The translations under genes and the position numbers were made by a program. The notes below the pieces were generated by a model. The model ran no database searches, was not told the origin of the DNA, and saw only the letters and a list, made by a program, of their open reading frames with translations. DNA of 64,000 bases from NCBI GenBank assembly GCA_024330265.1, contig JANDLT010000020.1, positions 1 to 64,000 of the forward strand, written 5' to 3'. How positions within the stretch are numbered: the first letter of the stretch is position 1; every line of letters starts with the position of its first letter. Below, piece after piece: positions 1 through 64,000 of the stretch. Origin of the DNA: Pyrinomonadaceae bacterium MAG19_C2-C3 (GTDB taxonomy: Bacteria > Acidobacteriota > Blastocatellia > Pyrinomonadales > Pyrinomonadaceae).

Positions 1-969
<969 letters not shown>

Positions 970-1171
970 ATCTCTGGTTTAACGTCATTCTTACTGGTTA
1001 CTCAAGTATCCAAATGACGACTCTATTAAGAGTTTTGTTTTCGGCGGACGGTTAATCCACCGAAGATGCTCTCAAAGGTCATCGACGGACACGCTTAAAC
1101 TATCTAGTTTTCAAAGATCGAATACTTCGTTGACCGCTCTGTTTGCTTTATGTGCGACCAAGCGAACGCAC

Positions 1172-1200
1172 ATAGTACCTGCGACCTTATATCTTGTCAA
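1172..1200 (-). promoter_or_regulatory. rrn operon promoter (-35/-10)
   Basis: On the minus strand there is a consensus TTGACA (complement of 1195-1200), a 17-nt spacer and TACTAT (complement of 1172-1177). They point towards the 16S gene about 200 nt downstream. Consensus -35, ideal spacing and location make this a convincing sigma70-type rRNA promoter. A short dyad (TATGTGCG / CGCACATA, 1151-1176) overlaps the -10 and the predicted transcript start. The leader around 1110-1122 reads CTTTGAAAA on the minus strand, resembling a boxA-type antitermination region. Confidence 0.8.
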
Positions 1201-1314
1201 GCGAACTGCAAACTTTTTTGAATTTATTTTTTGCGCCTGATAAACCCGCGCTTAAAACCTTCAAGTTTCTTTTCCGCATAGAAGCGAGAGTGTGACTTTT
1301 AGGAATGATTTAAC

Positions 1315-1342
1315 TTGCCTAAAACCATAACCACGTTATATT
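1315..1342 (+). promoter_or_regulatory. possible promoter of the PqqD-knottin gene
   Basis: TTGCCT (1315-1320) and TATATT (1337-1342) are separated by 16 nt and lie about 40 nt before the ATG at 1380. This part of the rrn-facing gap is AT-rich compared with the genes around it. It is a visual match only, and no transcript start is known. The 970-1379 interval otherwise holds the divergent rRNA leader and promoter and no gene. Confidence 0.4.
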
Positions 1343-1379
1343 CTTCGCCGCCTAACCTGTCTGCGGAGATAAATATCTC

Positions 1380-1898
1380 ATGACACTGCGGCTTCCTGTT
1401 CCCCCGGCACGCACGCGCGAGCTAATAATTCAACATTTTGATGATGAGATGTTGATATATGACCGTCAACATCTCACCGCACTTTGTCTAAACCCGATAG
1501 CCGCTCTCGTTTTCCAACATATAGACGGCACGCGAACCGCCGCCAACATCGCCGACCAAGTCAGGGATGAAACCAACACGCCCCTCACCGAAGATGTCGT
1601 GATGCTCGCCGTCAACGAATTCAATCGCTTCCACTTGCTTCAAGCGATTGACGACAAACCAAGCCGCCAACCTGCGACGAAAGCACGACGCACAACCGAA
1701 TTCACATCTACTCTCACGCGCCGCCAAGTCGTTGCGCGTCTCGGCATCGGCGCGGCAGCCGTCACCCTTCCGGTCGTCGCCTCCATCATCGCACCGACAG
1801 CGGCGCAAGCAGCTACTTGTCGAACAAGCGGAATAGCTTGTTCGGCAAGTGCTCAGTGCTGCTCTGGTTTGTGTACCATGATGGGAACTTGTGCTTAG
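1380..1898 (+). CDS. PqqD-like domain protein with internal Tat-like segment and six-Cys knottin-like tail
   Basis: 172 aa in three parts. Residues about 10-92 resemble the PqqD/RRE fold, which in RiPP pathways binds precursor peptides. Residues 112-145 look like a Tat signal: TRRQVV with the Arg pair at 114-115, a hydrophobic stretch, then AQA just before residue 145. The last 28 residues hold six cysteines at 147, 154, 160, 161, 165 and 171. This C-x6-C-x5-CC-x3-C-x5-C pattern is nearly that of inhibitor-cystine-knot peptides such as omega-conotoxins. If cleaved after AQA, a secreted peptide of about 28 aa would result. A GGAG lies about 12 nt before the ATG. The PqqD call rests on overall pattern. 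Cleavage, disulfides and function are inference. The nucleotidyltransferase gene follows 90 nt downstream. Confidence 0.75.
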   Translation: MTLRLPVPPARTRELIIQHFDDEMLIYDRQHLTALCLNPIAALVFQHIDGTRTAANIADQVRDETNTPLTEDVVMLAVNEFNRFHLLQAIDDKPSRQPATKARRTTEFTSTLTRRQVVARLGIGAAAVTLPVVASIIAPTAAQAATCRTSGIACSASAQCCSGLCTMMGTCA

Positions 1899-1988
1899 TA
1901 AATCTTTTCTCGATGCTGCTCCCGGTCGGTGAAGTGTGTGTCGGATTCAATGATTACGGTTTGCGATTGCATTTCATAAGCTCAAAAC

Positions 1989-3185
1989 TTGTATAACGTT
2001 AGTTGGCTTAACGCTCATCCCGACGTGTTAAAAGTTAATATACACAACGCAAACGGTTCGTTGATTTCCGCCGTTCTCTCCGGCGCGTGGCGACGTGAGA
2101 CCTCGTCATTGAATTTATCAATCGGAGAGTTGAGCCGCATTGCTCCGCTCTTGCTTGTGTCGGGTGCGGGTGGTCTGGGTTGGTGGCGTGTTCGCAACAC
2201 GTCGTTGCGAACAAGTACATCTGCAAACGAACTTCATCAAGCTTTCCGTTTGCAATCGCTCTATACCGCTCACTACGAATTGGAGATAACCGAACACGTC
2301 GGGTTACTGCGTGCCGCAGGCATCGAACCGATTCTCATCAAGGGCTGGTCAAACGCGCGTCTTTACCCGCAGACGACTTTGCGACCTTACGGTGATATTG
2401 ACCTGTGCGTTGCGCCGCACTCTTACCAAGCCGCCAGAGATTTGCTCCACGAACACAAAGGCGCGGGCGGTTTGGCTGATTTACACGCCGGATTTGCGAC
2501 GATTGACCGGCGGGAGTTTGACGACCTTTACGGGCGTTCACAATTGGTTGAATTGAACGAAACGAAAGTGCGTGTACTCGGACGTGAAGACCACTTGCGC
2601 GTGTTATGCCTTCATCTTTTGCGTCACGGCGCATGGCGTCCATTGTGGCTCTGCGATGTTGCCGTCGCGCTCGAAAATTTAGACGATGAATTTGATTGGG
2701 AAGGCTGTTTCGGCGACGACCACCGCGAAGCGCACTTGGTCGCGTGCGTCATCGGATTAGCGCATCAACTGCTCGATGCAAAGGTTGATGCCGCACCGCT
2801 CGCGGTATGCACCAAGCGTCTTCCGCGCTGGCTTGCTCCGAGCGTGCTAAAGAGTTGGAACAATCCGTCAACCGATTTCCACGAACCACAACGATTGGCG
2901 CACACCTACTTACGCAATCCACGCGGCTTGCTCGAAGGAATACGTCTGCGGTGGCGAACTCCGGTACGCACTTCGGTTGAGATGAACGCACCGTTTAACA
3001 ACCTACCAAGATTGCCTTTTCAAATAGCCTACTATTTTGCGAATGCGGTCAAATTTGTGGAACGACTACCCGAAGACCTGTGGAAAAAACACAGCACTTT
3101 CTTACCAAGTGCGCCGTTGCCGCATAACGAAGAATTATCCCGCTACCGCTTGTCTGAAATCGGAAGTCCAACGAGCAAAGAGTAA
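1989..3185 (+). CDS. nucleotidyltransferase family protein (PF14907-type)
   Basis: 398 aa with the layout of the uncharacterised NTP_transf_5 nucleotidyltransferases. The core has LIKG near 116-119, then a GDID metal-binding motif with Asp136 and Asp138. A helical C-terminal half follows, containing HLLRHG. Family members recur beside PqqD/RRE proteins and in lasso-peptide and related RiPP clusters, where they are thought to add nucleotides or phosphates to a peptide. The substrate here is unknown. The start is uncertain: the frame opens with TTG at 1989, no ATG precedes it, and a GTG or TTG further in is possible. It lies in tandem between the PqqD-knottin gene and the C25 protease gene. Confidence 0.75.
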   Translation: MYNVSWLNAHPDVLKVNIHNANGSLISAVLSGAWRRETSSLNLSIGELSRIAPLLLVSGAGGLGWWRVRNTSLRTSTSANELHQAFRLQSLYTAHYELEITEHVGLLRAAGIEPILIKGWSNARLYPQTTLRPYGDIDLCVAPHSYQAARDLLHEHKGAGGLADLHAGFATIDRREFDDLYGRSQLVELNETKVRVLGREDHLRVLCLHLLRHGAWRPLWLCDVAVALENLDDEFDWEGCFGDDHREAHLVACVIGLAHQLLDAKVDAAPLAVCTKRLPRWLAPSVLKSWNNPSTDFHEPQRLAHTYLRNPRGLLEGIRLRWRTPVRTSVEMNAPFNNLPRLPFQIAYYFANAVKFVERLPEDLWKKHSTFLPSAPLPHNEELSRYRLSEIGSPTSKE

Positions 3186-3208
3186 CTCTGAAAATCAACG
3201 AGAACATA

Positions 3209-6200
3209 ATGAAAACAGTGCAGATGAATCCTCAATCCCTACCACTCTTAATCTTTTCACATGAGCCGCAACAAAGAGGCTTGAAAATTCTCGCCAAGCT
3301 TCTGATTATGACTGTTGCCATTGTTGCGTACTGCATTTTAGGGTTCTCGGTAGCTCAAGCTCAATCAAATACTCTTGTCATAGCTGAAATTTATGCTAGT
3401 GGCGGCAACTCCGCTACTAGCGGCAATCCTGTATCTACTTTTAATAGAGACTTCGTGGTTATATTCAACCGAAGTACAACTCAGACTGTAGATTTGAGTG
3501 GGTTTTCACTACAAACCATTGGCGGCGGGACAAGCTTTGCTCGAACAGTACTTACCGGCTCACTTGAACCGGGTGGATACTACCTCATTGCTTTTGGTCC
3601 AGCCGCAGACCCTGATGGCGCACCGCTTCCAGTTACACCCGATGTGTCGAATACAGGTGTAACGTTGTTGGGGGCAAGCGGCAGGGTTGCCATCGTAAAT
3701 TCAACAGCCATAAGCCTTGACCCTACTACATGTCCGCCACCGCAAACTGGAACGCCTAGCGTAATTGACTTCGTAGGCTATGGTACTGCCACTTGTTTTG
3801 AAGGAGCGGGACCAGCACCGACAGGCAGTAACATCACATCAGTCGCCAGAGCAATGCCCGCTAACCCTGACACCGACAACAACAATCTCGACTTTGTAAC
3901 TCAAACGCCGACTCCACGCAATACTGAGTCACAGAACGGTACTGCCACTTTAGCCGAGCTGATATTTTTCAGCGCAGTTCAAGCTAACGGCGCAGTCTCA
4001 ATAAAATGGCAAACTGGTAATGAAGTCAACAACCTCGGCTATAACATCTACCGCGAACAGAACGGCACGCGCATGTTGTTGAATAAATCAATCATCGCGG
4101 GTTCGGCGTTTATGGTCGGCGCGGGAACACAGCTTGTCGCGGGAAAATCGTATATGTGGAGCGATAGGCTTGCCTCTGATAAAAATGAGGGAGCGCAGTA
4201 CTGGCTCGAAGAGATTGACCTTGACGGCACGCGGACGATGCACAATCCGGTGACGCCGGGCATCGCCGCTTCGGGTGAGAAGTCGCTGCCCGCGTCGTCT
4301 GTGATGTTGAACGAACTTGCGGCGCAGGGTGAAAAGGCGAAGGGAAACGTCGAACGTCAATGGACGAAGTCATCATTTCTGCTTGCGTCAAATGCTTCGC
4401 CGCAAGCATTCATAACGCAACGAAGGATTGCCGCCGGAAGCGCGGTGAAGATTGCGGTCAAGCGCGCCGGTTGGTATCGCGTGACGCAAGCCGAGTTGGT
4501 CGCCGCCGGTCTCAACGCGAACACCGACCCACGCCGTCTGCAACTCTACGCCGACGGCAATGAAGTTCCGATGCGCGTCGCGGGCGAGGAAAACGGTGCG
4601 TTCGGGGCTGACAAGTACATAGAGTTTTACGGCATCGGCTTCGACACGGCGGCAAACGATACGCGCACCTATTGGCTCGTCGCGGGCGACGCGAACGGCA
4701 AGCGCATACAATTCTCCGCCGCGCCGAAAAGCGCACGCGCGTTTCGTGGTCGCACGCGGGGAGCATACGCTTCCGCATCATCGGTTGCACCAAACAGTTT
4801 CGCATACACGACGGAACGCAAAGACCGGTTTATCTATTTTTCTAATTTACTCAATGGCAACGCCGACAACTTCTTCGGCAACGTCGTCACGATGAACGAA
4901 CACACAGAGACTTTGACGGCGCACGATTTAGCTTTGTCTTCCGCGACGCCGAACGCGCGCTTGGAAGTCGCGTTGCAAGGCGCGAGTGCGGGCGAACATC
5001 AAGTCGCGTTGTTCTTCAATGATGCGAAAATCGGAACGCTCAACTACACGGGAATGACGCGCCGGGTCACGACGCTCGACGTACCTGCAAAACTCTTGCG
5101 CGCAGGCGCGAACAACGTGAAGCTGGTTGCCGAAATCGGGTCATCGGATGTCAGCCTTGTTGATTACCTGCGTTTGACTTACCCGCGCCGCTTCCGCGCC
5201 GTTGATAATGCGCTGGCTTTCGATTCCGCCACGATTGCGCGTGTCGAAGGCTTCACGAACAATCGTATGCGTGCGATTGATGTGACGCGACCGGACGACG
5301 TGCGCGAAGTCGTCGCCACCGTGCAACCGGAAACGAATGGAAGCTTCACCGCGATGCTCGCCGCGCCCGCGCGTGGAACTGCTTCGCGCTCAATCAGCCT
5401 GTTCACCGATGACAGGTTCGAGCGTCCGGTATCCGTCACCGCGAATCGTCCGGCGAACTTGCACGATGCGACGCAAGCCGCCGATTTGATTGTCATCACG
5501 ACCGAAGATTTGCGTGCGAGTCTTGAACCGCTCGTCGCTTTGCGGCAAGGTCAAGGTTTGCGCGTCATCGTCGTCAACGTCGAAGACATTTATGACGAGT
5601 GGAATTTCGGCAATCCTCACAGTGCCGCCGCCGTGCGCGACTTCTTGAAGTACACGATGACGAATTGGCAAGGTGTGCCGCGCTATGTATTGCTCGGCGG
5701 CGATGCGAGTCTCGACCCGCGCAACTATCTGGGGCGTGGTGACTTCGACGCAGTGCCGACGCGCTTGATTGACACGTCGAACATGGAAACGGCTTCTGAT
5801 GAGTGGATAGTTGATTTCGACGAAGACGGCATCGGCGAGTTGGCTATCGGGCGTTTGCCTGCACGCAACGCGGCGGAAGCCAATCGCATGGTCGCCAAAA
5901 TCGTCGGCAATATCGCGGGCGTAGAAGGGCGCGCGGCATTGTTGTTCGCTGACTCGCGCGTCCGTGACGGCTTCGATTTTGTCACGACGAGTCAAGCGGC
6001 GACAGCGGCAATACCGCAATCAATCCGCGAAGAACTCAACCGTAACCCGGATGAAGCGACGACTCACGCGGACTTCATCGCCGCCGTCAACCGCGGACCT
6101 CTCGTGGTGAATTACTTCGGACATGGCTCAATTGATTTGTGGAGCGGCGCGGGCTTCTTCTCGAACGGTGACGCGCTCGCGCTGACGAACGGCTCACGAT

Positions 6201-6499
6201 TACCATTCTTCACTCTGATGACATGCCTCAACGGGTATTACCACGACCCGGGACTCGACAGTCTTGCCGAGTCTTTGTTGAAAGCTGAAAACGGCGGGGC
6301 GGTCGCGGTCTGGGCTTCGTCGGGGATGACCGCGCCGCAATCGCAAGCCTTAGTGAATCAGGAATTGTATCGCGGCTTGTTTGCTGAAAATTCGATGACG
6401 CTCGGTGATGCGGTCAGACGCGCGAAAGCCGCGACGACGGATTCAGATGTGCGTCGAACGTGGATTCTGTTCGGCGACCCAAGTATGCGGTTTCAGTGA
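3209..6499 (+). CDS. secreted C25 (gingipain-type) cysteine peptidase with lamin-tail domain
   Basis: 1096 aa. A long n-region and hydrophobic stretch end at AQA near residue 51, consistent with a signal peptide. Residues about 53-180 look like a lamin-tail domain, followed by beta-rich repeats. The last 380 or so residues match peptidase C25: the LLGGDAS and GRLPARN landmarks, catalytic His972 in YFGHGS and catalytic Cys1006 in MTCLNG. C25 enzymes are extracellular cysteine proteases cleaving after Arg or Lys. No C-terminal sorting domain is visible, since the protein ends at the family's GDPSMRF-type motif. Base use is more AT-rich in the first 800 nt than afterwards. It starts 23 nt after the nucleotidyltransferase gene, so co-transcription is likely. 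A role in processing the knottin-like protein is speculation. Confidence 0.88.
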   Translation: MKTVQMNPQSLPLLIFSHEPQQRGLKILAKLLIMTVAIVAYCILGFSVAQAQSNTLVIAEIYASGGNSATSGNPVSTFNRDFVVIFNRSTTQTVDLSGFSLQTIGGGTSFARTVLTGSLEPGGYYLIAFGPAADPDGAPLPVTPDVSNTGVTLLGASGRVAIVNSTAISLDPTTCPPPQTGTPSVIDFVGYGTATCFEGAGPAPTGSNITSVARAMPANPDTDNNNLDFVTQTPTPRNTESQNGTATLAELIFFSAVQANGAVSIKWQTGNEVNNLGYNIYREQNGTRMLLNKSIIAGSAFMVGAGTQLVAGKSYMWSDRLASDKNEGAQYWLEEIDLDGTRTMHNPVTPGIAASGEKSLPASSVMLNELAAQGEKAKGNVERQWTKSSFLLASNASPQAFITQRRIAAGSAVKIAVKRAGWYRVTQAELVAAGLNANTDPRRLQLYADGNEVPMRVAGEENGAFGADKYIEFYGIGFDTAANDTRTYWLVAGDANGKRIQFSAAPKSARAFRGRTRGAYASASSVAPNSFAYTTERKDRFIYFSNLLNGNADNFFGNVVTMNEHTETLTAHDLALSSATPNARLEVALQGASAGEHQVALFFNDAKIGTLNYTGMTRRVTTLDVPAKLLRAGANNVKLVAEIGSSDVSLVDYLRLTYPRRFRAVDNALAFDSATIARVEGFTNNRMRAIDVTRPDDVREVVATVQPETNGSFTAMLAAPARGTASRSISLFTDDRFERPVSVTANRPANLHDATQAADLIVITTEDLRASLEPLVALRQGQGLRVIVVNVEDIYDEWNFGNPHSAAAVRDFLKYTMTNWQGVPRYVLLGGDASLDPRNYLGRGDFDAVPTRLIDTSNMETASDEWIVDFDEDGIGELAIGRLPARNAAEANRMVAKIVGNIAGVEGRAALLFADSRVRDGFDFVTTSQAATAAIPQSIREELNRNPDEATTHADFIAAVNRGPLVVNYFGHGSIDLWSGAGFFSNGDALALTNGSRLPFFTLMTCLNGYYHDPGLDSLAESLLKAENGGAVAVWASSGMTAPQSQALVNQELYRGLFAENSMTLGDAVRRAKAATTDSDVRRTWILFGDPSMRFQ

Positions 6500-6530
6500 T
6501 TCGGCTGGTCATCAAATTTCTTGATGTTTG

Positions 6531-6665
6531 GTTAACATCAGTTCGATATAAGACAAGAAAGGCTTATCCGCGAATCACGCGAAACAACACGAATAAAGAC
6601 ACTCAAAAAAATCCAGCTTTGCTTCGTGCCGTTTCGCGTTGATTCGTGGATAAAATCTTTACCGC
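6531..6665. repeat. dispersed hairpin repeat, copy 1
   Basis: The space after the C25 gene holds a dyad whose arms contain words like CGCGAATCACGCGAAAC (from 6568) and TTTCGCGTTGATTCGTGG (near 6630-6650). The same words and the flanking CAGTTCGAT-ATAAGACAAGAAAGG recur in inverted orientation at 62270-62367. It lies between convergent genes and codes for nothing recognisable. Confidence 0.65.
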
Positions 6666-6715
6666 TTCTCGAATCCACGTTTGATTAAGAATTGATGCGC
6701 TCTATCAACTAAAAC

Positions 6716-7792
6716 TCACTTCACTTGCGACACTTTCAAAATCCCGCGCGAATCGCGTGAGATTTTGTATTGCAAGTTTTTCATTTCCCCGTTGTCGTTA
6801 ACCGTCACGACGAAAGCTTTATCGCTGCCCGCTCCTTCAACGCGCAGAGGCAGCACGCCCTTAATGTCGCCGCCTCTATACGCGGTGTAATGCTCTTGCC
6901 GTTCGCGGTCATAGCCAAGCACATACACGCGGTCAAAATCGGTGTTGGAATCTTTGTTGGTACTGCTTTTCTCCAGTATCACCCAACTGCCGGGACGCGC
7001 ATCTTTGTCTTCGTTATCGTCGTTTCCGGCGGCTTCATTATTCCAATCATCAATCCTGTGCCACGCGACGAACTCGCGTCCCGTGCGATAGAAAATCACG
7101 TCGCTCGGCACGGTCAACTCAACCTGCTTGCCGTACAACCAACCGGCGGGCGCAGGCGACACCGTGCGCGGCAATCGCACCAGATACCATGTATCGTACT
7201 CCTCCGGCGGCGGCGCATCTTCCTGACGTTGACGCGCATTGTTGCTGCGTCGCGGTGCGGACTTCGGAGCATCGTCGGTATCCTTCTCTTCTTCGGCTTT
7301 CGGCTTCGGAATGCGCTTCCATGAAATGATGTCGAGGCGCGTGCCGCTTTCGAGTTTGAACAAAATTCCGGCGTCGTCGCTGATGTCCGGCGTCAATCTT
7401 AGATTCGTGTTGGCGCGCAGTTGCCCCGTCGCCTGTGTTAAGACGTTGCGATTTTCCTCACTCAATTGCCGCGAACGGTCAACGATTTCCTGTGCCAGCA
7501 CGTTGCGGGCTTCAATCCAACCTTCAGTCGAATCCTTATCACGCGCACGCACGCGCAACCATCGCTCGCGCTCACCATCCGGCGATTCGTATTCGTCGAG
7601 AATCTCCACCGAATCGCCGCGCACGACTTCCAATAAATCGGCGGCGGCTACTGCCGTCGAACTGCGAATCTGCGCTCGCCGTGCGATGACGACTCCGCTT
7701 TTTTCTTCCGCGATGATGTCACTGCATCCGGTGAAAATACCGACCATCAAAAGCATGAGCGCGACGCTTAAATTCAAACGAATGAGACGCAT
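6716..7792 (-). CDS. SH3-like domain lipoprotein
   Basis: 358 aa. The N-terminus has a lipoprotein signal with Cys in FTGC at residue 23, so it is likely anchored to a membrane from the periplasmic side. Two bacterial SH3-like segments follow: residues about 30-95, ending in GWIEARNVL, and about 128-235, with LRLTPD and GWLYGKQV. They are separated by an acidic, Ser/Pro/Arg-rich linker. The C-terminal 120 residues are a beta-rich domain that I cannot name. Such SH3 domains often bind cell-wall peptides, but nothing here fixes a ligand. It stands alone. Confidence 0.7.
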   Translation of the reverse strand: MRLIRLNLSVALMLLMVGIFTGCSDIIAEEKSGVVIARRAQIRSSTAVAAADLLEVVRGDSVEILDEYESPDGERERWLRVRARDKDSTEGWIEARNVLAQEIVDRSRQLSEENRNVLTQATGQLRANTNLRLTPDISDDAGILFKLESGTRLDIISWKRIPKPKAEEEKDTDDAPKSAPRRSNNARQRQEDAPPPEEYDTWYLVRLPRTVSPAPAGWLYGKQVELTVPSDVIFYRTGREFVAWHRIDDWNNEAAGNDDNEDKDARPGSWVILEKSSTNKDSNTDFDRVYVLGYDRERQEHYTAYRGGDIKGVLPLRVEGAGSDKAFVVTVNDNGEMKNLQYKISRDSRGILKVSQVK

Positions 7793-7822
7793 AAATTTCT
7801 ATTAAAACTTTCTTAATGATTT

Positions 7823-7944
7823 AGGAGTTACGCAGTTGAAACATCGTTGAACAAGCCATTGTTGAAAATAAAGAACTTATGACAAGTCAGGCTTTCGTTA
7901 TAGCCGCGTAAAGTATTGAAAATGAACTCAACTGCGTAACTCCT
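7823..7944. mobile_element. MITE-like element, 122 bp
   Basis: AGGAGTTACGCAGTTGA (7823-7839) and its exact reverse complement (7928-7944) form 17-bp terminal inverted repeats around about 88 bp of non-coding, AT-rich DNA. ATGATT lies on both sides (7816-7821 and 7945-7950), a possible target duplication offset by one base on the left. There is no room for a transposase, so it would have to be moved in trans. Confidence 0.65.
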
Positions 7945-8020
7945 ATGATTAAGTTCGGTGAAGCGGAAATCGCATATACCATTTACATAAATGCAGGGTG
8001 TGCAAATTAAAGCTGTGTTT

Positions 8021-8215
8021 TCACCGCGTGAGCGGTGGCGTGAATTTAGCCGTGCGTTTTAACGCACGGTGGACAACGATAATCACACCCGTCGCGTCAG
8101 CGACGACTGAACACCAGTCATTTTCAATCGTCGCTAACGCGACGACAATTCGATTTTGACGTTTTCCGTGCGTTGAAACGCACGGCTAAACTCATGCTAT
8201 CGCTACGCGATGATT
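8021..8215. repeat. cluster of REP-like hairpins
   Basis: Several short dyads stand in a row: TCACCGC-gtga-GCGGTG (from about 8021), CCGTGCGTTTTAACGCACGG (about 8050-8069), GTCGCGTCAGCGAC (about 8090-8103), CGTCGCTAACGCGACG (about 8129-8144), CCGTGCGTTGAAACGCACGG (8166-8185) and ATCGCTACGCGAT. The two CCGTGCG hairpins with flanking TTTAG / CTAAA also pair with each other, giving a nested larger dyad. It lies between the 3' end of the M61-like gene and the MITE-like element. Confidence 0.7.
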
Positions 8216-8266
8216 TATGCACACGCTTCACATAAACACCGTACGCCATCGCGCGTTTAAGTGATG

Positions 8267-9748
8267 CTAACGCATACCGATTCGCTGCAACAATCGTCGC
8301 TGTTTTTTTGAAAGTTGCGGGTTGACGATTAACCTGATGCCTGTTCCTGACGGTACAACTTGCAATCCGAACCGGGCAAACTCAACTTTGAGGTCAGAAG
8401 TCGCTGCCGTGATAAAGCGGCGTGTGAACTCACTCGATTGATACGTTTCATCAAGCACTGCGATGACGGCGCGGTTAGCTTCCACCGGCGGCTTGCCCAT
8501 GTCGTGTCTTTGCGCGATTAGGCAAAACACATCATCAAGCCCGCGCTTACCGTTTGACTGCCAGCCGACTTCCAAATCATATAAACACGCGACGACCATC
8601 GCTTTACTATAAACCAGCGCGGCGGCATCCGCGTCGCGCCACCGCGCAAGAGAAGCCGCGATAAGTGAGTCTTTAATCCCGCGCCGCGCTTCCGCCGCTT
8701 CGTAAATCGTGACGGCACGCGCGACGGCGTTCAAGTAATCCTGAAAATTCAATGCCCCCGTTTCCACCCCCGCGCGCAACGCACGGTACAAAGTGAAGCC
8801 TTCATAAAACCATGCGTAATCGCCCTGCAAGTTTAGATTATTCGGCAACCACAAATGGAAAGTTTCATGCGCCAACACGTTTTCAAGCTGCGCCAATCCC
8901 GCGACACGCGAACCCCCTCGCCCCATCATCAATAAGATGTTTGTGCCGCGCGTCTCCGCGCTCCAACGCTGTGGCGGCGCGCTTTGCACAAACGGCATCA
9001 ACATCAACGCCGCGCGTTCTTTGGGCAGACTGCCCATCACCCCTCGATGCTTATCAACCATAATTTTAACCGCCCGCGTCACATCGCGGTCTTCAAACGC
9101 CCACGCGCCGTCAATAACGCACAAGACGTTTCCACTTGCCGACGCCTGATTTACGACGCGCAGATTCGCACCGACGGCGAACACCGCATCTTCCACTTCC
9201 CTTCTGTTCCCACCGCGAAACTCACGCCCTTCATCCGTTGTGACATCCGTTGTGAGCCGGGTCTTGAAACTTGACGAATAAATCTTCCACCCCTGCGGCA
9301 ACTCGAAACTCACACGCGCCCCGTCCAAATTCTGCGGCAACACATCATTCAACATCACTATGCCGCGCACGCCGTCAATCCATGAGACATGCGCCGCATC
9401 GCTCGTCACTCGCGGCGATGATAAACGCACCTGATACGCAATCCGATTCGCCGCCGTCACAGTTTCATACCGACCCGGCGCGGTTTGGCGAAACGTCGCA
9501 CGCTCATCCGCCATCGTCGAAAATTCCAACCCGTCAACCCGTTCATCAAGCTTCGTGACTCCGGCATACTCACTCGCAAAGACCCACTTCTGAATTGCCG
9601 TCTCAACCTCACCACGCACCTCGACATGCGGCGCATCTCCCGCCACAACCTTCACCGTGAAACTCGTTTCAGCACCGCGCACCTGCGCGACGCACGCCGC
9701 CAACACCAACCACAGGCAAACGATGATTTGACGAAATACTAACGACAT
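8267..9748 (-). CDS. M61-like gluzincin metallopeptidase, exported
   Basis: 493 aa with an N-terminal hydrophobic signal segment ending in VRGAE near residue 26. The zinc site is HETFH (His294, Glu295, His298). A putative third ligand, Glu316, lies in YEGFTLY, matching the HExxH...EGFT pattern of M61 glycyl aminopeptidase-type enzymes. The N-terminal half is a beta-rich region as in that family. No PDZ domain is visible at the C-terminus, unlike many M61 members. The stand-alone gene faces the MITE/REP region. The substrate is not predictable. Confidence 0.72.
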   Translation of the reverse strand: MSLVFRQIIVCLWLVLAACVAQVRGAETSFTVKVVAGDAPHVEVRGEVETAIQKWVFASEYAGVTKLDERVDGLEFSTMADERATFRQTAPGRYETVTAANRIAYQVRLSSPRVTSDAAHVSWIDGVRGIVMLNDVLPQNLDGARVSFELPQGWKIYSSSFKTRLTTDVTTDEGREFRGGNRREVEDAVFAVGANLRVVNQASASGNVLCVIDGAWAFEDRDVTRAVKIMVDKHRGVMGSLPKERAALMLMPFVQSAPPQRWSAETRGTNILLMMGRGGSRVAGLAQLENVLAHETFHLWLPNNLNLQGDYAWFYEGFTLYRALRAGVETGALNFQDYLNAVARAVTIYEAAEARRGIKDSLIAASLARWRDADAAALVYSKAMVVACLYDLEVGWQSNGKRGLDDVFCLIAQRHDMGKPPVEANRAVIAVLDETYQSSEFTRRFITAATSDLKVEFARFGLQVVPSGTGIRLIVNPQLSKKQRRLLQRIGMR

Positions 9749-9995
9749 CTTGAATCAACTTTTTACAATTGGTTTATACCCGAACGGGTCATCAACTTTA
9801 GCACACCGCTTCGCGCCCCTCCCGCTTGCCGCAACGCCACACCACAAAGTATCGCCGCATACACCCATCACGCCGCTTCGCGTTGACACCTGATTTTGCA
9901 ACTCGTTAAAATGCGCGCACTGAATTTGCGCGCCTATTTACCCTATTTACATTGTCGCGTTGTTTCCCGTCTTTTTCACTTTCAAAGGAATCGCC

Positions 9996-10073
9996 GTGAG
10001 TCTTGTTAAAATCATCGTTATCACCGTCGTCGTAATCCTAAGTCTCGTGCTGTTCGGACGCTTCCTGTTCTAA
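9996..10073 (+). CDS. possible 25-aa single-span membrane peptide
   Basis: A GTG start at 9996 follows AAAGGA about 7 nt upstream and opens a 25-codon frame ending at TAA 10071-10073. The product begins MSLVKIIVITVVVI and is almost entirely hydrophobic with one Lys and one Arg, the form of a small membrane protein. It lies 45 nt before the likely start of the VWFA gene and could share its transcript. It is too short for family recognition. The rest of 9749-9995 shows no gene. Confidence 0.4.
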   Translation: MSLVKIIVITVVVILSLVLFGRFLF

Positions 10074-10118
10074 ACACTCTTGCACCACTCAACCAACGGC
10101 GGCATAACACACGGCGGG

Positions 10119-11168
10119 ATGACACGACGCCGCGCACACCAACCTCGCACGCCCACGCTTCCCTTCGCTAATCTTTTCATAAAACTTTTGCGGCTCACGC
10201 TGTGTTGTCTCGCGCCGTTCAGCCTCACCATTTCCGCGCAAACCGTTGACGACGATGATGTCATCTCTTTCCGCACCGACCTCATCACCGTTCCCGTCAT
10301 CGTCACCGACCGCAACCGTCGCTTCATCAACACCCTCACGCCAAACGATTTCATCCTAACCGATGACGACCAAAAGGTTTCGCTCGCCTCGCTCACCATC
10401 GGCACGTCTCAACTCGCACTCGCTTTCCTACTCGACACTTCCGGTAGCACACGCGAAATCATCACCCGCCAACAGGCTGCCGCCCTCGCCCTCGCGCGCC
10501 GCTTTAATCAAGCCTCGCGCGTCGCTGTACTAGGTTTCGACACAACCACGCGCCTCATCATTCCCTTCACCACCGACCTCACCCACGCGCAAAACGCCTT
10601 CACCTTATCCGCCCTCAACGCGCGAACCGATGCCCGCACCGCCATCTTCGACGCCGCCCACGCGACCGTTAATCTTTACTCAACCCTGCCCAACACGCAG
10701 GGCGAACGCCGCATCATCGTCCTTATCAGCGACGGCTTGGACACCGCCAGCACCACGCCCGCCAGCGTCGTCATCAACCGCGCCAACGCGCTCGGCATTT
10801 CGTTCTACGTCATACACATTCCACTTTACGCCCCGCGCGACGGACGCCTTAAACCACGCCCCTTTGCGCGCGGCTTTCGTGACTTAGCCGAACGCACGGG
10901 CGGCAAACTCTTTCAACTCGGCGATTCACGCACCGCACTCGACCCGCGCGCCGCAAACGATCTGACACCGATTTTCGACCGCATCGCCGCCGACTTAATG
11001 AATCAATACATCCTCGCCTTCTACCCCCAATCAGACAAGACCCCAAACACACCGCATCGCATCAATGTTCGATTGACGAAGCCCGCCGCCGATAAACTTC
11101 GCCTCCGCCTTCTTCGCCCGTCATACACTTTGCCGCACACCACAACATCGTCACCGTCAACGCCATAA
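10119..11168 (+). CDS. VWFA-related acidobacterial-type exported protein
   Basis: 349 aa from the ATG at 10119; a TTG at 10080 would add 13 residues. The basic N-terminus with RRR is followed by a hydrophobic signal ending at SAQ. A short beta domain follows, with TVPVIVTDRNRRFINTLTPNDF, typical of the VWFA-related proteins abundant in Acidobacteriota. Then comes a von Willebrand A domain with MIDAS motif DTSGS and a later ISDGLDTAS. VWA domains bind metal and mediate protein contacts. The partner is unknown. It precedes purH by only 33 nt. Confidence 0.82.
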   Translation: MTRRRAHQPRTPTLPFANLFIKLLRLTLCCLAPFSLTISAQTVDDDDVISFRTDLITVPVIVTDRNRRFINTLTPNDFILTDDDQKVSLASLTIGTSQLALAFLLDTSGSTREIITRQQAAALALARRFNQASRVAVLGFDTTTRLIIPFTTDLTHAQNAFTLSALNARTDARTAIFDAAHATVNLYSTLPNTQGERRIIVLISDGLDTASTTPASVVINRANALGISFYVIHIPLYAPRDGRLKPRPFARGFRDLAERTGGKLFQLGDSRTALDPRAANDLTPIFDRIAADLMNQYILAFYPQSDKTPNTPHRINVRLTKPAADKLRLRLLRPSYTLPHTTTSSPSTP

Positions 11169-11201
11169 TTGCAAAACCACTCACACGACATCCAAACTTT
11201 T

Positions 11202-12821
11202 ATGACCGCACACACCGACACCGCACACCGCATCATTCGCCGCGCCCTCTTGAGCGTCTCCGACAAAACCGGCATCATCGAACTAGCCACGGCACTTCAC
11301 AACTTAAACATCGAACTCATCAGCACCGGCGGCACGGCGACCGCCATTCGACACGCAAACCTTCCCGTCCGTGACGTTTCCGATGTCACAGGCTTTCCCG
11401 AAATGATGGACGGGCGCGTGAAAACTCTCCACCCGAAAATTCACGGCGCACTGCTCGCCGTTCGTGATAACGACGCGCACACCAAAGCCGCCGCCGAACA
11501 CGGCATCGAGATGATTGACTTGCTCGTCGTCAATCTCTACCCGTTCGCCGAAACAATCAATAAACCGAACGTCACCATCGAAGACGCCATCGAAAACATA
11601 GACATCGGCGGACCCGCCATGATTCGCTCCGCCGCCAAAAACTTTCGTCATGTCGCCGTCATTACTTCGCCCGAAACTTACCCATCAATCATCGAAGAAC
11701 TACAAGCCAACGCCGCCGCACTCTCACACGAAACTCGATTCAAACTCGCACATCAAGCGTTCGCCCACACATCCGACTATGACACGCGCATCAAAGATTA
11801 TTTAGCCTCACAACTTGCACAATCCGTGACTGAACATCGAACATCTGAAAGTTCAAATTTCAAATTTGCGATTGAACATTCAAAATCTTTAACTCTCAAT
11901 CTAAACCATAAATCTTCCCTTCGTTACGGCGAAAACCCGCACCAGCAAGCCGCGCTCTACACCCACCAAGACACATGCGACGGCATCGCCAACGCCGAAG
12001 TCCTGCACGGCAAAGAGATGTCATACAACAACTACCTCGACGCCGATGCCGCGTGGAATCTCGTGTGTGACTTCACCGACAACGCCTGCGCCATCATCAA
12101 ACACACCAACCCATCGGGCGCGTCGCTTCACGAAAATCAAGAACAGGCATACCGCCGCGCACTCGCCTGTGACCCCATTTCCGCTTTCGGCGGCATCGTC
12201 GCCTTCAATCAAACGCTCGACGAACCGACCGCCAAAGCCGTCACCGAAATCTTCACCGAAGTCATCATCGCCCCGGACTTCACCGACGCTGCACTCGCAA
12301 CTTTACGCACCAAGAAAAACCTTCGCGTCCTCAAAGTTCACCCTTCATCTAACGCCGCGCCTTCCGATTTACAACTGCGCCAAATCTCCGGTGGCTATCT
12401 CTTACAAACACCCGACGCGCACAGGCTCGATTCATCACAACTTAAAATCGTCACCACCCGCCAACCTTCCGAACGTGAAATCCGCGACCTTCTGTTCGCG
12501 TGGACAATCTGCAAACACACCAAGTCAAACGCCATCGTCTATGCCGGAGATTTACAAACCATCGGCGTCGGCGCAGGTCAAATGTCGCGCGTTGATTCCG
12601 TCCGCTTGGGAGCAGAGCGCGCCGTACTTGAAACAAAAAATACCGTCCTCGCCTCCGATGCTTTCTTCCCCTTCCGCGACGGCATAGACCAAGCCGCGCG
12701 TCACGGCGTCACCGCCGTCATCCAACCCGGCGGTTCGGTTCGTGATGATGAAGTCATCGCCGCTTGTAACGAACATAACTTAGCGATGGTCTTTACCGGC
12801 ATACGCCATTTCAAACACTGA
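11202..12821 (+). CDS. purH: bifunctional AICAR transformylase / IMP cyclohydrolase
   Basis: 539 aa. It catalyses the last two steps of purine synthesis. The N-terminal cyclohydrolase domain begins [11 protein letters not shown] and includes STGGTA and the [12 protein letters not shown] motif. The transformylase domain starts near [12 protein letters not shown] and contains [18 protein letters not shown] and the C-terminal [14 protein letters not shown]. The ATG at 11202 fits the family better than an in-frame TTG at 11169. Between the domains is an unusual Ser/Asn/Lys-rich stretch encoded by AT-rich DNA (11830-11920), a probable repeat-derived insertion. Confidence 0.96.
11830..11920. repeat. 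AT-rich repeat-like insertion inside purH
   Basis: This segment encodes about 25-29 extra residues in the linker before LRYGENPHQ. It contains TTCAAATTTCAAATTTG followed by CGATTGAACATTCAAA. Related words occur between genes at 43260-43300 (inverted) and 27238-27262. The reading frame is kept. The composition differs sharply from the GC-rich gene around it. Confidence 0.5.
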
Positions 12822-12866
12822 AAACTCCAAGACTCACTCATTACATTCGAGTACAATATCGAAACT

Positions 12867-13109
12867 ATGCCGACTGTCTTGCTATATGGCGCGTATCGTT
12901 TCTACTTTTACAGCCACGAACCGAACGAACCCGCTCATGTCCACGTTGACCGCGACAATCTATCGGCTAAGTTTTGGATTAACCCTGTAAGTCTCGCGCG
13001 CAATTTTGGTTACAGCGCGCACGAACTAAACCGCATTGAGCAAATAATTATCGAACATCAATTTGAACTTTTGGAGAAATGGAATGGGCATTTTGGCATT
13101 GGCGGCTGA
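12867..13109 (+). CDS. DUF4160 family protein
   Basis: 80 aa matching DUF4160 in length and landmarks: [18 protein letters not shown] near the N-terminus, then AKFWINPV and a helical [10 protein letters not shown]. The family is small, of unknown function, and usually paired with a DUF2442 gene, as here. It has been suspected of toxin-antitoxin-like behaviour, but that is not established. It overlaps the following DUF2442 gene by 26 nt in another frame, so translation is probably coupled. Confidence 0.82.
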
Positions 13110-13359
13110 TGAACGAGTCGCCGAAGTTGACATCAATGATGACACCTTGAGCGTGCGCCTGATGGACGGACGCACCATCAGCGCGCCGTTAGTCTGGTTT
13201 CCGCGCCTCTCACACGCCACACCGGAGCAACGTAATAACTGGCGCATCATCGGCGGCGGCTACGGCATCCACTGGGAAGACGTTGACGAAGACATAAGCA
13301 CCGAAGGCTTATTGCGCGGCGCACCCGCGCCACATCAACCTGTTGCGAAAGCATCTTGA
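13084..13359 (+). CDS. DUF2442 family protein
   Basis: 91 aa from the ATG at 13084, chosen because the family begins just before the VDINDDTLSVRLMDGRTISAPL segment; an in-frame ATG at 13063 would add 7 residues. The WFPRL and WEDVDEDIS landmarks fit DUF2442. The function is unknown. It is the second gene of a tight series (DUF4160, DUF2442, hicB, hicA), 13 nt before hicB. Confidence 0.82.
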   Translation: MGILALAADERVAEVDINDDTLSVRLMDGRTISAPLVWFPRLSHATPEQRNNWRIIGGGYGIHWEDVDEDISTEGLLRGAPAPHQPVAKAS

Positions 13360-13372
13360 GGAGAATAAAACG

Positions 13373-13579
13373 ATGAAATTCACCGTCACACTTGAACAAG
13401 ACGAAGACGCGATGTTTATCGTCGAATGTCCCGCGATTCCCGGCTGTATCAGTCAGGGCGCAACGCGGGAAGAAGCACTTGAAAACATCAAAGAAGCGAT
13501 TGCCTTGTGCCTTGAAGTTCGTGCGGAAAAAGGTATGCCGTTGATGATAGAAACGGAACAGGTTGAGGTTGCGGCGTAA
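13373..13579 (+). CDS. hicB: HicB-family antitoxin
   Basis: 68 aa. It has the HicB beta-alpha core: FTVTLEQDEDAMFIVECPAIPGCISQGATREEALENIKEAI. HicB neutralises the HicA RNase and often represses its own operon. No separate DNA-binding C-terminal domain is present, so this is the short form. GAGGAG lies 8 nt before the ATG. The TAA overlaps the ATG of hicA by one base (TAATG). Antitoxin-first order is common for short HicB. Confidence 0.92.
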   Translation: MKFTVTLEQDEDAMFIVECPAIPGCISQGATREEALENIKEAIALCLEVRAEKGMPLMIETEQVEVAA

Positions 13580-13800
13580 TGGCAACGCTTCCATCATTGA
13601 GCGGGCGGCAAGTAGTTCGCGTCTTTGAGAAGTTCGGTTGGAGTGTCGCCCGTCAACGTGGTAGCCACATCATTATGACTAAACAAGGCGCGCTCGTATC
13701 CCTTTCCATTCCCGACCACAAAGAAGTCGCCAAAGGCACACTTCGCGGCTTGATACGTTTAGCTGGATTAACCGTCGAGCAGTTCTTAGGCACGCTATGA
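13579..13800 (+). CDS. hicA: HicA-family mRNA interferase toxin
   Basis: 73 aa with the double-stranded-RNA-binding-like HicA fold. It begins LPSLSGRQVVRVFEKFGWSV and carries the catalytic His30 in RGSHIIM, then the conserved VSLSIPDHKEVAKGTLRGLIR segment. HicA cleaves mRNA and halts growth when not bound by HicB. It is translationally coupled to hicB, and its own stop overlaps a further 30-codon ORF. It appears intact. Confidence 0.92.
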   Translation: MATLPSLSGRQVVRVFEKFGWSVARQRGSHIIMTKQGALVSLSIPDHKEVAKGTLRGLIRLAGLTVEQFLGTL

Positions 13801-13889
13801 AATCCCTGAAAATCGCCATTGAATGCGATTCTTTTCACATCGAAATTTTCGGCGCGGAAGTTTTAGAACGCATTCACTACATGAGGTAA
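13797..13889 (+). CDS. 30-aa ORF coupled to hicA
   Basis: The ATG at 13797 overlaps the hicA stop (ATGA) and opens a frame of 30 codons ending TAA at 13889. The product begins MKSLKIAIECDSFHIEIFGAE and has no recognisable domain. The coupling suggests it is translated, but it could also be the remnant of a larger neighbour. It lies 6 nt before the next gene. Confidence 0.4.
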   Translation: MKSLKIAIECDSFHIEIFGAEVLERIHYMR

Positions 13890-13895
13890 AACAAC

Positions 13896-14258
13896 ATGCT
13901 CATACTTTTGTCATTCATACTTTTGCTAATAATTATGTGCGCCGTTCCTATGTTTGTCTTTAAGGCACGCGAAGTTAAGGTTTTACTGGCTATTCTTCTC
14001 GCAGCTCTTTTGTGCATCCCAAGCTATTTTATTTGGTTTATTCTTCTTTACAGGCAAATAATTCCGCTTGATAAAATCATTTCCGATTTCTACAAAAGCA
14101 TTTCCGATTCCTTTGGGTTACGTCAAATTGATGGCGTCCACTCATTGATATTTGGAATCGTTTTATTAGTTCCCCCAATGCTTCTTGCGGGTCTTGTGCC
14201 GTGCATTCTCTTGTTAGCTCAAAACTATATTCGTCATGGTAGATATTTCGGAAAATAA
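13896..14258 (+). CDS. small multi-span membrane protein, unknown
   Basis: 120 aa with three clear hydrophobic segments at about 1-22, 28-52 and 82-108. The segment between the second and third is amphipathic, with DKIISDFYKSISDS. I do not recognise the family. GC is lower than in surrounding genes, suggesting recent arrival together with the hicBA group. It starts 6 nt after the 30-codon ORF, so it may belong to the same transcript. Confidence 0.6.
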   Translation: MLILLSFILLLIIMCAVPMFVFKAREVKVLLAILLAALLCIPSYFIWFILLYRQIIPLDKIISDFYKSISDSFGLRQIDGVHSLIFGIVLLVPPMLLAGLVPCILLLAQNYIRHGRYFGK

Positions 14259-14311
14259 ATATAACTTCCAAACAAAAAGGAATGTTGCTTAGGAAAGGTT
14301 TTACACAATTC

Positions 14312-15304
14312 ATGCAATCAATTAACGACAACACCACGCAAACAACGCGCTGCCGCTACTGCGGACAACTCAATCAAGTCCGCGAAACAAACACCACAAC
14401 CGACAACGGCACACAGGAAGCGAAATGCGGACGCTGCCGTTTGCCGCTCTCGACGAAGGCGCACAAAAAATTTGCCGAACTCAATAAGCACGATTATGTA
14501 CATCCGGCGGACAGTCGCGCCCTCGCCGCTTTGCGTGCGATTCCCGGCATTGATACCGCGCTCAAGAAACTCTTGTCGGTCACGGGTGAATCCGCGATTC
14601 GCGTGATTTTCACCGCTTCGGCGGTTCGCGTCACGCCGCATCAATGCCCGGACATTTACGCCAAAGCCCAAATCGCGTGTACCACACTCGGCGTTGATAT
14701 GCCGGATTTATACATTCAACAAAACCCCGTCGTGAACGCCTTCACGGGCGGCGTCGAACGCCCCGTGCTGGTCTTGCACACAGGACTTCTCGAACGCCTC
14801 AGCGATGAAGAATCCCTGATGGTCATCGCCCATGAAATCGGACACATCCATGCCGAACACGTTTTGTACTTAACCGCCGCGCGCCTCATCGAAGCCTTAG
14901 CGAACGCCGCCATCGCCGCTTCGCCGATTACCGCCGTCGTGCAATCAATCTTGACCGGCACGATGCGTTCGGCACTTCTCGCGTGGGCGCGCCGCGCCGA
15001 ACTCTCATGCGACCGCGCCGCGCTTCTCGTCACACAAGACCCCGATGTTATCTGTCGCACGATGATGAAACTCTGCGGCGGGACGTTCGCGTCGAAGATG
15101 AACTACGACGAATTTCTCAAACAGGCACGCGACTTCCAGAAGAATTACGACCAGAAAGCCCTCGATAGATTCTGGGCGGACATCATCTCATCCGGTCTCA
15201 CGCACCCCTTCCCCGTCTGGCGCGTCAGCGAGATTTTGAAGTGGCACGAAAGTGGCGAATACGACAAACTTATGATTGGCGAGACGGCGAAAGCAGCGGC
15301 TTAA
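14312..15304 (+). CDS. M48-family zinc metallopeptidase with N-terminal zinc ribbon
   Basis: 330 aa from the ATG at 14312; an in-frame ATG at 14282 would add 10 residues. Four cysteines (14, 17, 39, 42) form a zinc-ribbon-like CxxC...CxxC. The peptidase domain carries HEIGHIHAEH with His174 and His178, preceded by NAFTGG and followed by RRAELSCDRAALL, where the Glu is the likely third zinc ligand. It resembles HtpX-type M48 peptidases but lacks obvious transmembrane helices, so it is probably soluble. Confidence 0.85.
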   Translation: MQSINDNTTQTTRCRYCGQLNQVRETNTTTDNGTQEAKCGRCRLPLSTKAHKKFAELNKHDYVHPADSRALAALRAIPGIDTALKKLLSVTGESAIRVIFTASAVRVTPHQCPDIYAKAQIACTTLGVDMPDLYIQQNPVVNAFTGGVERPVLVLHTGLLERLSDEESLMVIAHEIGHIHAEHVLYLTAARLIEALANAAIAASPITAVVQSILTGTMRSALLAWARRAELSCDRAALLVTQDPDVICRTMMKLCGGTFASKMNYDEFLKQARDFQKNYDQKALDRFWADIISSGLTHPFPVWRVSEILKWHESGEYDKLMIGETAKAAA

Positions 15305-15345
15305 AGCAGTTGTGTTAATTTGAACCCGACAGGAAGAAAACGAAA

Positions 15346-15813
15346 ATGAGCGCAGACCAATGGGCTGAAATGCAAAAGTATATGAGCGCGATGATTCGTG
15401 AAATCGGCGAGTTTCGGGCTGAAGCACGCAATCAACAAGAAGAAACTCGCGCTGAAGTGCGTGAACTTCGGACGCAAGTCGAAGCGACACAGGCAGAAGT
15501 GCGCGAACTTCGCACGCAAGTTGAGGCAACACAGGCGGAAGTGCGCGAGTTGAGCAACAAGGTCGACGCGACACAAGCGGAAGTCCGTGAGTTGAGCAAA
15601 AAAGTTGACGCGCTACAGGTGGAAATGGGTACGTTGAGCAAAAGAGTGGACGCGACACAGGCGGACGTTATTGAGATGCGAACTAATTTGCTGGAAGTTC
15701 GCACCGAGATACACATCATCGCTTCGCGCATTGACCGCTTTGAAACACGCACGCTAGACCGCTTCGCTATGCAGGATATAGCGGAACGGGTGGCGGTGCT
15801 GGAAAGTAAGTAA
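15346..15813 (+). CDS. coiled-coil protein with 14-residue repeats
   Basis: 155 aa. The centre is a tandem of 14-residue (42-bp) repeats of the type VEATQAEVRELRTQ, about five copies, with heptad spacing of a long coiled coil. The C-terminus ends in MQDIAERVAVLESK. No catalytic motif is visible. The DNA repeat could change length by slippage. It lies just before fabI. Another small coiled-coil gene with a similar VREV/RELR style is at 49689-50021. Confidence 0.72.
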   Translation: MSADQWAEMQKYMSAMIREIGEFRAEARNQQEETRAEVRELRTQVEATQAEVRELRTQVEATQAEVRELSNKVDATQAEVRELSKKVDALQVEMGTLSKRVDATQADVIEMRTNLLEVRTEIHIIASRIDRFETRTLDRFAMQDIAERVAVLESK

Positions 15814-15842
15814 TTCTCCTTTTATCACACACTAAAACAGCC

Positions 15843-16613
15843 ATGAATAACTTGCTTCAAGACAAACGCGGCATCATCTTCGGTGTCGCCAACAAACGCT
15901 CAATCGCGTGGGCGACCGCCAAATCTTTGCACGACGCGGGGGCGCGGCTCGCCTTCAATTATCAGGGCGAACGCTTGCGCGAAAACGTCGAGACGCTCGC
16001 CAAAGATTTTGAAAACTCTCTCGTCATTCAGTGCGACGTGACGAACGCGGAAGAAGTCGCGCGGCTTTTTGAACAAGTCAAACGCGACTTCGGGCGTCTG
16101 GATTTCTTGATTCACAGCGTCGCCTTCGCCCCGAAAGAAGCACTCGAAGGCGGCTACGCGCAAACCTCGCGCGATGCCTTCGTGACCGCGCTTGAAATCA
16201 GCGCGCACTCATTTACCGAACTCGCGCGCCACGCCGCACCGCTTATGACCGACGGCGGAAGCATGGTCACGATGACTTATTACGGCGCGGAAAAAGTCGT
16301 CGCTAATTACAACGTGATGGGCGTCGCCAAAGCCGCACTCGAAGCCAGCACGCGCTACCTCGCCGCCGACTTGGGCGCGCACAACATACGGGTCAACGCA
16401 ATCAGTGCTGGTCCTATTCAAACCCTCGCCGCGCGCGGCGTCGCTAACTTCTCGACGATGCTTAAAGGCGTTGCCGAACGCGCCCCCTTAAAGCGCAACG
16501 TCGAACCCCGCGAAGTCGGTGACACGGCTCTCTTTCTTTGTTCTCCGCTTTCATCCGGCATCACGGGCGAAATCATTCACGTTGATTGCGGCTTTAACAT
16601 TATGGCGTTTTGA
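15843..16613 (+). CDS. fabI: enoyl-[acyl-carrier-protein] reductase (NADH)
   Basis: 256 aa short-chain dehydrogenase fold of the FabI type, the final reduction of fatty-acid elongation. It begins with GIIFGVANKRSIAWA (cofactor site). The catalytic Tyr156 and Lys163 lie in NYNVMGVAK, followed by RVNAISAGPIQTLAARG and the C-terminal GEIIHVDCG. It is the usual length. The following intergenic space, from its TGA to the next ATG, is filled completely by a word-repeat dyad. Confidence 0.97.
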   Translation: MNNLLQDKRGIIFGVANKRSIAWATAKSLHDAGARLAFNYQGERLRENVETLAKDFENSLVIQCDVTNAEEVARLFEQVKRDFGRLDFLIHSVAFAPKEALEGGYAQTSRDAFVTALEISAHSFTELARHAAPLMTDGGSMVTMTYYGAEKVVANYNVMGVAKAALEASTRYLAADLGAHNIRVNAISAGPIQTLAARGVANFSTMLKGVAERAPLKRNVEPREVGDTALFLCSPLSSGITGEIIHVDCGFNIMAF

Positions 16614-16721
16614 AAAGCAGGAGCCAGAAGCCAGAAGTCAGAAGCCACCACAAAAGTAACGCGCTTCGCCGCTTCTGATTTCATTCTGACTCCTGGCTCC
16701 TTACTTCTGGCTTCTGCTTTT
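16613..16721. repeat. heptamer-word dyad (AGAAGCC/AGTCAGG type), copy 1
   Basis: The left arm (AAAAGCAGGAGCCAGAAGCC and on, 16613-16648) and the right arm (to ...TTCTGCTTTT, 16684-16720) are imperfect inverted repeats of 7-bp words. They run from the fabI stop to the base before the ATG at 16722. No Shine-Dalgarno motif remains before the downstream gene. Confidence 0.85.
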
Positions 16722-17465
16722 ATGGCTGAAATTACAGATAAGAAACATCCTTCGGAAGAGTTGACGCAGGACGAGCAACTATTAAAGAGTCCGAAGCGCG
16801 ACGATTTTACGCACACCGATACGTGGCGCGTGTTCCGCATCATGGGCGAATTTGTCGAAGGCTTCGATGAACTCGCGGCGACGACGCGCGGCGTTTCCGT
16901 GTTCGGTTCGGCGCGCACGCCGCCTGACAATCTTTACTATAAAGCGGCGCAGGAAACCGGAGCGTTGCTGGCAAACGCGGGTTACGCGGTGATAACGGGC
17001 GGTGGACCCGGCATCATGGAAGCGGCGAATCGCGGCGCGTTTGAAGCCAAAGGCGTGAGCATCGGATGCAATATCGAATTGCCTTTTGAGCAAGACCCGA
17101 ACAGGTATCAAACGCGCACTCTCGTCTTTCGTTACTTCTTCGTTCGCAAAACGATGTTCGTCAAATACTCTACGGCGTTCGTGATTTTTCCCGGCGGCTT
17201 CGGAACTCTGGACGAACTGTTTGAAGCCTTGACGTTAATTCAAACCAAGAAGATAAAAAACTTTCCGGTGGTGCTTTTCGGCTCTGATTACTGGCGTGGG
17301 ATGCTCGGTTGGATTAAGGAAACGATGCTCACAGGCGGCAACATTGATGAAGCCGATTTGACGCTACTCCACCTCACGGATTCGCCCACCGAAGTCGTCG
17401 AGATAGTCAACGCGCGCCAAAATTCTTTGCGCGCGTTGGATACATCGGCGGCAAGTGATTTGTGA
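16722..17465 (+). CDS. LOG-family phosphoribohydrolase (TIGR00730-like)
   Basis: 247 aa Rossmann-fold protein. The hallmark motifs are GGGPGIMEAANRGA and PGGFGTLDELFE, with an Arg/Lys-bearing segment RKTMFVKYS between them. LOG proteins cleave the N-glycosidic bond of nucleoside 5'-monophosphates such as cytokinin ribotides or AMP. Older annotations call them lysine decarboxylases, which is misleading. The N-terminal 60 residues (EITDKKHPSEELTQDE...) are an extension. The start codon directly follows a CTTTT repeat end, so initiation probably does not use a classical Shine-Dalgarno. Confidence 0.9.
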   Translation: MAEITDKKHPSEELTQDEQLLKSPKRDDFTHTDTWRVFRIMGEFVEGFDELAATTRGVSVFGSARTPPDNLYYKAAQETGALLANAGYAVITGGGPGIMEAANRGAFEAKGVSIGCNIELPFEQDPNRYQTRTLVFRYFFVRKTMFVKYSTAFVIFPGGFGTLDELFEALTLIQTKKIKNFPVVLFGSDYWRGMLGWIKETMLTGGNIDEADLTLLHLTDSPTEVVEIVNARQNSLRALDTSAASDL

Positions 17466-17587
17466 GATGGTCAGTGGTCAGTGAAGCATGAGATTTATGA
17501 TTGAGATGTCAAGCGCAAAGTTGAACGTCAATGAGAGCGGTCTTTGCTTTTACTGACCACCGACCACTGACCACTGACCACTGAATA
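17466..17587. repeat. heptamer-word dyad (AGTGGTC type), copy 1
   Basis: GATGGTCAGTGGTCAGTGA at the left and a longer CTGACCACCGACCACTGACC series at the right (about 17552-17585) face each other around about 65 bp of unrelated DNA. The dyad sits between the convergent LOG gene and the minus-strand gene ending at 17593, where it could end transcription. Confidence 0.8.
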
Positions 17588-17592
17588 AGGGT

Positions 17593-18378
17593 TCACAGGT
17601 AAAACAAACTAAGACGCGGCACGCGGTACGCTTCGCGGACGCGCTTCTGTACGAGGTTGGCGTGCGTCGCCTGATAGGTTTTCGCTTCCATGCGGGCTTT
17701 GTAGGGCGCGAGTTGCGCGGCGACTTCGCGTTCATGCGCGAGGCGTTCATCGGATTTCAAATCGGCTCGCAAGCCTTCGTCGAGCAGGGCTTCGAGTTCC
17801 GTCAGCGCGCTTTCCAAACGCTCGGCACTCTTTGCCGTGTGGTGCTTCGCGGCGTTCCAACTCGTTTCGATTTCCGATAAGCGTGTGACGGCGCGTTGCA
17901 AGGTTTCGGCGTACACGACGCTTGAAGCGTCCGCTTCCTTGCTTAAATTTTCGAGAGCCGCACGCGCTTCGCCAAGATGCGCGCTGATAGTCGCCGCCGG
18001 AAACGGAAGATGAGAATCTTGACTTTCATCATACGCGGCACTCGTTTCAAGTGCCGCTTCCAGTGTCGTTTCATCATTTGAAATCGCCCCGTCTTTATCC
18101 TTCGCATGAGCTTTCCCGACTTGGCTTTCGAGCCATTCGGCGTATTGGGCTTCGACTTCTTCCTGACAGTAAAGCAGCGTCTTGACGGAGCGTTTGCGCG
18201 CTGCCTTTTCATGCGAATCGAACGAGCGCGCAATGCCGCCCAACACGATATGAAGCGGCACACCGCGCGTCTTCCACATCTCAATCAACGACCAATCAAT
18301 CGGACTCAACAGTAAAGTCTTGCCCCGCCGCCGGATAAAAGCCTCTTCGATTTCGGTGAAATAATTGAAGTAATTCAT
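17593..18378 (-). CDS. conserved-looking hypothetical, helical
   Basis: 261 aa, unrecognised. The N-terminus (NYFNYFTEIEEAFIRRRGKTLLLSPIDWSLIEMWKTRGVPLHIVLGGI) looks like a compact conserved domain. The rest is strongly helical and charged, with coiled-coil character from about 130 to 225. No signal peptide or membrane span is seen. It lies downstream of coaX in the same direction, separated only by a repeat dyad that begins 1-3 nt before its ATG. Confidence 0.6.
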   Translation of the reverse strand: MNYFNYFTEIEEAFIRRRGKTLLLSPIDWSLIEMWKTRGVPLHIVLGGIARSFDSHEKAARKRSVKTLLYCQEEVEAQYAEWLESQVGKAHAKDKDGAISNDETTLEAALETSAAYDESQDSHLPFPAATISAHLGEARAALENLSKEADASSVVYAETLQRAVTRLSEIETSWNAAKHHTAKSAERLESALTELEALLDEGLRADLKSDERLAHEREVAAQLAPYKARMEAKTYQATHANLVQKRVREAYRVPRLSLFYL

Positions 18379-18486
18379 TGGAAAAGCAGGAGTCAGGAGC
18401 CAGAAGCCAGAAGCCGGAATGAAGACGAGGAGTGGAACTTGTTTTATTCTGACTTCTGACTCCTGACTTCTGGCTCCTGCTTTTCA
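18379..18486. repeat. heptamer-word dyad (AGAAGCC/AGTCAGG type), copy 2
   Basis: Arms at 18382-18418 and 18448-18484 are inverted repeats of the same words as copy 1, again bounded by AAAAGCAGG and CCTGCTTTT. One end touches the ATG of the downstream minus-strand gene. The other arm lies inside the last 13 codons of coaX. Confidence 0.85.
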
Positions 18487-19259
18487 CTCTTCACTTTCTG
18501 ATGTATCAAGCGCATTCCGTCCAGTGTCAAAGTGTCGTCAACCGTTTCGATGAGTTCCGAGCCGGTGGCGATGAGCGGAGCGTGTCCGCCGGTGGCGACG
18601 ACGTGCGGGCGCGATTCATCTTCGGTTAGTTCGTCAATCATGCGGCGGAGTATGCCGTCAACGGCGAGGGCGAAACCGTAGAACAGACCCGATTGCATCG
18701 CGGCGACGGTCGAAGTTCCGATGGTCTTGGCGGGACGTTTTATTTCAACACGCGGCAGACGCGCGGCGCGCTCAAACAGTGCTTCGCTTGAGATACCGAT
18801 GCCGGGCGTGATAACGCCGCCGCGATAACTTCCGTCTTTATCAATCGCGTTGTAGGTCGTCGCCGTTCCGAAATCAACGACGATGCACGGCGCGCCGTAC
18901 TTCTCTCTCGCGGCGACGGCATCCACGATGCGGTCAGCCCCGACATCGGACGGTGGGTCATACAAAATCTTCATACCGAGTTCGAGCGTGTGGTCAATAA
19001 AGAGCGGCGTGCGACCAAAATAGACTTCCGCCATGCGCCGCAAAGTGAAGTTGAGCGGCGGTACAACCGATGCGATACAAACATGCGTGATGTCTTGAAA
19101 ATCGAGCCGCGCAAACTCGAACAGGTTGCGCGCGTGAACGCCGTACTCGTCCACCGTCCGCGTCGGTCGCGTCGTCAAACGCCAGTGATAAATCAAACGC
19201 TCACCCTGAAAAACTCCGAGCGTCGTATTCGTGTTGCCGACATCAATAACAAGAAGCAA
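18444..19259 (-). CDS. coaX: type III pantothenate kinase
   Basis: 271 aa. It phosphorylates pantothenate as the first step of CoA synthesis. Seen: N-terminal VIDVGNTNTTLGVF (phosphate-binding), DVGADRIVDAVAA, VVDFGTATTYNAID and GGVITPGIGIS. The frame starts with TTG at 19259, giving LLLVIDVGNT in the family's normal position; no ATG is suitably placed. The last 13 residues (EKQEPEVRSQKSE) are encoded by an intergenic repeat arm and are probably an acquired tail. A GTGATGA repeat array begins 8 nt before the start codon. Confidence 0.95.
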   Translation of the reverse strand: MLLVIDVGNTNTTLGVFQGERLIYHWRLTTRPTRTVDEYGVHARNLFEFARLDFQDITHVCIASVVPPLNFTLRRMAEVYFGRTPLFIDHTLELGMKILYDPPSDVGADRIVDAVAAREKYGAPCIVVDFGTATTYNAIDKDGSYRGGVITPGIGISSEALFERAARLPRVEIKRPAKTIGTSTVAAMQSGLFYGFALAVDGILRRMIDELTEDESRPHVVATGGHAPLIATGSELIETVDDTLTLDGMRLIHQKVKSEKQEPEVRSQKSE

Positions 19260-19266
19260 GTGAGTT

Positions 19267-19371
19267 AAGTGATGAGTGATGAGTGATGAGTGATGAGTGA
19301 TAAATCAAAGATGTTGTTCTTTGGATTCGTCGTTCGTCGTTCATCGTTCATCGTTCATCGTTCATCCTTTC
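19267..19371. repeat. heptamer repeats (GTGATGA and GTTCATC)
   Basis: Four to five tandem GTGATGA units (19268-19302) are followed about 25 bp later by tandem CGTTCATC/GTTCATC units (19328-19370). The period is 7. The two arrays are partly complementary, with mismatches. They lie between divergent coaX and the SET-domain gene. Confidence 0.8.
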
Positions 19372-19543
19372 TAAGTCGTCAAAACAATTTTCTTATCACG
19401 CAAAGGACTTGGTTGAGAAACTGCCGGTCGAGAACTTATTGGAGAGCGTGTCACACAAACAGACTTTAATTTTGTATTCTGCCACCGAAAGACTTACACG
19501 AGAACCTTACCATGCAATCAGCAAACGATTTTATAAAATACAA

Positions 19544-19942
19544 ATGAGTGATGACAAAACCTTAATCGTCAAACGCACCGCCACCGGGTTAGGACTATTC
19601 ACAACAGAACCCATCAAGCGCGGCGCACGCATACTCGAATATAAGGGCGAGATTATTTCCACCGACGAAGCCAACCGCCGCGCCAACAAATACCTGTTTG
19701 AGCTTGACGAAAAACGCACGATTGACGGCAGTTCACGCGACAATCTGGCGCGCTACTTCAATCATGCGTGCCGCCCGAACGCGAAAGGCTATTCAATTAA
19801 AAACAAGATTTGGATTTACGCCGAACGCAACATCAAAGCTGGCGAACAGATCACCATCAACTACGGCACGGCTTACTTCGACCAACACATCCGACCCAAA
19901 GGCTGCAAGTGCGCGAAGTGCGTTGAAAAGCAAGCCGTGTGA
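19544..19942 (+). CDS. SET-domain protein (putative lysine methyltransferase)
   Basis: 132 aa from the ATG at 19544; an upstream TTG at 19409 would add 45 less typical residues. SET landmarks: GLGLFTTEPIKRGARILEYKGE, RYFNHACRPNAKGY (the RxxNHxCxPN signature) and AGEQITINYG. A post-SET-like CKCAKC follows. SET proteins transfer methyl groups from SAM to protein lysines. Bacterial substrates are mostly unknown. It is on the plus strand inside the otherwise minus-strand birA-coaX stretch, suggesting insertion. Confidence 0.88.
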   Translation: MSDDKTLIVKRTATGLGLFTTEPIKRGARILEYKGEIISTDEANRRANKYLFELDEKRTIDGSSRDNLARYFNHACRPNAKGYSIKNKIWIYAERNIKAGEQITINYGTAYFDQHIRPKGCKCAKCVEKQAV

Positions 19943-19978
19943 TAAAGAGTTATTCAGCGTTTTCGCTTATGTGTTCAT

Positions 19979-20272
19979 ATGATTGAGCTTGAATGTGAAA
20001 AGGTGTTGTTCCATTCGCCGCAGGACGAGGCGGCATTCTTTGCTTGGTCTCAAGCTATTCCAGCAGTTACAAGCGTTGTCGGTCGCGGGTCTAGTATCAT
20101 CCTTACGGTTAAGTCGAAGCGCGTCGCTGATACATCGCTTCGTGAACTTCTCGCTCTTTTTCGTCGCTACCGCATTTCGATGCCTCAGTTAGCCCAGTTT
20201 CGCAATGCTAACAACGAAGCTTGGTTTGCTTCGCCAGAGAAATATTGGTTTAAGTCTGTCTTCGGACGCTGA
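19979..20272 (+). CDS. hypothetical protein, 97 aa
   Basis: Unrecognised, soluble-looking: MIELECEKVLFHSPQDEAAFFAWSQ at the N-terminus, a beta-rich middle and a basic helix LRELLALFRRYR. The ATG lies 37 nt after the SET gene in the same direction, so the two may be co-transcribed. A full frame with ordinary codon use supports a real gene. Confidence 0.6.
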   Translation: MIELECEKVLFHSPQDEAAFFAWSQAIPAVTSVVGRGSSIILTVKSKRVADTSLRELLALFRRYRISMPQLAQFRNANNEAWFASPEKYWFKSVFGR

Positions 20273-20296
20273 TAGTTTTTTACGATTCATTCCTTT

Positions 20297-21064
20297 TCAT
20301 TCTTCATCATCAAACCTCACCGCCGTCACATCTCCGGCGCGTACCAATCTGAGGTGACCTTCAAGGGTTTCGACGCGCAACGCTCCGTCACTCTCTAACC
20401 CGCGCGTCGTGCCGACGAAGATTTCGTTGTCGAGCGTGATACGAACAGGTTTGTCATTGGCAAATGAAGAAGCGGCACTCCACGCGGCGAGCGTGTTTTG
20501 GATTCCGTTGACTTTGTGCAAGACCTCATAGCGAACGGCGAACGCATCAAGCACGGCGCGCATAATAAGTTTCGCGTCGAATCGTTTTCCGGTCGCCGCT
20601 TCGAGCGATGTCGCGTGTGGTAAATCCGGCGCAAAAGCTTCGTTCGTTAAGTTGATACCGATGCCGATAATCGCCGCCGTACCCTGCGGCGTGTCAATCG
20701 TTTCACCGAGAATGCCGCACAACTTGCGACCGTCATAAAGCAGATCGTTCGGGTATTTGATGTCGGTCGAAAGCGCGCACGCCGCACGCAAAGCATCATG
20801 CACGCCCAGAGCGGCGGCGAACACCAGCATCGGAAAATCCGCGCGGGCGATATAGGCGATGCGCGGGCGCAACACCAGACTCATATACAGACCCGCACCG
20901 GGCGGCGAACGCCACACGCGCCCTAAACGTCCGCGCCCCGCCGTCTGTTCGCGGGCGATGACGGTCGTGCCTTCCTTAGCACCGCGACGCGCCTGTTCCA
21001 TCGCTTCCGTGTTGGTCGAAGGCAAAGAATCATGCGTGAGAATGATGAAGTTAATAAACGACAA
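20297..21064 (-). CDS. birA: biotin--[acetyl-CoA-carboxylase] ligase
   Basis: 255 aa catalytic type without the N-terminal DNA-binding domain, so it is not a repressor. It attaches biotin to the AccB lysine. Seen: STNTEAMEQA, the GRGRLGRVW biotinyl-AMP motif, IKYPNDLLYDGRKLCGIL and a C-terminal SH3-like domain with VRITLDNEIFVGTTRGLESDG. The substrate gene accB is at 61214-61918. coaX, its usual neighbour in many bacteria, is next on this strand after two intervening plus-strand genes. Confidence 0.93.
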   Translation of the reverse strand: MSFINFIILTHDSLPSTNTEAMEQARRGAKEGTTVIAREQTAGRGRLGRVWRSPPGAGLYMSLVLRPRIAYIARADFPMLVFAAALGVHDALRAACALSTDIKYPNDLLYDGRKLCGILGETIDTPQGTAAIIGIGINLTNEAFAPDLPHATSLEAATGKRFDAKLIMRAVLDAFAVRYEVLHKVNGIQNTLAAWSAASSFANDKPVRITLDNEIFVGTTRGLESDGALRVETLEGHLRLVRAGDVTAVRFDDEE

Positions 21065-21113
21065 AGGTGTTGAATTAAAATCTGTGAAGTTCGTGCGTGC
21101 GTTAAAGAGGTGA

Positions 21114-21166
21114 TAATAAAAAAACTCACGCCCGCCTTGAAGTTTAACAAGGAGCGGACGTGAGCC
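21114..21166 (-). terminator. intrinsic terminator after the Arg-rich protein gene
   Basis: On the minus strand GGCTCACGTCCGCTCCTT pairs with AAGGCGGGCGTGAG across a short loop and is followed by a run of seven T. It lies between the end of the Arg-rich gene and the start of birA. Confidence 0.75.
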
Positions 21167-21192
21167 AAAACTTTGATAGGTTTTACTTGCGG

Positions 21193-21612
21193 TTAGTAAC
21201 GACGATTGTTACGGCGGTTATAACGCTGGTTGCGCGGGTGGCTTGGCGAACCCGCACCGCGACGGTAGTAGCCGTTGCCACGACGGTTGCGGTCGTAACG
21301 GCGGTCGTCGTCACGACGTTGTTGACGAACATAACGGTCTTGTCCCCGTTCGTCACGACGAATGTCGCGGCGTTCGGCGCGCGTGATTACACCGTCAGAG
21401 CGATACGCGCGACGTTGTTGGCGCAAGGCACGGTCGCGTGTGCGTATGTCGCGGCGTTCGTCGCGTGTGATTCGACCTGAACGCACGCCGCGTTGGATGC
21501 GGCGACGGTCGTTGCGTTCGTTGTTGCGGTAGCCTCTGCCCTGCGCGAACGTATCGGTTGCCGAGAAACTGAAAAGCAGCGCGATGACACCCAAGAAAAT
21601 AATCTTCTTCAT
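21193..21612 (-). CDS. exported Arg-rich low-complexity protein
   Basis: 139 aa. A clean signal peptide (MKKIIFLGVIALLFSFSATDTFAQ) is followed by a mature part dominated by Arg, Asp, Tyr, Asn and Gly: RNNERNDRRRIQRGVRSGRI with repeats of ITRxERRDIR at about 48 and 76. Exported, extremely basic proteins of this type have no assigned function. The ERRDIR repeats resemble those of small periplasmic repeat proteins. Its own terminator follows. Confidence 0.7.
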   Translation of the reverse strand: MKKIIFLGVIALLFSFSATDTFAQGRGYRNNERNDRRRIQRGVRSGRITRDERRDIRTRDRALRQQRRAYRSDGVITRAERRDIRRDERGQDRYVRQQRRDDDRRYDRNRRGNGYYRRGAGSPSHPRNQRYNRRNNRRY

Positions 21613-22073
21613 GTTTCGATTTCCTCATGTCGAGCCTTTCTAAAGCTGACTCGAATAATTTTGCGGCTTTGATTTGAACGGCGTGCCGCTGGTGTGTGCC
21701 GTCGAGAGAGTTGCCTGTTTTTCGTATGACTCCGCCTTCGTGCAATCATCACGCCACACGGTTTCGCTTTGTTTGGATTGTTCGTGATTTCGGTTTGAAA
21801 GTTAAGCGAAAAAGCTTTTTGTCTTCCGTTCATACTGTTTCTGTATGACAGCATGCGGCATCGCTTTCATCTTCTCCGTTCCGATATAGGTTACTTCGCG
21901 CACGATATGCGACGCACCGTACCGTTAGGTTCACGGTGAATTCGCTTTAATTTGATGACAAATTCATTGCCACATTTTATCGTTTTGTCGTAATATCGCC
22001 CGACTGCCATAAATGGATTTAATCCTTCCCGGCATTTTCGGTTCGTCCTAAAATTAAACAATTTGGAGAAAGC
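21613..22073. other. gene-free interval, 461 bp
   Basis: This gap lies between divergent genes. I see no convincing coding frame, RNA gene or repeat. TTTGGAGAAAGC just before 22074 supplies a ribosome binding site, so upstream promoter elements for both neighbours are presumably inside. Confidence 0.6.
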
Positions 22074-24098
22074 ATGATGAATTCCCCGCTCACCATCTGC
22101 CTGTTCGCGCGATTTGCACTCGCGTTGCTCGTCGTGTCCGCTACTTTCGTCGCCCCTGTCTTTGCCGCGGGCGATAATGATTGGCTGCCGATAGAAGCGC
22201 AGCATCTCGCCCTGAAAGCTCCCGTAGTGGAGAAAGATGCTGATGCCGAAGCCCTGTTCTGGCAAGTTCGCGTCGCGGATTTAGCCGAAGGCGGCGACAC
22301 ACGCAACGTCATTGATAATTACATTCGCATCAAAATTTTCAATGAGCGCGGGCGCGAAGCGAAAAGCAAAATCGAACTTCCGTATCTCAACGGCAGCAAA
22401 ATCAAAGACATCTCTGCCCGCACCATCAAGCCCGACGGCTCAATCGTCGAACTCGACAAGAAAGACATCTTCGATAAAACCGTTGTCCGCTATGGCAACC
22501 TAAAACTCAAGGCAAAGTCGTTTGCGATGCCGGCGGTCGAACCCGGTGCGATTATCGAATATCGCTGGCGTGAAGTCAGCGACTACATCAAAGATTATCT
22601 GCGTCTTAACATGCAGCAGGATGTTCCGGTTCAACTCATCACCTATTCCATCAAGCCGCTTGTTCATCCGTATTTTCCTTACGGGATGCGCGTCCAATCC
22701 TTCAATTTCAAGTACAACGAATTTAAGAAAGAAAAGAACGGCTACTACACCACGTCGTTGACGAACGTTCCGGCGTTCCGCGAAGAACCGCGTATGCCGC
22801 CGCCTTACGACGTGCGGCAGTGGATGCTTGTCTATTACTCGGAAGACAAGAAATTGATACCGGCGAAGTACTGGCGCGAACACGGCAAATATATTTTCAA
22901 CTTATACAAAAACGCGATTAAGCCTAACGACGAGGTACGCGCCAAAGCCGCCGAAATCGTTGGCGACGCCGCCACGCCCGACGATAAGTTGACGCGCCTT
23001 TATAATTTCTGCCGCGCCAATATCAAAAACATTTCCGGCGACACGTCCGGTTTTAGTAACGCCGAAATCGAGAAACTCAAAGACAACAAAAAAGCCGGAG
23101 ACACACTCAAGCGCGGCTACGGTACTGTTCAAGATATAGATTTGCTTTTCGCTTCGCTCGTCACGGCGGTTGGTCTTGATGCCCGCGTTGCGGTGAGCGG
23201 CAACCGCTCCGATGTCAGTTTCCGCCCCGAATATGCCGACACTTATTTCATGAAAACGTATAGCATCGCGGTTCGCGTTCCCGATGAGAAGACCAAAACC
23301 GAGTGGCGATTCTTCGACCCCGGCGCGCCCTACGTTCCGCAAGGCATGTTGCTCTGGCTCGAAGAAGGCGAAACCGCGCTCGTCTCCGACCCGAACGAAC
23401 CCGTGTTTGTGACGACGCCGATTTCCCAGCCCGAACAGTCCGTCAAGAAACGCTTTGCGAAATTAACGCTCGCTGAAGACGGCACACTCGAAGGCGACGT
23501 GACCGCCGAATATACGGGACACTTCTCCGTCACTGAAAAGGGCGAACACGACGACGAATCCGCCGATGAACAAATCAAAAACATAACCGACGAACTCAAA
23601 TCGGAACTGCGCGTGCCTGAACTGACGAATCTCAAAGTCGAAAATCTGACCGACCCCGTGAAGCCGCTCAAGCTTTCATTCCACATCCGCATTCCGGCTT
23701 ACGCGCAACGCACGGGCAAACGTTTGTTCATTCAGCCTTCGGTCTTTTACAGCACACGCGGCACAATGTTCCCGACCAGCACGCGCGTTCATCCGGTGTT
23801 CTTCACTCATCCTTATTCCGAGAAAGACACCATCACCATCCAGATTCCTAACGGCTTCACGCTCGAAAACCCGGAAGCACCGCAACCTTTCAGCGCGGGA
23901 GAAATCAGCCGTTACGATGTCAAATTAAGCATCTCAAAAGACAAGTCCACGCTTATCTACGAACGCGCGTTTCGCTTTGGCGGCGGCGGCAACGTTTATT
24001 TCCCACGCGAAAGCTACCCGCAACTGAAGAAATACTTCGACTCGATTCACGAACAGGATAAGCATTCCATCGCCCTCAAAGCCGACGCGACACAGTAG
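22074..24098 (+). CDS. DUF3857 / transglutaminase-like protein, catalytically degenerate
   Basis: 674 aa with an N-terminal signal segment ending FAAG. Residues about 55-220 form a DUF3857 domain (NVIDNYIRIKIFNERGREAK, ARTIKPDGSIVELD). A transglutaminase-like fold follows. At the position of the catalytic Cys of its neighbour stands Val352 (GYGTVQDID), and the catalytic His position has Thr395; the Asp is kept (Asp415 in FFDPG). It is therefore probably a non-enzymatic transglutaminase homologue, binding rather than cleaving or cross-linking. It is paired head-to-tail with an intact paralogue. Confidence 0.85.
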   Translation: MMNSPLTICLFARFALALLVVSATFVAPVFAAGDNDWLPIEAQHLALKAPVVEKDADAEALFWQVRVADLAEGGDTRNVIDNYIRIKIFNERGREAKSKIELPYLNGSKIKDISARTIKPDGSIVELDKKDIFDKTVVRYGNLKLKAKSFAMPAVEPGAIIEYRWREVSDYIKDYLRLNMQQDVPVQLITYSIKPLVHPYFPYGMRVQSFNFKYNEFKKEKNGYYTTSLTNVPAFREEPRMPPPYDVRQWMLVYYSEDKKLIPAKYWREHGKYIFNLYKNAIKPNDEVRAKAAEIVGDAATPDDKLTRLYNFCRANIKNISGDTSGFSNAEIEKLKDNKKAGDTLKRGYGTVQDIDLLFASLVTAVGLDARVAVSGNRSDVSFRPEYADTYFMKTYSIAVRVPDEKTKTEWRFFDPGAPYVPQGMLLWLEEGETALVSDPNEPVFVTTPISQPEQSVKKRFAKLTLAEDGTLEGDVTAEYTGHFSVTEKGEHDDESADEQIKNITDELKSELRVPELTNLKVENLTDPVKPLKLSFHIRIPAYAQRTGKRLFIQPSVFYSTRGTMFPTSTRVHPVFFTHPYSEKDTITIQIPNGFTLENPEAPQPFSAGEISRYDVKLSISKDKSTLIYERAFRFGGGGNVYFPRESYPQLKKYFDSIHEQDKHSIALKADATQ

Positions 24099-24186
24099 TG
24101 GATAGTGGATAACGGATAGTTTAAGAACAACTTCTTCACTATCCACTATCCACTATCCGTTATCCATTATTCGTTATCCGTTATTT
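24097..24186. repeat. heptamer-word dyad (GTGGATA/ACGGATA type), copy 1
   Basis: GTGGATAGTGGATAACGGAT (about 24098-24120) faces ACTATCCACTATCCACTATC and further words (about 24139-24186). The left arm starts on the last base of the upstream stop codon. About 22 bp remain before the next ATG, including TAGGAAAA as a possible ribosome binding site. Confidence 0.8.
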
Positions 24187-24208
24187 TCCCTGATTAGGAA
24201 AAATTCTT

Positions 24209-26212
24209 ATGTCAAAAATACTCGCTATCCGCATCGCCACATTCGCCCTCGTCATGCTTTCCGCCTCAAGCGTCTTTGCAATCGGAGATGAGCCGCCCGC
24301 GTGGTTGCGCTCCGCTGCGATGCAGAGCGCGCCCGCTTACGACAAAGAAGTTCCCGGCGTCGTACTGCTCAACGAGCAGCGCGTCACGGTTCATCTTTCA
24401 GGTGAAACCGTGACGACGACGATGTACGCCGTGCGCGTGCTGAATCGCATGGGACGCGGTGCGGCGCACGCTGCCGAAGCCTATAACACGGATGCGAGTA
24501 AAATCCGCGAAATGAGAGCGTGGCTTATCAAGCCGAACGGCACAATCAAACGCTACGGCAAATCGGAATCACTCGACATCGCGCAAGCTTCGGCGGGCGG
24601 CGGTTATTACAGCGAATCGCGCGTGCGTGTGATTGATGCCGAAGACGACGCGGAAACGGGCGACGTGTTCGGCTATGAAACCACGACGGAAGACAAATCT
24701 TTCTTCACCCAATTCGAGTGGCGATTTCAGGGCGGCATCGGCGCGTTTAGCGGCAGGTTGCCCGCCCTCGCGTCGCGCTTCGTCCTCACCTTGCCACCCG
24801 ATTGGCGCGCCGAAAGCGTGACGCTCAATCATGAGAAACTCGCCCCCGTCGTCAACGCTTCGACCTACACTTGGGAACTTAAAAACCTCGCTCCGATTGA
24901 CCCCGAACCCGCGAGTCCCGAAGTCTCGGCACTCGCACCGCGCATCGGCGTCAGTTATTTTCCGGCGGCGGGCAAACAACTCGCGGGCGGCACGTTCACT
25001 AATTGGAGCGACGCATCGCGCTGGCTCACAACCTTGATGGACGCGCAATCCACGCCCGATGAAGCGATTGCCGCGAAAGCCCGCGCCCTGACCGCGAACG
25101 CCAAAACGGAACTCGAACGCATCGCCGCCATCTCGCGTTACGTTCAAAACATTCAGTACGTCGCCATCTCTCTGAACGTCGGACGCGGCGGCGGTTATCG
25201 CCCGCGTGCGGCTTCCGAAGTCTTCGCCAAGTCTTACGGCGACTGTAAAGACAAAGCCAACCTGATGCGCGCGATGCTGAAAGTCGTCGGCATCACGTCC
25301 TATCTGATGCCCGTCTATTCCGGCGACCGCACTTATGTTCGTGAGATTTTCCCTTCGCCGCAACAATTCAATCACTGCATCATCGCCGTCAAAGTCGCGG
25401 ATGACACGAAAGCCGCGACCATCGTCACGCATCCGACTCTCGGACGCCTTCTCATCTTCGACCCGACCGATGAAACGACTTTGCTTGGCGACTTGCCCGA
25501 CCACGAACAGGACAGCCTCGCCCTCGTCGTCGCGGGCGAACAGGGCGCGCTTTTGCGTCTGCCCGCGACCGCACCGGAAGCCAATCAGACCGAGCGCGTC
25601 ATTAATGCCCAACTCGATGTGAGCGGCGCGCTTGCCGTCAAGGTTCAAGAAACCGCGCACGGGCAAGACGCTTCGCAGTTTCGTCGTCAACTGCGCCAGA
25701 TGCCGAAAGCCGATTATCAAACGATGATTGAGCGGTGGATTACGCGCGGGGCGGCGGGCGCGAGTGTCCCGACATTCAGCCCTTCGGATGACCCGGCGGC
25801 AAACCGCTTTCAACTCACGGTTGACTTCAACGCACCTGCCTACGCGCAATCAATGCAAGGTCGCCTGCTCGTTTTTAAGCCCGTGATTCTCTCGCGCCGC
25901 AGTTCCGCGATGTTCTCTGAACCGAAACGCAAACACCCGATTGTTCTCGACGCGCAAGCCTTCACCGAAACCGTCAACATCAAAATCCCCGCCGGATTCG
26001 CGGTTGACGAACTCCCCGACAAACTCGAACTCGTCGCGCCCTTCGGTTCTTACATCACATCCTACGATGTCAAAGACGACCAACTCATCTTCACACGCCG
26101 CCTCATAGTGCGCGCGATGACCATCCCCGCGAGTGACTATGAAAAAGTCCGCAACTTCTACGGGCGCATCCTCGCCGCCGAACAATCTCCAGCAGTGCTG
26201 GCTAAGAAATAG
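24209..26212 (+). CDS. DUF3857 / transglutaminase-like protein, intact triad
   Basis: 667 aa with a signal segment ending SSVFAIG. It has a DUF3857 domain (VRVLNRMGRGAAH, MRAWLIKPNGTIKRYGK), then a transglutaminase-like domain with Cys346 in YGDCKDKANLM, His389 in FNHCII and Asp418 in FDPTDE. Such exported proteins may act on cell-envelope proteins or peptides, but substrates are not known. It follows the degenerate paralogue after a repeat-filled spacer, and a repeat dyad begins right after its TAG. Confidence 0.88.
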   Translation: MSKILAIRIATFALVMLSASSVFAIGDEPPAWLRSAAMQSAPAYDKEVPGVVLLNEQRVTVHLSGETVTTTMYAVRVLNRMGRGAAHAAEAYNTDASKIREMRAWLIKPNGTIKRYGKSESLDIAQASAGGGYYSESRVRVIDAEDDAETGDVFGYETTTEDKSFFTQFEWRFQGGIGAFSGRLPALASRFVLTLPPDWRAESVTLNHEKLAPVVNASTYTWELKNLAPIDPEPASPEVSALAPRIGVSYFPAAGKQLAGGTFTNWSDASRWLTTLMDAQSTPDEAIAAKARALTANAKTELERIAAISRYVQNIQYVAISLNVGRGGGYRPRAASEVFAKSYGDCKDKANLMRAMLKVVGITSYLMPVYSGDRTYVREIFPSPQQFNHCIIAVKVADDTKAATIVTHPTLGRLLIFDPTDETTLLGDLPDHEQDSLALVVAGEQGALLRLPATAPEANQTERVINAQLDVSGALAVKVQETAHGQDASQFRRQLRQMPKADYQTMIERWITRGAAGASVPTFSPSDDPAANRFQLTVDFNAPAYAQSMQGRLLVFKPVILSRRSSAMFSEPKRKHPIVLDAQAFTETVNIKIPAGFAVDELPDKLELVAPFGSYITSYDVKDDQLIFTRRLIVRAMTIPASDYEKVRNFYGRILAAEQSPAVLAKK

Positions 26213-26291
26213 TGATGAGTAATGAGTAATGCGTGATGAGTAAAAGACATGTTCTTAACTCATCACGCATTACTCATTACTCATCACTTAT
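26213..26291. repeat. heptamer-word dyad (GTGATGA/GTAATGA type)
   Basis: TGATGAGTAATGAGTAATGC (from 26213) and TCATCACGCATTACTCATTA (from about 26259) are near-perfect inverted arms with a loop of about 16 bp. The left arm starts immediately after the stop of the upstream gene. Confidence 0.85.
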
Positions 26292-26349
26292 CTTTTCGGT
26301 TATCATGCGGCGCGTAAGTCAAACCCGAAATCAAGACGAGGATTCACGC

Positions 26350-26799
26350 ATGAGAATTAAAGATTTTCTGTTCGGCAGTTCGATTGAGAGTTCACCGCTT
26401 GCCGATGTCGGCTTGTTAGTTTTGCGCTTCGCCACAGGCATCGCACTCGCGTTGCAGCATGGCTACGGCAAGCTTCTCGACCCGACTAGCTTCATCACCA
26501 AAGCGGTCATTCCAATGGGCATTCCCGCCCCGACAATCTTCGGCTGGCTGGCGATATTCTCCGAATTTTTCGGCGGCATACTCCTCGCTCTCGGACTCTT
26601 AACGCGCCCCGCCGCCTTCTTCGTTCTGTGCGTTATGCTTACCGCATACTTCACCGTCCACATCAACGACCCGTTCGCACGCAAAGAACTCGCCGTTCTC
26701 TATGGCTTAATCGCCATCGCTTTCCTACTCAAAAGTTCGGGTCGCTACGGCTTCGACGCCCTGCTTCGCGGCAACAATCGCGGCTCATCGCGTCGTTAA
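26350..26799 (+). CDS. DoxX-family membrane protein
   Basis: 149 aa from the ATG at 26350; the longer frame to 26233 would be repeat-encoded and is unlikely. Four hydrophobic spans and DoxX landmarks are present: LLVLRFATGIALALQHGYGKL, FGWLAIFSEFFGGILLALGLLTRPAAF and ELAVLYGLIAIAFLL. DoxX proteins are small inner-membrane proteins linked to quinone or redox and oxidative-stress functions, without a defined reaction. It appears complete. Confidence 0.85.
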   Translation: MRIKDFLFGSSIESSPLADVGLLVLRFATGIALALQHGYGKLLDPTSFITKAVIPMGIPAPTIFGWLAIFSEFFGGILLALGLLTRPAAFFVLCVMLTAYFTVHINDPFARKELAVLYGLIAIAFLLKSSGRYGFDALLRGNNRGSSRR

Positions 26800-26841
26800 G
26801 TTCGTTGGAACAAAGCGGGTGTGAACGGTGTCTTATAAGAC

Positions 26842-27192
26842 ATGAAGATAACCGCCAACAAACTTGCGGCTTACATACTCGTCGCGGCTTTTTCAATCGT
26901 GATGAACTTCTATGGCGGCGAGATTTTCAAGTCCGGCACTTCATACTACAACTATCTTGTAGGCGATGAAGTAGTTGAGCATGGGTCAAATGTTGATTCC
27001 GAATTAGCCGAATTTGATGTTGTTTCTTGTGATATGGGTAGTCCCTCATTTGAATTTCTAATGCTCTTAGGTTTGATTGTGGTGCTGCCGCCGAGTTTAA
27101 TAATGGGCGTTTTGGTATGGCTGATTCAAAAACGCAAAGGCACGAATTATCAATCGCCACACAATGTTCCAAGTCTTATCTGGCGCAAGTAA
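26842..27192 (+). CDS. small membrane protein, unknown
   Basis: 116 aa with two hydrophobic spans, at about 8-25 and 72-95, and an acidic loop between them (DEVVEHGSNVDSELAEFDVVSCDMG). The C-terminus is basic (QKRKGTNYQ). No family is recognised. GC is lower than in neighbours. It lies 42 nt after the DoxX gene and ends at a bidirectional terminator. Confidence 0.55.
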   Translation: MKITANKLAAYILVAAFSIVMNFYGGEIFKSGTSYYNYLVGDEVVEHGSNVDSELAEFDVVSCDMGSPSFEFLMLLGLIVVLPPSLIMGVLVWLIQKRKGTNYQSPHNVPSLIWRK

Positions 27193-27200
27193 TAACACAT

Positions 27201-27238
27201 AAAAAAAGGCGCGACGTTTGATGAACGTCGCGCCTTTT
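27201..27238. terminator. bidirectional intrinsic terminator
   Basis: AAAAAAAGGCGCGACGTT and AACGTCGCGCCTTTT pair perfectly over 13 bp with a 5-nt loop, and an A-run and T-run flank the stem. It serves both the plus-strand gene ending at 27192 and the minus-strand DUF1501 gene ending at 27260. Confidence 0.92.
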
Positions 27239-27259
27239 GAAATTTCAAATTTCAAATTC

Positions 27260-28552
27260 TCATCCAAGCACACCTCTAAAATTCTTCGCTTGAATCTCAA
27301 ATCCCGGAAACACGCTTCGCATATCGCGCACGCCCAAGTGTCGGGTTGCGATTTCACCGAAGACGTTGCGGAAGTCGGTCGTTAATGCAAGGTCGCGCCC
27401 TTCGTGAAGTTTGTCGGAAGCCAAGCCTTGCCAATCGCCATAGACTTTGCCGCCGCGCACGCCGTTGCCGATGACGAGCATCGCGTTGGCGTGTCCGTGG
27501 TCGGTTCCGCGTGTGCCGTTCTCGCGCGCCGTGCGCCCGAACTCGCTCATCGTGAGGATGACGACATCATCCATGCGGTCGCCCAAGTCGGTCGCAAGGG
27601 CGGCGATGCCTTGCGCGAACTCGCTTAGGCGAATGGCGAGTTGACCGCGCGCCCCGCCTTGATTGACGTGCGTGTCCCAGCCACCCGTTTCCGCGAACGC
27701 GACTTCCAAGCCGACATCGGATTTAACTAATTGCGCGATTTGCAAAAGCGATTCACCGAATTTGCCGTTCGGGTAACGCGCTCCGTTCTGGGCTTTGTAC
27801 TGCGCGGGATTGACGCGCTTCAAATAGTTGACGGCTTCAAACGTGTCGCGTCCCGTTCCGGTCAACACGTCGCTCGTCGTTTCTTCATACAAGGATTCAA
27901 AGCCGCCCTGCACGCGCGCCGAGTTTGCTCCGGCGCGAATCGTGAAATCGCGTAAGTTGGAAATCGCCAACGCTTCGGCGCGCCCCTGAAGCGAACGCGG
28001 CAGAGTTTGCGACATCGCCACCGCGCGAAACAACGTGTGACCTTCCTTGTCCGTTTGCATCACGCGGTTAAGCCAGCCGTCGCGTGTTGACTTAACGCCG
28101 GGCGTGCCGGACTCCATGTAATCTTGCGCGTCGAAGTGCGAGCGCGTCGCGTCAGGGCTTCCGGCGGCATGGACAATCGCCATGCGCTTTTGTGCGAAGT
28201 AAGGCTGAAGCGGCGCGAGCGACGGATGCAAGCCGAAGAAGCCGTCGAGGTCGAGCGCGGCATCCGTGTTGTTCGGATTAACGATGACGCCCGATGCGCG
28301 GCTCACGGGTTTGGCAATCGCAATCGTCGGGCGCAGATTGTAGTAATCCGCGTCGCCGTGCGGAACAATCATGTTCAAGCCGTCAACCGCTCCGCGTTGA
28401 AAAATAGCGATGAGGGTTTTGCGGCGACCCTGTTTAGTCAAGCCCTGACTCATCACGGCGCGTTGCATAAACGACGGCGCGCCGCCGAGCAAGCCGAAAC
28501 TCGCCACCGCGATGCCGCCCTGTTTCAAAAACATTCTTCGATTGTTGTTCAT
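27260..28552 (-). CDS. DUF1501 family protein, Tat-exported
   Basis: 430 aa. The N-terminus NNNRRMFLKQGGIAVASFGLLGG is a textbook Tat signal. The body matches DUF1501, a sulfatase/alkaline-phosphatase-like fold: KTLIAIFQRGAVDGLNMIVPHGD, HPSLAPLQPYFAQKRMAIVHAAG, GGWDTHVNQGG and SEFGRTARENGTRGTDHGHANAM. The function is unknown. These proteins are commonly encoded beside DUF1800 proteins, as here, and may act together in the envelope. It is downstream of the DUF1800 gene in the same direction. Confidence 0.93.
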   Translation of the reverse strand: MNNNRRMFLKQGGIAVASFGLLGGAPSFMQRAVMSQGLTKQGRRKTLIAIFQRGAVDGLNMIVPHGDADYYNLRPTIAIAKPVSRASGVIVNPNNTDAALDLDGFFGLHPSLAPLQPYFAQKRMAIVHAAGSPDATRSHFDAQDYMESGTPGVKSTRDGWLNRVMQTDKEGHTLFRAVAMSQTLPRSLQGRAEALAISNLRDFTIRAGANSARVQGGFESLYEETTSDVLTGTGRDTFEAVNYLKRVNPAQYKAQNGARYPNGKFGESLLQIAQLVKSDVGLEVAFAETGGWDTHVNQGGARGQLAIRLSEFAQGIAALATDLGDRMDDVVILTMSEFGRTARENGTRGTDHGHANAMLVIGNGVRGGKVYGDWQGLASDKLHEGRDLALTTDFRNVFGEIATRHLGVRDMRSVFPGFEIQAKNFRGVLG

Positions 28553-28695
28553 AATAATGACCCTCTTAAATTGCGCGCGGTGAAGCGGTGTTTGACGTTG
28601 GTGCCTGCCCGCGTCGCCGTCGCTTCGCCGCGCGTTTCGTCAACCGGAAACATGACTTAAAAACCCACTTGTTTTCCGGTGGCGAATCTTAAAGC

Positions 28696-30885
28696 TTACT
28701 GTCGTTGGAACTCCGGCAAGCCGATAATCAAACCGATGATGCGGCGCGCTTCCTGTTCTTCGGGAGCGACTTTGTTTTCCCTTGCCGCACGATTGTCGCG
28801 GGCTTCGCGTCGCATGGCGCGTCGTTCGTTATTGCCCATCATCTCGCCCGTCGCGTTGTCAGTCGCCGCCGTCATCGCGCCGTCGGTTTCATTGCGTGCG
28901 ATTAAATTCGGCGTGCCGTTTGGAGTGATTGCCGGGTCGCTGACTTGCTTCATCAACGTGCGTTTCGTCGCATCCGAAACCATGCCGTTCAGCAACTTGT
29001 TGACCAACTCTGTGGCGAGTGCTTCTTTGCTTTCCTGACTGATTCGCATGGATTGCGGGCTGACGAAACGCTTGAGGTCGAAGCGTGTGCCGGGCAGACG
29101 ATTCGCGGCAAGCGCGACGGCGAAGTTTAAGCGTTCGAGTAATGCTCCGGTGTTGACCCAAGTTTCTGCGGTGTCGGCGTAACCCGTCGGGGCTTGATAA
29201 CCATAAAGCGGTTCGCCCATGCGCGCGATGGTTTGATGAACGCCGGGACGCGCATCGGTCTGTACGTCAAGGGCGCGCATCGCGGAAGCGGCGAGTTCAA
29301 ACGGCGTCTTTATCTTCTGCCGGAAGTTTGCTTCCGCAGTAAATTCCGGGGCGGTGAACACGGCGCGCAAGGTCTCTTTGATGTCGCCCTTGGAGCGTGT
29401 GAACGCCGCGCTGATGCGCGCGACGAGTTGCGGCGTCGGTTCATCGGTCACGAATTTGCGCGCGAGTTTGGTCGCAATAAACTTCGCGGTCGAAGGATGC
29501 GTCGCCAGAATGTCTAAAACTTTTTCGCCGTCATCAATGCCGCCCGCCGTGATTTTCTGTCCCAAAACGGTCTTGTCATCTTTATCGTGCGTGCGCGGAT
29601 TAAAGAAAAACTCTCCGGTTTTAAGTTGAAAATTCTCTGTCAAGTTGGCGAGGCGTTCGTTACCTTTATTGGTATTCGCCATGTAGCCGCGCGGGTCGAA
29701 TATCGTCCAGCCCGTGAAGGCGCGTGCGACTTCCACGATGTCTTTCTGCGTGTAGCCGCCGTCAACGCCGAGCGTGTGGAGTTCCATCAATTCGCGGGCA
29801 TAGTTTTCGTTGATGCCGCGCTTCGGGCGTTTGTTTTGCGCTACGGCGTTTGGACGATTCATAGCTTGCGGTGAATCATCGCCCGCTTGTGTCCGGCGCA
29901 TCTCGTCATTCGTAGTGGGTGTGTTAAATATATCCAAAGGATTGCGGCGATTATTGCGACGGTTATTCCTAAGGTTGCCGCCCATCATTCCGCCGTTGCG
30001 GTTCATGCGGCGCAATCCGGCGCGCCCATTGTTCGGAGCGTTCGGTGAGACGCTTTGAAAGTTGTCGAGATAGAAAAGCATCGCCGGACTTTTCGCGGTC
30101 GCTTCGAGCAGGTCGCGGAAGTTGCCGAGCGCGTTCGGGCGAATCACGTCGCGGTCGTATGAAACTAGATACCAACGGTCAACGCCTTTGCCCGCGAAGA
30201 CGTTGAAGTGATTCGTCCAAAAATCAACCATCGTTTCTTGCAACTGCCGCTCGCTATAAACCGCACGCATGATGCGCGAGGCTTGCAAATCCTGCATGAC
30301 GCGCTGCGGAAGTTCGAGATTATTTTCGCGGTAGTAGCGCGCGATAGCCTGACGATACGCGGCGCGGTCGGCGTTCGATTGATTGTTCGCCTCTCCGCTC
30401 ATCATCTCGCCGTTCGCGCTCATCGCATCGCCGTTTGCTTTCATCGCACTGTTATTAGCTTTCGCCGCACCGCCGTTGGTGCGCTGTTCACGAATCTCTT
30501 TAAGGTCGTCGGGCAATGTGCCTTGACGCTGCATCTGGCGGGCGAGTCTGCCGGGTGCCGGATACTGGGCAAGCAGTTCACCGTTGGTCAACTTGAGGGC
30601 GGGAAAGTTTTGTAACTTCGCTTCGAGTGTTGCATCGTTAAGCGATGAAGGATTGAGTTGCGTTTCGATATAACGCTCGATGCCCATCGCGCGGACACGT
30701 TTGACATCGCCCGGACGCGCGCCATAGCCGAGACGATTTAGGACATGCACGATGTATTTATCGCCCGCCAATTTGGTGGACGAACTTTGCGTGACTTGCG
30801 CATGTGTGAATGCGAAAGGCTGTGTGGTGAAGGTCAGAAGCACCAGCATCACGACGACGCGACGCATGAAAGAAGTTCGATTCAT
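28696..30885 (-). CDS. DUF1800 family exported protein
   Basis: 729 aa with an N-terminal signal (VVMLVLLTFTTQPFAFTHAQ). DUF1800 landmarks: HVLNRLGYGARPGDVKRVRAMG, MVDFWTNHFNVF, YDRDVIRPNALGNFRDLL, MLFYLDNFQS, NENYARELMELHTLGVDGGYTQKDIVEVARAFTGW and FIATKLARKFVTD. It carries low-complexity inserts rich in Asn, Ala, Met and Arg: about 140-170 (SAMKANGDAMSANGEMM), 285-345, and near the C-terminus. The function is unknown. It probably forms an operon with the DUF1501 gene, 143 nt downstream. Confidence 0.92.
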   Translation of the reverse strand: MNRTSFMRRVVVMLVLLTFTTQPFAFTHAQVTQSSSTKLAGDKYIVHVLNRLGYGARPGDVKRVRAMGIERYIETQLNPSSLNDATLEAKLQNFPALKLTNGELLAQYPAPGRLARQMQRQGTLPDDLKEIREQRTNGGAAKANNSAMKANGDAMSANGEMMSGEANNQSNADRAAYRQAIARYYRENNLELPQRVMQDLQASRIMRAVYSERQLQETMVDFWTNHFNVFAGKGVDRWYLVSYDRDVIRPNALGNFRDLLEATAKSPAMLFYLDNFQSVSPNAPNNGRAGLRRMNRNGGMMGGNLRNNRRNNRRNPLDIFNTPTTNDEMRRTQAGDDSPQAMNRPNAVAQNKRPKRGINENYARELMELHTLGVDGGYTQKDIVEVARAFTGWTIFDPRGYMANTNKGNERLANLTENFQLKTGEFFFNPRTHDKDDKTVLGQKITAGGIDDGEKVLDILATHPSTAKFIATKLARKFVTDEPTPQLVARISAAFTRSKGDIKETLRAVFTAPEFTAEANFRQKIKTPFELAASAMRALDVQTDARPGVHQTIARMGEPLYGYQAPTGYADTAETWVNTGALLERLNFAVALAANRLPGTRFDLKRFVSPQSMRISQESKEALATELVNKLLNGMVSDATKRTLMKQVSDPAITPNGTPNLIARNETDGAMTAATDNATGEMMGNNERRAMRREARDNRAARENKVAPEEQEARRIIGLIIGLPEFQRQ

Positions 30886-31026
30886 AAAATTTTCTCCGCA
30901 AAGAACGATTGAGACATAACAACGTCACGGCACACAAAGAGTTTCGTGTTGCCTATATGAATGGTTAGACGCCGAAGCATGGCGTGTGGTTGAAAAATTT
31001 AGAAACTAAACTTTTCCGGTAGATAC

Positions 31027-31127
31027 GAAGGAGGGCAAAGCAGTAAAACGGAGGTCAACGGAGGCGAGAACGGAGGTCAACGGAGAAGCATCATTGTTCT
31101 TCCTCCGTTCTACTCCGTTTCACTCGC
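31027..31127. repeat. GGAGGTCAAC-word dyad
   Basis: ACGGAGGTCAACGGA occurs twice (about 31049 and 31069) and faces TCCTCCGTTCTACTCCGTTT (about 31100-31120). It lies between the DUF1800 start and the end of the M28 gene, which are on the same strand. The rest of 30886-31152 shows nothing else. Confidence 0.7.
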
Positions 31128-31152
31128 TCATCAGCATTGAAAACTTTCACAT

Positions 31153-32604
31153 CTAACGCGCGGCAGAAGCGGGGCGCGGATAAACGACGACGCTGCGGTT
31201 GCCTTCGCGGTCAATCGCGCGGACGCCGAAGAAGTAGTTATCTTTCGACATGTCCGGCATCGTGAATGATGTACGTGTGCCGACAGAGCGGCTGTTCGTC
31301 CACGCGGGCGCGGTCGTCGCGCGCCACACGATTTCATATCCGGCGAGGTCGGGTTCGGTGTTCGCCGTCCAACGCAAATCCGTGTCGTTAGTTAAGCGTC
31401 CGGTGACGATTGAGACCGCACGCGGCGGGGCGGGAGCGAGTGCGATTGAGGCGAGGGCGGCGAGGTTGACGCGGGCGACGTTTGCCGTATAAGCAAAGTC
31501 AACGAACTGCGGCAAGTCGCCGTAAATCGTGCCGTTCTCGGTGCGAAGGTTCTGATGTTGGTGGCGATAATCTTCGTTCGGTTCGGTGAAACGAACCGCC
31601 GGAAAGCCGCGTTCTAAGAATGGTATGTGGTCGCCGCCGCGACCGTAACGGTCGCGGCGGTAGATGACTTCGACGTTCATCGCGGGAACATAAACATCGC
31701 TCACGTTATCAATGAAGCGCGCGAGTTGACGCGCCGCCGAATCGTTTTCGCCGCCGACACTGCGGCGCGTGCGTGCCTGTTCTTCCGTTTCATTCGACGG
31801 CACGCCTTCGGCAAAAACCCGCACCGTGCGACGGTCGCGCACGCCTTTATCGCTCAAAGAATTGCCGATGATGTCGTTGGTGAACATCGCCTCGATGTTC
31901 ATGTTTTTCACTTTCGCCTGTTCCGCGAAATAGGTCGCGCCGAGCAAGCCCTGTTCTTCTCCGGCAACCGCCATGAAAACAATCGTCGCCTCGAACTTGT
32001 GCCGCGCCATGACGCGCGCCAACTCAAGCACGGCGGCTGTTCCAGATGCGTCGTCGTTCGCGCCGGGCGCGTCGCACGTCGCGTCAGTCGGACTCGTACA
32101 CATCGAATCGTAGTGACCGCTGACGACGAGCGTGCGTTCGGGCGTCGCCGTGCCGGGAAGCGTGGCGACGACGTTGGTGAGGCGTGTCGGTTGCGGGATG
32201 CGCGGGGCGACGGGCTGAATAAAACTTTGCAATTCGACTTTCAGACGATTGCCGTTCGCGCGACTGATGTTGTCAAATTCACTTTTCAGATAATCACGCG
32301 CCGCACCGATGCCGCGCGTCGGGCTGGTCTGGTCGGACAAAGTATTGCGCGTCCCGAAGGAGACGAGACGGCGAATCGTGCGCTCGATGTTGCGGCTGTC
32401 AACTTCGGTAACGAGTCGGACGATTAAAGGATTGCGAACGGTGCGCGGCGGGCGTGTCGTTTGTGTGTTGGCGCGGCGCGAATTGTTCGGGCGACGTTGC
32501 GCGCGAGTTGACGGAACGGATGCCGTGAACAGCAAGCCGCAAAGCAGTGTGATGATGACGCGGCGCGAAAGCTTGGGCGCGTGTGAGTGTGTGATTTTGG
32601 GCAT
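31153..32604 (-). CDS. M28-family metallopeptidase with C-terminal FN3-like domain, exported
   Basis: 483 aa from the ATG at 32604; 33 further in-frame upstream residues look non-coding. A signal peptide lies at about 14-36, ending TRAQ. The M28 zinc aminopeptidase signature includes VVSGHYDSM, GANDDASGTAAVLELAR, AGEEQGLLGA and DIIGN, then the late HIPFLERGFPAVRFTE. These enzymes use two zinc ions to cleave N-terminal residues. The last 90 residues (AVSIVTGRLTNDTDLRWTANTEPDLAGYEI) look like a fibronectin type III module. Confidence 0.92.
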   Translation of the reverse strand: MPKITHSHAPKLSRRVIITLLCGLLFTASVPSTRAQRRPNNSRRANTQTTRPPRTVRNPLIVRLVTEVDSRNIERTIRRLVSFGTRNTLSDQTSPTRGIGAARDYLKSEFDNISRANGNRLKVELQSFIQPVAPRIPQPTRLTNVVATLPGTATPERTLVVSGHYDSMCTSPTDATCDAPGANDDASGTAAVLELARVMARHKFEATIVFMAVAGEEQGLLGATYFAEQAKVKNMNIEAMFTNDIIGNSLSDKGVRDRRTVRVFAEGVPSNETEEQARTRRSVGGENDSAARQLARFIDNVSDVYVPAMNVEVIYRRDRYGRGGDHIPFLERGFPAVRFTEPNEDYRHQHQNLRTENGTIYGDLPQFVDFAYTANVARVNLAALASIALAPAPPRAVSIVTGRLTNDTDLRWTANTEPDLAGYEIVWRATTAPAWTNSRSVGTRTSFTMPDMSKDNYFFGVRAIDREGNRSVVVYPRPASAAR

Positions 32605-32752
32605 TGATTTACCGGATTGTGTGGACGAGTTTTGTTTGAATAGAGCGTGCTTGATTTTAACGATTGAATCGACCGGCGCGCACGAACAGCAACAACCACG
32701 CAAGTCTAGCGGATGAAAAGCAAGCTAATTGCGCGTCCGGTTGAATAGCTTG

Positions 32753-33910
32753 TTAGCCCGCCCGTTCATTGGAAAATGCTTCGTCTAGAATCGCTTTTCT
32801 GTAATCGGGATTAACGGTTGCCTCGTAAAATACCGGCTCATGGTATTTACGGAATGATGAACTTCTACAACGAGCCATTTCAGATAATGCTGCCTCCATC
32901 CATTCTTCCTTTAGCTCATTTGTAGATGCATCATCAAATACGGAATTAGGCAAACCGCCAAATCGAAAGAAATACGGCGTGTTATCAAATTCTTCTCCGG
33001 GCAAAGGGTCGAAGCGTCCGCTTTTGGTGGCTTTTGATTGAAGTTCGTGAATCTGTATGGACTGCGCTCCAAAGATGAATCCTGTAGTAGCTGGTTTCCT
33101 GCGAAAAAAAGCAGCGCGGAGCACATACCGATTATTTATCGTAACAGGCAGATTATTATATGAAGAGGGGATAGATAGGACGAGTCTTGAATCATCAGCC
33201 TTAAGTCCGGTAAATGATAAAAGCTCCTTCACCAAATCAAAATACTCATTTATCCATTCACGGTCTGGAGCTAACCTGATACGCTCAACCAAATGCTGAT
33301 GTCCATCTTCTATATCCCCGTGCACAATTCTCGTGATTCGCCCTTTAGCTTCCGCTACCAGTTTAGACTTTACTCTTGGAGCTTTAGACGTGATAGCAAA
33401 ATGTGACCTTTCAATGTGCACATCCGGCAGCGTATCAGCGAAGGCTGCCATTTCCGTAATATCAACTGGTGCTGTTTGTGACCACAGAGTATCAAACCAC
33501 TCGCGCAATTCCTCTACCTGATTCTCTCTCTCAAAAAGCACGGACATCTCAACGCGCCCGATGACACCCTTTTTCGTAAAATTGGCTGAACCTGCAAGAG
33601 CATTTTCTCCCGCAATAATAACTTTGGCGTGCAAATCTTTGTAATGATGGATTCGTCCCTGATTCTCAATAATAAACCCCTGAATCTCTCGCCTAGCATC
33701 TTTATTACGAGAGGCAATCCATTCTTCGACATCCGTTACAATCCGCCAAGATTCGCAGTGCCTAATAAGCTGCTTGATGTAACTTACGCTTAGATACGGA
33801 CACGCAAGCCGCATATCTTCGCCTTTCGTTATCCGGCTTATTACTTCGTCAAACGGCGAGATGCCGCCAGATGAACTCTTGAGATTGTGGTATATCAATT
33901 TAATCGTCAT
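32753..33910 (-). CDS. phospholipase-D-like nuclease domain protein
   Basis: 385 aa. One HxK motif (His94, Lys96 in DLHAKVIIAG) followed by GSANFT (Asn110) matches the PLD superfamily. A single motif means two chains would build the active site. The remaining 230 residues, with LLSFTGLKADDSRL, are unrecognised. Related single-HKD proteins occur as restriction or defence nucleases and as stand-alone PLD proteins. GC is clearly lower than in the flanking genes, which suggests transfer. No methylase or helicase partner is adjacent, so a defence role is only possible. Confidence 0.72.
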   Translation of the reverse strand: MTIKLIYHNLKSSSGGISPFDEVISRITKGEDMRLACPYLSVSYIKQLIRHCESWRIVTDVEEWIASRNKDARREIQGFIIENQGRIHHYKDLHAKVIIAGENALAGSANFTKKGVIGRVEMSVLFERENQVEELREWFDTLWSQTAPVDITEMAAFADTLPDVHIERSHFAITSKAPRVKSKLVAEAKGRITRIVHGDIEDGHQHLVERIRLAPDREWINEYFDLVKELLSFTGLKADDSRLVLSIPSSYNNLPVTINNRYVLRAAFFRRKPATTGFIFGAQSIQIHELQSKATKSGRFDPLPGEEFDNTPYFFRFGGLPNSVFDDASTNELKEEWMEAALSEMARCRSSSFRKYHEPVFYEATVNPDYRKAILDEAFSNERAG

Positions 33911-34018
33911 ACGCTTAATACGCGAAGCGGGCTGACTTGAAGTTGAGTGGAATTTATATCAGATAATAGGACAAAATCCGGTAAAACTTTTGCGATTACC
34001 CGGCATCGTCAATTAACG

Positions 34019-35416
34019 TCACTGTACACGGTAAGCCTGATTGTTGATGACAAGGATGATGCTGCCCGCGAGTTGTTCGACGATGTGGCGGACGGACGCA
34101 TCTTGTTTGATGAGAGCGCAGAGTTGTTCGGAGTCGCGCTTGATGTTTGTGACGCGCATCGGTGTCCGGTATGAGTTATCAATCCACGTTTCGGCTTGGC
34201 GCGTGAAGCGGCGATTGCCGATGACGCGCGGGGTTTCGTTTGACGTGACGGAGCGGGCGCGGGGCGCGGCGGATGATGTCGGTGACGAAGTTCTCTTCTT
34301 TTCGTCTGCGTCGCTTGATGAAGCGCGGGCGTTAGGTTCGGTGCGCCGGAGAAAACCTTGTGCCTCGTTTTTTTGCGGTTGGGCGGCGGCGATTTTATCG
34401 TCCGCCCGGCGCGCCGCATCTTGTCGTGATTCAAATGTGGTGATGTCGTCCGATTGAGTGATTCGTGAATCTTGCGGCTCAAGGGGCGCGGCGGGCAACG
34501 ATGATGATGGTGGTAGTGGCGTCGTTGTCGGCGGTGCGGGAGCGTCGGCGGTGACGATGACATCTTCACCTTCTGATGATTTAGCTTGCGGTGAAGGAGC
34601 GGCGGACGATGGTGAGAGCATCATCAACGAATCTGTGGTGCGCCCGTTGATAGGAAGTTCAGCGATTTGATTCGTGGTTGTTTGCTTCGTCGCGTTGGGG
34701 GTTTGTGAGGCGTTCGCGGCGGTGTTGCTGTTCGCGTTCGCGGCGTATAGCCCGCTTGCGTTCGATGCCGCGTTGCCGTTCATCGTCATGGAATTAGCGT
34801 TCGCCATGTTTGCGTTCATCGCGTTGATGGTGGAAGCGTTGTCGCCCGTTGGTTGGTCACTCATCGCGGGGTCGTCGCTCTCCGTAATGGCTTCGCGTGT
34901 GGAAGCGGTTTGCATCGCAATCTCGCCGGATGAGTTCTGGTTGTTTAACCGGACGAACAAGCCGATGCAAACTGTCAGCACGACGAGGGCGGCAAGGGTG
35001 GCGAGCGTGTAAGTTGCAACGGATGACGGGACGAGATTAAACGGCGGCGTGAACGACTTCCAGAAGTCGGACGGCGCGTCAATGTTGTTTGTGGTGACGG
35101 GTATGACTTGGATTTCTGTATCGTCAGATTGATTTGCCGTCGTTGTTTCGGAAGACGCGGCGAGGGCGAGCAGCGAAGCTTGACGGCGGCACGCATCGCA
35201 CATCATCAGGTGTTTGAGATACGCGGCGCGCGTCGCTTCCGGCAGCGTCGTCGCGGTCAACGCGCTTAGTTCGTCAACGTCTAAATGTGAATCGTCGGAC
35301 GCGACGGGCGCGCGGGCAGAGGCACCAATCGCGGTTGAATCGGCACGCGCGAAAGTCTCCGGCGCGAAGTTGTCGCGCAAGAGAAGGTCAATCTGTGTGT
35401 CATGTCGCGTGTTCAT
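34019..35416 (-). CDS. zinc-binding anti-sigma factor with long low-complexity periplasmic region
   Basis: 465 aa. The N-terminal zinc-anti-sigma motif has His69, Cys73 and Cys76 (HLMMCDAC). One membrane span lies at about 135-156. Beyond it come an Asn/Ala-rich segment (166-250), LPINGRTTDSLMMLSP at 254-269 and VIVTADAP at 286-293. A Pro/Ser/Arg-rich linker and a C-terminal domain of about 75 residues with VRHIVEQLAGSIILVINNQAY follow. The membrane anti-sigma factor would hold the sigma factor encoded immediately upstream. The two signature words resemble TonB-dependent receptor sequences. The stop of the sigma gene directly precedes its ATG. Confidence 0.78.
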   Translation of the reverse strand: MNTRHDTQIDLLLRDNFAPETFARADSTAIGASARAPVASDDSHLDVDELSALTATTLPEATRAAYLKHLMMCDACRRQASLLALAASSETTTANQSDDTEIQVIPVTTNNIDAPSDFWKSFTPPFNLVPSSVATYTLATLAALVVLTVCIGLFVRLNNQNSSGEIAMQTASTREAITESDDPAMSDQPTGDNASTINAMNANMANANSMTMNGNAASNASGLYAANANSNTAANASQTPNATKQTTTNQIAELPINGRTTDSLMMLSPSSAAPSPQAKSSEGEDVIVTADAPAPPTTTPLPPSSSLPAAPLEPQDSRITQSDDITTFESRQDAARRADDKIAAAQPQKNEAQGFLRRTEPNARASSSDADEKKRTSSPTSSAAPRARSVTSNETPRVIGNRRFTRQAETWIDNSYRTPMRVTNIKRDSEQLCALIKQDASVRHIVEQLAGSIILVINNQAYRVQ

Positions 35417-36490
35417 TTAGCTTTGTCGGAACTGCTTTCCTTCATGTAGAACGATTGCTTCGGGCGCATCTTGCGCGTCGCCGGAATTGTTTGATGCGGG
35501 GAGAAAAGTTTGCACATCGAAAATTGTTGCGCCCGTTAAGGCATCGAAAGCCGAGGCGATGTCGTGCGGCGTCCAACGATATTCGCGGCGCAAAGTGTCT
35601 TCCGTCACGTCGCGCAGGGTCGCGTGAATCCGCGCGAGGCGACGACTGGCGGTCGCTTCGTGGACGCCGAGAAGCAAGCCCGCTTCCTTCAAACGCAATC
35701 CGTCCGTGTAGTACAACTTGATAAGCAGAGCATCTTCGGCGGCGAGCGTGGCGACGGAGCGCGTGAAGGCTTGACGCAAAATCGTCGCCTGTTCCTGTTG
35801 TGCGAACGCGGCTTCGGGGTCGAGCGTCGTCGCGTGTTGATGTTGAAATGCGCGGTTGATGTTGTTATCACTCGCCGCGCCGTCGTGCGCGAAGTGGTCG
35901 AAGTCCGTCTGCTCATCGGGTTGAATCAGGCGCGCGGTGCGGCGATGAACATCCGTGCCGAGTTGCGCGACGACGGCGCGCAAATAACCGCCCAACGAAC
36001 CGCAGCCGGAATAGTATGCCAGCTTGCCGCCTGTGCGATTGCTCGAATGTTCCGCTTTGGAATCGTTGGTGCGCGTGGTGCGTAAGCCGTGAAGTTCCGC
36101 CCACACGGATTGCGCCAAATCGTCGGCGTCGGTTTGATTGCGTCCGGCGACGGTGCGCGCCGCCGCGTTGACCGTCGCGGCGAAGCGCGTCATTAATGTT
36201 CGCCATGCCGCTTCGCTTCCCTGTTCGCACGCGATGACCAAACATAAATCGTCGGCGTGCAAGGCTTTAACAAACTCCGTCACTTCACTTGCCGAAGCTT
36301 CCGGTTTGTGTCGCAATAAATGTTTGACGACGACGCGCCCGATGCGCGCGGGCAGAAGCGCGCTCATCTCAACGCCGTAGGTTTCATCTACACCGCGCAA
36401 AACATCATGCGCCGCATCGTTCACCGCACGGCGCACGGCGTTCGAGATTTCACTTGGAAATACTTGGAGATTTTCGGCGTAATCGCTCAT
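35417..36490 (-). CDS. sigma-70 family (ECF-like) RNA polymerase sigma factor
   Basis: 357 aa from the ATG at 36490. A longer frame from 36565 is encoded by a word repeat and is rejected. Region 2 is around EAAWRTLMTRF...TDADDLAQSVWAELHG and region 4 around AAEDALLIKLYYTDGLRLKEAGLLLGVHEATASRRLARIHATL. It has a longer N-terminus (about 90 residues) and a C-terminal tail compared with ordinary ECF factors. It directs RNA polymerase to a specific promoter set, presumably controlled by the adjacent anti-sigma factor. A repeat ending CTTTTG directly precedes the start. Confidence 0.85.
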   Translation of the reverse strand: MSDYAENLQVFPSEISNAVRRAVNDAAHDVLRGVDETYGVEMSALLPARIGRVVVKHLLRHKPEASASEVTEFVKALHADDLCLVIACEQGSEAAWRTLMTRFAATVNAAARTVAGRNQTDADDLAQSVWAELHGLRTTRTNDSKAEHSSNRTGGKLAYYSGCGSLGGYLRAVVAQLGTDVHRRTARLIQPDEQTDFDHFAHDGAASDNNINRAFQHQHATTLDPEAAFAQQEQATILRQAFTRSVATLAAEDALLIKLYYTDGLRLKEAGLLLGVHEATASRRLARIHATLRDVTEDTLRREYRWTPHDIASAFDALTGATIFDVQTFLPASNNSGDAQDAPEAIVLHEGKQFRQS

Positions 36491-36590
36491 CAAAAGTAGT
36501 GGATAACGGATAGTGGATAGTGGATAGTGGATGGACAAAGCGGCGGACTTCCTTTCATTCACCATCTATCATTAACTATTCACTCCTGAT
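36491..36590. repeat. heptamer-word dyad (GTGGATA type), copy 2
   Basis: AGTGGATAACGGATAGTGGA and further GTGGATA units (36496-36532) face a weaker arm with CACCATCTATCATTAACTA (from about 36560). It begins 0-6 nt from the sigma-factor start codon. Confidence 0.75.
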
Positions 36591-36762
36591 TTATGGAGAC
36601 CGCTTCTAGCTTTGATTTCCGATTGCCATGCTATCACGAAGTTTCGCGCGAAACCTCGCATGAAGCCGTCAGCGCGTTTGACGTGCGACATGGTTTGTGG
36701 CGTTACTTTCCCTATGAAAACGCCGCTTTGACACGACTCATGGCGGTAAGCTAGATTGCGAA

Positions 36763-36866
36763 GCAAAAGAACAGAAGCCGGAAGCCAGAAGTCAGGAGCC
36801 AGAATAAAAGACCTGCTCCTTGTCTTCATTCTGACTTCTGGCTTCTGACTTCTGACTCCTGCTTTT
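36763..36866. repeat. heptamer-word dyad (AGAAGCC/AGTCAGG type), copy 3
   Basis: The left arm is 36763-36804 (GAAGCCGGAAGCCAGAAGTC words) and the right arm 36828-36866 (CTGACTTCTGGCTTCTGACT, ending CTGCTTTT). The right arm ends on the base before the queE ATG. Confidence 0.85.
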
Positions 36867-37511
36867 ATGCTTCGCATTACGGAAATTTTTCGCTCTATTC
36901 AAGGCGAGTCAACTCATGCCGGACGACCGTGTACGTTCGTGCGTCTGACGGGCTGCCCTATGCGTTGCGTGTGGTGCGACAGTGCTTATACGTTCACGGG
37001 CGGCGAGCGCGTATTGGTTGAAGATGTGATGCAGCGTGTGCGGGATTACGGTTGCAAGTTGGTCGAGGTGACGGGCGGAGAGCCTTTGATTCAGAAGGAA
37101 GCTTTCCGTTTGATTCGTCTTTTGTGCGACGAAGGTTTCGAGGTTCTAATCGAAACCGGCGGCTTCGTTTCGATTGCCGATGTTGATTCGCGCGCAAGCG
37201 TAATTTTAGATGTGAAGTGTCCTGATTCCGGCGAAGCGGAGCGTAACCATTGGGCAAATCTCGCGCTGTTGAAGGCGGACAAAGATGAAGTGAAGTTTGT
37301 GATTGCGAGCGAGGGCGATTGGCTGTGGGCGCGGGATGTGATACGCGAACATCGTCTTGAGACGCGCACGCGCTCGGTTCTCATCTCGCCCGTGTGGACG
37401 AACATTAACTTACAAGAAATGGCTGATTGGGTTTCCGCTTCCGGCATGAATGTCCGTATGCAAATTCAGATGCACAAAATCATCTGGGGCGCGGACGTAC
37501 ACGGAGTCTGA
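36867..37511 (+). CDS. queE: 7-carboxy-7-deazaguanine synthase (radical SAM)
   Basis: 214 aa. It converts 6-carboxy-tetrahydropterin to 7-carboxy-7-deazaguanine on the queuosine/7-deazaguanine route. The radical-SAM cluster ligands are Cys30, Cys34 and Cys37 (CPMRCVWC). EIFRSIQGES at the start, VTGGEPL, and the late MQIQMHKIIWG fit QueE. The ATG immediately follows a CTTTT repeat end, with no visible Shine-Dalgarno. queC follows 19 nt after its stop. Confidence 0.95.
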   Translation: MLRITEIFRSIQGESTHAGRPCTFVRLTGCPMRCVWCDSAYTFTGGERVLVEDVMQRVRDYGCKLVEVTGGEPLIQKEAFRLIRLLCDEGFEVLIETGGFVSIADVDSRASVILDVKCPDSGEAERNHWANLALLKADKDEVKFVIASEGDWLWARDVIREHRLETRTRSVLISPVWTNINLQEMADWVSASGMNVRMQIQMHKIIWGADVHGV

Positions 37512-37518
37512 AGCAAAG

Positions 37519-37603
37519 GATGAGTGCGGAATGATGAATGATGAATTGAAAACAGAAACGACTCCCATTCCACACTCATCACTCATCGCTCATCACTCAT
37601 CAC
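37519..37603. repeat. GATGAGT/ACTCATC heptamer dyad overlapping queC
   Basis: The weak left arm GGATGAGTGCGGAATGATGA (from 37519) and the strong right arm, with ACTCATCACTCATCGCTCAT (from about 37574), are inverted. The dyad begins 8 nt after the queE stop, contains the apparent queC start and is translated as the QueC N-terminus. Confidence 0.75.
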
Positions 37604-38289
37604 TTGCCATCTGCCTTGTTTCCGGCGGCATGGATTCGTGTGTGACGGCGGCGATTGCGCGTGAGGAGAATCGGGAAGTCGCGTTTCTGCATGTCACTTA
37701 CGGGCAGCGGACGGCGAGGCGTGAGCGTCAGGCTTTTGATGACATCGCGGATTTTTACAATGTCGAACGGCGGTTAGTCGTGTCACTTGAAGCACTCGCG
37801 CGCATCGGCGGTTCGTCGCTGACGGATGAGAATTTAGAAGTCGAGCGGCATGAGCGGGCGGAAGAAATTAGCCGTGAGATTCCTTCGAGCTATGTGCCTT
37901 TTCGCAACGCGCATCTTCTGGCGACCGCCGCGAGTTGGGCGGAAGTCACGGGGGCGAACAGGTTATATATCGGTGCGGTCGCGGAAGATTCTTCCGGTTA
38001 TCCCGATTGCCGCGCGGAGTTTTACGAGGCGTTTCAGAAAACGGTTGATGTCGGCACGCGCCCTGAAACACACGTCGAAATCGTGACGCCGATTATCAAT
38101 TTGCGTAAAAGCGGAATCGTCCGGTGCGGCATAGAACTTGGCGCGCCGCTTCACTTAACTTGGTCGTGTTATACGGAATCGGAAAAGGCGTGCGGGCGTT
38201 GTGATTCGTGCCTGTTGCGTTTGCGCGGGTTTGCCGAAGCGGGACGGCATGACCCGCTTCAGTATGCGGCTGTGACACGGGAAACCTGA
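37531..38289 (+). CDS. queC: 7-cyano-7-deazaguanine synthase
   Basis: 252 aa from the ATG at 37531. It converts 7-carboxy-7-deazaguanine to preQ0 with ATP and ammonia. The PP-loop is VSGGMDS, and a C-terminal zinc site is seen in CYTESEKACGRCDSC. Normal QueC proteins begin only a few residues before the PP-loop. Here about 27 residues precede it and include PHSSLIAHHSSLA, encoded by a heptamer repeat. The true start may be one of several codons in the repeat. It is in an operon with queE. Confidence 0.93.
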   Translation: MMNDELKTETTPIPHSSLIAHHSSLAICLVSGGMDSCVTAAIAREENREVAFLHVTYGQRTARRERQAFDDIADFYNVERRLVVSLEALARIGGSSLTDENLEVERHERAEEISREIPSSYVPFRNAHLLATAASWAEVTGANRLYIGAVAEDSSGYPDCRAEFYEAFQKTVDVGTRPETHVEIVTPIINLRKSGIVRCGIELGAPLHLTWSCYTESEKACGRCDSCLLRLRGFAEAGRHDPLQYAAVTRET

Positions 38290-38449
38290 AGCCAAGCCTT
38301 CACACAACTTTGCGCGTTACCGTCGGCATCTTAGCGGGCAAGGTTCTTCGACGATATTTTTCTACCGTGTTCTGCGGTATGCTGCCGTTTCAAGAACATC
38401 AACCAATTTCACTTACCATTTCGAGACATCAACGAAGGAGATAACATCC

Positions 38450-39802
38450 ATGCGTATCAAACACTTTAGCTTCGCGCTTCTACTCGCCACGCTGTTTATG
38501 TGCGTGGCGACAGAGCAAACCGCGACGGCGCAGACCGTCGAAGCACGCGGTAAAATCACCCTGCGCGCCGCCGACGGCACGGAAACGCCGATTGATAAAG
38601 CCGTCGTCACGATTTATCGCACCGACATCAAAGGCAAATACGAGGTCAAGACGAACAAGAAAGGCGAATACGTTCGCGTCGGCTTGCCGTTCGGCGGAAC
38701 TTACATCGTCGTCGTCAGTGCGCCGAACGCGCGCCCGTCTTATCAAAGCGGCGTGCGCTTCGGTCAAATCCCGGAACTCAACTTCACACTTGAAGCCGGT
38801 GACGGCAGAGTCATAACGCTCGAAGAAGCACAAGCGGCACAAGCATCAGCAGCGGCAACAGCACCGTCGGGTGGTGGCAATGCCGCCCCGCCTGCCGATA
38901 GTGCGGCGGTTCGCAAAGCCCGCGAGGAAGAAGCCAAGCGCGTTGCCGAATACGAAGCCGCAAAAGCCAAAGTCACGGCGACCAACGCCCAACTGAACGT
39001 TTTGCTTAAAACCGGCAACGATGCTTTCAATGCCAAGAAGTATGATGAAGCGGTGAGTGCATACGACCAAGCAATCGCCGCGACCGGAGACTTTCCTCCG
39101 GCGTTGACGACGTTCTACGGCAACAAGGCGGTGGCACTCAAAAATCGCGGCACGGATAAATACAATGCCGCTCTCAAAGAATCCGATGCGGCGGCGAAAG
39201 AAGCGGGTCGCAATGCGGCGCGTGCCGACTTGAAGTTGGCGACCGAAGCAGCAGACCTCTCCGCCGAAAACGCGAAGAAAGCGATGTCCGCTCCGGCTGA
39301 CGCGGCGGGTGGCGGCGCAAACAAGCAATCCGACATGCTCAATGCTCTGACACGGCGCGTTGATGTGTACCGCACCGCGCTGCTTATCAAAGTTCCCGAC
39401 CTCGGTGATAAAACCACGACCGCCTTCCAAGAATACATCGCGGCGGAAACCGATAAAGCCAAAAAGGACAAAGCTCAAGCCGAGTATCCGAAAGTCTTAT
39501 TCGACAGCGGTAACGTCAAGGAATCGGTTGCCGCTTATCGTGAAGTCTTGGCGACTAACCCGAACAATACCGAAGCTATGTACGGCTTGGCGCAAGCTTT
39601 ATCAAGCAGCGCGACCGATGCCGCGAGCATGAAAGAAGCCCGCGATGCGTTCCAATCTTTCATGACCAAAGCCAACGGCGCGGAATACGCCGACCGCAAA
39701 AAGGAAGCCGAAGCGACGATTGCCGCTTTCGACGAAGCCTTGAAAACCGACGCCACGCCGCAAGCCCAACCCGCTACCAATCGCAGACGGCGCGGTAATT
39801 AG
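38450..39802 (+). CDS. exported TPR protein with N-terminal carboxypeptidase-regulatory-like domain
   Basis: 450 aa. A signal peptide ends TATAQ near residue 28. Residues about 30-125 form a beta-sandwich of the carboxypeptidase regulatory type (GKITLRAADGTETPIDKAVVTIYRTD...NKKGEYVRVGLPFGGTY). An Ala/Gly-rich linker follows, then tetratricopeptide units: KTGNDAFNAKKYDEAVSAYDQAIAA at about 190, and VLFDSGNVKESVAAYREVLATNPNNTEAMYGLAQAL near 345. It ends RRRRGN. Such proteins are envelope scaffolds; no enzymatic motif is visible. GAAGGAG lies about 10 nt before the ATG, and a strong terminator follows. Confidence 0.83.
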   Translation: MRIKHFSFALLLATLFMCVATEQTATAQTVEARGKITLRAADGTETPIDKAVVTIYRTDIKGKYEVKTNKKGEYVRVGLPFGGTYIVVVSAPNARPSYQSGVRFGQIPELNFTLEAGDGRVITLEEAQAAQASAAATAPSGGGNAAPPADSAAVRKAREEEAKRVAEYEAAKAKVTATNAQLNVLLKTGNDAFNAKKYDEAVSAYDQAIAATGDFPPALTTFYGNKAVALKNRGTDKYNAALKESDAAAKEAGRNAARADLKLATEAADLSAENAKKAMSAPADAAGGGANKQSDMLNALTRRVDVYRTALLIKVPDLGDKTTTAFQEYIAAETDKAKKDKAQAEYPKVLFDSGNVKESVAAYREVLATNPNNTEAMYGLAQALSSSATDAASMKEARDAFQSFMTKANGAEYADRKKEAEATIAAFDEALKTDATPQAQPATNRRRRGN

Positions 39803-39842
39803 TTCACCAACCGCCGACTCACACCCACATCACAGCCTTGAG

Positions 39843-39880
39843 AGAGCGACGCCTTAACGGGCGTCGCTCTTTGTTTTGGT
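39843..39880 (+). terminator. intrinsic terminator after the TPR gene
   Basis: AGAGCGACGCC-ttaac-GGGCGTCGCTCT is a near-perfect stem followed by TTGTTTTGG. It lies about 40 nt after the TPR stop codon. Confidence 0.88.
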
Positions 39881-39888
39881 GTTCGTAT

Positions 39889-40018
39889 TATAGCGGTTTG
39901 CAATCGAGTGTGACCTTGACCAAATCAACGACCGTTTAGAGGCGGGCTATGCCCGCCGTCTCGACCGGCGGGCATAGCCCGCCTCTAAACGGTCACATCC
40001 AAATGCAAATCGCTATAA
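39889..40018. repeat. long palindromic element, GTTTAGAGGCGGG type, copy 1
   Basis: The inner arms (39931-39958 and 39966-39993) are perfect over 28 bp with only 7 bp between them and contain GTTTAGAGGCGGGCTATGCC. The outer arms (TTATAGCGGTTTGCA near 39889 and TGCAAATCGCTATAA near 40004) are also complementary. A second copy is at 51931-52060. Confidence 0.9.
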
Positions 40019-40162
40019 GTAGTGTGCATGGTCATCGAAGTTTTCGATTGTCGTCGCGGGGTTGAAACTTAAAACATCAATTTTCAAATCCGAAAGGTGC
40101 GGAACATCAACAGGAACGCCGAAATCTGTATGACAAAGCACCACGTTTCCGTCAATTTGATG
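40013..40162 (-). pseudogene. possible 3' remnant of a lost gene
   Basis: On the minus strand an open stretch of 49 codons reads like protein (TDFGVPVDVPHLSDLKIDV, ending ENFDDHAHYL). It begins right after a stop codon, has no ATG start and ends inside the outer arm of the palindromic element. It may be the tail of a truncated gene. The family is not recognised, and no protein search was possible. The rest of 39880-40332 shows no other gene. Confidence 0.35.
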
Positions 40163-40332
40163 CTATCAAAACAATCTTAATCTTTCATGTTGACACCTCT
40201 TTGACCGTGACGTAGGATGTTTCAGGCAACAATGTTTAACAAAGTTGTCAATGCGAAACTTCTCGTGATTGCTTCGGGATTTCCCTTCTCTCCAGCCCCA
40301 CCTAATCTTCATCCGCTCGCGGCAATAAATAC

Positions 40333-42144
40333 ATGTCAGCCAAACTAGGCGAAATCCTTGTTCGTGAAAATCTGCTGTCCGCCGGGCAGTTGCGCGACGC
40401 GCTCAACTACCAGCGCGAAAACGGCGGCAGACTCGGCTTTAATCTCATCAAACTCGGTTTCGTTTCCGATGAGATGATTACCGCCGTGCTTTCACGACAG
40501 TACGGTGTGCCGAGTGTCAATCTAGATTTGTTCGACATTGACGACGCGGTGATTCGCCTTATCCCGCGCGAAGTGGCGGACAAGTATTCGGTGCTTCCCC
40601 TGAGTCGTGTCGGTGCGACGCTGACGCTGGCGATGGTTGATCCGACGAACGTGTTTGCGATGGACGACATTAAGTTTATGACGGGACTCAACATTGAGCC
40701 GGTCGTCGTCTCGGAAGCGGGTGTGCAGGAAGCGATTGCGAAGTACTACAACCAGACGAAGGAGATTGAACTGGCGAGTGCCGCCGTGCCGTTGGTTGAA
40801 TTTGCGAACGGCAACGGGGTCGAGAATGGTAACAATTCATCGTTCAACCAATCGCCTTTAATGACGCTCGACCAACTCGATTTCGAGGACGGCTTCGGCA
40901 GTGACCTTGAAGTTCTAGCGACGGATGATGACGAGATTGATGTCTCGAACATGACGCGCATGAGCGAAGACGCGCCGGTCGTGCGACTCGTCAACGTCTT
41001 GCTGGTTGATTCTCTGCGGCGCGGTGCTTCGGACATTCACATCGAACCTTACGAAAAAGATTTACGCATACGCTTTCGCATTGACGGCTTGTTGTACGAC
41101 GTGATGCACCCGCCGATGCGTATGCGCGACGCGCTGATTTCGCGCATCAAGATTATGTCGAAACTCGACATTTCCGAGAAGCGTTTGCCGCAAGACGGGC
41201 GCATCAAAATCAAGCTCAAGGTTGATGGCGGACGCCCACGCGAACTGGATTTCCGCGTTTCGAGTTTGCCGACCCTGTTCGGTGAAAAAGTCGTGATGCG
41301 TCTGCTCGACAAAGAAAAGCTGATGCTCGACATGACGAAGCTCGGTTTTGAAGAAGAATCACTCGTCAAGTTCAAACGTAATATCTCAAGACCTTACGGC
41401 ATGGTGCTGGTCACGGGTCCGACGGGTTCGGGTAAAACCAACACGTTATATTCCGCGCTCCAATCGCTCAATACGGTTGACACCAACATCATGACGGCGG
41501 AAGACCCGGTTGAATTTAATTTAGCCGGTATCAATCAGGTGCAGATGAAAGAGCAAATCGGCTTGAACTTCGCCGCCGCGCTTCGTTCATTTTTGCGCCA
41601 AGACCCGAACATCATCCTCGTCGGCGAAATACGCGATTTCGAGACCGCCGAAATCGCCATCAAAGCGGCACTCACCGGACACTTAGTTCTCTCCACCCTC
41701 CACACCAACGACGCGCCTTCCACCATTTCGCGTTTGATGAACATGGGTATCGAACCCTTTCTCGTCGCTACCTCCGTCAACCTCATCCAAGCCCAACGCC
41801 TCATACGCCGCATCTGCTCAGAATGTAAAACCGAAAACCCGTTGCCCGCCGAAGCTCTTTTGGAAGTCGGCTTCACTGCCGATGAAGCCAAAACGCTTCG
41901 CACCTTCAAAGGCACGGGATGCGACAAATGCAACAACACCGGCTACAAAGGTCGTGTCGGTCTCTATGAAGTTTTAGAGATTACCGACGACGTGCGGGAA
42001 CTGATTCTCGTCGGTGCTTCCGCGCTCGAACTCCGCAAGAAAGCCATCGAAGACGGCATGATTACCCTGCGTGAATCGGGCTTACACAAAATCAGAAACG
42101 GCGTTACCACGCTCGAAGAAGTCGTCCGCGAGACGGTCGCTTGA
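40333..42144 (+). CDS. pilB: type IV pilus assembly ATPase
   Basis: 603 aa extension motor of type IV pili. An N-terminal MshEN-type domain (LGEILVRENLLSAGQLRDALNYQ) comes first. The GspE/PilB core has DIHIEPYEKDLRIRFRIDGLL, Walker A GPTGSGKTN starting at Gly362, AEDPVEFN, RQDPNIILVGEIRD and LSTLHTNDAPSTISRL. A zinc-binding four-Cys motif lies in the C-terminal part (CSEC...CDKC). It energises pilin polymerisation at the inner membrane with PilC. pilT and pilC lie downstream on the same strand. Confidence 0.96.
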   Translation: MSAKLGEILVRENLLSAGQLRDALNYQRENGGRLGFNLIKLGFVSDEMITAVLSRQYGVPSVNLDLFDIDDAVIRLIPREVADKYSVLPLSRVGATLTLAMVDPTNVFAMDDIKFMTGLNIEPVVVSEAGVQEAIAKYYNQTKEIELASAAVPLVEFANGNGVENGNNSSFNQSPLMTLDQLDFEDGFGSDLEVLATDDDEIDVSNMTRMSEDAPVVRLVNVLLVDSLRRGASDIHIEPYEKDLRIRFRIDGLLYDVMHPPMRMRDALISRIKIMSKLDISEKRLPQDGRIKIKLKVDGGRPRELDFRVSSLPTLFGEKVVMRLLDKEKLMLDMTKLGFEEESLVKFKRNISRPYGMVLVTGPTGSGKTNTLYSALQSLNTVDTNIMTAEDPVEFNLAGINQVQMKEQIGLNFAAALRSFLRQDPNIILVGEIRDFETAEIAIKAALTGHLVLSTLHTNDAPSTISRLMNMGIEPFLVATSVNLIQAQRLIRRICSECKTENPLPAEALLEVGFTADEAKTLRTFKGTGCDKCNNTGYKGRVGLYEVLEITDDVRELILVGASALELRKKAIEDGMITLRESGLHKIRNGVTTLEEVVRETVA

Positions 42145-42199
42145 GTTCATAAAGTGAGCGACTCGAAGGAAACGAAGTAAAGATAAGAGGTAAGAAATC

Positions 42200-43033
42200 A
42201 TGTTAAGAGCCATCGTTTTATCAATCATGTTGTTGGGAACAATCGCCGCGACGCTGCCCATCGTTGACACATACGCCGGACGTAATAAATCGGCGGCGAG
42301 TGCGCGCGGGCGCGGCAAGAAAAACTATCATCGCAATCGTCGTGTGTGGTTGCGTCGTCGGCAAGCACGCCTTCGCCGACAACGCGCGCTCGCCGCGATG
42401 CGTCGTCGTGAAGCCGCGATGAACGCGATGAACGCCTTCAAGGATGACAACCGCGCGGGTAAGTTGAACACCACGCAAGTCGCTTATAACGCCGCCCCGT
42501 TTGGCGTCGCCCTGCCGAAAGGGTGGAGCGGAAGCACGCCGACAACCGACGGCGCGATGCAGTTCACCGTGCGCGGCACGGACGGGCGCGACGCGGGCGC
42601 AGTGGTTCTCTCAACGGTCGCCAATTCTTCCGCCGCGCATAAGTACGAACCGCGTCGCCGCGCGCTTGGCGGAGTCGCGTTCACCGAACTGCGTCGCATG
42701 GTGATTGACCGCATGGTTTCCGAAGGCGGCTATGTCACCAACGACCAAGAGCGCGCCATCGGCGGACGCCGTGCGTTCGTCGTCACGGCACACAGCACAC
42801 GCGCCAATGTCGTCGAACGTCGTGACTTGAAGAACGGCGTGCAGTTCTCCGCGTCGTCTTCCATGCCGCGCGATGTGACGTACTACTTTGTCGAAATTGA
42901 CGGCGGCATATACAGCTTCGCGGCTGAAACCGCCGAAGGAAACGCCGCCGCCCTCGCCACTCAAGTCGAAACTTTCGTCGCTAATCTTCGCGGTAAGCAA
43001 ACGCCGCCCGTGACCGCGAAACGCTCCGAATAG
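42200..43033 (+). CDS. exported hypothetical with Arg-rich N-terminal segment
   Basis: 277 aa. A signal segment (LRAIVLSIMLLGTIAATLPIVDTYAG) is followed by a highly basic stretch at about 28-75 (RVWLRRRQARLRRQRALAAMRRREAAM). A globular beta-rich domain of about 190 residues follows (APFGVALPKGWSGSTPTTDGAMQFTV ... YYFVEIDGGIYSFAAETAEGNAAALATQVETFVANL). The domain resembles a PsbP/Mog1-like or DUF1795-type fold only in general outline. It sits between pilB and pilT, but a pilus role is not shown. Confidence 0.6.
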   Translation: MLRAIVLSIMLLGTIAATLPIVDTYAGRNKSAASARGRGKKNYHRNRRVWLRRRQARLRRQRALAAMRRREAAMNAMNAFKDDNRAGKLNTTQVAYNAAPFGVALPKGWSGSTPTTDGAMQFTVRGTDGRDAGAVVLSTVANSSAAHKYEPRRRALGGVAFTELRRMVIDRMVSEGGYVTNDQERAIGGRRAFVVTAHSTRANVVERRDLKNGVQFSASSSMPRDVTYYFVEIDGGIYSFAAETAEGNAAALATQVETFVANLRGKQTPPVTAKRSE

Positions 43034-43090
43034 TTTTTCCAATAAAACCCTTTGACGGCGAATCATTGCCCGGTTCGCCGTCATCGAATG

Positions 43091-43211
43091 TTTCTCACTC
43101 TGCGTAACTCTGCGTCGGCACTTTGCGGTTCTTTGCGTTCCTTCCCACCTTTTTTGGACGCAGAGTTACGCAGAGTTGAAGACGCCGAAGTACCGCAGAG
43201 TAAAGAGAGGG
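43091..43211. repeat. ACGCAGAGTT-word dyad, copy 1
   Basis: CTCTGCGTAACTCTGCGTC in the left arm faces GACGCAGAGTTACGCAGAGT in the right arm (from about 43157). A CTTTGCGGTTCTTTGCG word lies in the loop. The spacer between the gene ending at 43033 and pilT (43344) otherwise holds TTTCAAATG/GAAATT words near 43262-43292. Confidence 0.75.
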
Positions 43212-43343
43212 ACAAGCTATTTACGAAACCGATGCTACCCGCCAATTTGGTACGAACCGATTTCAAATGTTCGATTGAAAATTTGAAATTAACCGCCCTT
43301 CCAATCCGCCCGCTACCATCTTCTTTGCCCGCAAAATTCTGCT

Positions 43344-44564
43344 ATGGAACCTTCCTCAAACCAAAACACCCAGCCTCAACTCTCGCTCTCCGATTTGCTC
43401 AAGCGCATGATTGAGATGCGCGGCTCCGACCTTCACTTGACGATTAACTCCGCCCCGCAGGTTCGCACCGACGGACACTTGAAACCGATTGAAGGCTTTC
43501 CCGCCTTAACCGCCGCCGACACTAAAGCCCTCGCCTATTCCGTTTTAACCGACGCGCAGAAGCACCGCTTTGAAGAAGAACTCGAACTCGATTTCTCATT
43601 TGGCGTGAAAGGCTTATCGCGTTATCGCGCCAATCTTTTCAATCAACGCGGCGCGGTCGGTGCGGTCTTTCGCGCGATTCCATATGAAATCAAAACCTTT
43701 GAAGATTTGGGATTGCCGCCTGTGGTGCAGAAACTTTGCGACCGTCCGCGCGGTTTGATTTTGGTGACGGGTCCGACGGGTTCGGGTAAATCCACGACGC
43801 TGGCTTCGATGATTGACAAGATTAACCGCGACCGTCACGAACACATCTTGACCATCGAAGACCCGATTGAATTCTTGCACCAACATAAATCATGCGTCGT
43901 CAACCAACGCGAAGTCGGCTCAGACACCAAAGGCTTTGCCGAAGCCCTTCGCACCGCTTTAAGGCAAGACCCCGATGTAGTTCTCGTCGGTGAAATGCGC
44001 GACCTTGAAACCATTGAGTCCGCTTTGCGTATCGCGGAAACGGGTCACTTAACTTTCGGCACGCTCCATACCAACTCCGCCGCTTCGACCATCAACCGCA
44101 TCATTGACGTGTTCCCGCCCGAACAACAATCACAGATTCGCGCCCAATTATCCCTCGTCCTCGAAGGCATCATGTGTCAGGCTTTGTTGCCGAAAGCATC
44201 GGGTCAAGGGCGCGCGATGGCTCTCGAAATCCTTGTTCCCAATAGTGCGATTCGCAACTTGATACGCGAAGACAAGGTTCACCAAATCTATTCTTCAATG
44301 CAGACCGGACAAGAGAAATACGGAATGCAAACATTCAATCAGGCAATCGCCACGCTCTATCACAAGCGCACCATCTCACTCGAAACCGCGATGCAACGCA
44401 CCTCGAATCAGGACGAACTGCGCGACCTGATTGAACGCGGCGCGGGACTCAACAACACCCCGACCGCTTCCGGTGCGACACGTCCAACCCCATCACGCCC
44501 GTCCGTACCCGGACAACAACCAAGCCCTTACGCTCAACCCCGCCCAATCGGGCAAAGACCCTAA
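43344..44564 (+). CDS. pilT: type IV pilus retraction ATPase
   Basis: 406 aa. PilT powers pilus retraction and twitching. Seen: N-terminal LLKRMIEMRGSDLHLTINSAPQVRTDG, Walker A GPTGSGKST starting at Gly143, IEDPIEFLH, RQDPDVVLVGEMRDLETI, FGTLHTNSAASTINRIIDVFP and the C-terminal NSAIRNLIREDKVHQIYSSMQTG. The extra C-terminal 40 residues are Pro/Thr/Ser-rich. pilC follows after a repeat-filled space. Confidence 0.96.
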   Translation: MEPSSNQNTQPQLSLSDLLKRMIEMRGSDLHLTINSAPQVRTDGHLKPIEGFPALTAADTKALAYSVLTDAQKHRFEEELELDFSFGVKGLSRYRANLFNQRGAVGAVFRAIPYEIKTFEDLGLPPVVQKLCDRPRGLILVTGPTGSGKSTTLASMIDKINRDRHEHILTIEDPIEFLHQHKSCVVNQREVGSDTKGFAEALRTALRQDPDVVLVGEMRDLETIESALRIAETGHLTFGTLHTNSAASTINRIIDVFPPEQQSQIRAQLSLVLEGIMCQALLPKASGQGRAMALEILVPNSAIRNLIREDKVHQIYSSMQTGQEKYGMQTFNQAIATLYHKRTISLETAMQRTSNQDELRDLIERGAGLNNTPTASGATRPTPSRPSVPGQQPSPYAQPRPIGQRP

Positions 44565-44565
44565 T

Positions 44566-44661
44566 GCAGTGGTCAGTGGTCAGTGGTTAGTGGTCGGTTA
44601 AGAACTGCTTTCGCTCTGACCACTGACCACTGACCACTGACCACTGACCACTGACCACTAA
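44566..44661. repeat. heptamer-word dyad (AGTGGTC type), copy 2
   Basis: CAGTGGTCAGTGGTCAGTGG (from about 44567) and CTGACCACTGACCACTGACC (from about 44616) with further units are inverted arms. They occupy the pilT-pilC gap except for TAAGGAG (44659-44665), a good ribosome binding site 5 nt before the pilC ATG. Confidence 0.88.
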
Positions 44662-44670
44662 GGAGTAATC

Positions 44671-45909
44671 ATGCCCACATTCGTTTTTCAAGGTCGCAAT
44701 CGTCTCGGTGAAACAATAGCCGGTGAACGTGTCGCCGATAGTCGTGATGTCTTGCGGCAGTTGCTGCGTCGTGAACAAGTCATGCTGACATCGGCAAAGG
44801 AAAAGGGACGCGAAATCGCCCTGCCGAAATTAGGCATGAAATCCAAGCGCGTCAAAGCCAAAGACCTTGCGATTTTCACGCGCCAATTTTCGGTGATGAT
44901 TGATGCCGGACTGCCGCTCGTGCAGTGTCTCGACATTCTCGCCGAACAACAGGACAACAAGTATTTCGCTCAATGTTTGACGCAAGTCCGGCAGGATGTC
45001 GAAGAAGGCTCGACGCTGGCGATGGCGATGGGCAAGCAACCAAAAGTCTTTGACCAGCTTTATGTGAATATGATTGAAGCGGGCGAGACGGGCGGTATCC
45101 TCGATTTGATTTTGCAACGTCTCGCAATCTACATCGAAAAAATCGTCAAGCTTCAACGCGATGTTCTCTCCGCGATGATTTACCCGTCGGCAGTCATCGT
45201 CATCGCCGTCGGCGTTATCGCGGTCATCATGGTCTTCGTGATTCCGCAATTTGAAAGCATCTTCTTAGGTCTTTTAGGTCCCGGCGAACAACTGCCGCTT
45301 CCAACGCGCATCGTCACCGGCATCAGTGGATTTCTCGCCGGATGGGGTGGAGCAATCATCGCCATCAGTCTTATCGCCGCCGCCGTCGCCACGAGTTTTT
45401 ATTACAAGACACCGAAAGGGCGATACAAGATTGACAGCTTGACCCTAAAAGCTCCGATAGTCGGAAACATCCTTCGCAAGATTGCGATTTCGCGTTTCTC
45501 GCGCACGCTCTCGACGCTGCTTTCATCGGGCGTGCCGATTTTGCAATCGTTGGATATTACGGCGCGCACCGCCGGCAATGTCGTCATCGAAGAAGCGATT
45601 ACGAAAGTGCGGCAAGGCGTCGAGCGCGGCGAGAACATCGTTGACCCTCTGCGCGCCACCGAAGTTTTCCCGACCATGGTGTCGCAGATGATTAACATCG
45701 GTGAGCAGACCGGCGCGCTTGATGCGATGCTAGGGAAAATTGCCGACTTCTACGAATCGGAAGTTGACGCCGCCATCGCCAACTTACTGACCTTGCTCGA
45801 ACCCGTCATGATCGGTTTCTTAGGCGTCACCATCGGCGGCATCGTCATTGCGATGTACATGCCGCTCTTCTCCCTCGTCGGCAAACTCGCGGGCGGCAGC
45901 GCAGGTTAG
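44671..45909 (+). CDS. pilC: type IV pilus inner-membrane platform protein
   Basis: 412 aa. It couples PilB and PilT to pilin. Two T2SSF cytoplasmic domains are present: the first has LAIFTRQFSVMIDAGLPLVQCLDILAEQ near residue 68, the second ISRFSRTLSTLLSSGVPILQSLDI near 270. Hydrophobic spans lie at about 168-195, 220-245 and 380-400. The length is the usual one. An intrinsic terminator follows about 65 nt after the stop. Confidence 0.96.
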   Translation: MPTFVFQGRNRLGETIAGERVADSRDVLRQLLRREQVMLTSAKEKGREIALPKLGMKSKRVKAKDLAIFTRQFSVMIDAGLPLVQCLDILAEQQDNKYFAQCLTQVRQDVEEGSTLAMAMGKQPKVFDQLYVNMIEAGETGGILDLILQRLAIYIEKIVKLQRDVLSAMIYPSAVIVIAVGVIAVIMVFVIPQFESIFLGLLGPGEQLPLPTRIVTGISGFLAGWGGAIIAISLIAAAVATSFYYKTPKGRYKIDSLTLKAPIVGNILRKIAISRFSRTLSTLLSSGVPILQSLDITARTAGNVVIEEAITKVRQGVERGENIVDPLRATEVFPTMVSQMINIGEQTGALDAMLGKIADFYESEVDAAIANLLTLLEPVMIGFLGVTIGGIVIAMYMPLFSLVGKLAGGSAG

Positions 45910-45973
45910 GAATCAGTATTAAGTTACTGTTCATTCGCAGCTAAAAATTCTGACATCAAACCGACGTTAAATT

Positions 45974-46007
45974 AAAAGCCCGCGCCGATTTCTGGCGCGG
46001 GCTTTTT
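45974..46007. terminator. bidirectional intrinsic terminator
   Basis: AAAAGCCCGCGCC-gatttct-GGCGCGGGCTTTT is a perfect 13-bp dyad with A/T tails. It lies between pilC and the convergent alpha/beta hydrolase gene. Confidence 0.93.
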
Positions 46008-46026
46008 CCAAGACTGACGAAACCTT

Positions 46027-47007
46027 TTATTGAAGCGGAATTCCCGTCGCTTTCAATTCTGAGTCGGTGATACCGGAAGGATAGTTCAGCTTCGCGGCAG
46101 CCCACCTTCTTATCAGGAAATTGGCTTCCCCGCCGCGCTCCAAGATAGCGGCATGTGAACTATTCGGGATGAGTCCGAGCAGCGAATCCGCGATTGAGAC
46201 GCGCAACATTTGTCCTACTTCAAACGAAGTCAACGGATCTTCCACGCCGAATATAATCAGCGTCGGCACGGTTATCGTCGGCAGCACGCCTCTTAAATCG
46301 GGACGTTCCGCTAAGGCATTCGCTCCGCCGACAAGACCGTTAAGCGAAGCCTGTCGGATGATGCTTGCGACTTGAGTCGTGAGGGGCAATCTGGTTAAGC
46401 GCGTCTCGCCTGTCAGAAATTGCGGCAACAAAAACGGCAGCAGCGAATCCGCTCCCATCTCCCTCGATTGTTGGGCATAGCCGCGCCATTGGAACTGCTC
46501 AAGGGTCGGCGCCGGGGCAGCGATGGTATCAATCAATATCATGCCGTCAAATCGTGATGGTGCGAGACGATATAAGTTGAGCGTCGTAATGCCGCCCATT
46601 GAATGCCCGCCGATGATGGCTCGCTTGATACGCAGGAAATCCATCAAGGCGAGTACGTCATTGGCGTAAATATCAATCGAAGCTTGCTCATTAGGGGCGA
46701 CGCTGCGCCCGAAGCCGCGCAGGTCGAGCGTGACGACCTGAAAGTGGCGGCTCAATGCCGCGCGTTGACGGCTAAACAAATCGCCGGAGAGCGGATAGCC
46801 GTGAATCAAGACGAGCGGCTCGCCGCGTCCGCTGATGGTATAGAAAATCCGCGCGCCGTTGATGTCAGCGAATCCTTCAACATCGCCGGAGCGTTGCGCG
46901 CGACCGCCAAAGCGCGACTCGCTTTGAGCGTGGCTAACGGCGGCAGTGCAGACGAGCAGCAACAGAAGCGACAAGACAAGCGATAGAAACGGAAAAGTTC
47001 TTTTCAT
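46027..47007 (-). CDS. exported alpha/beta hydrolase
   Basis: 326 aa. A signal peptide (FPFLSLVLSLLLLLVCTAAVSHAQ) precedes an alpha/beta-hydrolase fold: LVLIHGYPLSG (oxyanion region), VTLDLRGFGRS, the nucleophile elbow GGHSMGG and a late PTLIIFGVEDPLT. A His in the NSSHAAILERGG segment is likely the third catalytic residue. The reaction cannot be assigned beyond hydrolase; haloperoxidase-like esterases share these motifs. Confidence 0.88.
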   Translation of the reverse strand: MKRTFPFLSLVLSLLLLLVCTAAVSHAQSESRFGGRAQRSGDVEGFADINGARIFYTISGRGEPLVLIHGYPLSGDLFSRQRAALSRHFQVVTLDLRGFGRSVAPNEQASIDIYANDVLALMDFLRIKRAIIGGHSMGGITTLNLYRLAPSRFDGMILIDTIAAPAPTLEQFQWRGYAQQSREMGADSLLPFLLPQFLTGETRLTRLPLTTQVASIIRQASLNGLVGGANALAERPDLRGVLPTITVPTLIIFGVEDPLTSFEVGQMLRVSIADSLLGLIPNSSHAAILERGGEANFLIRRWAAAKLNYPSGITDSELKATGIPLQ

Positions 47008-47415
47008 TACGACTCCTTAAAGTTGTATCCTCGTTGAAAAATCAAGCTACGTAAAACTTGTCAACGTGATAGAAGAACACAAGCGCGGTACTTCCAGATA
47101 ACAGCGCAACCGGAAGCAGTTTCATACGGCACGAACGAAAGCTTTATCCGCAACATGACACGGGCGTAACACGATACTACCACTAAAGTTTTATCAACGC
47201 GGTCTGGTTGATTTTGATAAAGACGGAAGCATGTTGTCGGTGCGAAGACGTACACGCATAACGCGCGGTGGCATTGAAGTAAGGTTATACTTCATCAGGC
47301 TTCTTCGGGCGCGGTGATTTTTGGTAAAGTTGGGTTCTCTCTTTTCACGGTTGTTAAATCATCGCTTCAACTTGTCACTTGAGTCCGCACGGCTTGCCGT
47401 CGGCGCAAAGGTTAA
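47008..47415. other. gene-free interval, 408 bp
   Basis: This gap lies between divergent genes. I see no reliable coding frame, tRNA or strong repeat. It presumably carries the promoters of the hydrolase gene and of the sensor/kinase operon. Confidence 0.55.
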
Positions 47416-47895
47416 ATGCCAATGTCATCAAGAGTCGAATCGCTCGAAATTAGGAAAGTTTGTCGTGAATTGCGCTCCTCTATCAACGACATCGTGCTGG
47501 TGTGGATTGAGCGCGTGCAGGCTGACCCTTACTTGCGCGCCGATGACGATTTGACTCACATCCAAATCGTTGACCACATCCCGCAGATGCTCGAAGAACT
47601 TTGCGACTTGCTTGAGCATGGCAGCGCGACGGATTTCAAAGACATACGCGCATCGAGTCATCACGGTTATCGTCGCGCGCTCGAAGGTTACACGCTGACG
47701 GAGTTATTGCGTGAAATTGAATTGTTGCGCGATTGCGTTTTCACGTTCGTCGCCGAAACGGAAGCGGGTCACAACCTGACGCGCACCGACATCATTGCTG
47801 CCTTACGCACCGTCAACGAATACTTCGGTGAAGATGTTATCTTCATCGTCGAACACTACTTGCGCCGCTCCGAGCCGGACGCTTCGATTGCGTGA
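47416..47895 (+). CDS. RsbRD-N-like sensor domain protein
   Basis: 159 aa, all helical, starting near SSRVESLEIRKVCRELRSSINDIVLVWIERVQADPYL. It resembles the RsbRD N-terminal (globin-like helical) sensory domain, including DHIPQMLEELCDLLEHG, SSHHGYRRALEGYTLTELLREIELLRDCVF and a C-terminal VNEYFGEDVIFIVEHYL. Such domains sense signals for kinases or stressosomes. No output domain is present. Its stop abuts the start of the kinase gene, so the two proteins probably work together. Confidence 0.72.
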   Translation: MPMSSRVESLEIRKVCRELRSSINDIVLVWIERVQADPYLRADDDLTHIQIVDHIPQMLEELCDLLEHGSATDFKDIRASSHHGYRRALEGYTLTELLREIELLRDCVFTFVAETEAGHNLTRTDIIAALRTVNEYFGEDVIFIVEHYLRRSEPDASIA

Positions 47896-49674
47896 ATGCC
47901 AACCTCTCATCAATCTTTACTCCGCACCGACGAAGGCGCGTCAATCGAACTTGCGATGGATAATTCATCGCACATTTCGTCGCAAACAGAAGCGGTGCGC
48001 GTGCCTTCCAAACGTAGCCGATGGTGGTTGATTGCGGGACGCGCGGGGATAGCCGCCGCCTTGCTTGCCGCCGGAGGTCTTTCGACCGTTTCCGATTTGC
48101 TGTTCGGCAGCCGCATGTTCAGCTTATCCGGCGCGACGTTGTGGCTGCTCGCAACGACACTCATACTCTCCGGTATTTACGCCGTCATACAGCATTTTTC
48201 TCTGCTTCCAATTCGCACGCAAATCGCCGTGCAACTCGGTCTCGATGTGCTGCTCGTGACGTGGCTCGTGTGGGCGACCGGAGATTTGCGCTCGCCTTAC
48301 GTCGCGTTCTATATCGTCATCATTTCGCTGGCGAGTGTGTATCAAGGAGCGCGCGGCGCACTCATCACATCCGTCGGATGCGCGACGGGTTATACGGCGG
48401 CGATGATTGTGCGATTGTTCGGCGGCGAGATGTTTGGCGATGAAATTTTCGGTGGCGAATCCTTCCTTTCGCTCGTCTCGACGCCCGCACCTTCGCTCGC
48501 CGATTCCGTTCAAATCATCGCACTCAACACCGTCGCGTTTTTCGTCGTCGCCCTGCTCGCCGCGCGCTTTGCCGAACGCCACACGCGCAGCCTCGAAGCG
48601 ACAAACGAACTCGCGCACCTTCGCGCCCTTCACGAACGCATCGTCGAATCCATACGCTCCGGCGTCGTGACGACCGACCTCAAGGGCAACATTTTTACGG
48701 TCAATCATGCCGCCGAAGAAATCACCGGATACACCGCCGCCAGCATTCGCGGTCAACACGCTTCGCGCATGTTCGGTGAACTCGACGAGCGTTTTGAAGA
48801 ATCAATCAGCGCGGCGCAAACGGGCGACCGCAGCCCGCGTTATGAAACCGAAGTCGTCGCTCCCGACGGCTTAATGGTGCGGCTCGGCTTCAGCATCTTT
48901 CCGCTTTCGACTCAAACGGGCGAGCGTTCCGGCTACGTCATTACGTTTCAGGATTTAACCGAACTTCGCACGCTCGAAGATGTCGCGCGAAGACAAGACC
49001 GCCTCGCCGCCGTCGGGCGCGTCGCCGCCGGAATCGCGCACGAGATTCGCAACCCGCTTGCCTCAATCAGCGGCAGCGTCCAAGTCTTGCGCGCCGAAGC
49101 CGCAGGCGATTCGATGCAAACCGAATTGATGGACATCATCCTTCGTGAATCCGACCGCCTCAATCGTATTATCAACGACTATCTAACTTACGCCCGCCCG
49201 CGCCCCGTCGAACTCGCGGAAACGGATGTGCGCCAACCTCTAAGCGAAACATTCGCCCTGCTTCGTCACAGTCCCGAAACACTGCCCGCTCACACGCTCG
49301 AACTCGATTTGCCCGCCGCGCCCGTAAGAATTTCGGTTGACGGCGACGCCCTCAAACAAGTATTCAGCAATCTCGCGCGCAACTCGCTCAAAGCGATGCC
49401 CGACGGCGGACGACTTCACGCCGCCCTTCGTCAAGAAAAACACGGGCGCACTTTCATCGTCTTCACCGACGAAGGTTGCGGCATGTCGCCCAACCAGGTC
49501 GAACGCTTATTCGAGCCGTTCTCATCCTCAACCACCGGCGGCACGGGCTTGGGACTCTCCATCGTTTATCAAATCGTCCGCGACCACAGTGGTACAATCA
49601 ACGTCCGCAGTCAGCAAGGCGTCGGCACAACTATCACGATAGAATTACCCAGCACCCGCGAGACTGTCACCTAA
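47896..49674 (+). CDS. membrane sensor histidine kinase (PilS/NtrB-like)
   Basis: 592 aa. Six or so hydrophobic spans lie at about 45-235. A PAS domain follows (LHERIVESIRSGVVTTDLKGNIFTVNHAAEEITGY), then HisKA with the phosphorylated His382 in IAHEIRNPLASISG. The HATPase part has NLARNSLKAMPDGG, FTDEGCGMS and GGTGLGLSIVYQIV. It phosphorylates a response regulator, most likely the NtrC-type protein at 50054. The layout matches PilS, but assignment to pilin control is inference from the nearby pil genes. Confidence 0.9.
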   Translation: MPTSHQSLLRTDEGASIELAMDNSSHISSQTEAVRVPSKRSRWWLIAGRAGIAAALLAAGGLSTVSDLLFGSRMFSLSGATLWLLATTLILSGIYAVIQHFSLLPIRTQIAVQLGLDVLLVTWLVWATGDLRSPYVAFYIVIISLASVYQGARGALITSVGCATGYTAAMIVRLFGGEMFGDEIFGGESFLSLVSTPAPSLADSVQIIALNTVAFFVVALLAARFAERHTRSLEATNELAHLRALHERIVESIRSGVVTTDLKGNIFTVNHAAEEITGYTAASIRGQHASRMFGELDERFEESISAAQTGDRSPRYETEVVAPDGLMVRLGFSIFPLSTQTGERSGYVITFQDLTELRTLEDVARRQDRLAAVGRVAAGIAHEIRNPLASISGSVQVLRAEAAGDSMQTELMDIILRESDRLNRIINDYLTYARPRPVELAETDVRQPLSETFALLRHSPETLPAHTLELDLPAAPVRISVDGDALKQVFSNLARNSLKAMPDGGRLHAALRQEKHGRTFIVFTDEGCGMSPNQVERLFEPFSSSTTGGTGLGLSIVYQIVRDHSGTINVRSQQGVGTTITIELPSTRETVT

Positions 49675-49688
49675 ACAGGTTCACATTT

Positions 49689-50021
49689 ATGAGCGAAGAA
49701 AACACAAAGATATTGCCGGGAGAGCATGATGTTTTGGCGCAATTAGTGATTGAAGTGCGCGGCATGAACGCTCATATGCAACATTTTGACGAACGGTTGC
49801 AAAGCGTCGAAGATAAGTTTGATGTTCGTGCGCGCGAGACCCGACCGATGTCGGAACGCATTGACCAACTTCTTAGCGAAGTCGCGGCGACACGCCAAGA
49901 AGTACGCGAAGTCAATCGCACGATGCGCCGCATGAACGCTGATTTGGCAACCGCTCTACGCAATCACGACCACATGGAAGACCGCATTTTCAAACTGGAA
50001 GAAGCGACGGGCAAGTCTTAA
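49689..50021 (+). CDS. small coiled-coil protein
   Basis: 110 aa from the ATG at 49689. It is strongly heptad-patterned and charged: LVIEVRGMNAHMQHFDERLQSVEDKFDVRARETRPMSERIDQLLSEVAATRQEVREVNRTMRRMNADLA. No other domain is present. It is sandwiched between kinase and regulator genes (14 nt after, 32 nt before), so it is probably co-expressed and might link the two. It resembles the coiled-coil protein at 15346 in style. Confidence 0.68.
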   Translation: MSEENTKILPGEHDVLAQLVIEVRGMNAHMQHFDERLQSVEDKFDVRARETRPMSERIDQLLSEVAATRQEVREVNRTMRRMNADLATALRNHDHMEDRIFKLEEATGKS

Positions 50022-50053
50022 TTCTTCGCAAAACAACCTTTGCAATCGCGCTT

Positions 50054-51601
50054 ATGAAAAACATTCTAGTTGTTGATGACGAACAAGGCATTCGCCAACT
50101 TCTAACTCTCGTCTTCGGACGCGAAGGATACAACGTGCGCGCGGCGGAAAACGGCGTCCGCGCGATGGAGATGTTGCGCGCCGAACCCGCGCATTTAATC
50201 ATCTCCGACATTCGTATGCCCGACATGAACGGCATCGAATTATTGACGGCGGCGCGTGAACTTCTGCCCGATGTGCGCGTCGTGATGATGACCGCATTCG
50301 CATCTCTCGAACGTGCGCGCGAAGCCTTCAAACTCGGCGCGGAAGACTTTGTACAGAAGCCGTTTGATGTCGAAGAATTGAAAGAGATTGTGCGGCGCGC
50401 GTTCGAGCGTTCACAGCTTGTCGAAGATAATCGTCAACTTCACGATGAGAACGAACGCTTGAAGCCGTTTGATGAACCACTCACGCACCTCGATAATTTG
50501 CGCGGCAGTTCCGTCAAGATGCAAACCGTTTATCAAATGATTAAGACCGTCGCCGCCGTGCCTTCGACCGTGCTTGTGACGGGTGAATCCGGCACGGGTA
50601 AGGAACTCGTCGCGCGTGCGATTCATAATTTGAGTGCGCGTAGGGATAAACCGTTCATCTCGATTAACTGCGGGGCGTTCACCGAGACGCTTCTGGAATC
50701 CGAGCTTTTCGGTTTCGTGCGCGGCTCATTCACGGGTGCTACGTCTGACCGCAAAGGCTTATTTGAAGCCGCGCATAAAGGCACGATTTTCCTTGATGAA
50801 ATCGGTGAGATGTCACCGACGATGCAAGTCAAACTTTTGCGTGTCTTACAAGAGCGCAAGATTCGACCCGTCGGGGCGCACGATGAACGCACGATTGATG
50901 CGCGCGTCGTTGCCGCGACCAATCGCAATCTACAACAGATGGTGAAAGAAAATTCGTTCCGCGAAGATTTGTACTACCGCATCTCCGTCATCCCTATGGA
51001 ACTGCCGCCGTTGCGCGAACGTAACGGCGATGTACACTTGTTGATTGATTATTTCGTCAACAAATTTTGCGAACTGAACGGGAGACATTTGACCGTCAGC
51101 CCGCGCGTGATGGAGATGCTCGAAGGTTATGCGTGGTACGGCAATGTGCGCGAACTCGAACACACCATCGAACGTCTTGTCGCGCTTGAGCCGACCGACA
51201 CGATCCAACCGGAACGCTTGCCCGAATCCATCACCAACTACAATCCCGGACGCACCACCGACGACGACGAACTGCCCGAAGAAGGATTGAACCTGTTCGC
51301 CCACATTGACCACATCGAACGCAAATACGTCCTCGCCGCTCTGACGCGCACCGACGGTAATCAATCACGCGCCGCCGAACTTCTGCATCTGCCCGTGCGT
51401 TCACTGCGTCATCTGCTCGACAAACACAACATACGCGGACTGACCGCCCAACTCCGCGATGAACGCCGCCAGAGTGACGCCGCCCCGCGCCGCCGCGCGA
51501 CAGACCCTTACCCGCGCCGCCGCGCCCACGACCTAGCCGATGCGAATGGTGACAATAATGAACCGGAACAACTCGCTTCACGCGGAAAAAGCGTGACCTG
51601 A
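50054..51601 (+). CDS. sigma54-dependent response regulator (NtrC/PilR type)
   Basis: 515 aa. The receiver domain has the phosphate-accepting Asp52 (IISDIRMPDMNG). The AAA+ domain has GESGTGKELVARAIH (Walker A) and GSFTGA, the sigma54-contact loop, where GAFTGA is usual. FLDEIGEM is the Walker B. A Fis-type helix-turn-helix lies near 430-460 (RAAELLHLPVRSLRHLL). A basic tail of about 50 residues follows. Activated by the upstream kinase, it would open sigma54 promoters. Its targets cannot be read here. Confidence 0.93.
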   Translation: MKNILVVDDEQGIRQLLTLVFGREGYNVRAAENGVRAMEMLRAEPAHLIISDIRMPDMNGIELLTAARELLPDVRVVMMTAFASLERAREAFKLGAEDFVQKPFDVEELKEIVRRAFERSQLVEDNRQLHDENERLKPFDEPLTHLDNLRGSSVKMQTVYQMIKTVAAVPSTVLVTGESGTGKELVARAIHNLSARRDKPFISINCGAFTETLLESELFGFVRGSFTGATSDRKGLFEAAHKGTIFLDEIGEMSPTMQVKLLRVLQERKIRPVGAHDERTIDARVVAATNRNLQQMVKENSFREDLYYRISVIPMELPPLRERNGDVHLLIDYFVNKFCELNGRHLTVSPRVMEMLEGYAWYGNVRELEHTIERLVALEPTDTIQPERLPESITNYNPGRTTDDDELPEEGLNLFAHIDHIERKYVLAALTRTDGNQSRAAELLHLPVRSLRHLLDKHNIRGLTAQLRDERRQSDAAPRRRATDPYPRRRAHDLADANGDNNEPEQLASRGKSVT

Positions 51602-51629
51602 AATTATTCGTGATGCCAGAAGTGCTTCG

Positions 51630-51914
51630 TAGCTACGGAGTAGCGACAAGATGCTAGCCCACAGTGAAGGCGAAACGAAGTGTAGCCGTAACTGTGGGTT
51701 AAAGATAAAAAGATTTCCAAGCTACGGCAGTAGCGTAAGGAACCACGCGCCGCAAAACGCAATATACGATTTAATCGCCTTCGTACAAAAGACCTTCTGC
51801 CGCTACTCCGTAGCTCGAAACTTATTCTTGCGTCTTAACCCACAGCTACACTGCGCTTCGCTTCGTTTGCAGTGGGCTACCGTCTTGTCGCTGCTGCCGC
51901 AGCTAAGAAGAATC
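51630..51914. repeat. large imperfect palindrome, TAGCCCACAG type
   Basis: The left arm (51630-51702, with AGCTACGGAGTAGCGACAAG and TAGCCCACAGTG) and the right arm (51835-51904, with CTTGTCGCTGCTGCCGCAGCT and AACCCACAGC) are complementary with mismatches. A second, inner dyad (AGCTACGGCAGTAGCG at 51719 and CGCTACTCCGTAGCT near 51801) sits inside. It has no coding content and lies downstream of the regulator gene. Confidence 0.75.
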
Positions 51915-51930
51915 GGTCATATAACCCCTG

Positions 51931-52060
51931 CTTATAGCGACTTGCATAACCACTTGAGTTTAGAGGCGGACTACGCCCGCCGTTGCGACACACGACGTGA
52001 ACCGGCGGGCGTAGCCCGCCTCTAAACATTCGTTTCTCATTTTGATTTGCAAGTTGGTAT
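51931..52060. repeat. long palindromic element, GTTTAGAGGCGGG type, copy 2
   Basis: GTTTAGAGGCGGACTACGCC (from 51958) faces GGCGTAGCCCGCCTCTAAAC (to about 52026), about 20 bp apart. TTATAGCGACTTGCA lies outside on the left and TTTGCAAG on the right, as in copy 1 at 39889-40018. Confidence 0.88.
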
Positions 52061-52081
52061 TACATGGAACTTGTATGCCTC

Positions 52082-52126
52082 AAAAAAAGGACATTGAAGC
52101 CCTTTCAAGCTTCAACGTCCTTCTCT
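52082..52126 (-). terminator. intrinsic terminator of the tatA-like gene
   Basis: AAGGACATTGAAGC pairs with GCTTCAACGTCCTT. On the minus strand it is followed by seven T (AAAAAAA at 52082-52088). It lies about 25 nt after the tatA-like stop. Confidence 0.8.
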
Positions 52127-52150
52127 ATTTTCATCCAAACTCTGAAGAAC

Positions 52151-52384
52151 TTATTCGACTCTGCCCGCGCGCAGTTGTTCGCGGCGGCGCGCGGCTTCGA
52201 GTTCGGCGGCGTCCTCATCCTCGCCATCCTTCACGCCTTTCTTAAATTCCTTGATGCTTGAACCCAAGCCTTTGGCGAGTTGCGGTAAGCGCGTGCTGCC
52301 GAAAAGTAAAAGTAGAATGCCGAGAATCAACAAGAGTTCTTGTCCTCCCAACATTCCGAACACAAATGCTAAAAAGATGTTCAT
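52151..52384 (-). CDS. tatA: twin-arginine translocase subunit, TatA/TatB family
   Basis: 77 aa. One N-terminal membrane span (LAFVFGMLGGQELLLILGILLLLFG) is followed by the amphipathic helix STRLPQLAKGLGSSIKEFKKG and a charged tail, the normal TatA/E layout. It would form the pore-like part of the Tat system. The partner TatC is not in this window. Likely clients here include the DUF1501 protein (RRMFLK) and possibly the PqqD-knottin protein. Confidence 0.9.
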   Translation of the reverse strand: MNIFLAFVFGMLGGQELLLILGILLLLFGSTRLPQLAKGLGSSIKEFKKGVKDGEDEDAAELEAARRREQLRAGRVE

Positions 52385-52452
52385 ATTTTTTGTTCCTTAA
52401 ACTGCTTTGAGTAACATTGTTTCAATCCGCACCGCTTTACCAAGCGCGGTGA

Positions 52453-52992
52453 TTAACTGCTTTCGGCACTCGCGTCATCCGATTCGTAGAACAGATACTT
52501 GCGCCATGTCTCATCGGCTCTGCCGAGGTAACGAATGATTTGGCGATTGACATGCGGCGAGAAACCGCGTGGATGATGACGCAAGGGCATCATGGCTTCT
52601 TCCGGCGTGCGGTTGCCTTTGCGATGATTGCACTTCTTGCAACACGCGACCAAGTTGTCCCACGTTGACTCGCCGCCGCGCGAACGCGGGATGATGTGGT
52701 CAAGCGTCAACTCCGAAGGCGGCAGGCACTTGCCGCAATACTGGCACGTCGAGTTGTCGCGGAGCAAAATGTTTTTGCGTGACAAAGAGCGATTCTTGTA
52801 CGGGATATGAATGTATTCCGTCAGACGTATGACGGACGGCGCGTGCAAAGTCATCTTTTCGGAATGAAGAACGTGACCGTTGTGTTCTTCGACGCGCGCC
52901 ACGCCTTTGAAAATCATCACCACCGCGCGGCGTTCGCTGCACACGTTAATCGGCTCGAAAGAAGCGTTGAGAACAAGGACTCGTGCATTCAT
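52453..52992 (-). CDS. HNH endonuclease family protein
   Basis: 179 aa from the ATG at 52992, which fits the family start [16 protein letters not shown]. The HNH core has zinc cysteines in CQYCG and CCKKCN, with [24 protein letters not shown] between them. This chromosomal type is widespread and not tied to mobile DNA. Its role is unknown. It ends 69 nt upstream of the tatA-like start on the same strand. Confidence 0.9.
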
Positions 52993-53178
52993 AAGGCTTT
53001 CTGAATTGAGGCGGCGCAAACAGAGAGTACCAAAAACAATGCCGACCGTAAAACTTCGCCTTTGACCTTTGCCCTCTCAATCTTGCTTTGTTCTTCGTTC
53101 GTTTGATGCGCGAAACGCATCCGCGTGTCGCCGTGAACCCGTGTTGAATTTCAATTCACGCGGCATTCACCCGGCAAT

Positions 53179-54129
53179 TTACGTGGTAGTGCGAAACCTG
53201 TCCGCCGCTTCAATCAAAGCCGCACTGATGCCAACTTCAAGCGATGAATGTCCGGCATCGGGGATGACGTTTAACTCGGCTTCCGGGAACGCCTCGTGCA
53301 GTTCCCACGCACTCATCATCGGGCATACCACATCGTAACGCCCTTGTATGATGACGGTCGGGATGTGACGAATCGCACCCACGTTTTCAATCAAGAAGTT
53401 ATCCGTGTCGAAGAACGCATTATTGACGAAGTAATGCGCTTCGATGCGCGCGAGTGAAAGCGCAAGGTGCGCTTCTTCAAACTCATCCATCAAACGCGCG
53501 TCCGGGTAAAGCTTCGATGTGCTGGCTTCCCAGATGCTCCACGCCCGCGCCGCGCGCAAACGCTCCGCCTCATCTTCGCTTGTCAAACGCTTGTGATATG
53601 CCGAAAGCATATCGCCGCGCTCATCTTCCGGTATCACGTCCAGATAGTGTTGCCACATATCGGGGAAAATCGCGCTCGCGCCCGATTGATAAAACCAATC
53701 AATCTCCTTTTTTCGACACAGAAAAATCCCGCGCAAGACGAGTGCGCGCACGGCTTCCGGGTGTGTTTCAGAATATGCGAGGGCAAGCGTACTGCCCCAC
53801 GAACCGCCGAACACGACCCACCGCGTGATGCCGAGATGTTCGCGCAAACGCTCTATGTCGCGGACTAAATCCCACGTCGTATTTTCTTCGAGTCCGGCGT
53901 GCGGTGTGCTTTGCCCCGCCCCGCGCTGGTCAAAAAGCACCGCGCGATACGCCGTCGGGTCGAAGAAACGACGGTAAGCCGGAATGACGCCGCCGCCGGG
54001 TCCGCCGTGCAGAAAGACGACGGGCGTGCCGTCGGGGTTGCCGCACTGTTCATAATAAAGCGTGTGTATATCGGAGACGGGCAACGTGCCTGTCTCGTAA
54101 GGTTCGGTCGCCGGATAAAATGCTCTCAT
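53179..54129 (-). CDS. pip: proline iminopeptidase
   Basis: 316 aa serine peptidase (S33) removing N-terminal proline. Motifs: YYEQCGNPDGTPVVFLHGGPGGG (oxyanion HGGPG), FDQRGAGQSTPH, nucleophile GGSWGSTLALAYSETHPE, then GRYDVVCPMMSAWEL (Asp) and DAGHSS (His). All three catalytic positions are present. It is likely cytoplasmic, as no signal is seen. Confidence 0.95.
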   Translation of the reverse strand: MRAFYPATEPYETGTLPVSDIHTLYYEQCGNPDGTPVVFLHGGPGGGVIPAYRRFFDPTAYRAVLFDQRGAGQSTPHAGLEENTTWDLVRDIERLREHLGITRWVVFGGSWGSTLALAYSETHPEAVRALVLRGIFLCRKKEIDWFYQSGASAIFPDMWQHYLDVIPEDERGDMLSAYHKRLTSEDEAERLRAARAWSIWEASTSKLYPDARLMDEFEEAHLALSLARIEAHYFVNNAFFDTDNFLIENVGAIRHIPTVIIQGRYDVVCPMMSAWELHEAFPEAELNVIPDAGHSSLEVGISAALIEAADRFRTTT

Positions 54130-54178
54130 AAGGCTTATCTTAGTTTCTAAACGTCGAAGTTGTCAGTAAGAATTTACG

Positions 54179-54341
54179 GTAGTGGCTCAAGCACGGGTGA
54201 ATCCGCGTGGCGGTCTTTTGTACTTTGCGGTTCTTAGCGTCTTCGCTTCGCGGTTCTTTGCGATACAGATAAGAAGTAACGCCAAGGAGCGCAAAGGTAA
54301 CAGACGCCAAGAACCGCGAAGTGTCTCCTGCCTTTGAGCCA
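54179..54341. repeat. TTTGCGGTTCTTAGCG-word dyad, copy 2 of the CGCAGAG/TTTGCGG type
   Basis: CTTTGCGGTTCTTAGCGTCT (about 54224) and a CGCGGTTCTTTGCG word face AACGCCAAGGAGCGCAAAG and GACGCCAAGAACCGCGAAG (about 54275-54322). GTGGCTCAA and TTGAGCCA close the dyad outside. It is related in wording to 43091-43211. It lies between pip and comF. Confidence 0.7.
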
Positions 54342-54373
54342 TCCGAAATTATTAAATCTTCGCGTCTTAAACA

Positions 54374-55183
54374 TCAAACATCGGAATGAACGCCCGCTCG
54401 CGCGATTGTCAACACAAATACATCGGCGGCTTCGGCTTCACACAACGCCCGCGCGCACGCCGCAGCCGTCGCCCCCGTCGTCCACACATCATCAACGAGC
54501 AAGATACGTTCGCCTTTGATTAAGCGCGGACGACTGACGGTGAAAGCTCCGGCGGTTGTTTCGAGTCGTGCTTGCGCGTCCATTCCGGCGCGCTGTTGTT
54601 GAGCGTATTTGGTTCTCACTAAACTCGCATCATCAAACGGCAACGCGAGAGAGGTGGCGAGACGCGCGGCGAGAATCGCGGCTTGATTGAAACCGCGCTC
54701 ACGTTTGCGCGTCGGATGCAGAGGCACACCCATCACGCGCGTCGCTTCGTTGAGCGGCGCGATTCTTCCCCATACCGCCATCGCTTCGATTAGCCGCCCG
54801 CCCGTATAAGGCTCGCGCTTCAAACTCAACACCGCCGCCTTCAACGCCCCGTCGTAAGCTCCGACCGAACGCGCCACCGTCCATGCTTCATCGTCACAAC
54901 GACCGCAACGCACACGCTCATCCACAGGCACGGCGCGACGCGCGACAGTACCACCGGGCGCGGGCGCACCGCACTTCCAACACATCAAATCACCAACCCC
55001 GAACAACCACGTTTGCTTCCAACATCCGTCACACGCCGGAAGGTCGGCGCGACACTCGACATTTCCACCACAACACGCACACCTCATCGGATACAACACC
55101 GCCAACAACGAATCGTAAATCCGACTCGCACTCTGCTTAAACACTTTCGTCCGGTCTGCTTGATGTTGGGCGGAGAAGTTCAT
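54374..55183 (-). CDS. comF: ComF family phosphoribosyltransferase-like protein
   Basis: 269 aa from the ATG at 55183; the longer frame from 55261 would place repeat-like residues first. N-terminal zinc-ribbon cysteines are at CACCG, CDGC and CWKCG...CGRC. The PRTase domain has MGVPLHPTRKRERGFNQAAILAARLA and the PRPP loop ILLVDDVWTTGATAAACARAL. ComF proteins act in DNA uptake. The pil genes in this window could supply the uptake pilus, which is inference. Confidence 0.9.
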   Translation of the reverse strand: MNFSAQHQADRTKVFKQSASRIYDSLLAVLYPMRCACCGGNVECRADLPACDGCWKQTWLFGVGDLMCWKCGAPAPGGTVARRAVPVDERVRCGRCDDEAWTVARSVGAYDGALKAAVLSLKREPYTGGRLIEAMAVWGRIAPLNEATRVMGVPLHPTRKRERGFNQAAILAARLATSLALPFDDASLVRTKYAQQQRAGMDAQARLETTAGAFTVSRPRLIKGERILLVDDVWTTGATAAACARALCEAEAADVFVLTIARAGVHSDV

Positions 55184-55247
55184 CGCGGGCAAATGTACAC
55201 CGGAACGCGATAAGCAAGCGAGACAGACAACAAAATCGCGCAACAAA

Positions 55248-55290
55248 AATCCCGGACTCAAGGCGTACTACCTCGTCCGGGATAATTGTT
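55248..55290 (-). terminator. intrinsic terminator of the dksA-like gene
   Basis: ATCCCGGAC (55249-55257) and GTCCGGGAT (55275-55283) form a 9-bp stem. On the minus strand it is followed by TTTTTG. Confidence 0.7.
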
Positions 55291-55323
55291 TTTCGCTGAT
55301 ACAGAGAATTTAGCTTGTCAGGG

Positions 55324-55689
55324 TTAATCTTCTTCGTTCAACAAACCGCGCTCTTGTAAATCCTGACAGCGCACACAGTGGCGCGCCCACGGAATCGCGT
55401 CAAGGCGTTTCGGCAACACGGGTTCGCCGCAGTGTACGCATTCGCCATAATCGTTCGCCTCGATTCGCACAAGAGCTTCGTTAATCAGCCCAAGCAAGCG
55501 GCGGTCGTTGTCCGTCATCGAAACGGACAGTTCTTTCGCGTAATGATTCGCCGCCATATCCGCCGGGTCTTGAGTGACTTCCAAATCACGCTCACGGCTC
55601 GAACGATTTGATTCCGATACCAAGCCGAGTATTTCTTCACGACGCGCCAAAAGCTTATTACGATAATTTTTCAGACTTTTTTTATCCAT
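55324..55689 (-). CDS. DksA/TraR-type C4 zinc-finger protein
   Basis: 121 aa. The N-terminal coiled-coil-like helices are followed by the C4 finger CVHCGEPVLPKRLDAIPWARHCVRC. Related RNA-polymerase-binding factors bind in the secondary channel and modulate transcription with ppGpp. The conserved acidic tip of true DksA (DxxDxA) is partly seen as DPADMAANH. True DksA function is therefore plausible but not certain. A terminator follows. Confidence 0.86.
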   Translation of the reverse strand: MDKKSLKNYRNKLLARREEILGLVSESNRSSRERDLEVTQDPADMAANHYAKELSVSMTDNDRRLLGLINEALVRIEANDYGECVHCGEPVLPKRLDAIPWARHCVRCQDLQERGLLNEED

Positions 55690-55867
55690 CTGTTCCTCAA
55701 ATGCCTGCTCAAAAATCTAACTTCAACCAATATCCACCGCCAACAAAAACAAAGCGTTTCCGTTGAACCGGAACATTTATAGATGCCGATAAACCGGATT
55801 TGGCTGCCGTGTTCGCGCCACTGGTTCGGTCAATGACCAACTTACTGCGCGCCAAGTTTCCTACCCG

Positions 55868-56329
55868 CTATTTTTGATAAGGCAAGCCACGCAAGATTGT
55901 GTGCGCGCGATAAATCTGTTCAAGCACGACGACACGCGCCATTTCGTGCGGCAGGGTGATACGCCCCAGAGACCATCTGAAATCGGCACGCTCCAAGACA
56001 CTCGCCGCCGTCCCGCCATGACCGCCGATGATGAAAGCCGATTCTTTGACGGCTTTGTTCTGCCAATCTTCTATGCGTCGGGCGAGTTCGTGCGAACTCC
56101 ACAAAGTCCCTTCGACATCAAGCGCGACGACAATCGCGCTCACTTCTACGGTAGCGCGAATCCGCATCGCTTCTTCATCCAAAATCAGACCGGGCGAACC
56201 TTTTGCGCTCTCACGCACCTCGTTTATTTCGCACGCGGTGAACCGCCGCACACGCTCAAGGTAATCATCCGCAAGTGCGCGTAAGTATTTGTTCCTTGTG
56301 CGCCCGACTGAAACGATTCGTATCCGCAA
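55868..56329 (-). CDS. rlmH: 23S rRNA (pseudouridine-1915-N3)-methyltransferase
   Basis: 153 aa SPOUT methyltransferase modifying helix 69 of 23S rRNA. Seen: RIRIVSVGRTRNKYLRALADDYLERVRRF, IVVALDVEGTLWSSHELARRI, AFIIGGHGG and ITLPHEMARVVVLEQIYRAHTILRGLPYQK (the conserved end). The start is TTG at 56329, placing RIRIVSVG as in homologues; the usual ATG is absent. It follows rsfS with a 3-nt gap, suggesting coupling. Confidence 0.94.
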   Translation of the reverse strand: MRIRIVSVGRTRNKYLRALADDYLERVRRFTACEINEVRESAKGSPGLILDEEAMRIRATVEVSAIVVALDVEGTLWSSHELARRIEDWQNKAVKESAFIIGGHGGTAASVLERADFRWSLGRITLPHEMARVVVLEQIYRAHTILRGLPYQK

Positions 56330-56332
56330 GGT

Positions 56333-56851
56333 TCACGCTTCACCCGATTTATCCGCGAGTGAAGTTGTACTACGCACACCCGCTTCCGCAACTTTCGCGG
56401 GTTCGAGACGCACGCGCGGTGCATCGCGCCACAGGCGTTCGAGGTCGAAGAACTGGCGCGCCTTTGCTTCAAAGATGTGCATCACGAAATCGCCGTAATC
56501 GAGCAGCACCCATTCTCCGGTTTGATAACCTTCGACACGCACGACGCGCGTTCCCATCTTCTTGAGTCGCAAAATCACATCGTCGGCAATCGCTTGAACC
56601 TGTCGCTGATTCGCTCCACTGGCGATGATAAAGAAATCCGTAAAACTCGCCACCGGCTGAAGGTTAAGCGCGATGATGTCTTGCGCCTTCTTCTCTTCCG
56701 CGACGAAAATCGAGACGAGCATACGCTCATCGAGTTCAGCCTGCGGCGCGTCGCTTCCACTTGCGCGACGTGGCGTTTCATCGTTTTCAAAGTGCGACGT
56801 GTGACTTTCAGAATTTGTTTCCAAAGGATTTTGATTCATATTACTAATCAC
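56333..56851 (-). CDS. rsfS: ribosome silencing factor
   Basis: 172 aa; RsfS binds ribosomal protein L14 and blocks subunit joining in poor nutrient conditions. The core from about residue 45 has AEEKKAQDIIALNLQPVASFTDFFIIASGANQRQVQAIADDV, GYQTGEWVLLDYGDFVMHIF and FFDLERLW. The first 40 residues and the last 25 are low-complexity extensions. ATGs at 56851 and 56839 are both possible starts, the first overlapping nadD by 8 nt. Confidence 0.93.
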   Translation of the reverse strand: MISNMNQNPLETNSESHTSHFENDETPRRASGSDAPQAELDERMLVSIFVAEEKKAQDIIALNLQPVASFTDFFIIASGANQRQVQAIADDVILRLKKMGTRVVRVEGYQTGEWVLLDYGDFVMHIFEAKARQFFDLERLWRDAPRVRLEPAKVAEAGVRSTTSLADKSGEA

Positions 56852-57563
56852 GATATAGCCTGTATTTATTTATGTATTCCGCGACAGGCGGCGGAACTAA
56901 GTCAACTAAATCATCCAACCCATGCCTCCCGCGAGACTCATCATTTGACTCGCGCACGCGACACCGAATCTCACGCGCCGCCGTCGGAACGAATACAGCA
57001 TCGGTGAAATAGATGCGATGCTCCGACTTGTTTTCGTCAAACCTGTTTTCATCAAGTATCGCCGCGATGTCGGGTATCTTTTTGCCGCGCAAATCAACGA
57101 TGCGTGACACGGCTTGCGCTCCGACATGCGCCGTTGAAATCTCATACTCCGGGCGCGTGACGACGACGATTTCCATTGCCGATATAACGCGCTCCCATTC
57201 GTACCACGTCACGATTTCCGCCCACGAATCCGCCCCCATGATAAAGAAGAAGCGCGCCGCTTCCCGGTCATACAAAGCTTTGATGCGATTCAGAGTGTCA
57301 ATCGTGTACGGGCGTTCGGGTGCGTCGAGTTCAATCGTCGAGATGCACAAACGCGCATCGTGTTGTGTCGCAAGCGCGAGCATCGCGTACCGATGCCACG
57401 CCGGAGAGATGTCCGCATCACGCTTATGCGGCGGGACGTGCGCGGGAATCAACATTACCTCGTCCAACCCGAACACTTCGATTAACTTGCGCGCGATGCT
57501 TAAATGCCCGTGATGCACAGGGTCGAACGTCCCGCCGTAAAGTCCTATGCGCCGCTTCATCAT
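56844..57563 (-). CDS. nadD: nicotinate-nucleotide adenylyltransferase
   Basis: 239 aa. It joins nicotinate mononucleotide and ATP on the NAD route. The nucleotidyltransferase motifs are GLYGGTFDPVHHGHLSIAR and the C-terminal PTAAREIRCRV; in between are PPHKRD and FIMGADSW. The segment VVDLRGKKIPDIAAILDEN is an insert relative to short forms. It overlaps rsfS slightly, and obgE lies 17 nt upstream. Confidence 0.95.
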   Translation of the reverse strand: MMKRRIGLYGGTFDPVHHGHLSIARKLIEVFGLDEVMLIPAHVPPHKRDADISPAWHRYAMLALATQHDARLCISTIELDAPERPYTIDTLNRIKALYDREAARFFFIMGADSWAEIVTWYEWERVISAMEIVVVTRPEYEISTAHVGAQAVSRIVDLRGKKIPDIAAILDENRFDENKSEHRIYFTDAVFVPTAAREIRCRVRESNDESRGRHGLDDLVDLVPPPVAEYINKYRLYRD

Positions 57564-57580
57564 GTTTTAATTCGCGGCGT

Positions 57581-58729
57581 TCAAGTCGCCCCACCAACAT
57601 CGTCATCCTCAATCTTGTGATGATTACCATGTCCTTCATCATAAGCAGCGTGCGATGCGTAATGCGCTTCATACGATACGACATCGCGCCGCGCATTTTC
57701 CTCATCGCTCTGTAAGTTTATCGTCACGTCTTTCATCTCATTGAGTGCTTGTGCAAAACCCGCGACCAACTCGCGCACGCCGTTTCCCGTGACCGCTGAA
57801 ATCTGGTAAAACTCGCGCCCGTCTTGCATAGCCCGTTCGCGCAAACTCTCCAACCGCGTCTCATCATCGAGAGCATCCATCTTCGTCGCCACGATGATTT
57901 GCGGACGCTCCGCCAACTCCGCGCTGTAAGCCGCGAGTTCACGATTTATCTTTTCGTAATCATCCACCGTCTCACGCCCCGACGCCGACGACACGTCAAC
58001 AAGGTGAAGCAAAAGTTTCGTGCGCTCGACATGGCGCAAGAAACGGTCGCCAAGCCCCGCGCCTTCGTGCGCCCCTTCGATGAGTCCGGGAATATCGGCG
58101 ACGACAATCGTGCGAAAGTCGCCGATGTCAACCACGCCCAAGTTAGGCTCTAAAGTCGTGAACGGATAATCGGCAATCTTCGGGCGCGCGGCGGAGATGA
58201 CGGAAATCAGGGTTGACTTGCCCGCGTTCGGATACCCGACCAAGCCAACATCGGCGATTAGTTTTAATTCTAATTGCAGTTCGCGTTCTTCGCCGGGACT
58301 CCCCTGTTGATGATAACGCGGAGCGCGATTCGTGCTTGACGTGAAATGAGAATTTCCGAAACCACCGCGCCCGCCTTTCGCCGCTAAGAAACGCTCGCCG
58401 TCTTGCGTCAAATCAGCCAGCACGTCGCCGGTTTCAGCATCATAAATCAGTGTCCCGACGGGGACACGCACCACTATATCGCCGCCTTCTTTCCCCGAAC
58501 GATTCGAGCCTTCGCCGTGTCGCCCGCGCTCCGCCTCATGCTCCGGGTTATAACGAAGATGAAGCAGTGTGTTCAGCGATTCCGTCGCTTCGATAAACAC
58601 ATCACCGCCTCGCGCCCCGTCGCCGCCAGAAGGTCCGCCGCGCGGCACAAACTTCTCACGCCGGAAAGCCGTCACGCCGTTTCCGCCATGACCACCACTC
58701 ACGCTAATTTTCACACGGTCGAGAAACAT
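57581..58729 (-). CDS. obgE: Obg-family GTPase
   Basis: 382 aa GTPase of ribosome assembly and stress response. The Gly-rich Obg domain begins [42 protein letters not shown]. The G domain has [27 protein letters not shown] and SAVTGNGV. The last 40 residues are His/Asp-rich and variable. The start codon is directly preceded by a word-repeat arm on the minus strand. Confidence 0.96.
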
Positions 58730-58730
58730 T

Positions 58731-58850
58731 TGTGCAGAAGCCAGAAGTCAGGAGTCAGAAGCCAGAATGGAAAAGAATTGATTCATTAAGTCATTGATTC
58801 AATGAGCCGATAAACCAATGACTTAAATCTTGTTCATCCTTCCGCCTTCC
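58731..58850. repeat. heptamer-word array (AGAAGCC/AGTCAGG type), copy 4, single arm
   Basis: GCAGAAGCCAGAAGTCAGGA and further words run from 58734 to 58768, starting 4 nt from the obgE start codon. No full return arm is seen. A different dyad (AAGTCATTGATTCAATGA near 58788 and CCAATGACTTAA near 58817) follows. Copies 1-3 are full dyads. Confidence 0.75.
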
Positions 58851-58870
58851 GCCTTCATCCTTAAAACTTA

Positions 58871-58917
58871 ACGCCCGCCGCCTGTGAAGTGTGAGCATTC
58901 ACAAAGGGCGCGGGCGT
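58871..58917 (-). terminator. probable terminator after rpmA
   Basis: ACGCCCGC at 58871 and GCGGGCGT near 58910 close a stem that also includes TGTGAA/TTCACA near its top. The minus-strand T-run is broken (TTAAGTTTT). It lies about 40 nt after the rpmA stop. Confidence 0.65.
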
Positions 58918-58957
58918 CGTCAAAAGGGTTTAATAAAGCGCGTTTGGAAAATCAAGG

Positions 58958-59248
58958 TTATGCGGCGAGTGCCTCGTTTTGCATGTTGGCTTCGAGTCTC
59001 GGATAGACGCTGATGAATTTGCCGCCGCGTCCTTTGTCCTCGAATTTGACGACGCCTTCGATGAGTGAAAACAGCGTGTCGTCTTTGCCGCGTCCAACGT
59101 TTTTACCGGGCTTCCATTTCGTGCCGCGTTGACGGGCGAGAATGTTGCCGCCGAGAACGTGTTGCCCGCCGAACTTCTTGAGTCCCAATCGTTGCGCGTT
59201 TGAATCGCGTCCGTTGCGCGATGAGCCGACGCCTTTTTTATGTGCCAT
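58958..59248 (-). CDS. rpmA: 50S ribosomal protein L27
   Basis: 96 aa. The start [45 protein letters not shown] is textbook L27, whose N-terminus reaches the peptidyl-transferase centre. The C-terminus has 10 or so extra residues after VYPR. It lies 47 nt downstream of rplU and is followed by a terminator. Confidence 0.98.
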
Positions 59249-59295
59249 TTTATGATTACCTCTTTAGATTAAATCGCCCGCAAAGTCTGTAACTT

Positions 59296-59604
59296 TTAGC
59301 CGATGCTGTCTATGCGGACGAGCGTGAAATCCTGCCTGTGTCCCTGCGTGCGCTTGTACTGTTTGCGACGCTTTTTCTTGAACACGATGATTTTCTTTGC
59401 GCGCCCGTGACTGACGACCGACGCCGCGATGTTCGCGTTTTCGATTAACGGCGCGCCGATACGAACGCCGTTGTCGTCCGCGACGACGAGAGTTTCAAAG
59501 TCAACCGCGTCGCCCGCGTTCTTGGCGATAAGCGGAAGGCGAATCGTCGAATCCGGTTCAACGCGAAACTGTTTGCCGCCCGACCTGATAATTGCGTAAG
59601 CCAT
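59296..59604 (-). CDS. rplU: 50S ribosomal protein L21
   Basis: 102 aa with the usual start [23 protein letters not shown] and the conserved end [32 protein letters not shown]. It binds 23S rRNA with L20. It heads the L21-L27 pair. The Shine-Dalgarno AAGGAG lies 7-8 nt before the ATG on the minus strand. Confidence 0.98.
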
Positions 59605-59748
59605 AAAATTTACTCCTTCAAAAATGTTTCACTGTTAGCGCGGTTCGCCGCTCATGGGAAAGTCGAAGATTATAAAGGTCACACCGGAAAAGCGTCAAAC
59701 CGCCTTCCAAACCCCGACACGCATTTCATTAACTCAACTTTTCACCGA

Positions 59749-61116
59749 TTAAGATTTTTTCGTCTCGCCGTTGGATGCGTATCTTTCCATAAACTTGGTT
59801 GAGAAATCGCCGCTTTGAAAATCTTTGTCGTCCATGATTTTCAAGTGAAGCGGAATCGTTGTCTTGACGCCTTCGATGACCATCGCCTCAAGTGCGCGAC
59901 GCATACGCGCAATCGCAAGTTCGCGTGTGCGCGCGTGGACGATGAGTTTCGCAATCATCGAATCGTAATTCGGCGGCACGAAGTAGCCGGGATAAATCGC
60001 CGTATCTACACGCACGCCGGGACCGCCCGGAATGTTGCACGTCGTGATTCTTCCCGGCGACGGCACGAAAGTCTGCGAATCTTCGGCGTTAATTCGACAC
60101 TCAATCGAATGCCCGACGATTAACACGTCGTCTTGCGTGTAACCCAACTCTTCGCCTTCCGCGATGCGAATCTGATTTCGCACGATGTCGGCAAGCGTCA
60201 CCATCTCCGTCACCGGATGCTCGACTTGGATGCGCGTGTTCATCTCCATAAAGTAGAAACGGTTGTTTTCATCAAGCAGAAACTCGAACGTCCCGGCGTT
60301 TGAATAACCGATTTCCTTGCACGCATTAACCGCCGCCGCTCCCATTTCGTTTCGCAATTCCGGCGACAAAGCGGGGCTTGGTGCTTCTTCCAAAAGCTTT
60401 TGATGGCGGCGCTGAATTGAGCATTCACGTTCGCCGAGATGTATGCAGTTGCCATACTCATCCGCGAGAACCTGAATCTCTATGTGGCGCGGACGCTCGA
60501 CAAAACGTTCGATATAAACAGAGCCGTTCTTAAACGCCGCCGCCGCTTCCGCCGATGCCGAAGCCAAAGCCTGCGGCAGTTCTTCGGGCGTGCGGACGAT
60601 ACGCATTCCGCGCCCGCCACCGCCCGCCGCCGCTTTGACGATGAGCGGAAAGCCCGTCGCTTCGGATGCATCCATCGCTTCTTCCGGCGACATAATCGGT
60701 TCGGGACTTCCCGGTAAAATCGGCAATCCGGCTTTCGTCATCGCGCGTCGGGCTTCGACTTTATCGCCCATCATTTTGATGACGCGGGCAGAAGGTCCTA
60801 TGAATTTGATGTTGCACGCATCGCAGATTTCCGCGAATTGCGCGTTCTCCGCGAGGAAACCGTAACCCGGATGCACGGCGTCAACATTGGTGATTTCCGC
60901 CGCCGAAATAATCGCCGGAATGTTCAAATAACTTTGCGCGCTCGGCGCGGGTCCGATGCACACGGCTTCATCGGCAAAGCGAACATGCAAACTTTCGCGG
61001 TCAACTTCGGAATAAACCGCGACCGTTTTGATGCCCATCTCTTTGCACGTCCAGATGATGCGACACGCAATCTCGCCGCGATTGGCAATCAGAATTTTAC
61101 GAAACCGTCGAATCAT
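59749..61116 (-). CDS. accC: acetyl-CoA carboxylase, biotin carboxylase subunit
   Basis: 455 aa ATP-grasp enzyme that carboxylates the biotin on AccB. Seen: [26 protein letters not shown], the Gly-rich [39 protein letters not shown] and ECRINAED. The length is the usual one. The ATG directly follows CGCTTTT of a repeat arm, with no visible Shine-Dalgarno, so the accB-accC gap is entirely repeat. Confidence 0.97.
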
Positions 61117-61210
61117 AAAAGCGGTGGTCAGTGGTCAGCGGTCAGTGGTCAGTGGTCAGTGGAAGGCAGTTTGTTTTACTGACCACCGACCACTGACTAC
61201 TGACCACTGC
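61117..61210. repeat. heptamer-word dyad (AGTGGTC type), copy 3
   Basis: AAAAGCGGTGGTCAGTGGTC begins at 61117, the base beyond the accC ATG. ACTGACCACCGACCACTGAC and further units (from about 61178) form the other arm, ending near 61209, 4 nt from the accB stop codon. Confidence 0.88.
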
Positions 61211-61213
61211 TTA

Positions 61214-61918
61214 TTATTTTCTCACTCCGAACAGAGGTTGCCCGTATTCCACGGGTTGGGCGTTCTCGACGAAAATCTTTTCAATCGTGCCGCTTATCTC
61301 CGCCGGAATCTCGTTCATCAATTTCATCGCTTCGATGATACACACTACCGTATCCGCTTGAATGGAACTTCCGGTTTTTACGAACGGGTCGGAAGTCGGT
61401 GATGCCGCGCGGTAAAACGTGCCGACGATAGGCGACGTGATAATTTGTAAGTCGGCATCCGTATCGGGTATGGGCGTCGCCGTCGCTGAATTTGGTGCGG
61501 GAGCGGCGGAAGAAAAAGACGGCGCGGGAGTTGATACGGCGGGAGCGGCGAAGGATGAAGCGAGCGGTTGTGACGGTGGCAGAGCGACGGACGAAAAATT
61601 TGTTTCCGCGTTCGCCGTACCGCGACGCAGACGCACACGGAAGCCTTCGCGTTCAAGCTCAAAATCGGTGAAGCCGTGCCGGGAGATAAGTTCGACGACT
61701 TCGCGCAGTTCATCCATATTCACCGAAGTGCCGATAGAATTGGCGTCTGCCCGTCCGCCTTCTTGACGACGCGAATTATTCGACGGATTGTTGGAATGAC
61801 GACGACGACCGCCGCCGTGACGCTCAAAGCGGTCACGCCGTTCGGATGTTGATTGGTTGTTCGTGCTGTCGGCATTTGTCGCCGCTTCAGGTGATTGGGG
61901 TTTGTCTTGTTCGCTCAT
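61214..61918 (-). CDS. accB: acetyl-CoA carboxylase biotin carboxyl carrier protein
   Basis: 234 aa. The biotin is attached at Lys199 in [12 protein letters not shown] by BirA. The preceding part ([33 protein letters not shown]) is the conserved AccB N-terminal helix region, from about residue 70, and a Pro/Ala/Ser-rich hinge follows. An extra, low-complexity N-terminus of about 65 residues (Gln/Ser/Arg/Asn-rich) precedes it, longer than in most homologues. It is upstream of accC in the same direction. Confidence 0.96.
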
Positions 61919-61956
61919 GGAAGTTGTTCCGTTTAGAGTGACGTGAGTTCGATATA

Positions 61957-62262
61957 AGTAAGTGACTCACCTTACGCAGTTTTGATTTTTAGCCCGATTC
62001 ATCGGGCTTTCCGCGAAGCGGCACTTAGACAGGTTCCGTTTGACGGCTGGGTGAAGCAAGTTGAACATTGGAGGGCGTTTTAACGTCCTTCCCGCTGCCG
62101 CTTTAGCATCCGGCTAAAGCCAACTTTCAAAAGGACGTTAAAACGCCCTTTCGATTCTTACGCCCTGTGTCCACGCGATGAATCGCGTGGCTAAGTGCCG
62201 CTCGCGCGGGAAGCCGCTTGAAAGCGGCTAAAGTCAAAACCGCGTAAGGTGAGTAAGTGACT
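61957..62262. mobile_element. 284-bp ORF-less element with TIRs and 11-bp direct repeats
   Basis: The element spans 61968-62251. Its ends CACCTTACGCAGTTTTGA (61968-61985) and TCAAAACCGCGTAAGGTG (62234-62251) are inverted with one mismatch. AGTAAGTGACT flanks it perfectly on both sides (61957-61967 and 62252-62262), as expected of a target duplication. The inside contains hairpins (AGCCCGATTCATCGGGCT, GGGCGTTTTAACGTCC facing GGACGTTAAAACGCCC, CACGCGATGAATCGCGTG, AGCCGCTTGAAAGCGGCT) and no gene. It lies between accB and rplQ. Confidence 0.82.
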
Positions 62263-62269
62263 AAAACTC

Positions 62270-62367
62270 ATCCACGAATCGCACGAAACAGCACGAATCA
62301 AAGCCGGATTGCTTCAATGTTTTTATTCGTGGATAAAACCTTTCTTGTCTTTCATCGAACTGACGTT
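62270..62367. repeat. dispersed hairpin repeat, copy 2 (inverted)
   Basis: TCCACGAATCGCACGAAAC with an ATTCGTGGATAAAACC arm, followed by CTTTCTTGTCTTTCATCGAA, corresponds to the repeat at 6531-6665 read on the other strand. Confidence 0.65.
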
Positions 62368-62404
62368 AGGGTGTGAGAAATGAACTTGCGATAATCAAAA
62401 CAAA

Positions 62405-62458
62405 ACCCCAAGTTTCGCTTGTCCTTAAACAACTAAGGACGCGGGCGATGCTTGGGGC
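62405..62458 (-). terminator. probable terminator after rplQ
   Basis: CCCCAAG...CTTGGGG encloses GTCCTTA-aacaac-TAAGGAC. On the minus strand the stem is followed by TTTTGTTTTG. It lies about 95 nt after the rplQ stop. Confidence 0.68.
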
Positions 62459-62552
62459 TGCCTTACGCGCTTACGACGTGCGGAGATTTGACGTTTTTGT
62501 ATGACGCTTTTTTGAACCCACACGCTACTGACGCACGCGGCGTCATAATGTC

Positions 62553-63272
62553 TTAATCGGTATCTTTCTCTTGCGCGGTTGATTCGGTTTTCTGTGAACG
62601 CCGCCCGCCGCTTGTCTGCGCGGTGTCATCAGGGGTAGCTCCATCCGTCCCGCGCTTCTCCGTCGTTTCGGGCTTCTCGAAAGTTTTGTCGGCTTTACGT
62701 CCGCCGCGCCGCCCGCCCGATGTCGCCCGCGATTCGCTCGCCCGCGCGGTCTTCTTGTCACTAACGCGCGGTGTGCTGTTGCCCGCGTACTTGATTTCTG
62801 CCGCCCCGCCGACGAACTCGATAATCGCAAGTTCGGCATTGTCGCCGTCGCGTCTGCCAAGACGAATGATGCGCGTATAACCGCCGGGACGTTCCGCGTA
62901 GCGTTCGCCCAATTCATCGAACAACCGCTTGAGGGCGGCGACGCCTGCCGTGCGCGCGGGGCGTTGCGCTCCCGAAGTGCTTTTACGACTCGTCGCGGTC
63001 GCCGCGCCGTGATTTCCAGCGTGAAAAAAACCTGCCGCCTGACGCCGCAAGTGAACACGTTGCGCGATTGCTTCATCGCCTGACAGAGCGCGTGCGTGAC
63101 GTGAAAGCGTGATGGCGCGCTCGATAAACGGGCGCAACTCCTTAGCTTTCGGAACAGTCGTGATGATGCGTTCGTTGCGCGCGTTAACGAGTGAGGTCGC
63201 AAGGTTGCGAAGCAAAGACATACGATGCTCCGATGTGCGTCCAAGCTTACGATGTGCTTTTAAGTGCCGCAT
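62553..63272 (-). CDS. rplQ: 50S ribosomal protein L17 with long C-terminal extension
   Basis: 239 aa. The first 70 residues (MRHLKAHRKLGRTSEHRMSLLRNLATSLVNARNERIITTVPKAKELRPFIERAITL) and the later LKRLFDELGERYAERPGGYTRIIRLGRRDGDNAELAIIEFV are typical L17, which is normally about 120-130 aa. Here about 30 residues rich in Gln, His, Ala, Gly and Arg separate the halves, and about 80 charged, low-complexity residues follow. The start is bordered by a GTGATGA repeat. It is downstream of rpoA, as in the usual alpha operon. Confidence 0.94.
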   Translation of the reverse strand: MRHLKAHRKLGRTSEHRMSLLRNLATSLVNARNERIITTVPKAKELRPFIERAITLSRHARALSGDEAIAQRVHLRRQAAGFFHAGNHGAATATSRKSTSGAQRPARTAGVAALKRLFDELGERYAERPGGYTRIIRLGRRDGDNAELAIIEFVGGAAEIKYAGNSTPRVSDKKTARASESRATSGGRRGGRKADKTFEKPETTEKRGTDGATPDDTAQTSGGRRSQKTESTAQEKDTD

Positions 63273-63311
63273 AAAATGAGTGATGAGTGATGAGTGATGA
63301 GTGATGAGTTA
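63273..63311. repeat. GTGATGA heptamer array, single arm
   Basis: GAGTGATGAGTGATGAGTGA and further units follow AAAAT immediately after the rplQ start codon (minus strand: ...CATTTTATG). It fills part of the rpoA-rplQ gap and has no clear return arm. Confidence 0.85.
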
Positions 63312-63368
63312 GGGAAAAGGCATCCGACTTATCAGGCATCGCTCATAATGTTCATCGTGTCCTTTCGT

Positions 63369-64000
63369 TTATTCTTCTTCCTCGTCGTCGCCTTCGATGT
63401 CGCCGTCGTCAGATACGCTGTCGCGTCCGCCGGAGCCGGGAATCGGGTTGCCCTGTTCGTCAAACTCCATACCGAAATCCAAGCCCATACCGTGAAGGAT
63501 GTCTTTGATTTCGTGCAAGGATTTCTTGCCGAAGTTCTTCGTCGAAAGCATTTCGCGTTCGGAACGCCCGACGAGTTCACGCACCGATTTGATATTGGCG
63601 TTCTTCAAACAATTATATGAACGCACCGAGAGTTCGAGGTCGTCAACCGCGCGGTCTAACAAATCGTTGCGCGGCAGGGGCGGACGCTCGGAGTTCGGGA
63701 AAGCGTATTCGTCAATGTCTTCCTCAAAATTGATAAAGATAGTCATATGATCTTTAATCAATTTCGCGGCGAGTCCGACCGCATCGTCGGGTTTGACACT
63801 GCCGTCCGTCCAGACCTCAATCGTCAACTTGTCGTACTCGGTGTTCTGACCGAGACGCGCGGCTTCGACCGCGTAATTAACTTTCTTGACCGGAGTATGC
63901 ACCGAGTCAATCGGGATGTATCCGAGCGAAAGGTCTTCGTCAAAGTTGCGGTCAGCCGAAACGTATCCGCGCCCGCGCCGCAAACGCATCTCGATGGAGA
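63369..64000 (-). CDS. rpoA: RNA polymerase alpha subunit (partial, C-terminal part)
   Basis: The gene runs off the right edge; 209 codons are visible. It shows the end of the alpha N-terminal domain ([64 protein letters not shown]). The alpha-CTD follows ([48 protein letters not shown]), which binds UP elements and activators. The C-terminal tail is acidic (GDDEEEE), longer than in E. coli. The reading frame stays open to base 64000. Confidence 0.97.

Follow-up and report, generated by a model that had tools for sequence, protein, structure and literature searches.

Receptor plug-like segments in the linkers of anti-sigma factors and VIT/VWA proteins in a family of Acidobacteriota

The linker of the anti-sigma factor encoded by gene P0001 of Pyrinomonadaceae bacterium MAG19_C2-C3 contains two words that, judged from profile and pattern searches, are derived from or similar to the plug of Oar-like TonB-dependent receptors (TBDR) and are not there by chance. 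The core of the original prediction, that this tail mimics a receptor plug or derives from one, is supported by the significant match of the linker to a profile made only from receptors, by the recurrence of plug pieces in orthologous anti-sigma factors and in VIT/VWA proteins, and by the presence of whole plug halves in some of the latter. We consider it close to an even chance, if anything slightly under, that these plug-like linker pieces serve as docking sites for a protein that partners plugs or TonB boxes and set sigma activity in this way.

P0001 (34019..35416, minus strand) encodes 465 amino acids and is located within a window, the whole stretch of DNA analyzed, of 64,000 nucleotides. 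An ECF-type sigma factor gene (35417..36565, minus strand, 382 amino acids) ends directly before the start of the anti-sigma gene; it exceeded the cut-off of TIGR02937 (47 bits versus 42.9) and reached 77.5 bits with TIGR03001, under the cut-off of that model. The anti-sigma protein is composed of a zinc-binding motif H-x3-C-x2-C (residues 69 to 77, HLMMCDACR; 35186..35212, minus strand), with H69, C73, and C76 invariant in alignment A1, a single transmembrane segment predicted by reading the sequence (around residues 133 to 155; 34952..35020, minus strand), a long linker rich in A, S, T, N, and P, and a conserved C-terminal domain. The motif in an N-terminal cytoplasmic domain together with the adjoining upstream ECF sigma gene places P0001 among the zinc anti-sigma factors (ZAS), as had been claimed; its score with Pfam zf-HC2 was 19 bits, below the cut-off of 22.2.

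Using a profile of ten homologs, the anti-sigma gene was detected in 112 of the 119 genomes from this GTDB family; those of its members that have names belong to the Pyrinomonadaceae and to other Blastocatellia (Acidobacteriota). The sigma gene cluster was present in 19 of the 21 neighborhoods compared, and most of them retained the order sigma, anti-sigma, peptidase-like gene, for which reason the homologs are orthologs. The third of these genes, an M28-type peptidase by eye (31153..32703, minus strand; cluster C2), is a conserved downstream neighbor found in 17 neighborhoods. Between the anti-sigma and peptidase-like genes there is also a 385-amino-acid ORF (32753-33910), phospholipase D-like by eye, with no counterpart in the 20 other neighborhoods. 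Receptor hallmark words were found nowhere else in the window, and no receptor gene was a recurrent neighbor across the other 20 neighborhoods. From these data, P0001 is a membrane-bound zinc anti-sigma factor belonging to a family-wide ECF sigma/anti-sigma pair, with inhibition of the sigma factor as its predicted role.

P0001 was picked for study because of its words, which are located exactly where they had been placed, LPINGRTTDSLMMLSP at residues 254 to 269 (34610..34657, minus strand) and the TonB-box-like VIVTADAP at residues 286 to 293 (34538..34561, minus strand). A plug profile built from 54 plugs of Oar-like receptors only (Z = 4,000 proteins, bias correction on) matched residues 238 to 281 of the disordered linker (34574..34705, minus strand) with 23.2 bits and an E value of 9.4e-6 over 44 residues. 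Significant similarity, the absence of which had been named as counting against the original prediction, was thus seen with this profile. GEDVIVTADAP obtained 16.4 bits on a matrix of receptor TonB boxes and can be considered a putative TonB box. The Pfam Plug model (PF07715) did not match P0001, and gapped alignment of linkers to whole plugs was no better than with reversed or shuffled sequence; therefore, the plug likeness of the P0001 linker is one of short pieces. Whole-plug homology of the linkers was dropped for the same failure of alignment, and only short pieces are claimed, with the exception of the VIT/VWA proteins that have a full plug half. When the 56-residue stretch containing the words was used as a query, the first match after P0001 itself was a VWA protein of the same genome (G000:C47; E = 0.04), followed by a receptor (E = 0.18). 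The codons of LPINGR are unlike among P0001, the gene of this VWA protein, and a receptor gene, so the motif of P0001 is not a fresh DNA copy, and recent DNA copying from receptor genes was ruled out. AlphaFold2 left the linker disordered.

The comparison was extended to 93 orthologous linkers (14,660 residues). The pattern LP[LIVM][NSD][GA]R occurred seven times among them, versus none in the reversed linkers and an average of 0.02 per shuffle. Besides, the flanks, which lie outside the selection pattern, fit the plug consensus, with I or V at position -3 in five of the seven and L at +10 in four of the seven (p about 2e-5 each, or 2e-4 and 4e-4, respectively, without P0001). The receptor-only profile found nine matches at E ≤ 1, versus none in reversed and 0.1 per shuffled set, and leaving out P0001 there were eight (0 reversed, 0.05 shuffled). 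Since the reversed and shuffled controls yield hardly any match or none at all and the flanks also fit, the plug pieces in this set are, at the level of sequence statistics, more than chance. The pattern for word 3 was composed after data inspection, and weight was put on the receptor-only profiles instead.

One kind of piece, LPxNGR....L and its variants, appeared in P0001 and five orthologs (L006, L067, L079, L097, and L111), and a second kind, GFQVDGASGxENVW..DG, had E values down to 5e-9 in orthologous linkers. It is represented by GFQVDGASGGENVWTVDGK and similar pieces in L124, L126, and L127, which were matched by a profile from VIT/VWA plugs alone (5e-9, 9e-8, and 1e-5, respectively; 0 in reversed or shuffled linkers). 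Most orthologs lack both words, the outcome that had been named as counting against the original prediction, and show no recognizable piece, but some plug piece at E ≤ 1 was detected by three combined plug profiles in 13 of the 93 linkers, versus 0 reversed. Presence is scattered over the tree, with six to eight changes per word, and simple descent of the words was dropped on these grounds. Recognizable pieces have been kept in linkers that otherwise hardly align. In two groups of orthologs, a D-G island can still be aligned; its conservation is modest (fourth of 87 and tenth of 93 five-column windows). At least one other piece is better retained than the TonB-box-like word.

Other carriers were sought with DNA patterns and profile searches in place of a proteome-wide scan. 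In the source genome, which has 11 TonB_C domain hits, the DNA pattern for LP[LIF]NGR was found in Oar-like receptors, the P0001 gene, and one VWA protein (G000:C47, L132/L149). The last contains ESLPINGRSVSRLLMMSPGA...NDSVIVTTDAD, with the two words reversed just as they are in P0001, and matched the TBDR-only profile with an E value of 9.6e-5. Among long frames of seven further genomes, the non-receptor matches to LP[LIF]NGR were linkers of anti-sigma, VWA, and VIT/VWA proteins plus one hydrolase, the anti-sigma count not being independent because anti-sigma hits were part of the reason for selecting these genomes. In the hydrolase, a metallo-hydrolase-like protein (L298, G027:C660), LPINGR looks like part of the protein's own fold and is probably unrelated.

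The plug pieces of the anti-sigma linkers recur in the linkers of two families of VIT/VWA proteins. The strongest clue is the plug match of the VIT/VWA genes L220 to L222, control reading frames from one genus and near a sigma/anti-sigma pair, which scored 33 to 53 bits with the receptor-only plug profile. Their linker has a complete plug half in receptor order. Thus, in L220 a TonB-box-like strand is followed by LPLNTR...LSPGV and GGFQIDGATGSENVFVVDGQEV, and then by a TonB C-terminal domain (Pfam TonB_C, 25.0 bits; cut-off, 24.6), while L222 exceeded the cut-off of Pfam Plug (26.9 bits; cut-off, 23.9). Profile E values of the VIT/VWA plug halves went from 1e-8 to 6e-18, the latter in L342. 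The succession of plug half and TonB C-terminal domain in one VIT/VWA chain was found in L220 (G060), L222 (G016), L342 (G105), L353 (G114), L351 (G088), and L358 (G111), and TonB_C also exceeds the cut-off in L166, L171, L174, L176, and L178. In the VWA protein L349 (G131:C368), the plug half belongs to the other receptor type, the classical Oar one (64.3 bits), and TonB_C was not found; given the difference between L342 and L349, at least two receptor types are represented among the VWA plug halves.

Another VWA protein, L356 (G023:C814), has the plug words 1, 2, and 3 permuted (LPSSTT...IKPS, TVSVSS, and then GGFQVDGASGSEN), in an order that resembles the reversed one of P0001. The reversal described in the original prediction is therefore not a one-off, being common to the VWA protein of the source genome and to L356 of another genome. 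Linkers of VIT/VWA type i (L315, L318, L319, L336, L337, and L338) contain long plug-like runs such as ENNLVVDGADNNAVRVTPGV and INNRQVVDLPMQARAD, and the C-terminal region is a different one in the VIT/VWA type whose plug halves are most complete. In five genomes (L220 to L222, G065:C17, and G076:C184), the VIT/VWA genes are within about 3 to 6 kb of the sigma/anti-sigma pair. A class-wide search indicated that the architecture VIT/VWA, plug, and TonB_C is confined to the same bacterial family; outside it, the matches extend over nothing but the plug part and are in receptor-sized frames. We found no description of this architecture in the literature searched, and the union of VIT/VWA, plug half, and TonB C-terminal domain in one chain is apparently undescribed.

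The anti-sigma factor ends in a conserved small alpha/beta domain of 69 residues (residues 397 to 465; 34022..34228, minus strand), modeled by AlphaFold2 with a mean pLDDT of 92. No credible Pfam match was obtained for it across 54 homologs, and no solved structure in the PDB was related by sequence or fold (best fold E value, 0.4). The same domain forms the end of VIT/VWA proteins of about 750 residues in the same bacterial family, and the C termini of L142 to L148 and L309 to L338 share it.

Several known systems resemble P0001 in part. In cell-surface signaling, an extra signaling domain on the receptor binds the C-terminal domain of the anti-sigma factor (PMC11637429), and the periplasmic part of HasS is partly disordered (PMC3984077). 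Like FecR, FpvR, FoxR, and HasS, P0001 is an inner-membrane anti-sigma factor of an ECF sigma factor, with a periplasmic part and a tie to TonB-dependent receptors, but here the anti-sigma factor itself bears the plug-like sequence, and its C-terminal domain is without known relative. We do not file P0001 under the cell-surface signaling anti-sigma factors because it has neither a recognizable FecR- or STN-type C-terminal periplasmic domain (54 homologs searched against Pfam and structures) nor a linked receptor gene with a signaling domain (window and 20 other neighborhoods). The Dma anti-sigma factor has a similar layout of anti-sigma domain, one membrane helix, long disordered periplasmic tether, and C-terminal domain (PMC13088901), but Dma ends in an outer-membrane beta-barrel and P0001 in the alpha/beta domain. 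With Oar-like plugs (PF07715), P0001 shares the match to the receptor-only profile and the TonB-box-like word, but as an inner-membrane protein with only a fragment in reversed order and no C-terminal beta-barrel following it. One related VIT/VWA protein scored 494.6 bits with TIGR03788 (marine proteobacterial sortase target proteins), below the cut-off of 551.65, and the VIT/VWA proteins described here have in addition a plug half and, frequently, a TonB C-terminal domain. The vWA-type periplasmic force transducers also join a VWA fold to a TonB/TolA-like architecture, but in those proteins the VWA fold stands in place of the TonB C-terminal domain, whereas here VIT/VWA, plug half, and TonB_C are in one chain (PMC12204202). 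Our literature searches retrieved no paper for "LPLNGR" and nothing on plug-like anti-sigma linkers in Acidobacteria.

We propose that, in the P0001 linker, a fragment from the N-terminal half of an Oar-type plug (QIAELPINGR....L..LSP) is followed by the TonB-box-like EDVIVTADAP, and that such pieces would be short docking segments imitating the receptor plug. The docked partner would be a periplasmic protein whose usual contacts are plugs or TonB boxes. A TonB-type C-terminal domain, either on its own or as part of a VIT/VWA protein, is the most plausible candidate. By tethering, protecting, or exposing the anti-sigma factor, this partner might hold or release it and so set sigma activity. 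The probability that the plug pieces are functional we put at about one half. Their retention in unalignable linkers, together with the different codons, favors selection or old gains. Against docking are the many orthologs without a recognizable piece, the scattered presence, the modest conservation of the island, and the disordered linker, and a pure TonB-box model is weakened because some other piece is better kept than the word resembling a TonB box. A broader version, in which the anti-sigma factors and VIT/VWA proteins of the Pyrinomonadaceae would share a plug-segment docking code read by TonB-type C-terminal domains, some of them fused in the same VIT/VWA chain, as a receptor-independent branch of envelope signaling, is possible but doubtful.

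The main rival is a serious one, namely neutral shuffling, by which pieces of receptor genes would have been copied into the low-complexity linkers of anti-sigma and VIT/VWA proteins and would now be decaying without function. Receptor genes are abundant (an Oar-like receptor query had 31 matches in the source genome), disordered linkers are tolerant, and the pieces and their orders differ between proteins. The scatter on the tree speaks in the same direction, as does the occurrence in VWA proteins (L342 and L349) of whole plug halves from two or more receptor types. However, the pieces remain recognizable where the remaining linker hardly aligns, the codons differ, the D-G island persists aligned among orthologs, and nearly all the carriers come from three protein families, not from any disordered linker; we judge shuffling unlikely on balance. 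Chance words in a tail rich in A, S, P, T, and N, to which the silence of the general Pfam Plug model on P0001 might point, are refuted for the linker set by the reversed and shuffled controls and by the fit of the flanking positions, and are scarcely credible for P0001 alone, given its profile E value of 9e-6.

The remaining two alternatives involve the C-terminal domain. It could be this conserved and folded part, and not the linker, that is read by signaling or N-terminal domains of receptors, as happens in known anti-sigma factors of such kind (PMC11637429, PMC3984077, and PMC9249621), but neither Pfam families nor solved structures show a detectable relation to the domain, VIT/VWA proteins end in it as well, and receptor genes are neither in the window nor recurrent in the neighborhoods, which makes this improbable. 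Even less probable, in our opinion, is that the plug-like piece acts as an internal pseudo-ligand, blocking the C-terminal domain of its own protein until a receptor plug competes it off. The domain and plug-like linkers are indeed found together in both anti-sigma and VIT/VWA type i proteins, but AlphaFold2 modeling of residues 240 to 465 showed no docking of the linker on the domain (linker pLDDT about 50) and so does not support intramolecular docking, and VWA proteins of the type in which the plug halves are most complete have another C-terminal region.

In known cell-surface signaling, it is the receptor that bears the part communicating with the anti-sigma factor. If the plug pieces of P0001 and its relatives are functional, the usual direction of recognition would be reversed, TonB-type proteins would gain clients that are not receptors, and one could test directly which partners other than its own barrel a plug segment binds. 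The recurrence of plug fragments in related anti-sigma factors and in another family of surface proteins points to an undescribed wiring between receptors, TonB-type proteins, and gene control.

Follow-up and report, generated by a model that had tools for sequence, protein, structure and literature searches.

MITEs are commonly described as remnants of deletions or as end-only hitchhikers of one IS family. ISAba11 makes target site duplications of 5 bp (PMC7885321), and the canonical duplication of IS701 is 4 bp, whereas that of IS4 is about 10 bp (PMC2266710). IS66 elements start with GTAA and are flanked by 8-bp repeats (PMC11946415), and the IS1031 group has GA(A/G)CCTGT ends and TNA repeats (PMC12016507). 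Here we describe an element in a window of 64,000 nucleotides, i.e., the whole stretch of DNA that was analysed, from Pyrinomonadaceae bacterium MAG19_C2-C3. The element itself, for which we correct the length of the duplication, is an ordinary, well-formed MITE of what is very probably a known IS group, and the part worth following up is that its ends may be interchangeable around one hairpin core.

The MITE Between rplQ and accB

The element lies between rplQ (62553-63272) and accB (61214-61918), both encoded on the minus strand, and comprises 290 bp (61965-62254), as defined by the block from ACTCACC to GGTGAGT that is conserved in 39 copies of the same genome. An earlier note on this DNA had described it as 284 bp long, but the other copies show that the conserved block reaches three bases further out on each side (ACT...AGT). 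The inverted ends reported in that note, CACCTTACGCAGTTTTGA (61968-61985) and TCAAAACCGCGTAAGGTG (62234-62251), are present with one mismatch, and together with the outer bases they make up terminal inverted repeats of 21 bp (ACTCACCTTACGC-A/G-GTTTTGA, one mismatch). The left repeat reads ACTCACCTTACGCAGTTTTGA on the plus strand (61965-61985) and its outer 13 bp are identical to the ends of ISAba11-group ISs, and the right one reads ACTCACCTTACGCGGTTTTGA on the minus strand (62234-62254). By chance, such end sites are expected 0.03 times in the whole window. No ORF of at least 60 aa is found inside the element, which agrees with the earlier description.

A perfect 11-bp direct repeat, AGTAAGTGACT (61957-61967 and 62252-62262), does surround positions 61968-62251 as had been noted, but it cannot be kept as the target site duplication, which is 5 (sometimes 6) bp in the other copies. 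The duplication of the window copy is the 5-bp AAGTG (61960-61964 on the left and 62255-62259 on the right), and the repeat appears to be 11 bp long because the adjoining target bases, AGT (61957-61959) and ACT (62260-62262), match the element's own ACT...AGT termini and thus extend the duplication. Target counts over the copies assign these two triplets to the left and right parts of a palindromic target motif, ANT|NANTN|ANT, to which the target of the window copy, AGT|AAGTG|ACT, is a perfect fit. The predicted sequence of the locus before insertion would be ...ATATAAGTAAGTGACTAAAAC... The order rplQ-accB is shared by 29 other genomes, and the element is absent there in all of them (0/29); the gap between both genes is 0-524 bp in these genomes vs. 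634 bp in the window, with intergenic DNA that is not alignable. Just right of the element, at 62266-62340, there are direct and inverted repeats with ATCCACGAAT and GCACGAA motifs, which are apparently another intergenic repeat.

Copy Number, Age and Choice of Targets

The earlier note took the element for a transposed MITE and proposed to search the genome for its ends. A sequence search revealed about 40 copies instead of a single one, at least 39 of which are distinct and full-length, and most of them have clean target duplications. Exact duplications of 5-6 bp flank 26 of the 39 full-length copies and 43 of the 62 end-paired elements that were collected, e.g., AAGTG, CATTA, GATTA, and GAATC, with a few being 6 bp long. 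The reconstructed targets have T at position -1 and A at +1, and their 5-bp core prefers A as its second and T as its fourth base; a less pronounced A and T, each two positions outward of these flanking bases, complete the palindromic consensus A-N-T|N-A-N-T-N|A-N-T. The outer 13 bp of the ends have 158 matches in the genome with at most one mismatch, vs. nine for a control with the reversed pattern. The 39 copies share a mean pairwise identity of 83%. However, the identity reaches 99.3% between the window copy and one on a different contig, and 99% or more within a group of three further copies; as these near-identical copies reside at different sites, some of the transposition was recent. 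Practically all 39 copies are intergenic, and 24 of them lie between co-oriented genes. Seven insertions appeared to be located within ORFs, but six of these are upstream extensions of the frame and one is near the C-terminus. The element is thus short, has terminal inverted repeats, contains no ORF, occurs in dispersed copies with duplicated targets, and has an IS partner with the same ends, as is characteristic of MITEs.

The same ends also border other classes of elements, namely a 278-bp variant, elements of 202-219 bp whose hairpins differ, one compound of 363 bp, and IS-sized elements. The 202-219 bp MITE family (L117, L118, L110, L101, L108, L120, and others) has ACTCACCTTACGC ends and hairpins that are unrelated to those of the 290-bp class (GCGGCTGTGCCGC, GGAAAGGCTGTGCCTTTCC, GAGGCGTAGCCTC), with about 20 copies showing 5-bp duplications. 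The 363-bp element (L086:2460-2822) is a MITE of the 215-bp class in whose middle another long, GC-rich palindrome is located. A facing pair of ends 1554 bp apart in L100 was considered as a candidate for a full IS and rejected, as it encloses an ordinary host gene; L100 contains a 280-bp element with one decayed end.

The Hairpin Interior

Strong interior hairpins had already been recognized, and this stretch of the window indeed folds 15 standard deviations better than shuffled sequences (z = -15). The consensus structure of the 39 copies comprises an end stem, five local hairpins, a connecting stem, and a central stem of 18 bp. From left to right, the window copy contains the outer left hairpin AGCCCGATTCATCGGGCT (61991-62008), the second left hairpin CAGGTTCCGTTTGACGGCTG (62030-62049), the left arm of the central stem AGGGCGTTTTAACGTCCTT (62072-62090), the central hairpin GCTTTAGCATCCGGCTAAAGC (62100-62120), the right arm of the central stem AAGGACGTTAAAACGCCCT (62131-62149), the right hairpin CCACGCGATGAATCGCGTGG (62171-62190), and the outer right hairpin AGCCGCTTGAAAGCGGCT (62212-62229), whereby each arm of the central stem is also a local hairpin. 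Three inner pairs of the outer right hairpin vary with compensation, and among the copies this hairpin has three forms that are fully paired in all cells but one. The right inner hairpin has a conserved A.C mismatch.

Paired columns have a mean diversity of 0.041 vs. 0.240 in the spacers, which is about six times less (Mann-Whitney p = 8e-23), and the difference is found for GC columns (0.029 vs. 0.258) as well as for AT columns (0.065 vs. 0.228). Across genera, 92% of the cells in the six local hairpins of 28 cores are paired vs. 72% after shuffling, 204 cells are changed on both sides vs. 69 in shuffled alignments and 15-40 with the partners slid, and double changes occur in 26 of 44 pairs, whereby the alignment was chosen with the structure model and an exchange of whole hairpins or palindrome correction could contribute to these values. 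This covariation shows that the pairing is maintained, for whatever reason. A scan of the element revealed neither an intrinsic terminator nor a promoter consensus, and Rfam 15 gave no relevant match above the gathering score for the window copy and the arrays of the relatives.

The Same Core Between Different Ends

A covariance model was built from the 39 copies, which together form the V1 class with ISAba11/IS701-type ends, and was run on the own genome and on relatives. Among 60 relatives that belong to the same family or class, it has matches in 26, and it also detects arrays without ACTCACC ends in the own genome, whereas the 202-219 bp elements and the 363-bp element, which have the same ends and other hairpins, reach at most 25 bits, and short elements of Anaerolineae at most 27 bits. 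One hairpin array of the own genome (L096:1995-2242) has the ends CTAATGTCTGAACA and CTGATGTCTGGACAG, scores 64 bits, and shows no clear duplication.

Three further kinds of ends were found around such cores, with copies of V2 and V3 being counted in the examined parts of the genome. The V2 elements at L089:708-976 and L029:480-750 are bounded by GTAACTACT ends and flanked by exact repeats of 8 bp, AATTTATC and GAAAAATA. With the ends trimmed, their core is 69% identical to that of V1 over 240-257 bp (E about 1e-23), and the alignment includes both outer hairpins and everything in between, with the similarity fading at the ends. The V2 ends recall IS66 (PMC11946415) but differ from its consensus GTAAGCG. 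In G045, which belongs to another family, V4 elements carry the core between GAGCCTGTTTGGAAATT-like ends (GAG...ATT) with the TNA repeats TCA, TAA, and TGA, which recall the IS1031 (IS5) group (PMC12016507), and their core is 72% identical to that of V2 over 189 bp after trimming of the ends (E about 1e-15). The window itself contains a V3-class MITE (7993-8229) with GAAGCCTGTGCA-like ends and the 8-bp duplication ACATAAAT/ACATAAAC, which matches the core model at model positions 57-235 with 44 bits. V3 cores in general score about 40-50 bits with the structure model and have no significant sequence homology to the V1 core, so that their homology to V1 is less sure. The hairpins of this V3 copy are CCGTGCG...CGCACGG and CGTCGC...GCGACG, and further copies are present in the examined pieces of the own genome. 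Enzymes for the V2 to V4 ends were not found, and no autonomous IS is located near the nine end matches in G045.

Homologous cores are thus located between unrelated ends, and therefore recombination between MITEs has probably exchanged ends and core. Most simply, this would take place at the outer hairpins through recombination or template switching. We tentatively propose, with slightly less than even confidence, that the multi-hairpin core is an independently maintained module, old in the class, which has been combined with GTAACTACT ends (8-bp duplications), GAGCCTGTTTGG ends (TNA), ISAba11-type ends (5 bp), and perhaps GAAGCCTGTGCA ends (8 bp), and that one cargo has in this way been dispersed by several transposases. 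Our preferred guess is that the hairpins are kept because folded RNA or DNA makes an intergenic insertion tolerable.

It is also possible, although we rather doubt it, that the hairpin core is the primary unit, either a selected structured RNA or cruciform DNA, which repeatedly gains different ends and for which the IS701 ends are merely the current vehicle. Cores that are homologous while their ends and duplications differ would fit with this, as would the constraint on the stems together with strong compensatory change across genera. The core-like arrays in G029 have no recognizable ends, and one of them is absent from the same site in the congener G002, as judged at the level of gene order with boundaries that are not alignable, which points in the same direction. 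However, compensatory change can also arise through template-directed correction of palindromes or when copies swap entire hairpins, the A.C mismatch that is conserved in the right inner hairpin speaks against a simple selection for RNA of one strand, and there is neither an Rfam match nor a known transcript or function.

It appears unlikely that similar hairpin interiors arose independently in different MITEs, so that the common architecture would be convergent and not homologous. The 202-219 bp family with its same ends and quite different hairpins demonstrates that hairpin-rich interiors can arise repeatedly, and the V3 cores match in structure only. The E-values between V1 and V2 and between V2 and V4 argue against convergence, and so do the class-B elements, which do not exceed 25 bits with the same model.

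The Probable Transposase Behind the Ends

The window contains no mobilizing enzyme, as stated in the earlier note, which suggested a search for a full-length IS with the same ends. Such an IS was found in the own genome as a decayed element of 1129 bp, which has two copies on contig C71 and encodes a frameshifted transposase of the IS701 family, and in G005, which represents a different genus of the same bacterial family, as an intact IS of 1126 bp with exact ACTCACCTTACGC at both ends and the 5-bp duplication AAGTA. An intact IS of the own genome on contig C141 encodes a transposase of 356 aa, which is assigned to NF049921 (IS701) with 337 bits vs. a cut-off of 250; its ends ACTCATGTTACGC have two mismatches, and it is flanked by the exact 4-bp duplication CAAA. 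The ISs of the own genome with exactly matching ends are pseudogenes, whereas the intact one deviates at its ends; the contigs of this draft assembly are interrupted within such repeats, so that an intact copy with perfect ends could be missing from the assembly or absent from the genome. A transposase from a cyanobacterial plasmid that is annotated as "group ISAba11" shares 47% identity, and relatives in Acinetobacter and Polaromonas have ACTGATGTTACGC at their ends and duplications of 5 bp. The catalytic D, D, and E and the Y-R-E-K positions are invariant among six aligned transposases; no solved structure was matched by sequence. The two 1129-bp copies (L095:3010-4138 and L126, C71:54287-55414) are the same over about 900 bp, the frame breaks included, but their first 220 bp contain numerous differences, which may be due to gene conversion or to an assembly chimera. 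In Anaerolineae (Chloroflexota) assemblies (L208-L221), the exact 20-mer end CTCACCTTACGCAGTTTTGA occurs on other short elements of about 96-170 bp, several of them with 5-bp flanking repeats, and this end sequence is thus present in another phylum.

Because of the ends, the duplication length, and the transposase family of the matching ISs, the enzyme type is that of the ISAba11 group of IS701. Both an NF049921-type transposase above the cut-off and 5-bp duplications, which define this group, were found, with the C141 copy having 4 bp. An IS4-type transposase, as assumed in the earlier note for a 284-bp element with an 11-bp duplication, is most improbable: the perfect direct repeat around 61968-62251 would be in line with the duplications of about 10 bp made by IS4 members, for which about 8-13 bp are typical (PMC2266710), but the conserved block of the other copies includes the outer ACT/AGT, the duplications are 5 (sometimes 6) bp, with 5 bp in most copies, and the transposases of the ISs that share these ends belong to the IS701/ISAba11 group. 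Equally improbable are palindromic repeats of the REP/BIME type spread by a RAYT enzyme, as the element is intergenic, rich in hairpins, and present in many copies like these repeats, but measures 290 bp vs. 20-40 bp of REPs (PMC3733652) and has long terminal inverted repeats and 5-bp duplications that are typical of DDE transposition.

The copy number, the ends, the 5-bp duplications, the target motif, the ISs that agree in ends and duplication length, and the near-identical recent copies are all observed, and it is very likely that the window element is a MITE that is moved in trans by an ISAba11-group DDE transposase of the IS701 family, with the identity of the actual mover being deduced from sequence comparison. 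An ISAba11-group transposase would recognize the ACTCACCTTACGC ends, cut, and insert the element with a 5-bp stagger at the AT-rich palindromic ANT|NANTN|ANT, whereby the central 5 bp would be duplicated. At the window locus, the insertion would have occurred at AGT|AAGTG|ACT between rplQ and accB. MITE and IS share only the terminal 13-15 bp, and the interior is therefore not derived from the IS.

Comparison with Known Systems

A structured interior, whose stems are conserved and covary across genera, occurs here with at least three pairs of ends that are unrelated to each other. If this is confirmed, the interior of a MITE can be the conserved and selected part, while the ends are replaceable. 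Moreover, there are dozens of natural copies for asking what hairpin arrays do to the transcription of neighboring genes or to transposition. We found no description of interchangeable ends around one hairpin core in the literature that was searched, which covered a minor part of the subscription journals.

With the ISAba11 group of the IS701 family, which is characterized by ACTSAYSTTACGC-like ends, an IS of about 1.1 kb, AT-rich 5-bp duplications, and an NF049921 DDE transposase (PMC7885321), the window element has only the terminal 13-15 bp in common, and it carries no transposase. A similar relation is known for MITEAba12 and ISAba12, as this MITE is likewise small, shares the ends alone with a co-resident IS, and has duplications of the length made by that IS (PMC6382973). 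However, MITEAba12 has 113 bp and 9-bp duplications, and in the accessible part of that report a multi-hairpin core shared across different ends is not mentioned (PMC6382973). Correia/NEMIS, CIR, QMITE, and other structured MITEs are also short and intergenic and have transcripts that would be strongly folded, but they typically form one long stem, or two arms as in CIR (PMC2229807; PMC10969869). In the window element, in contrast, six or seven hairpins follow each other in an ordered row, their stems covary across genera, and the ends probably can be exchanged.
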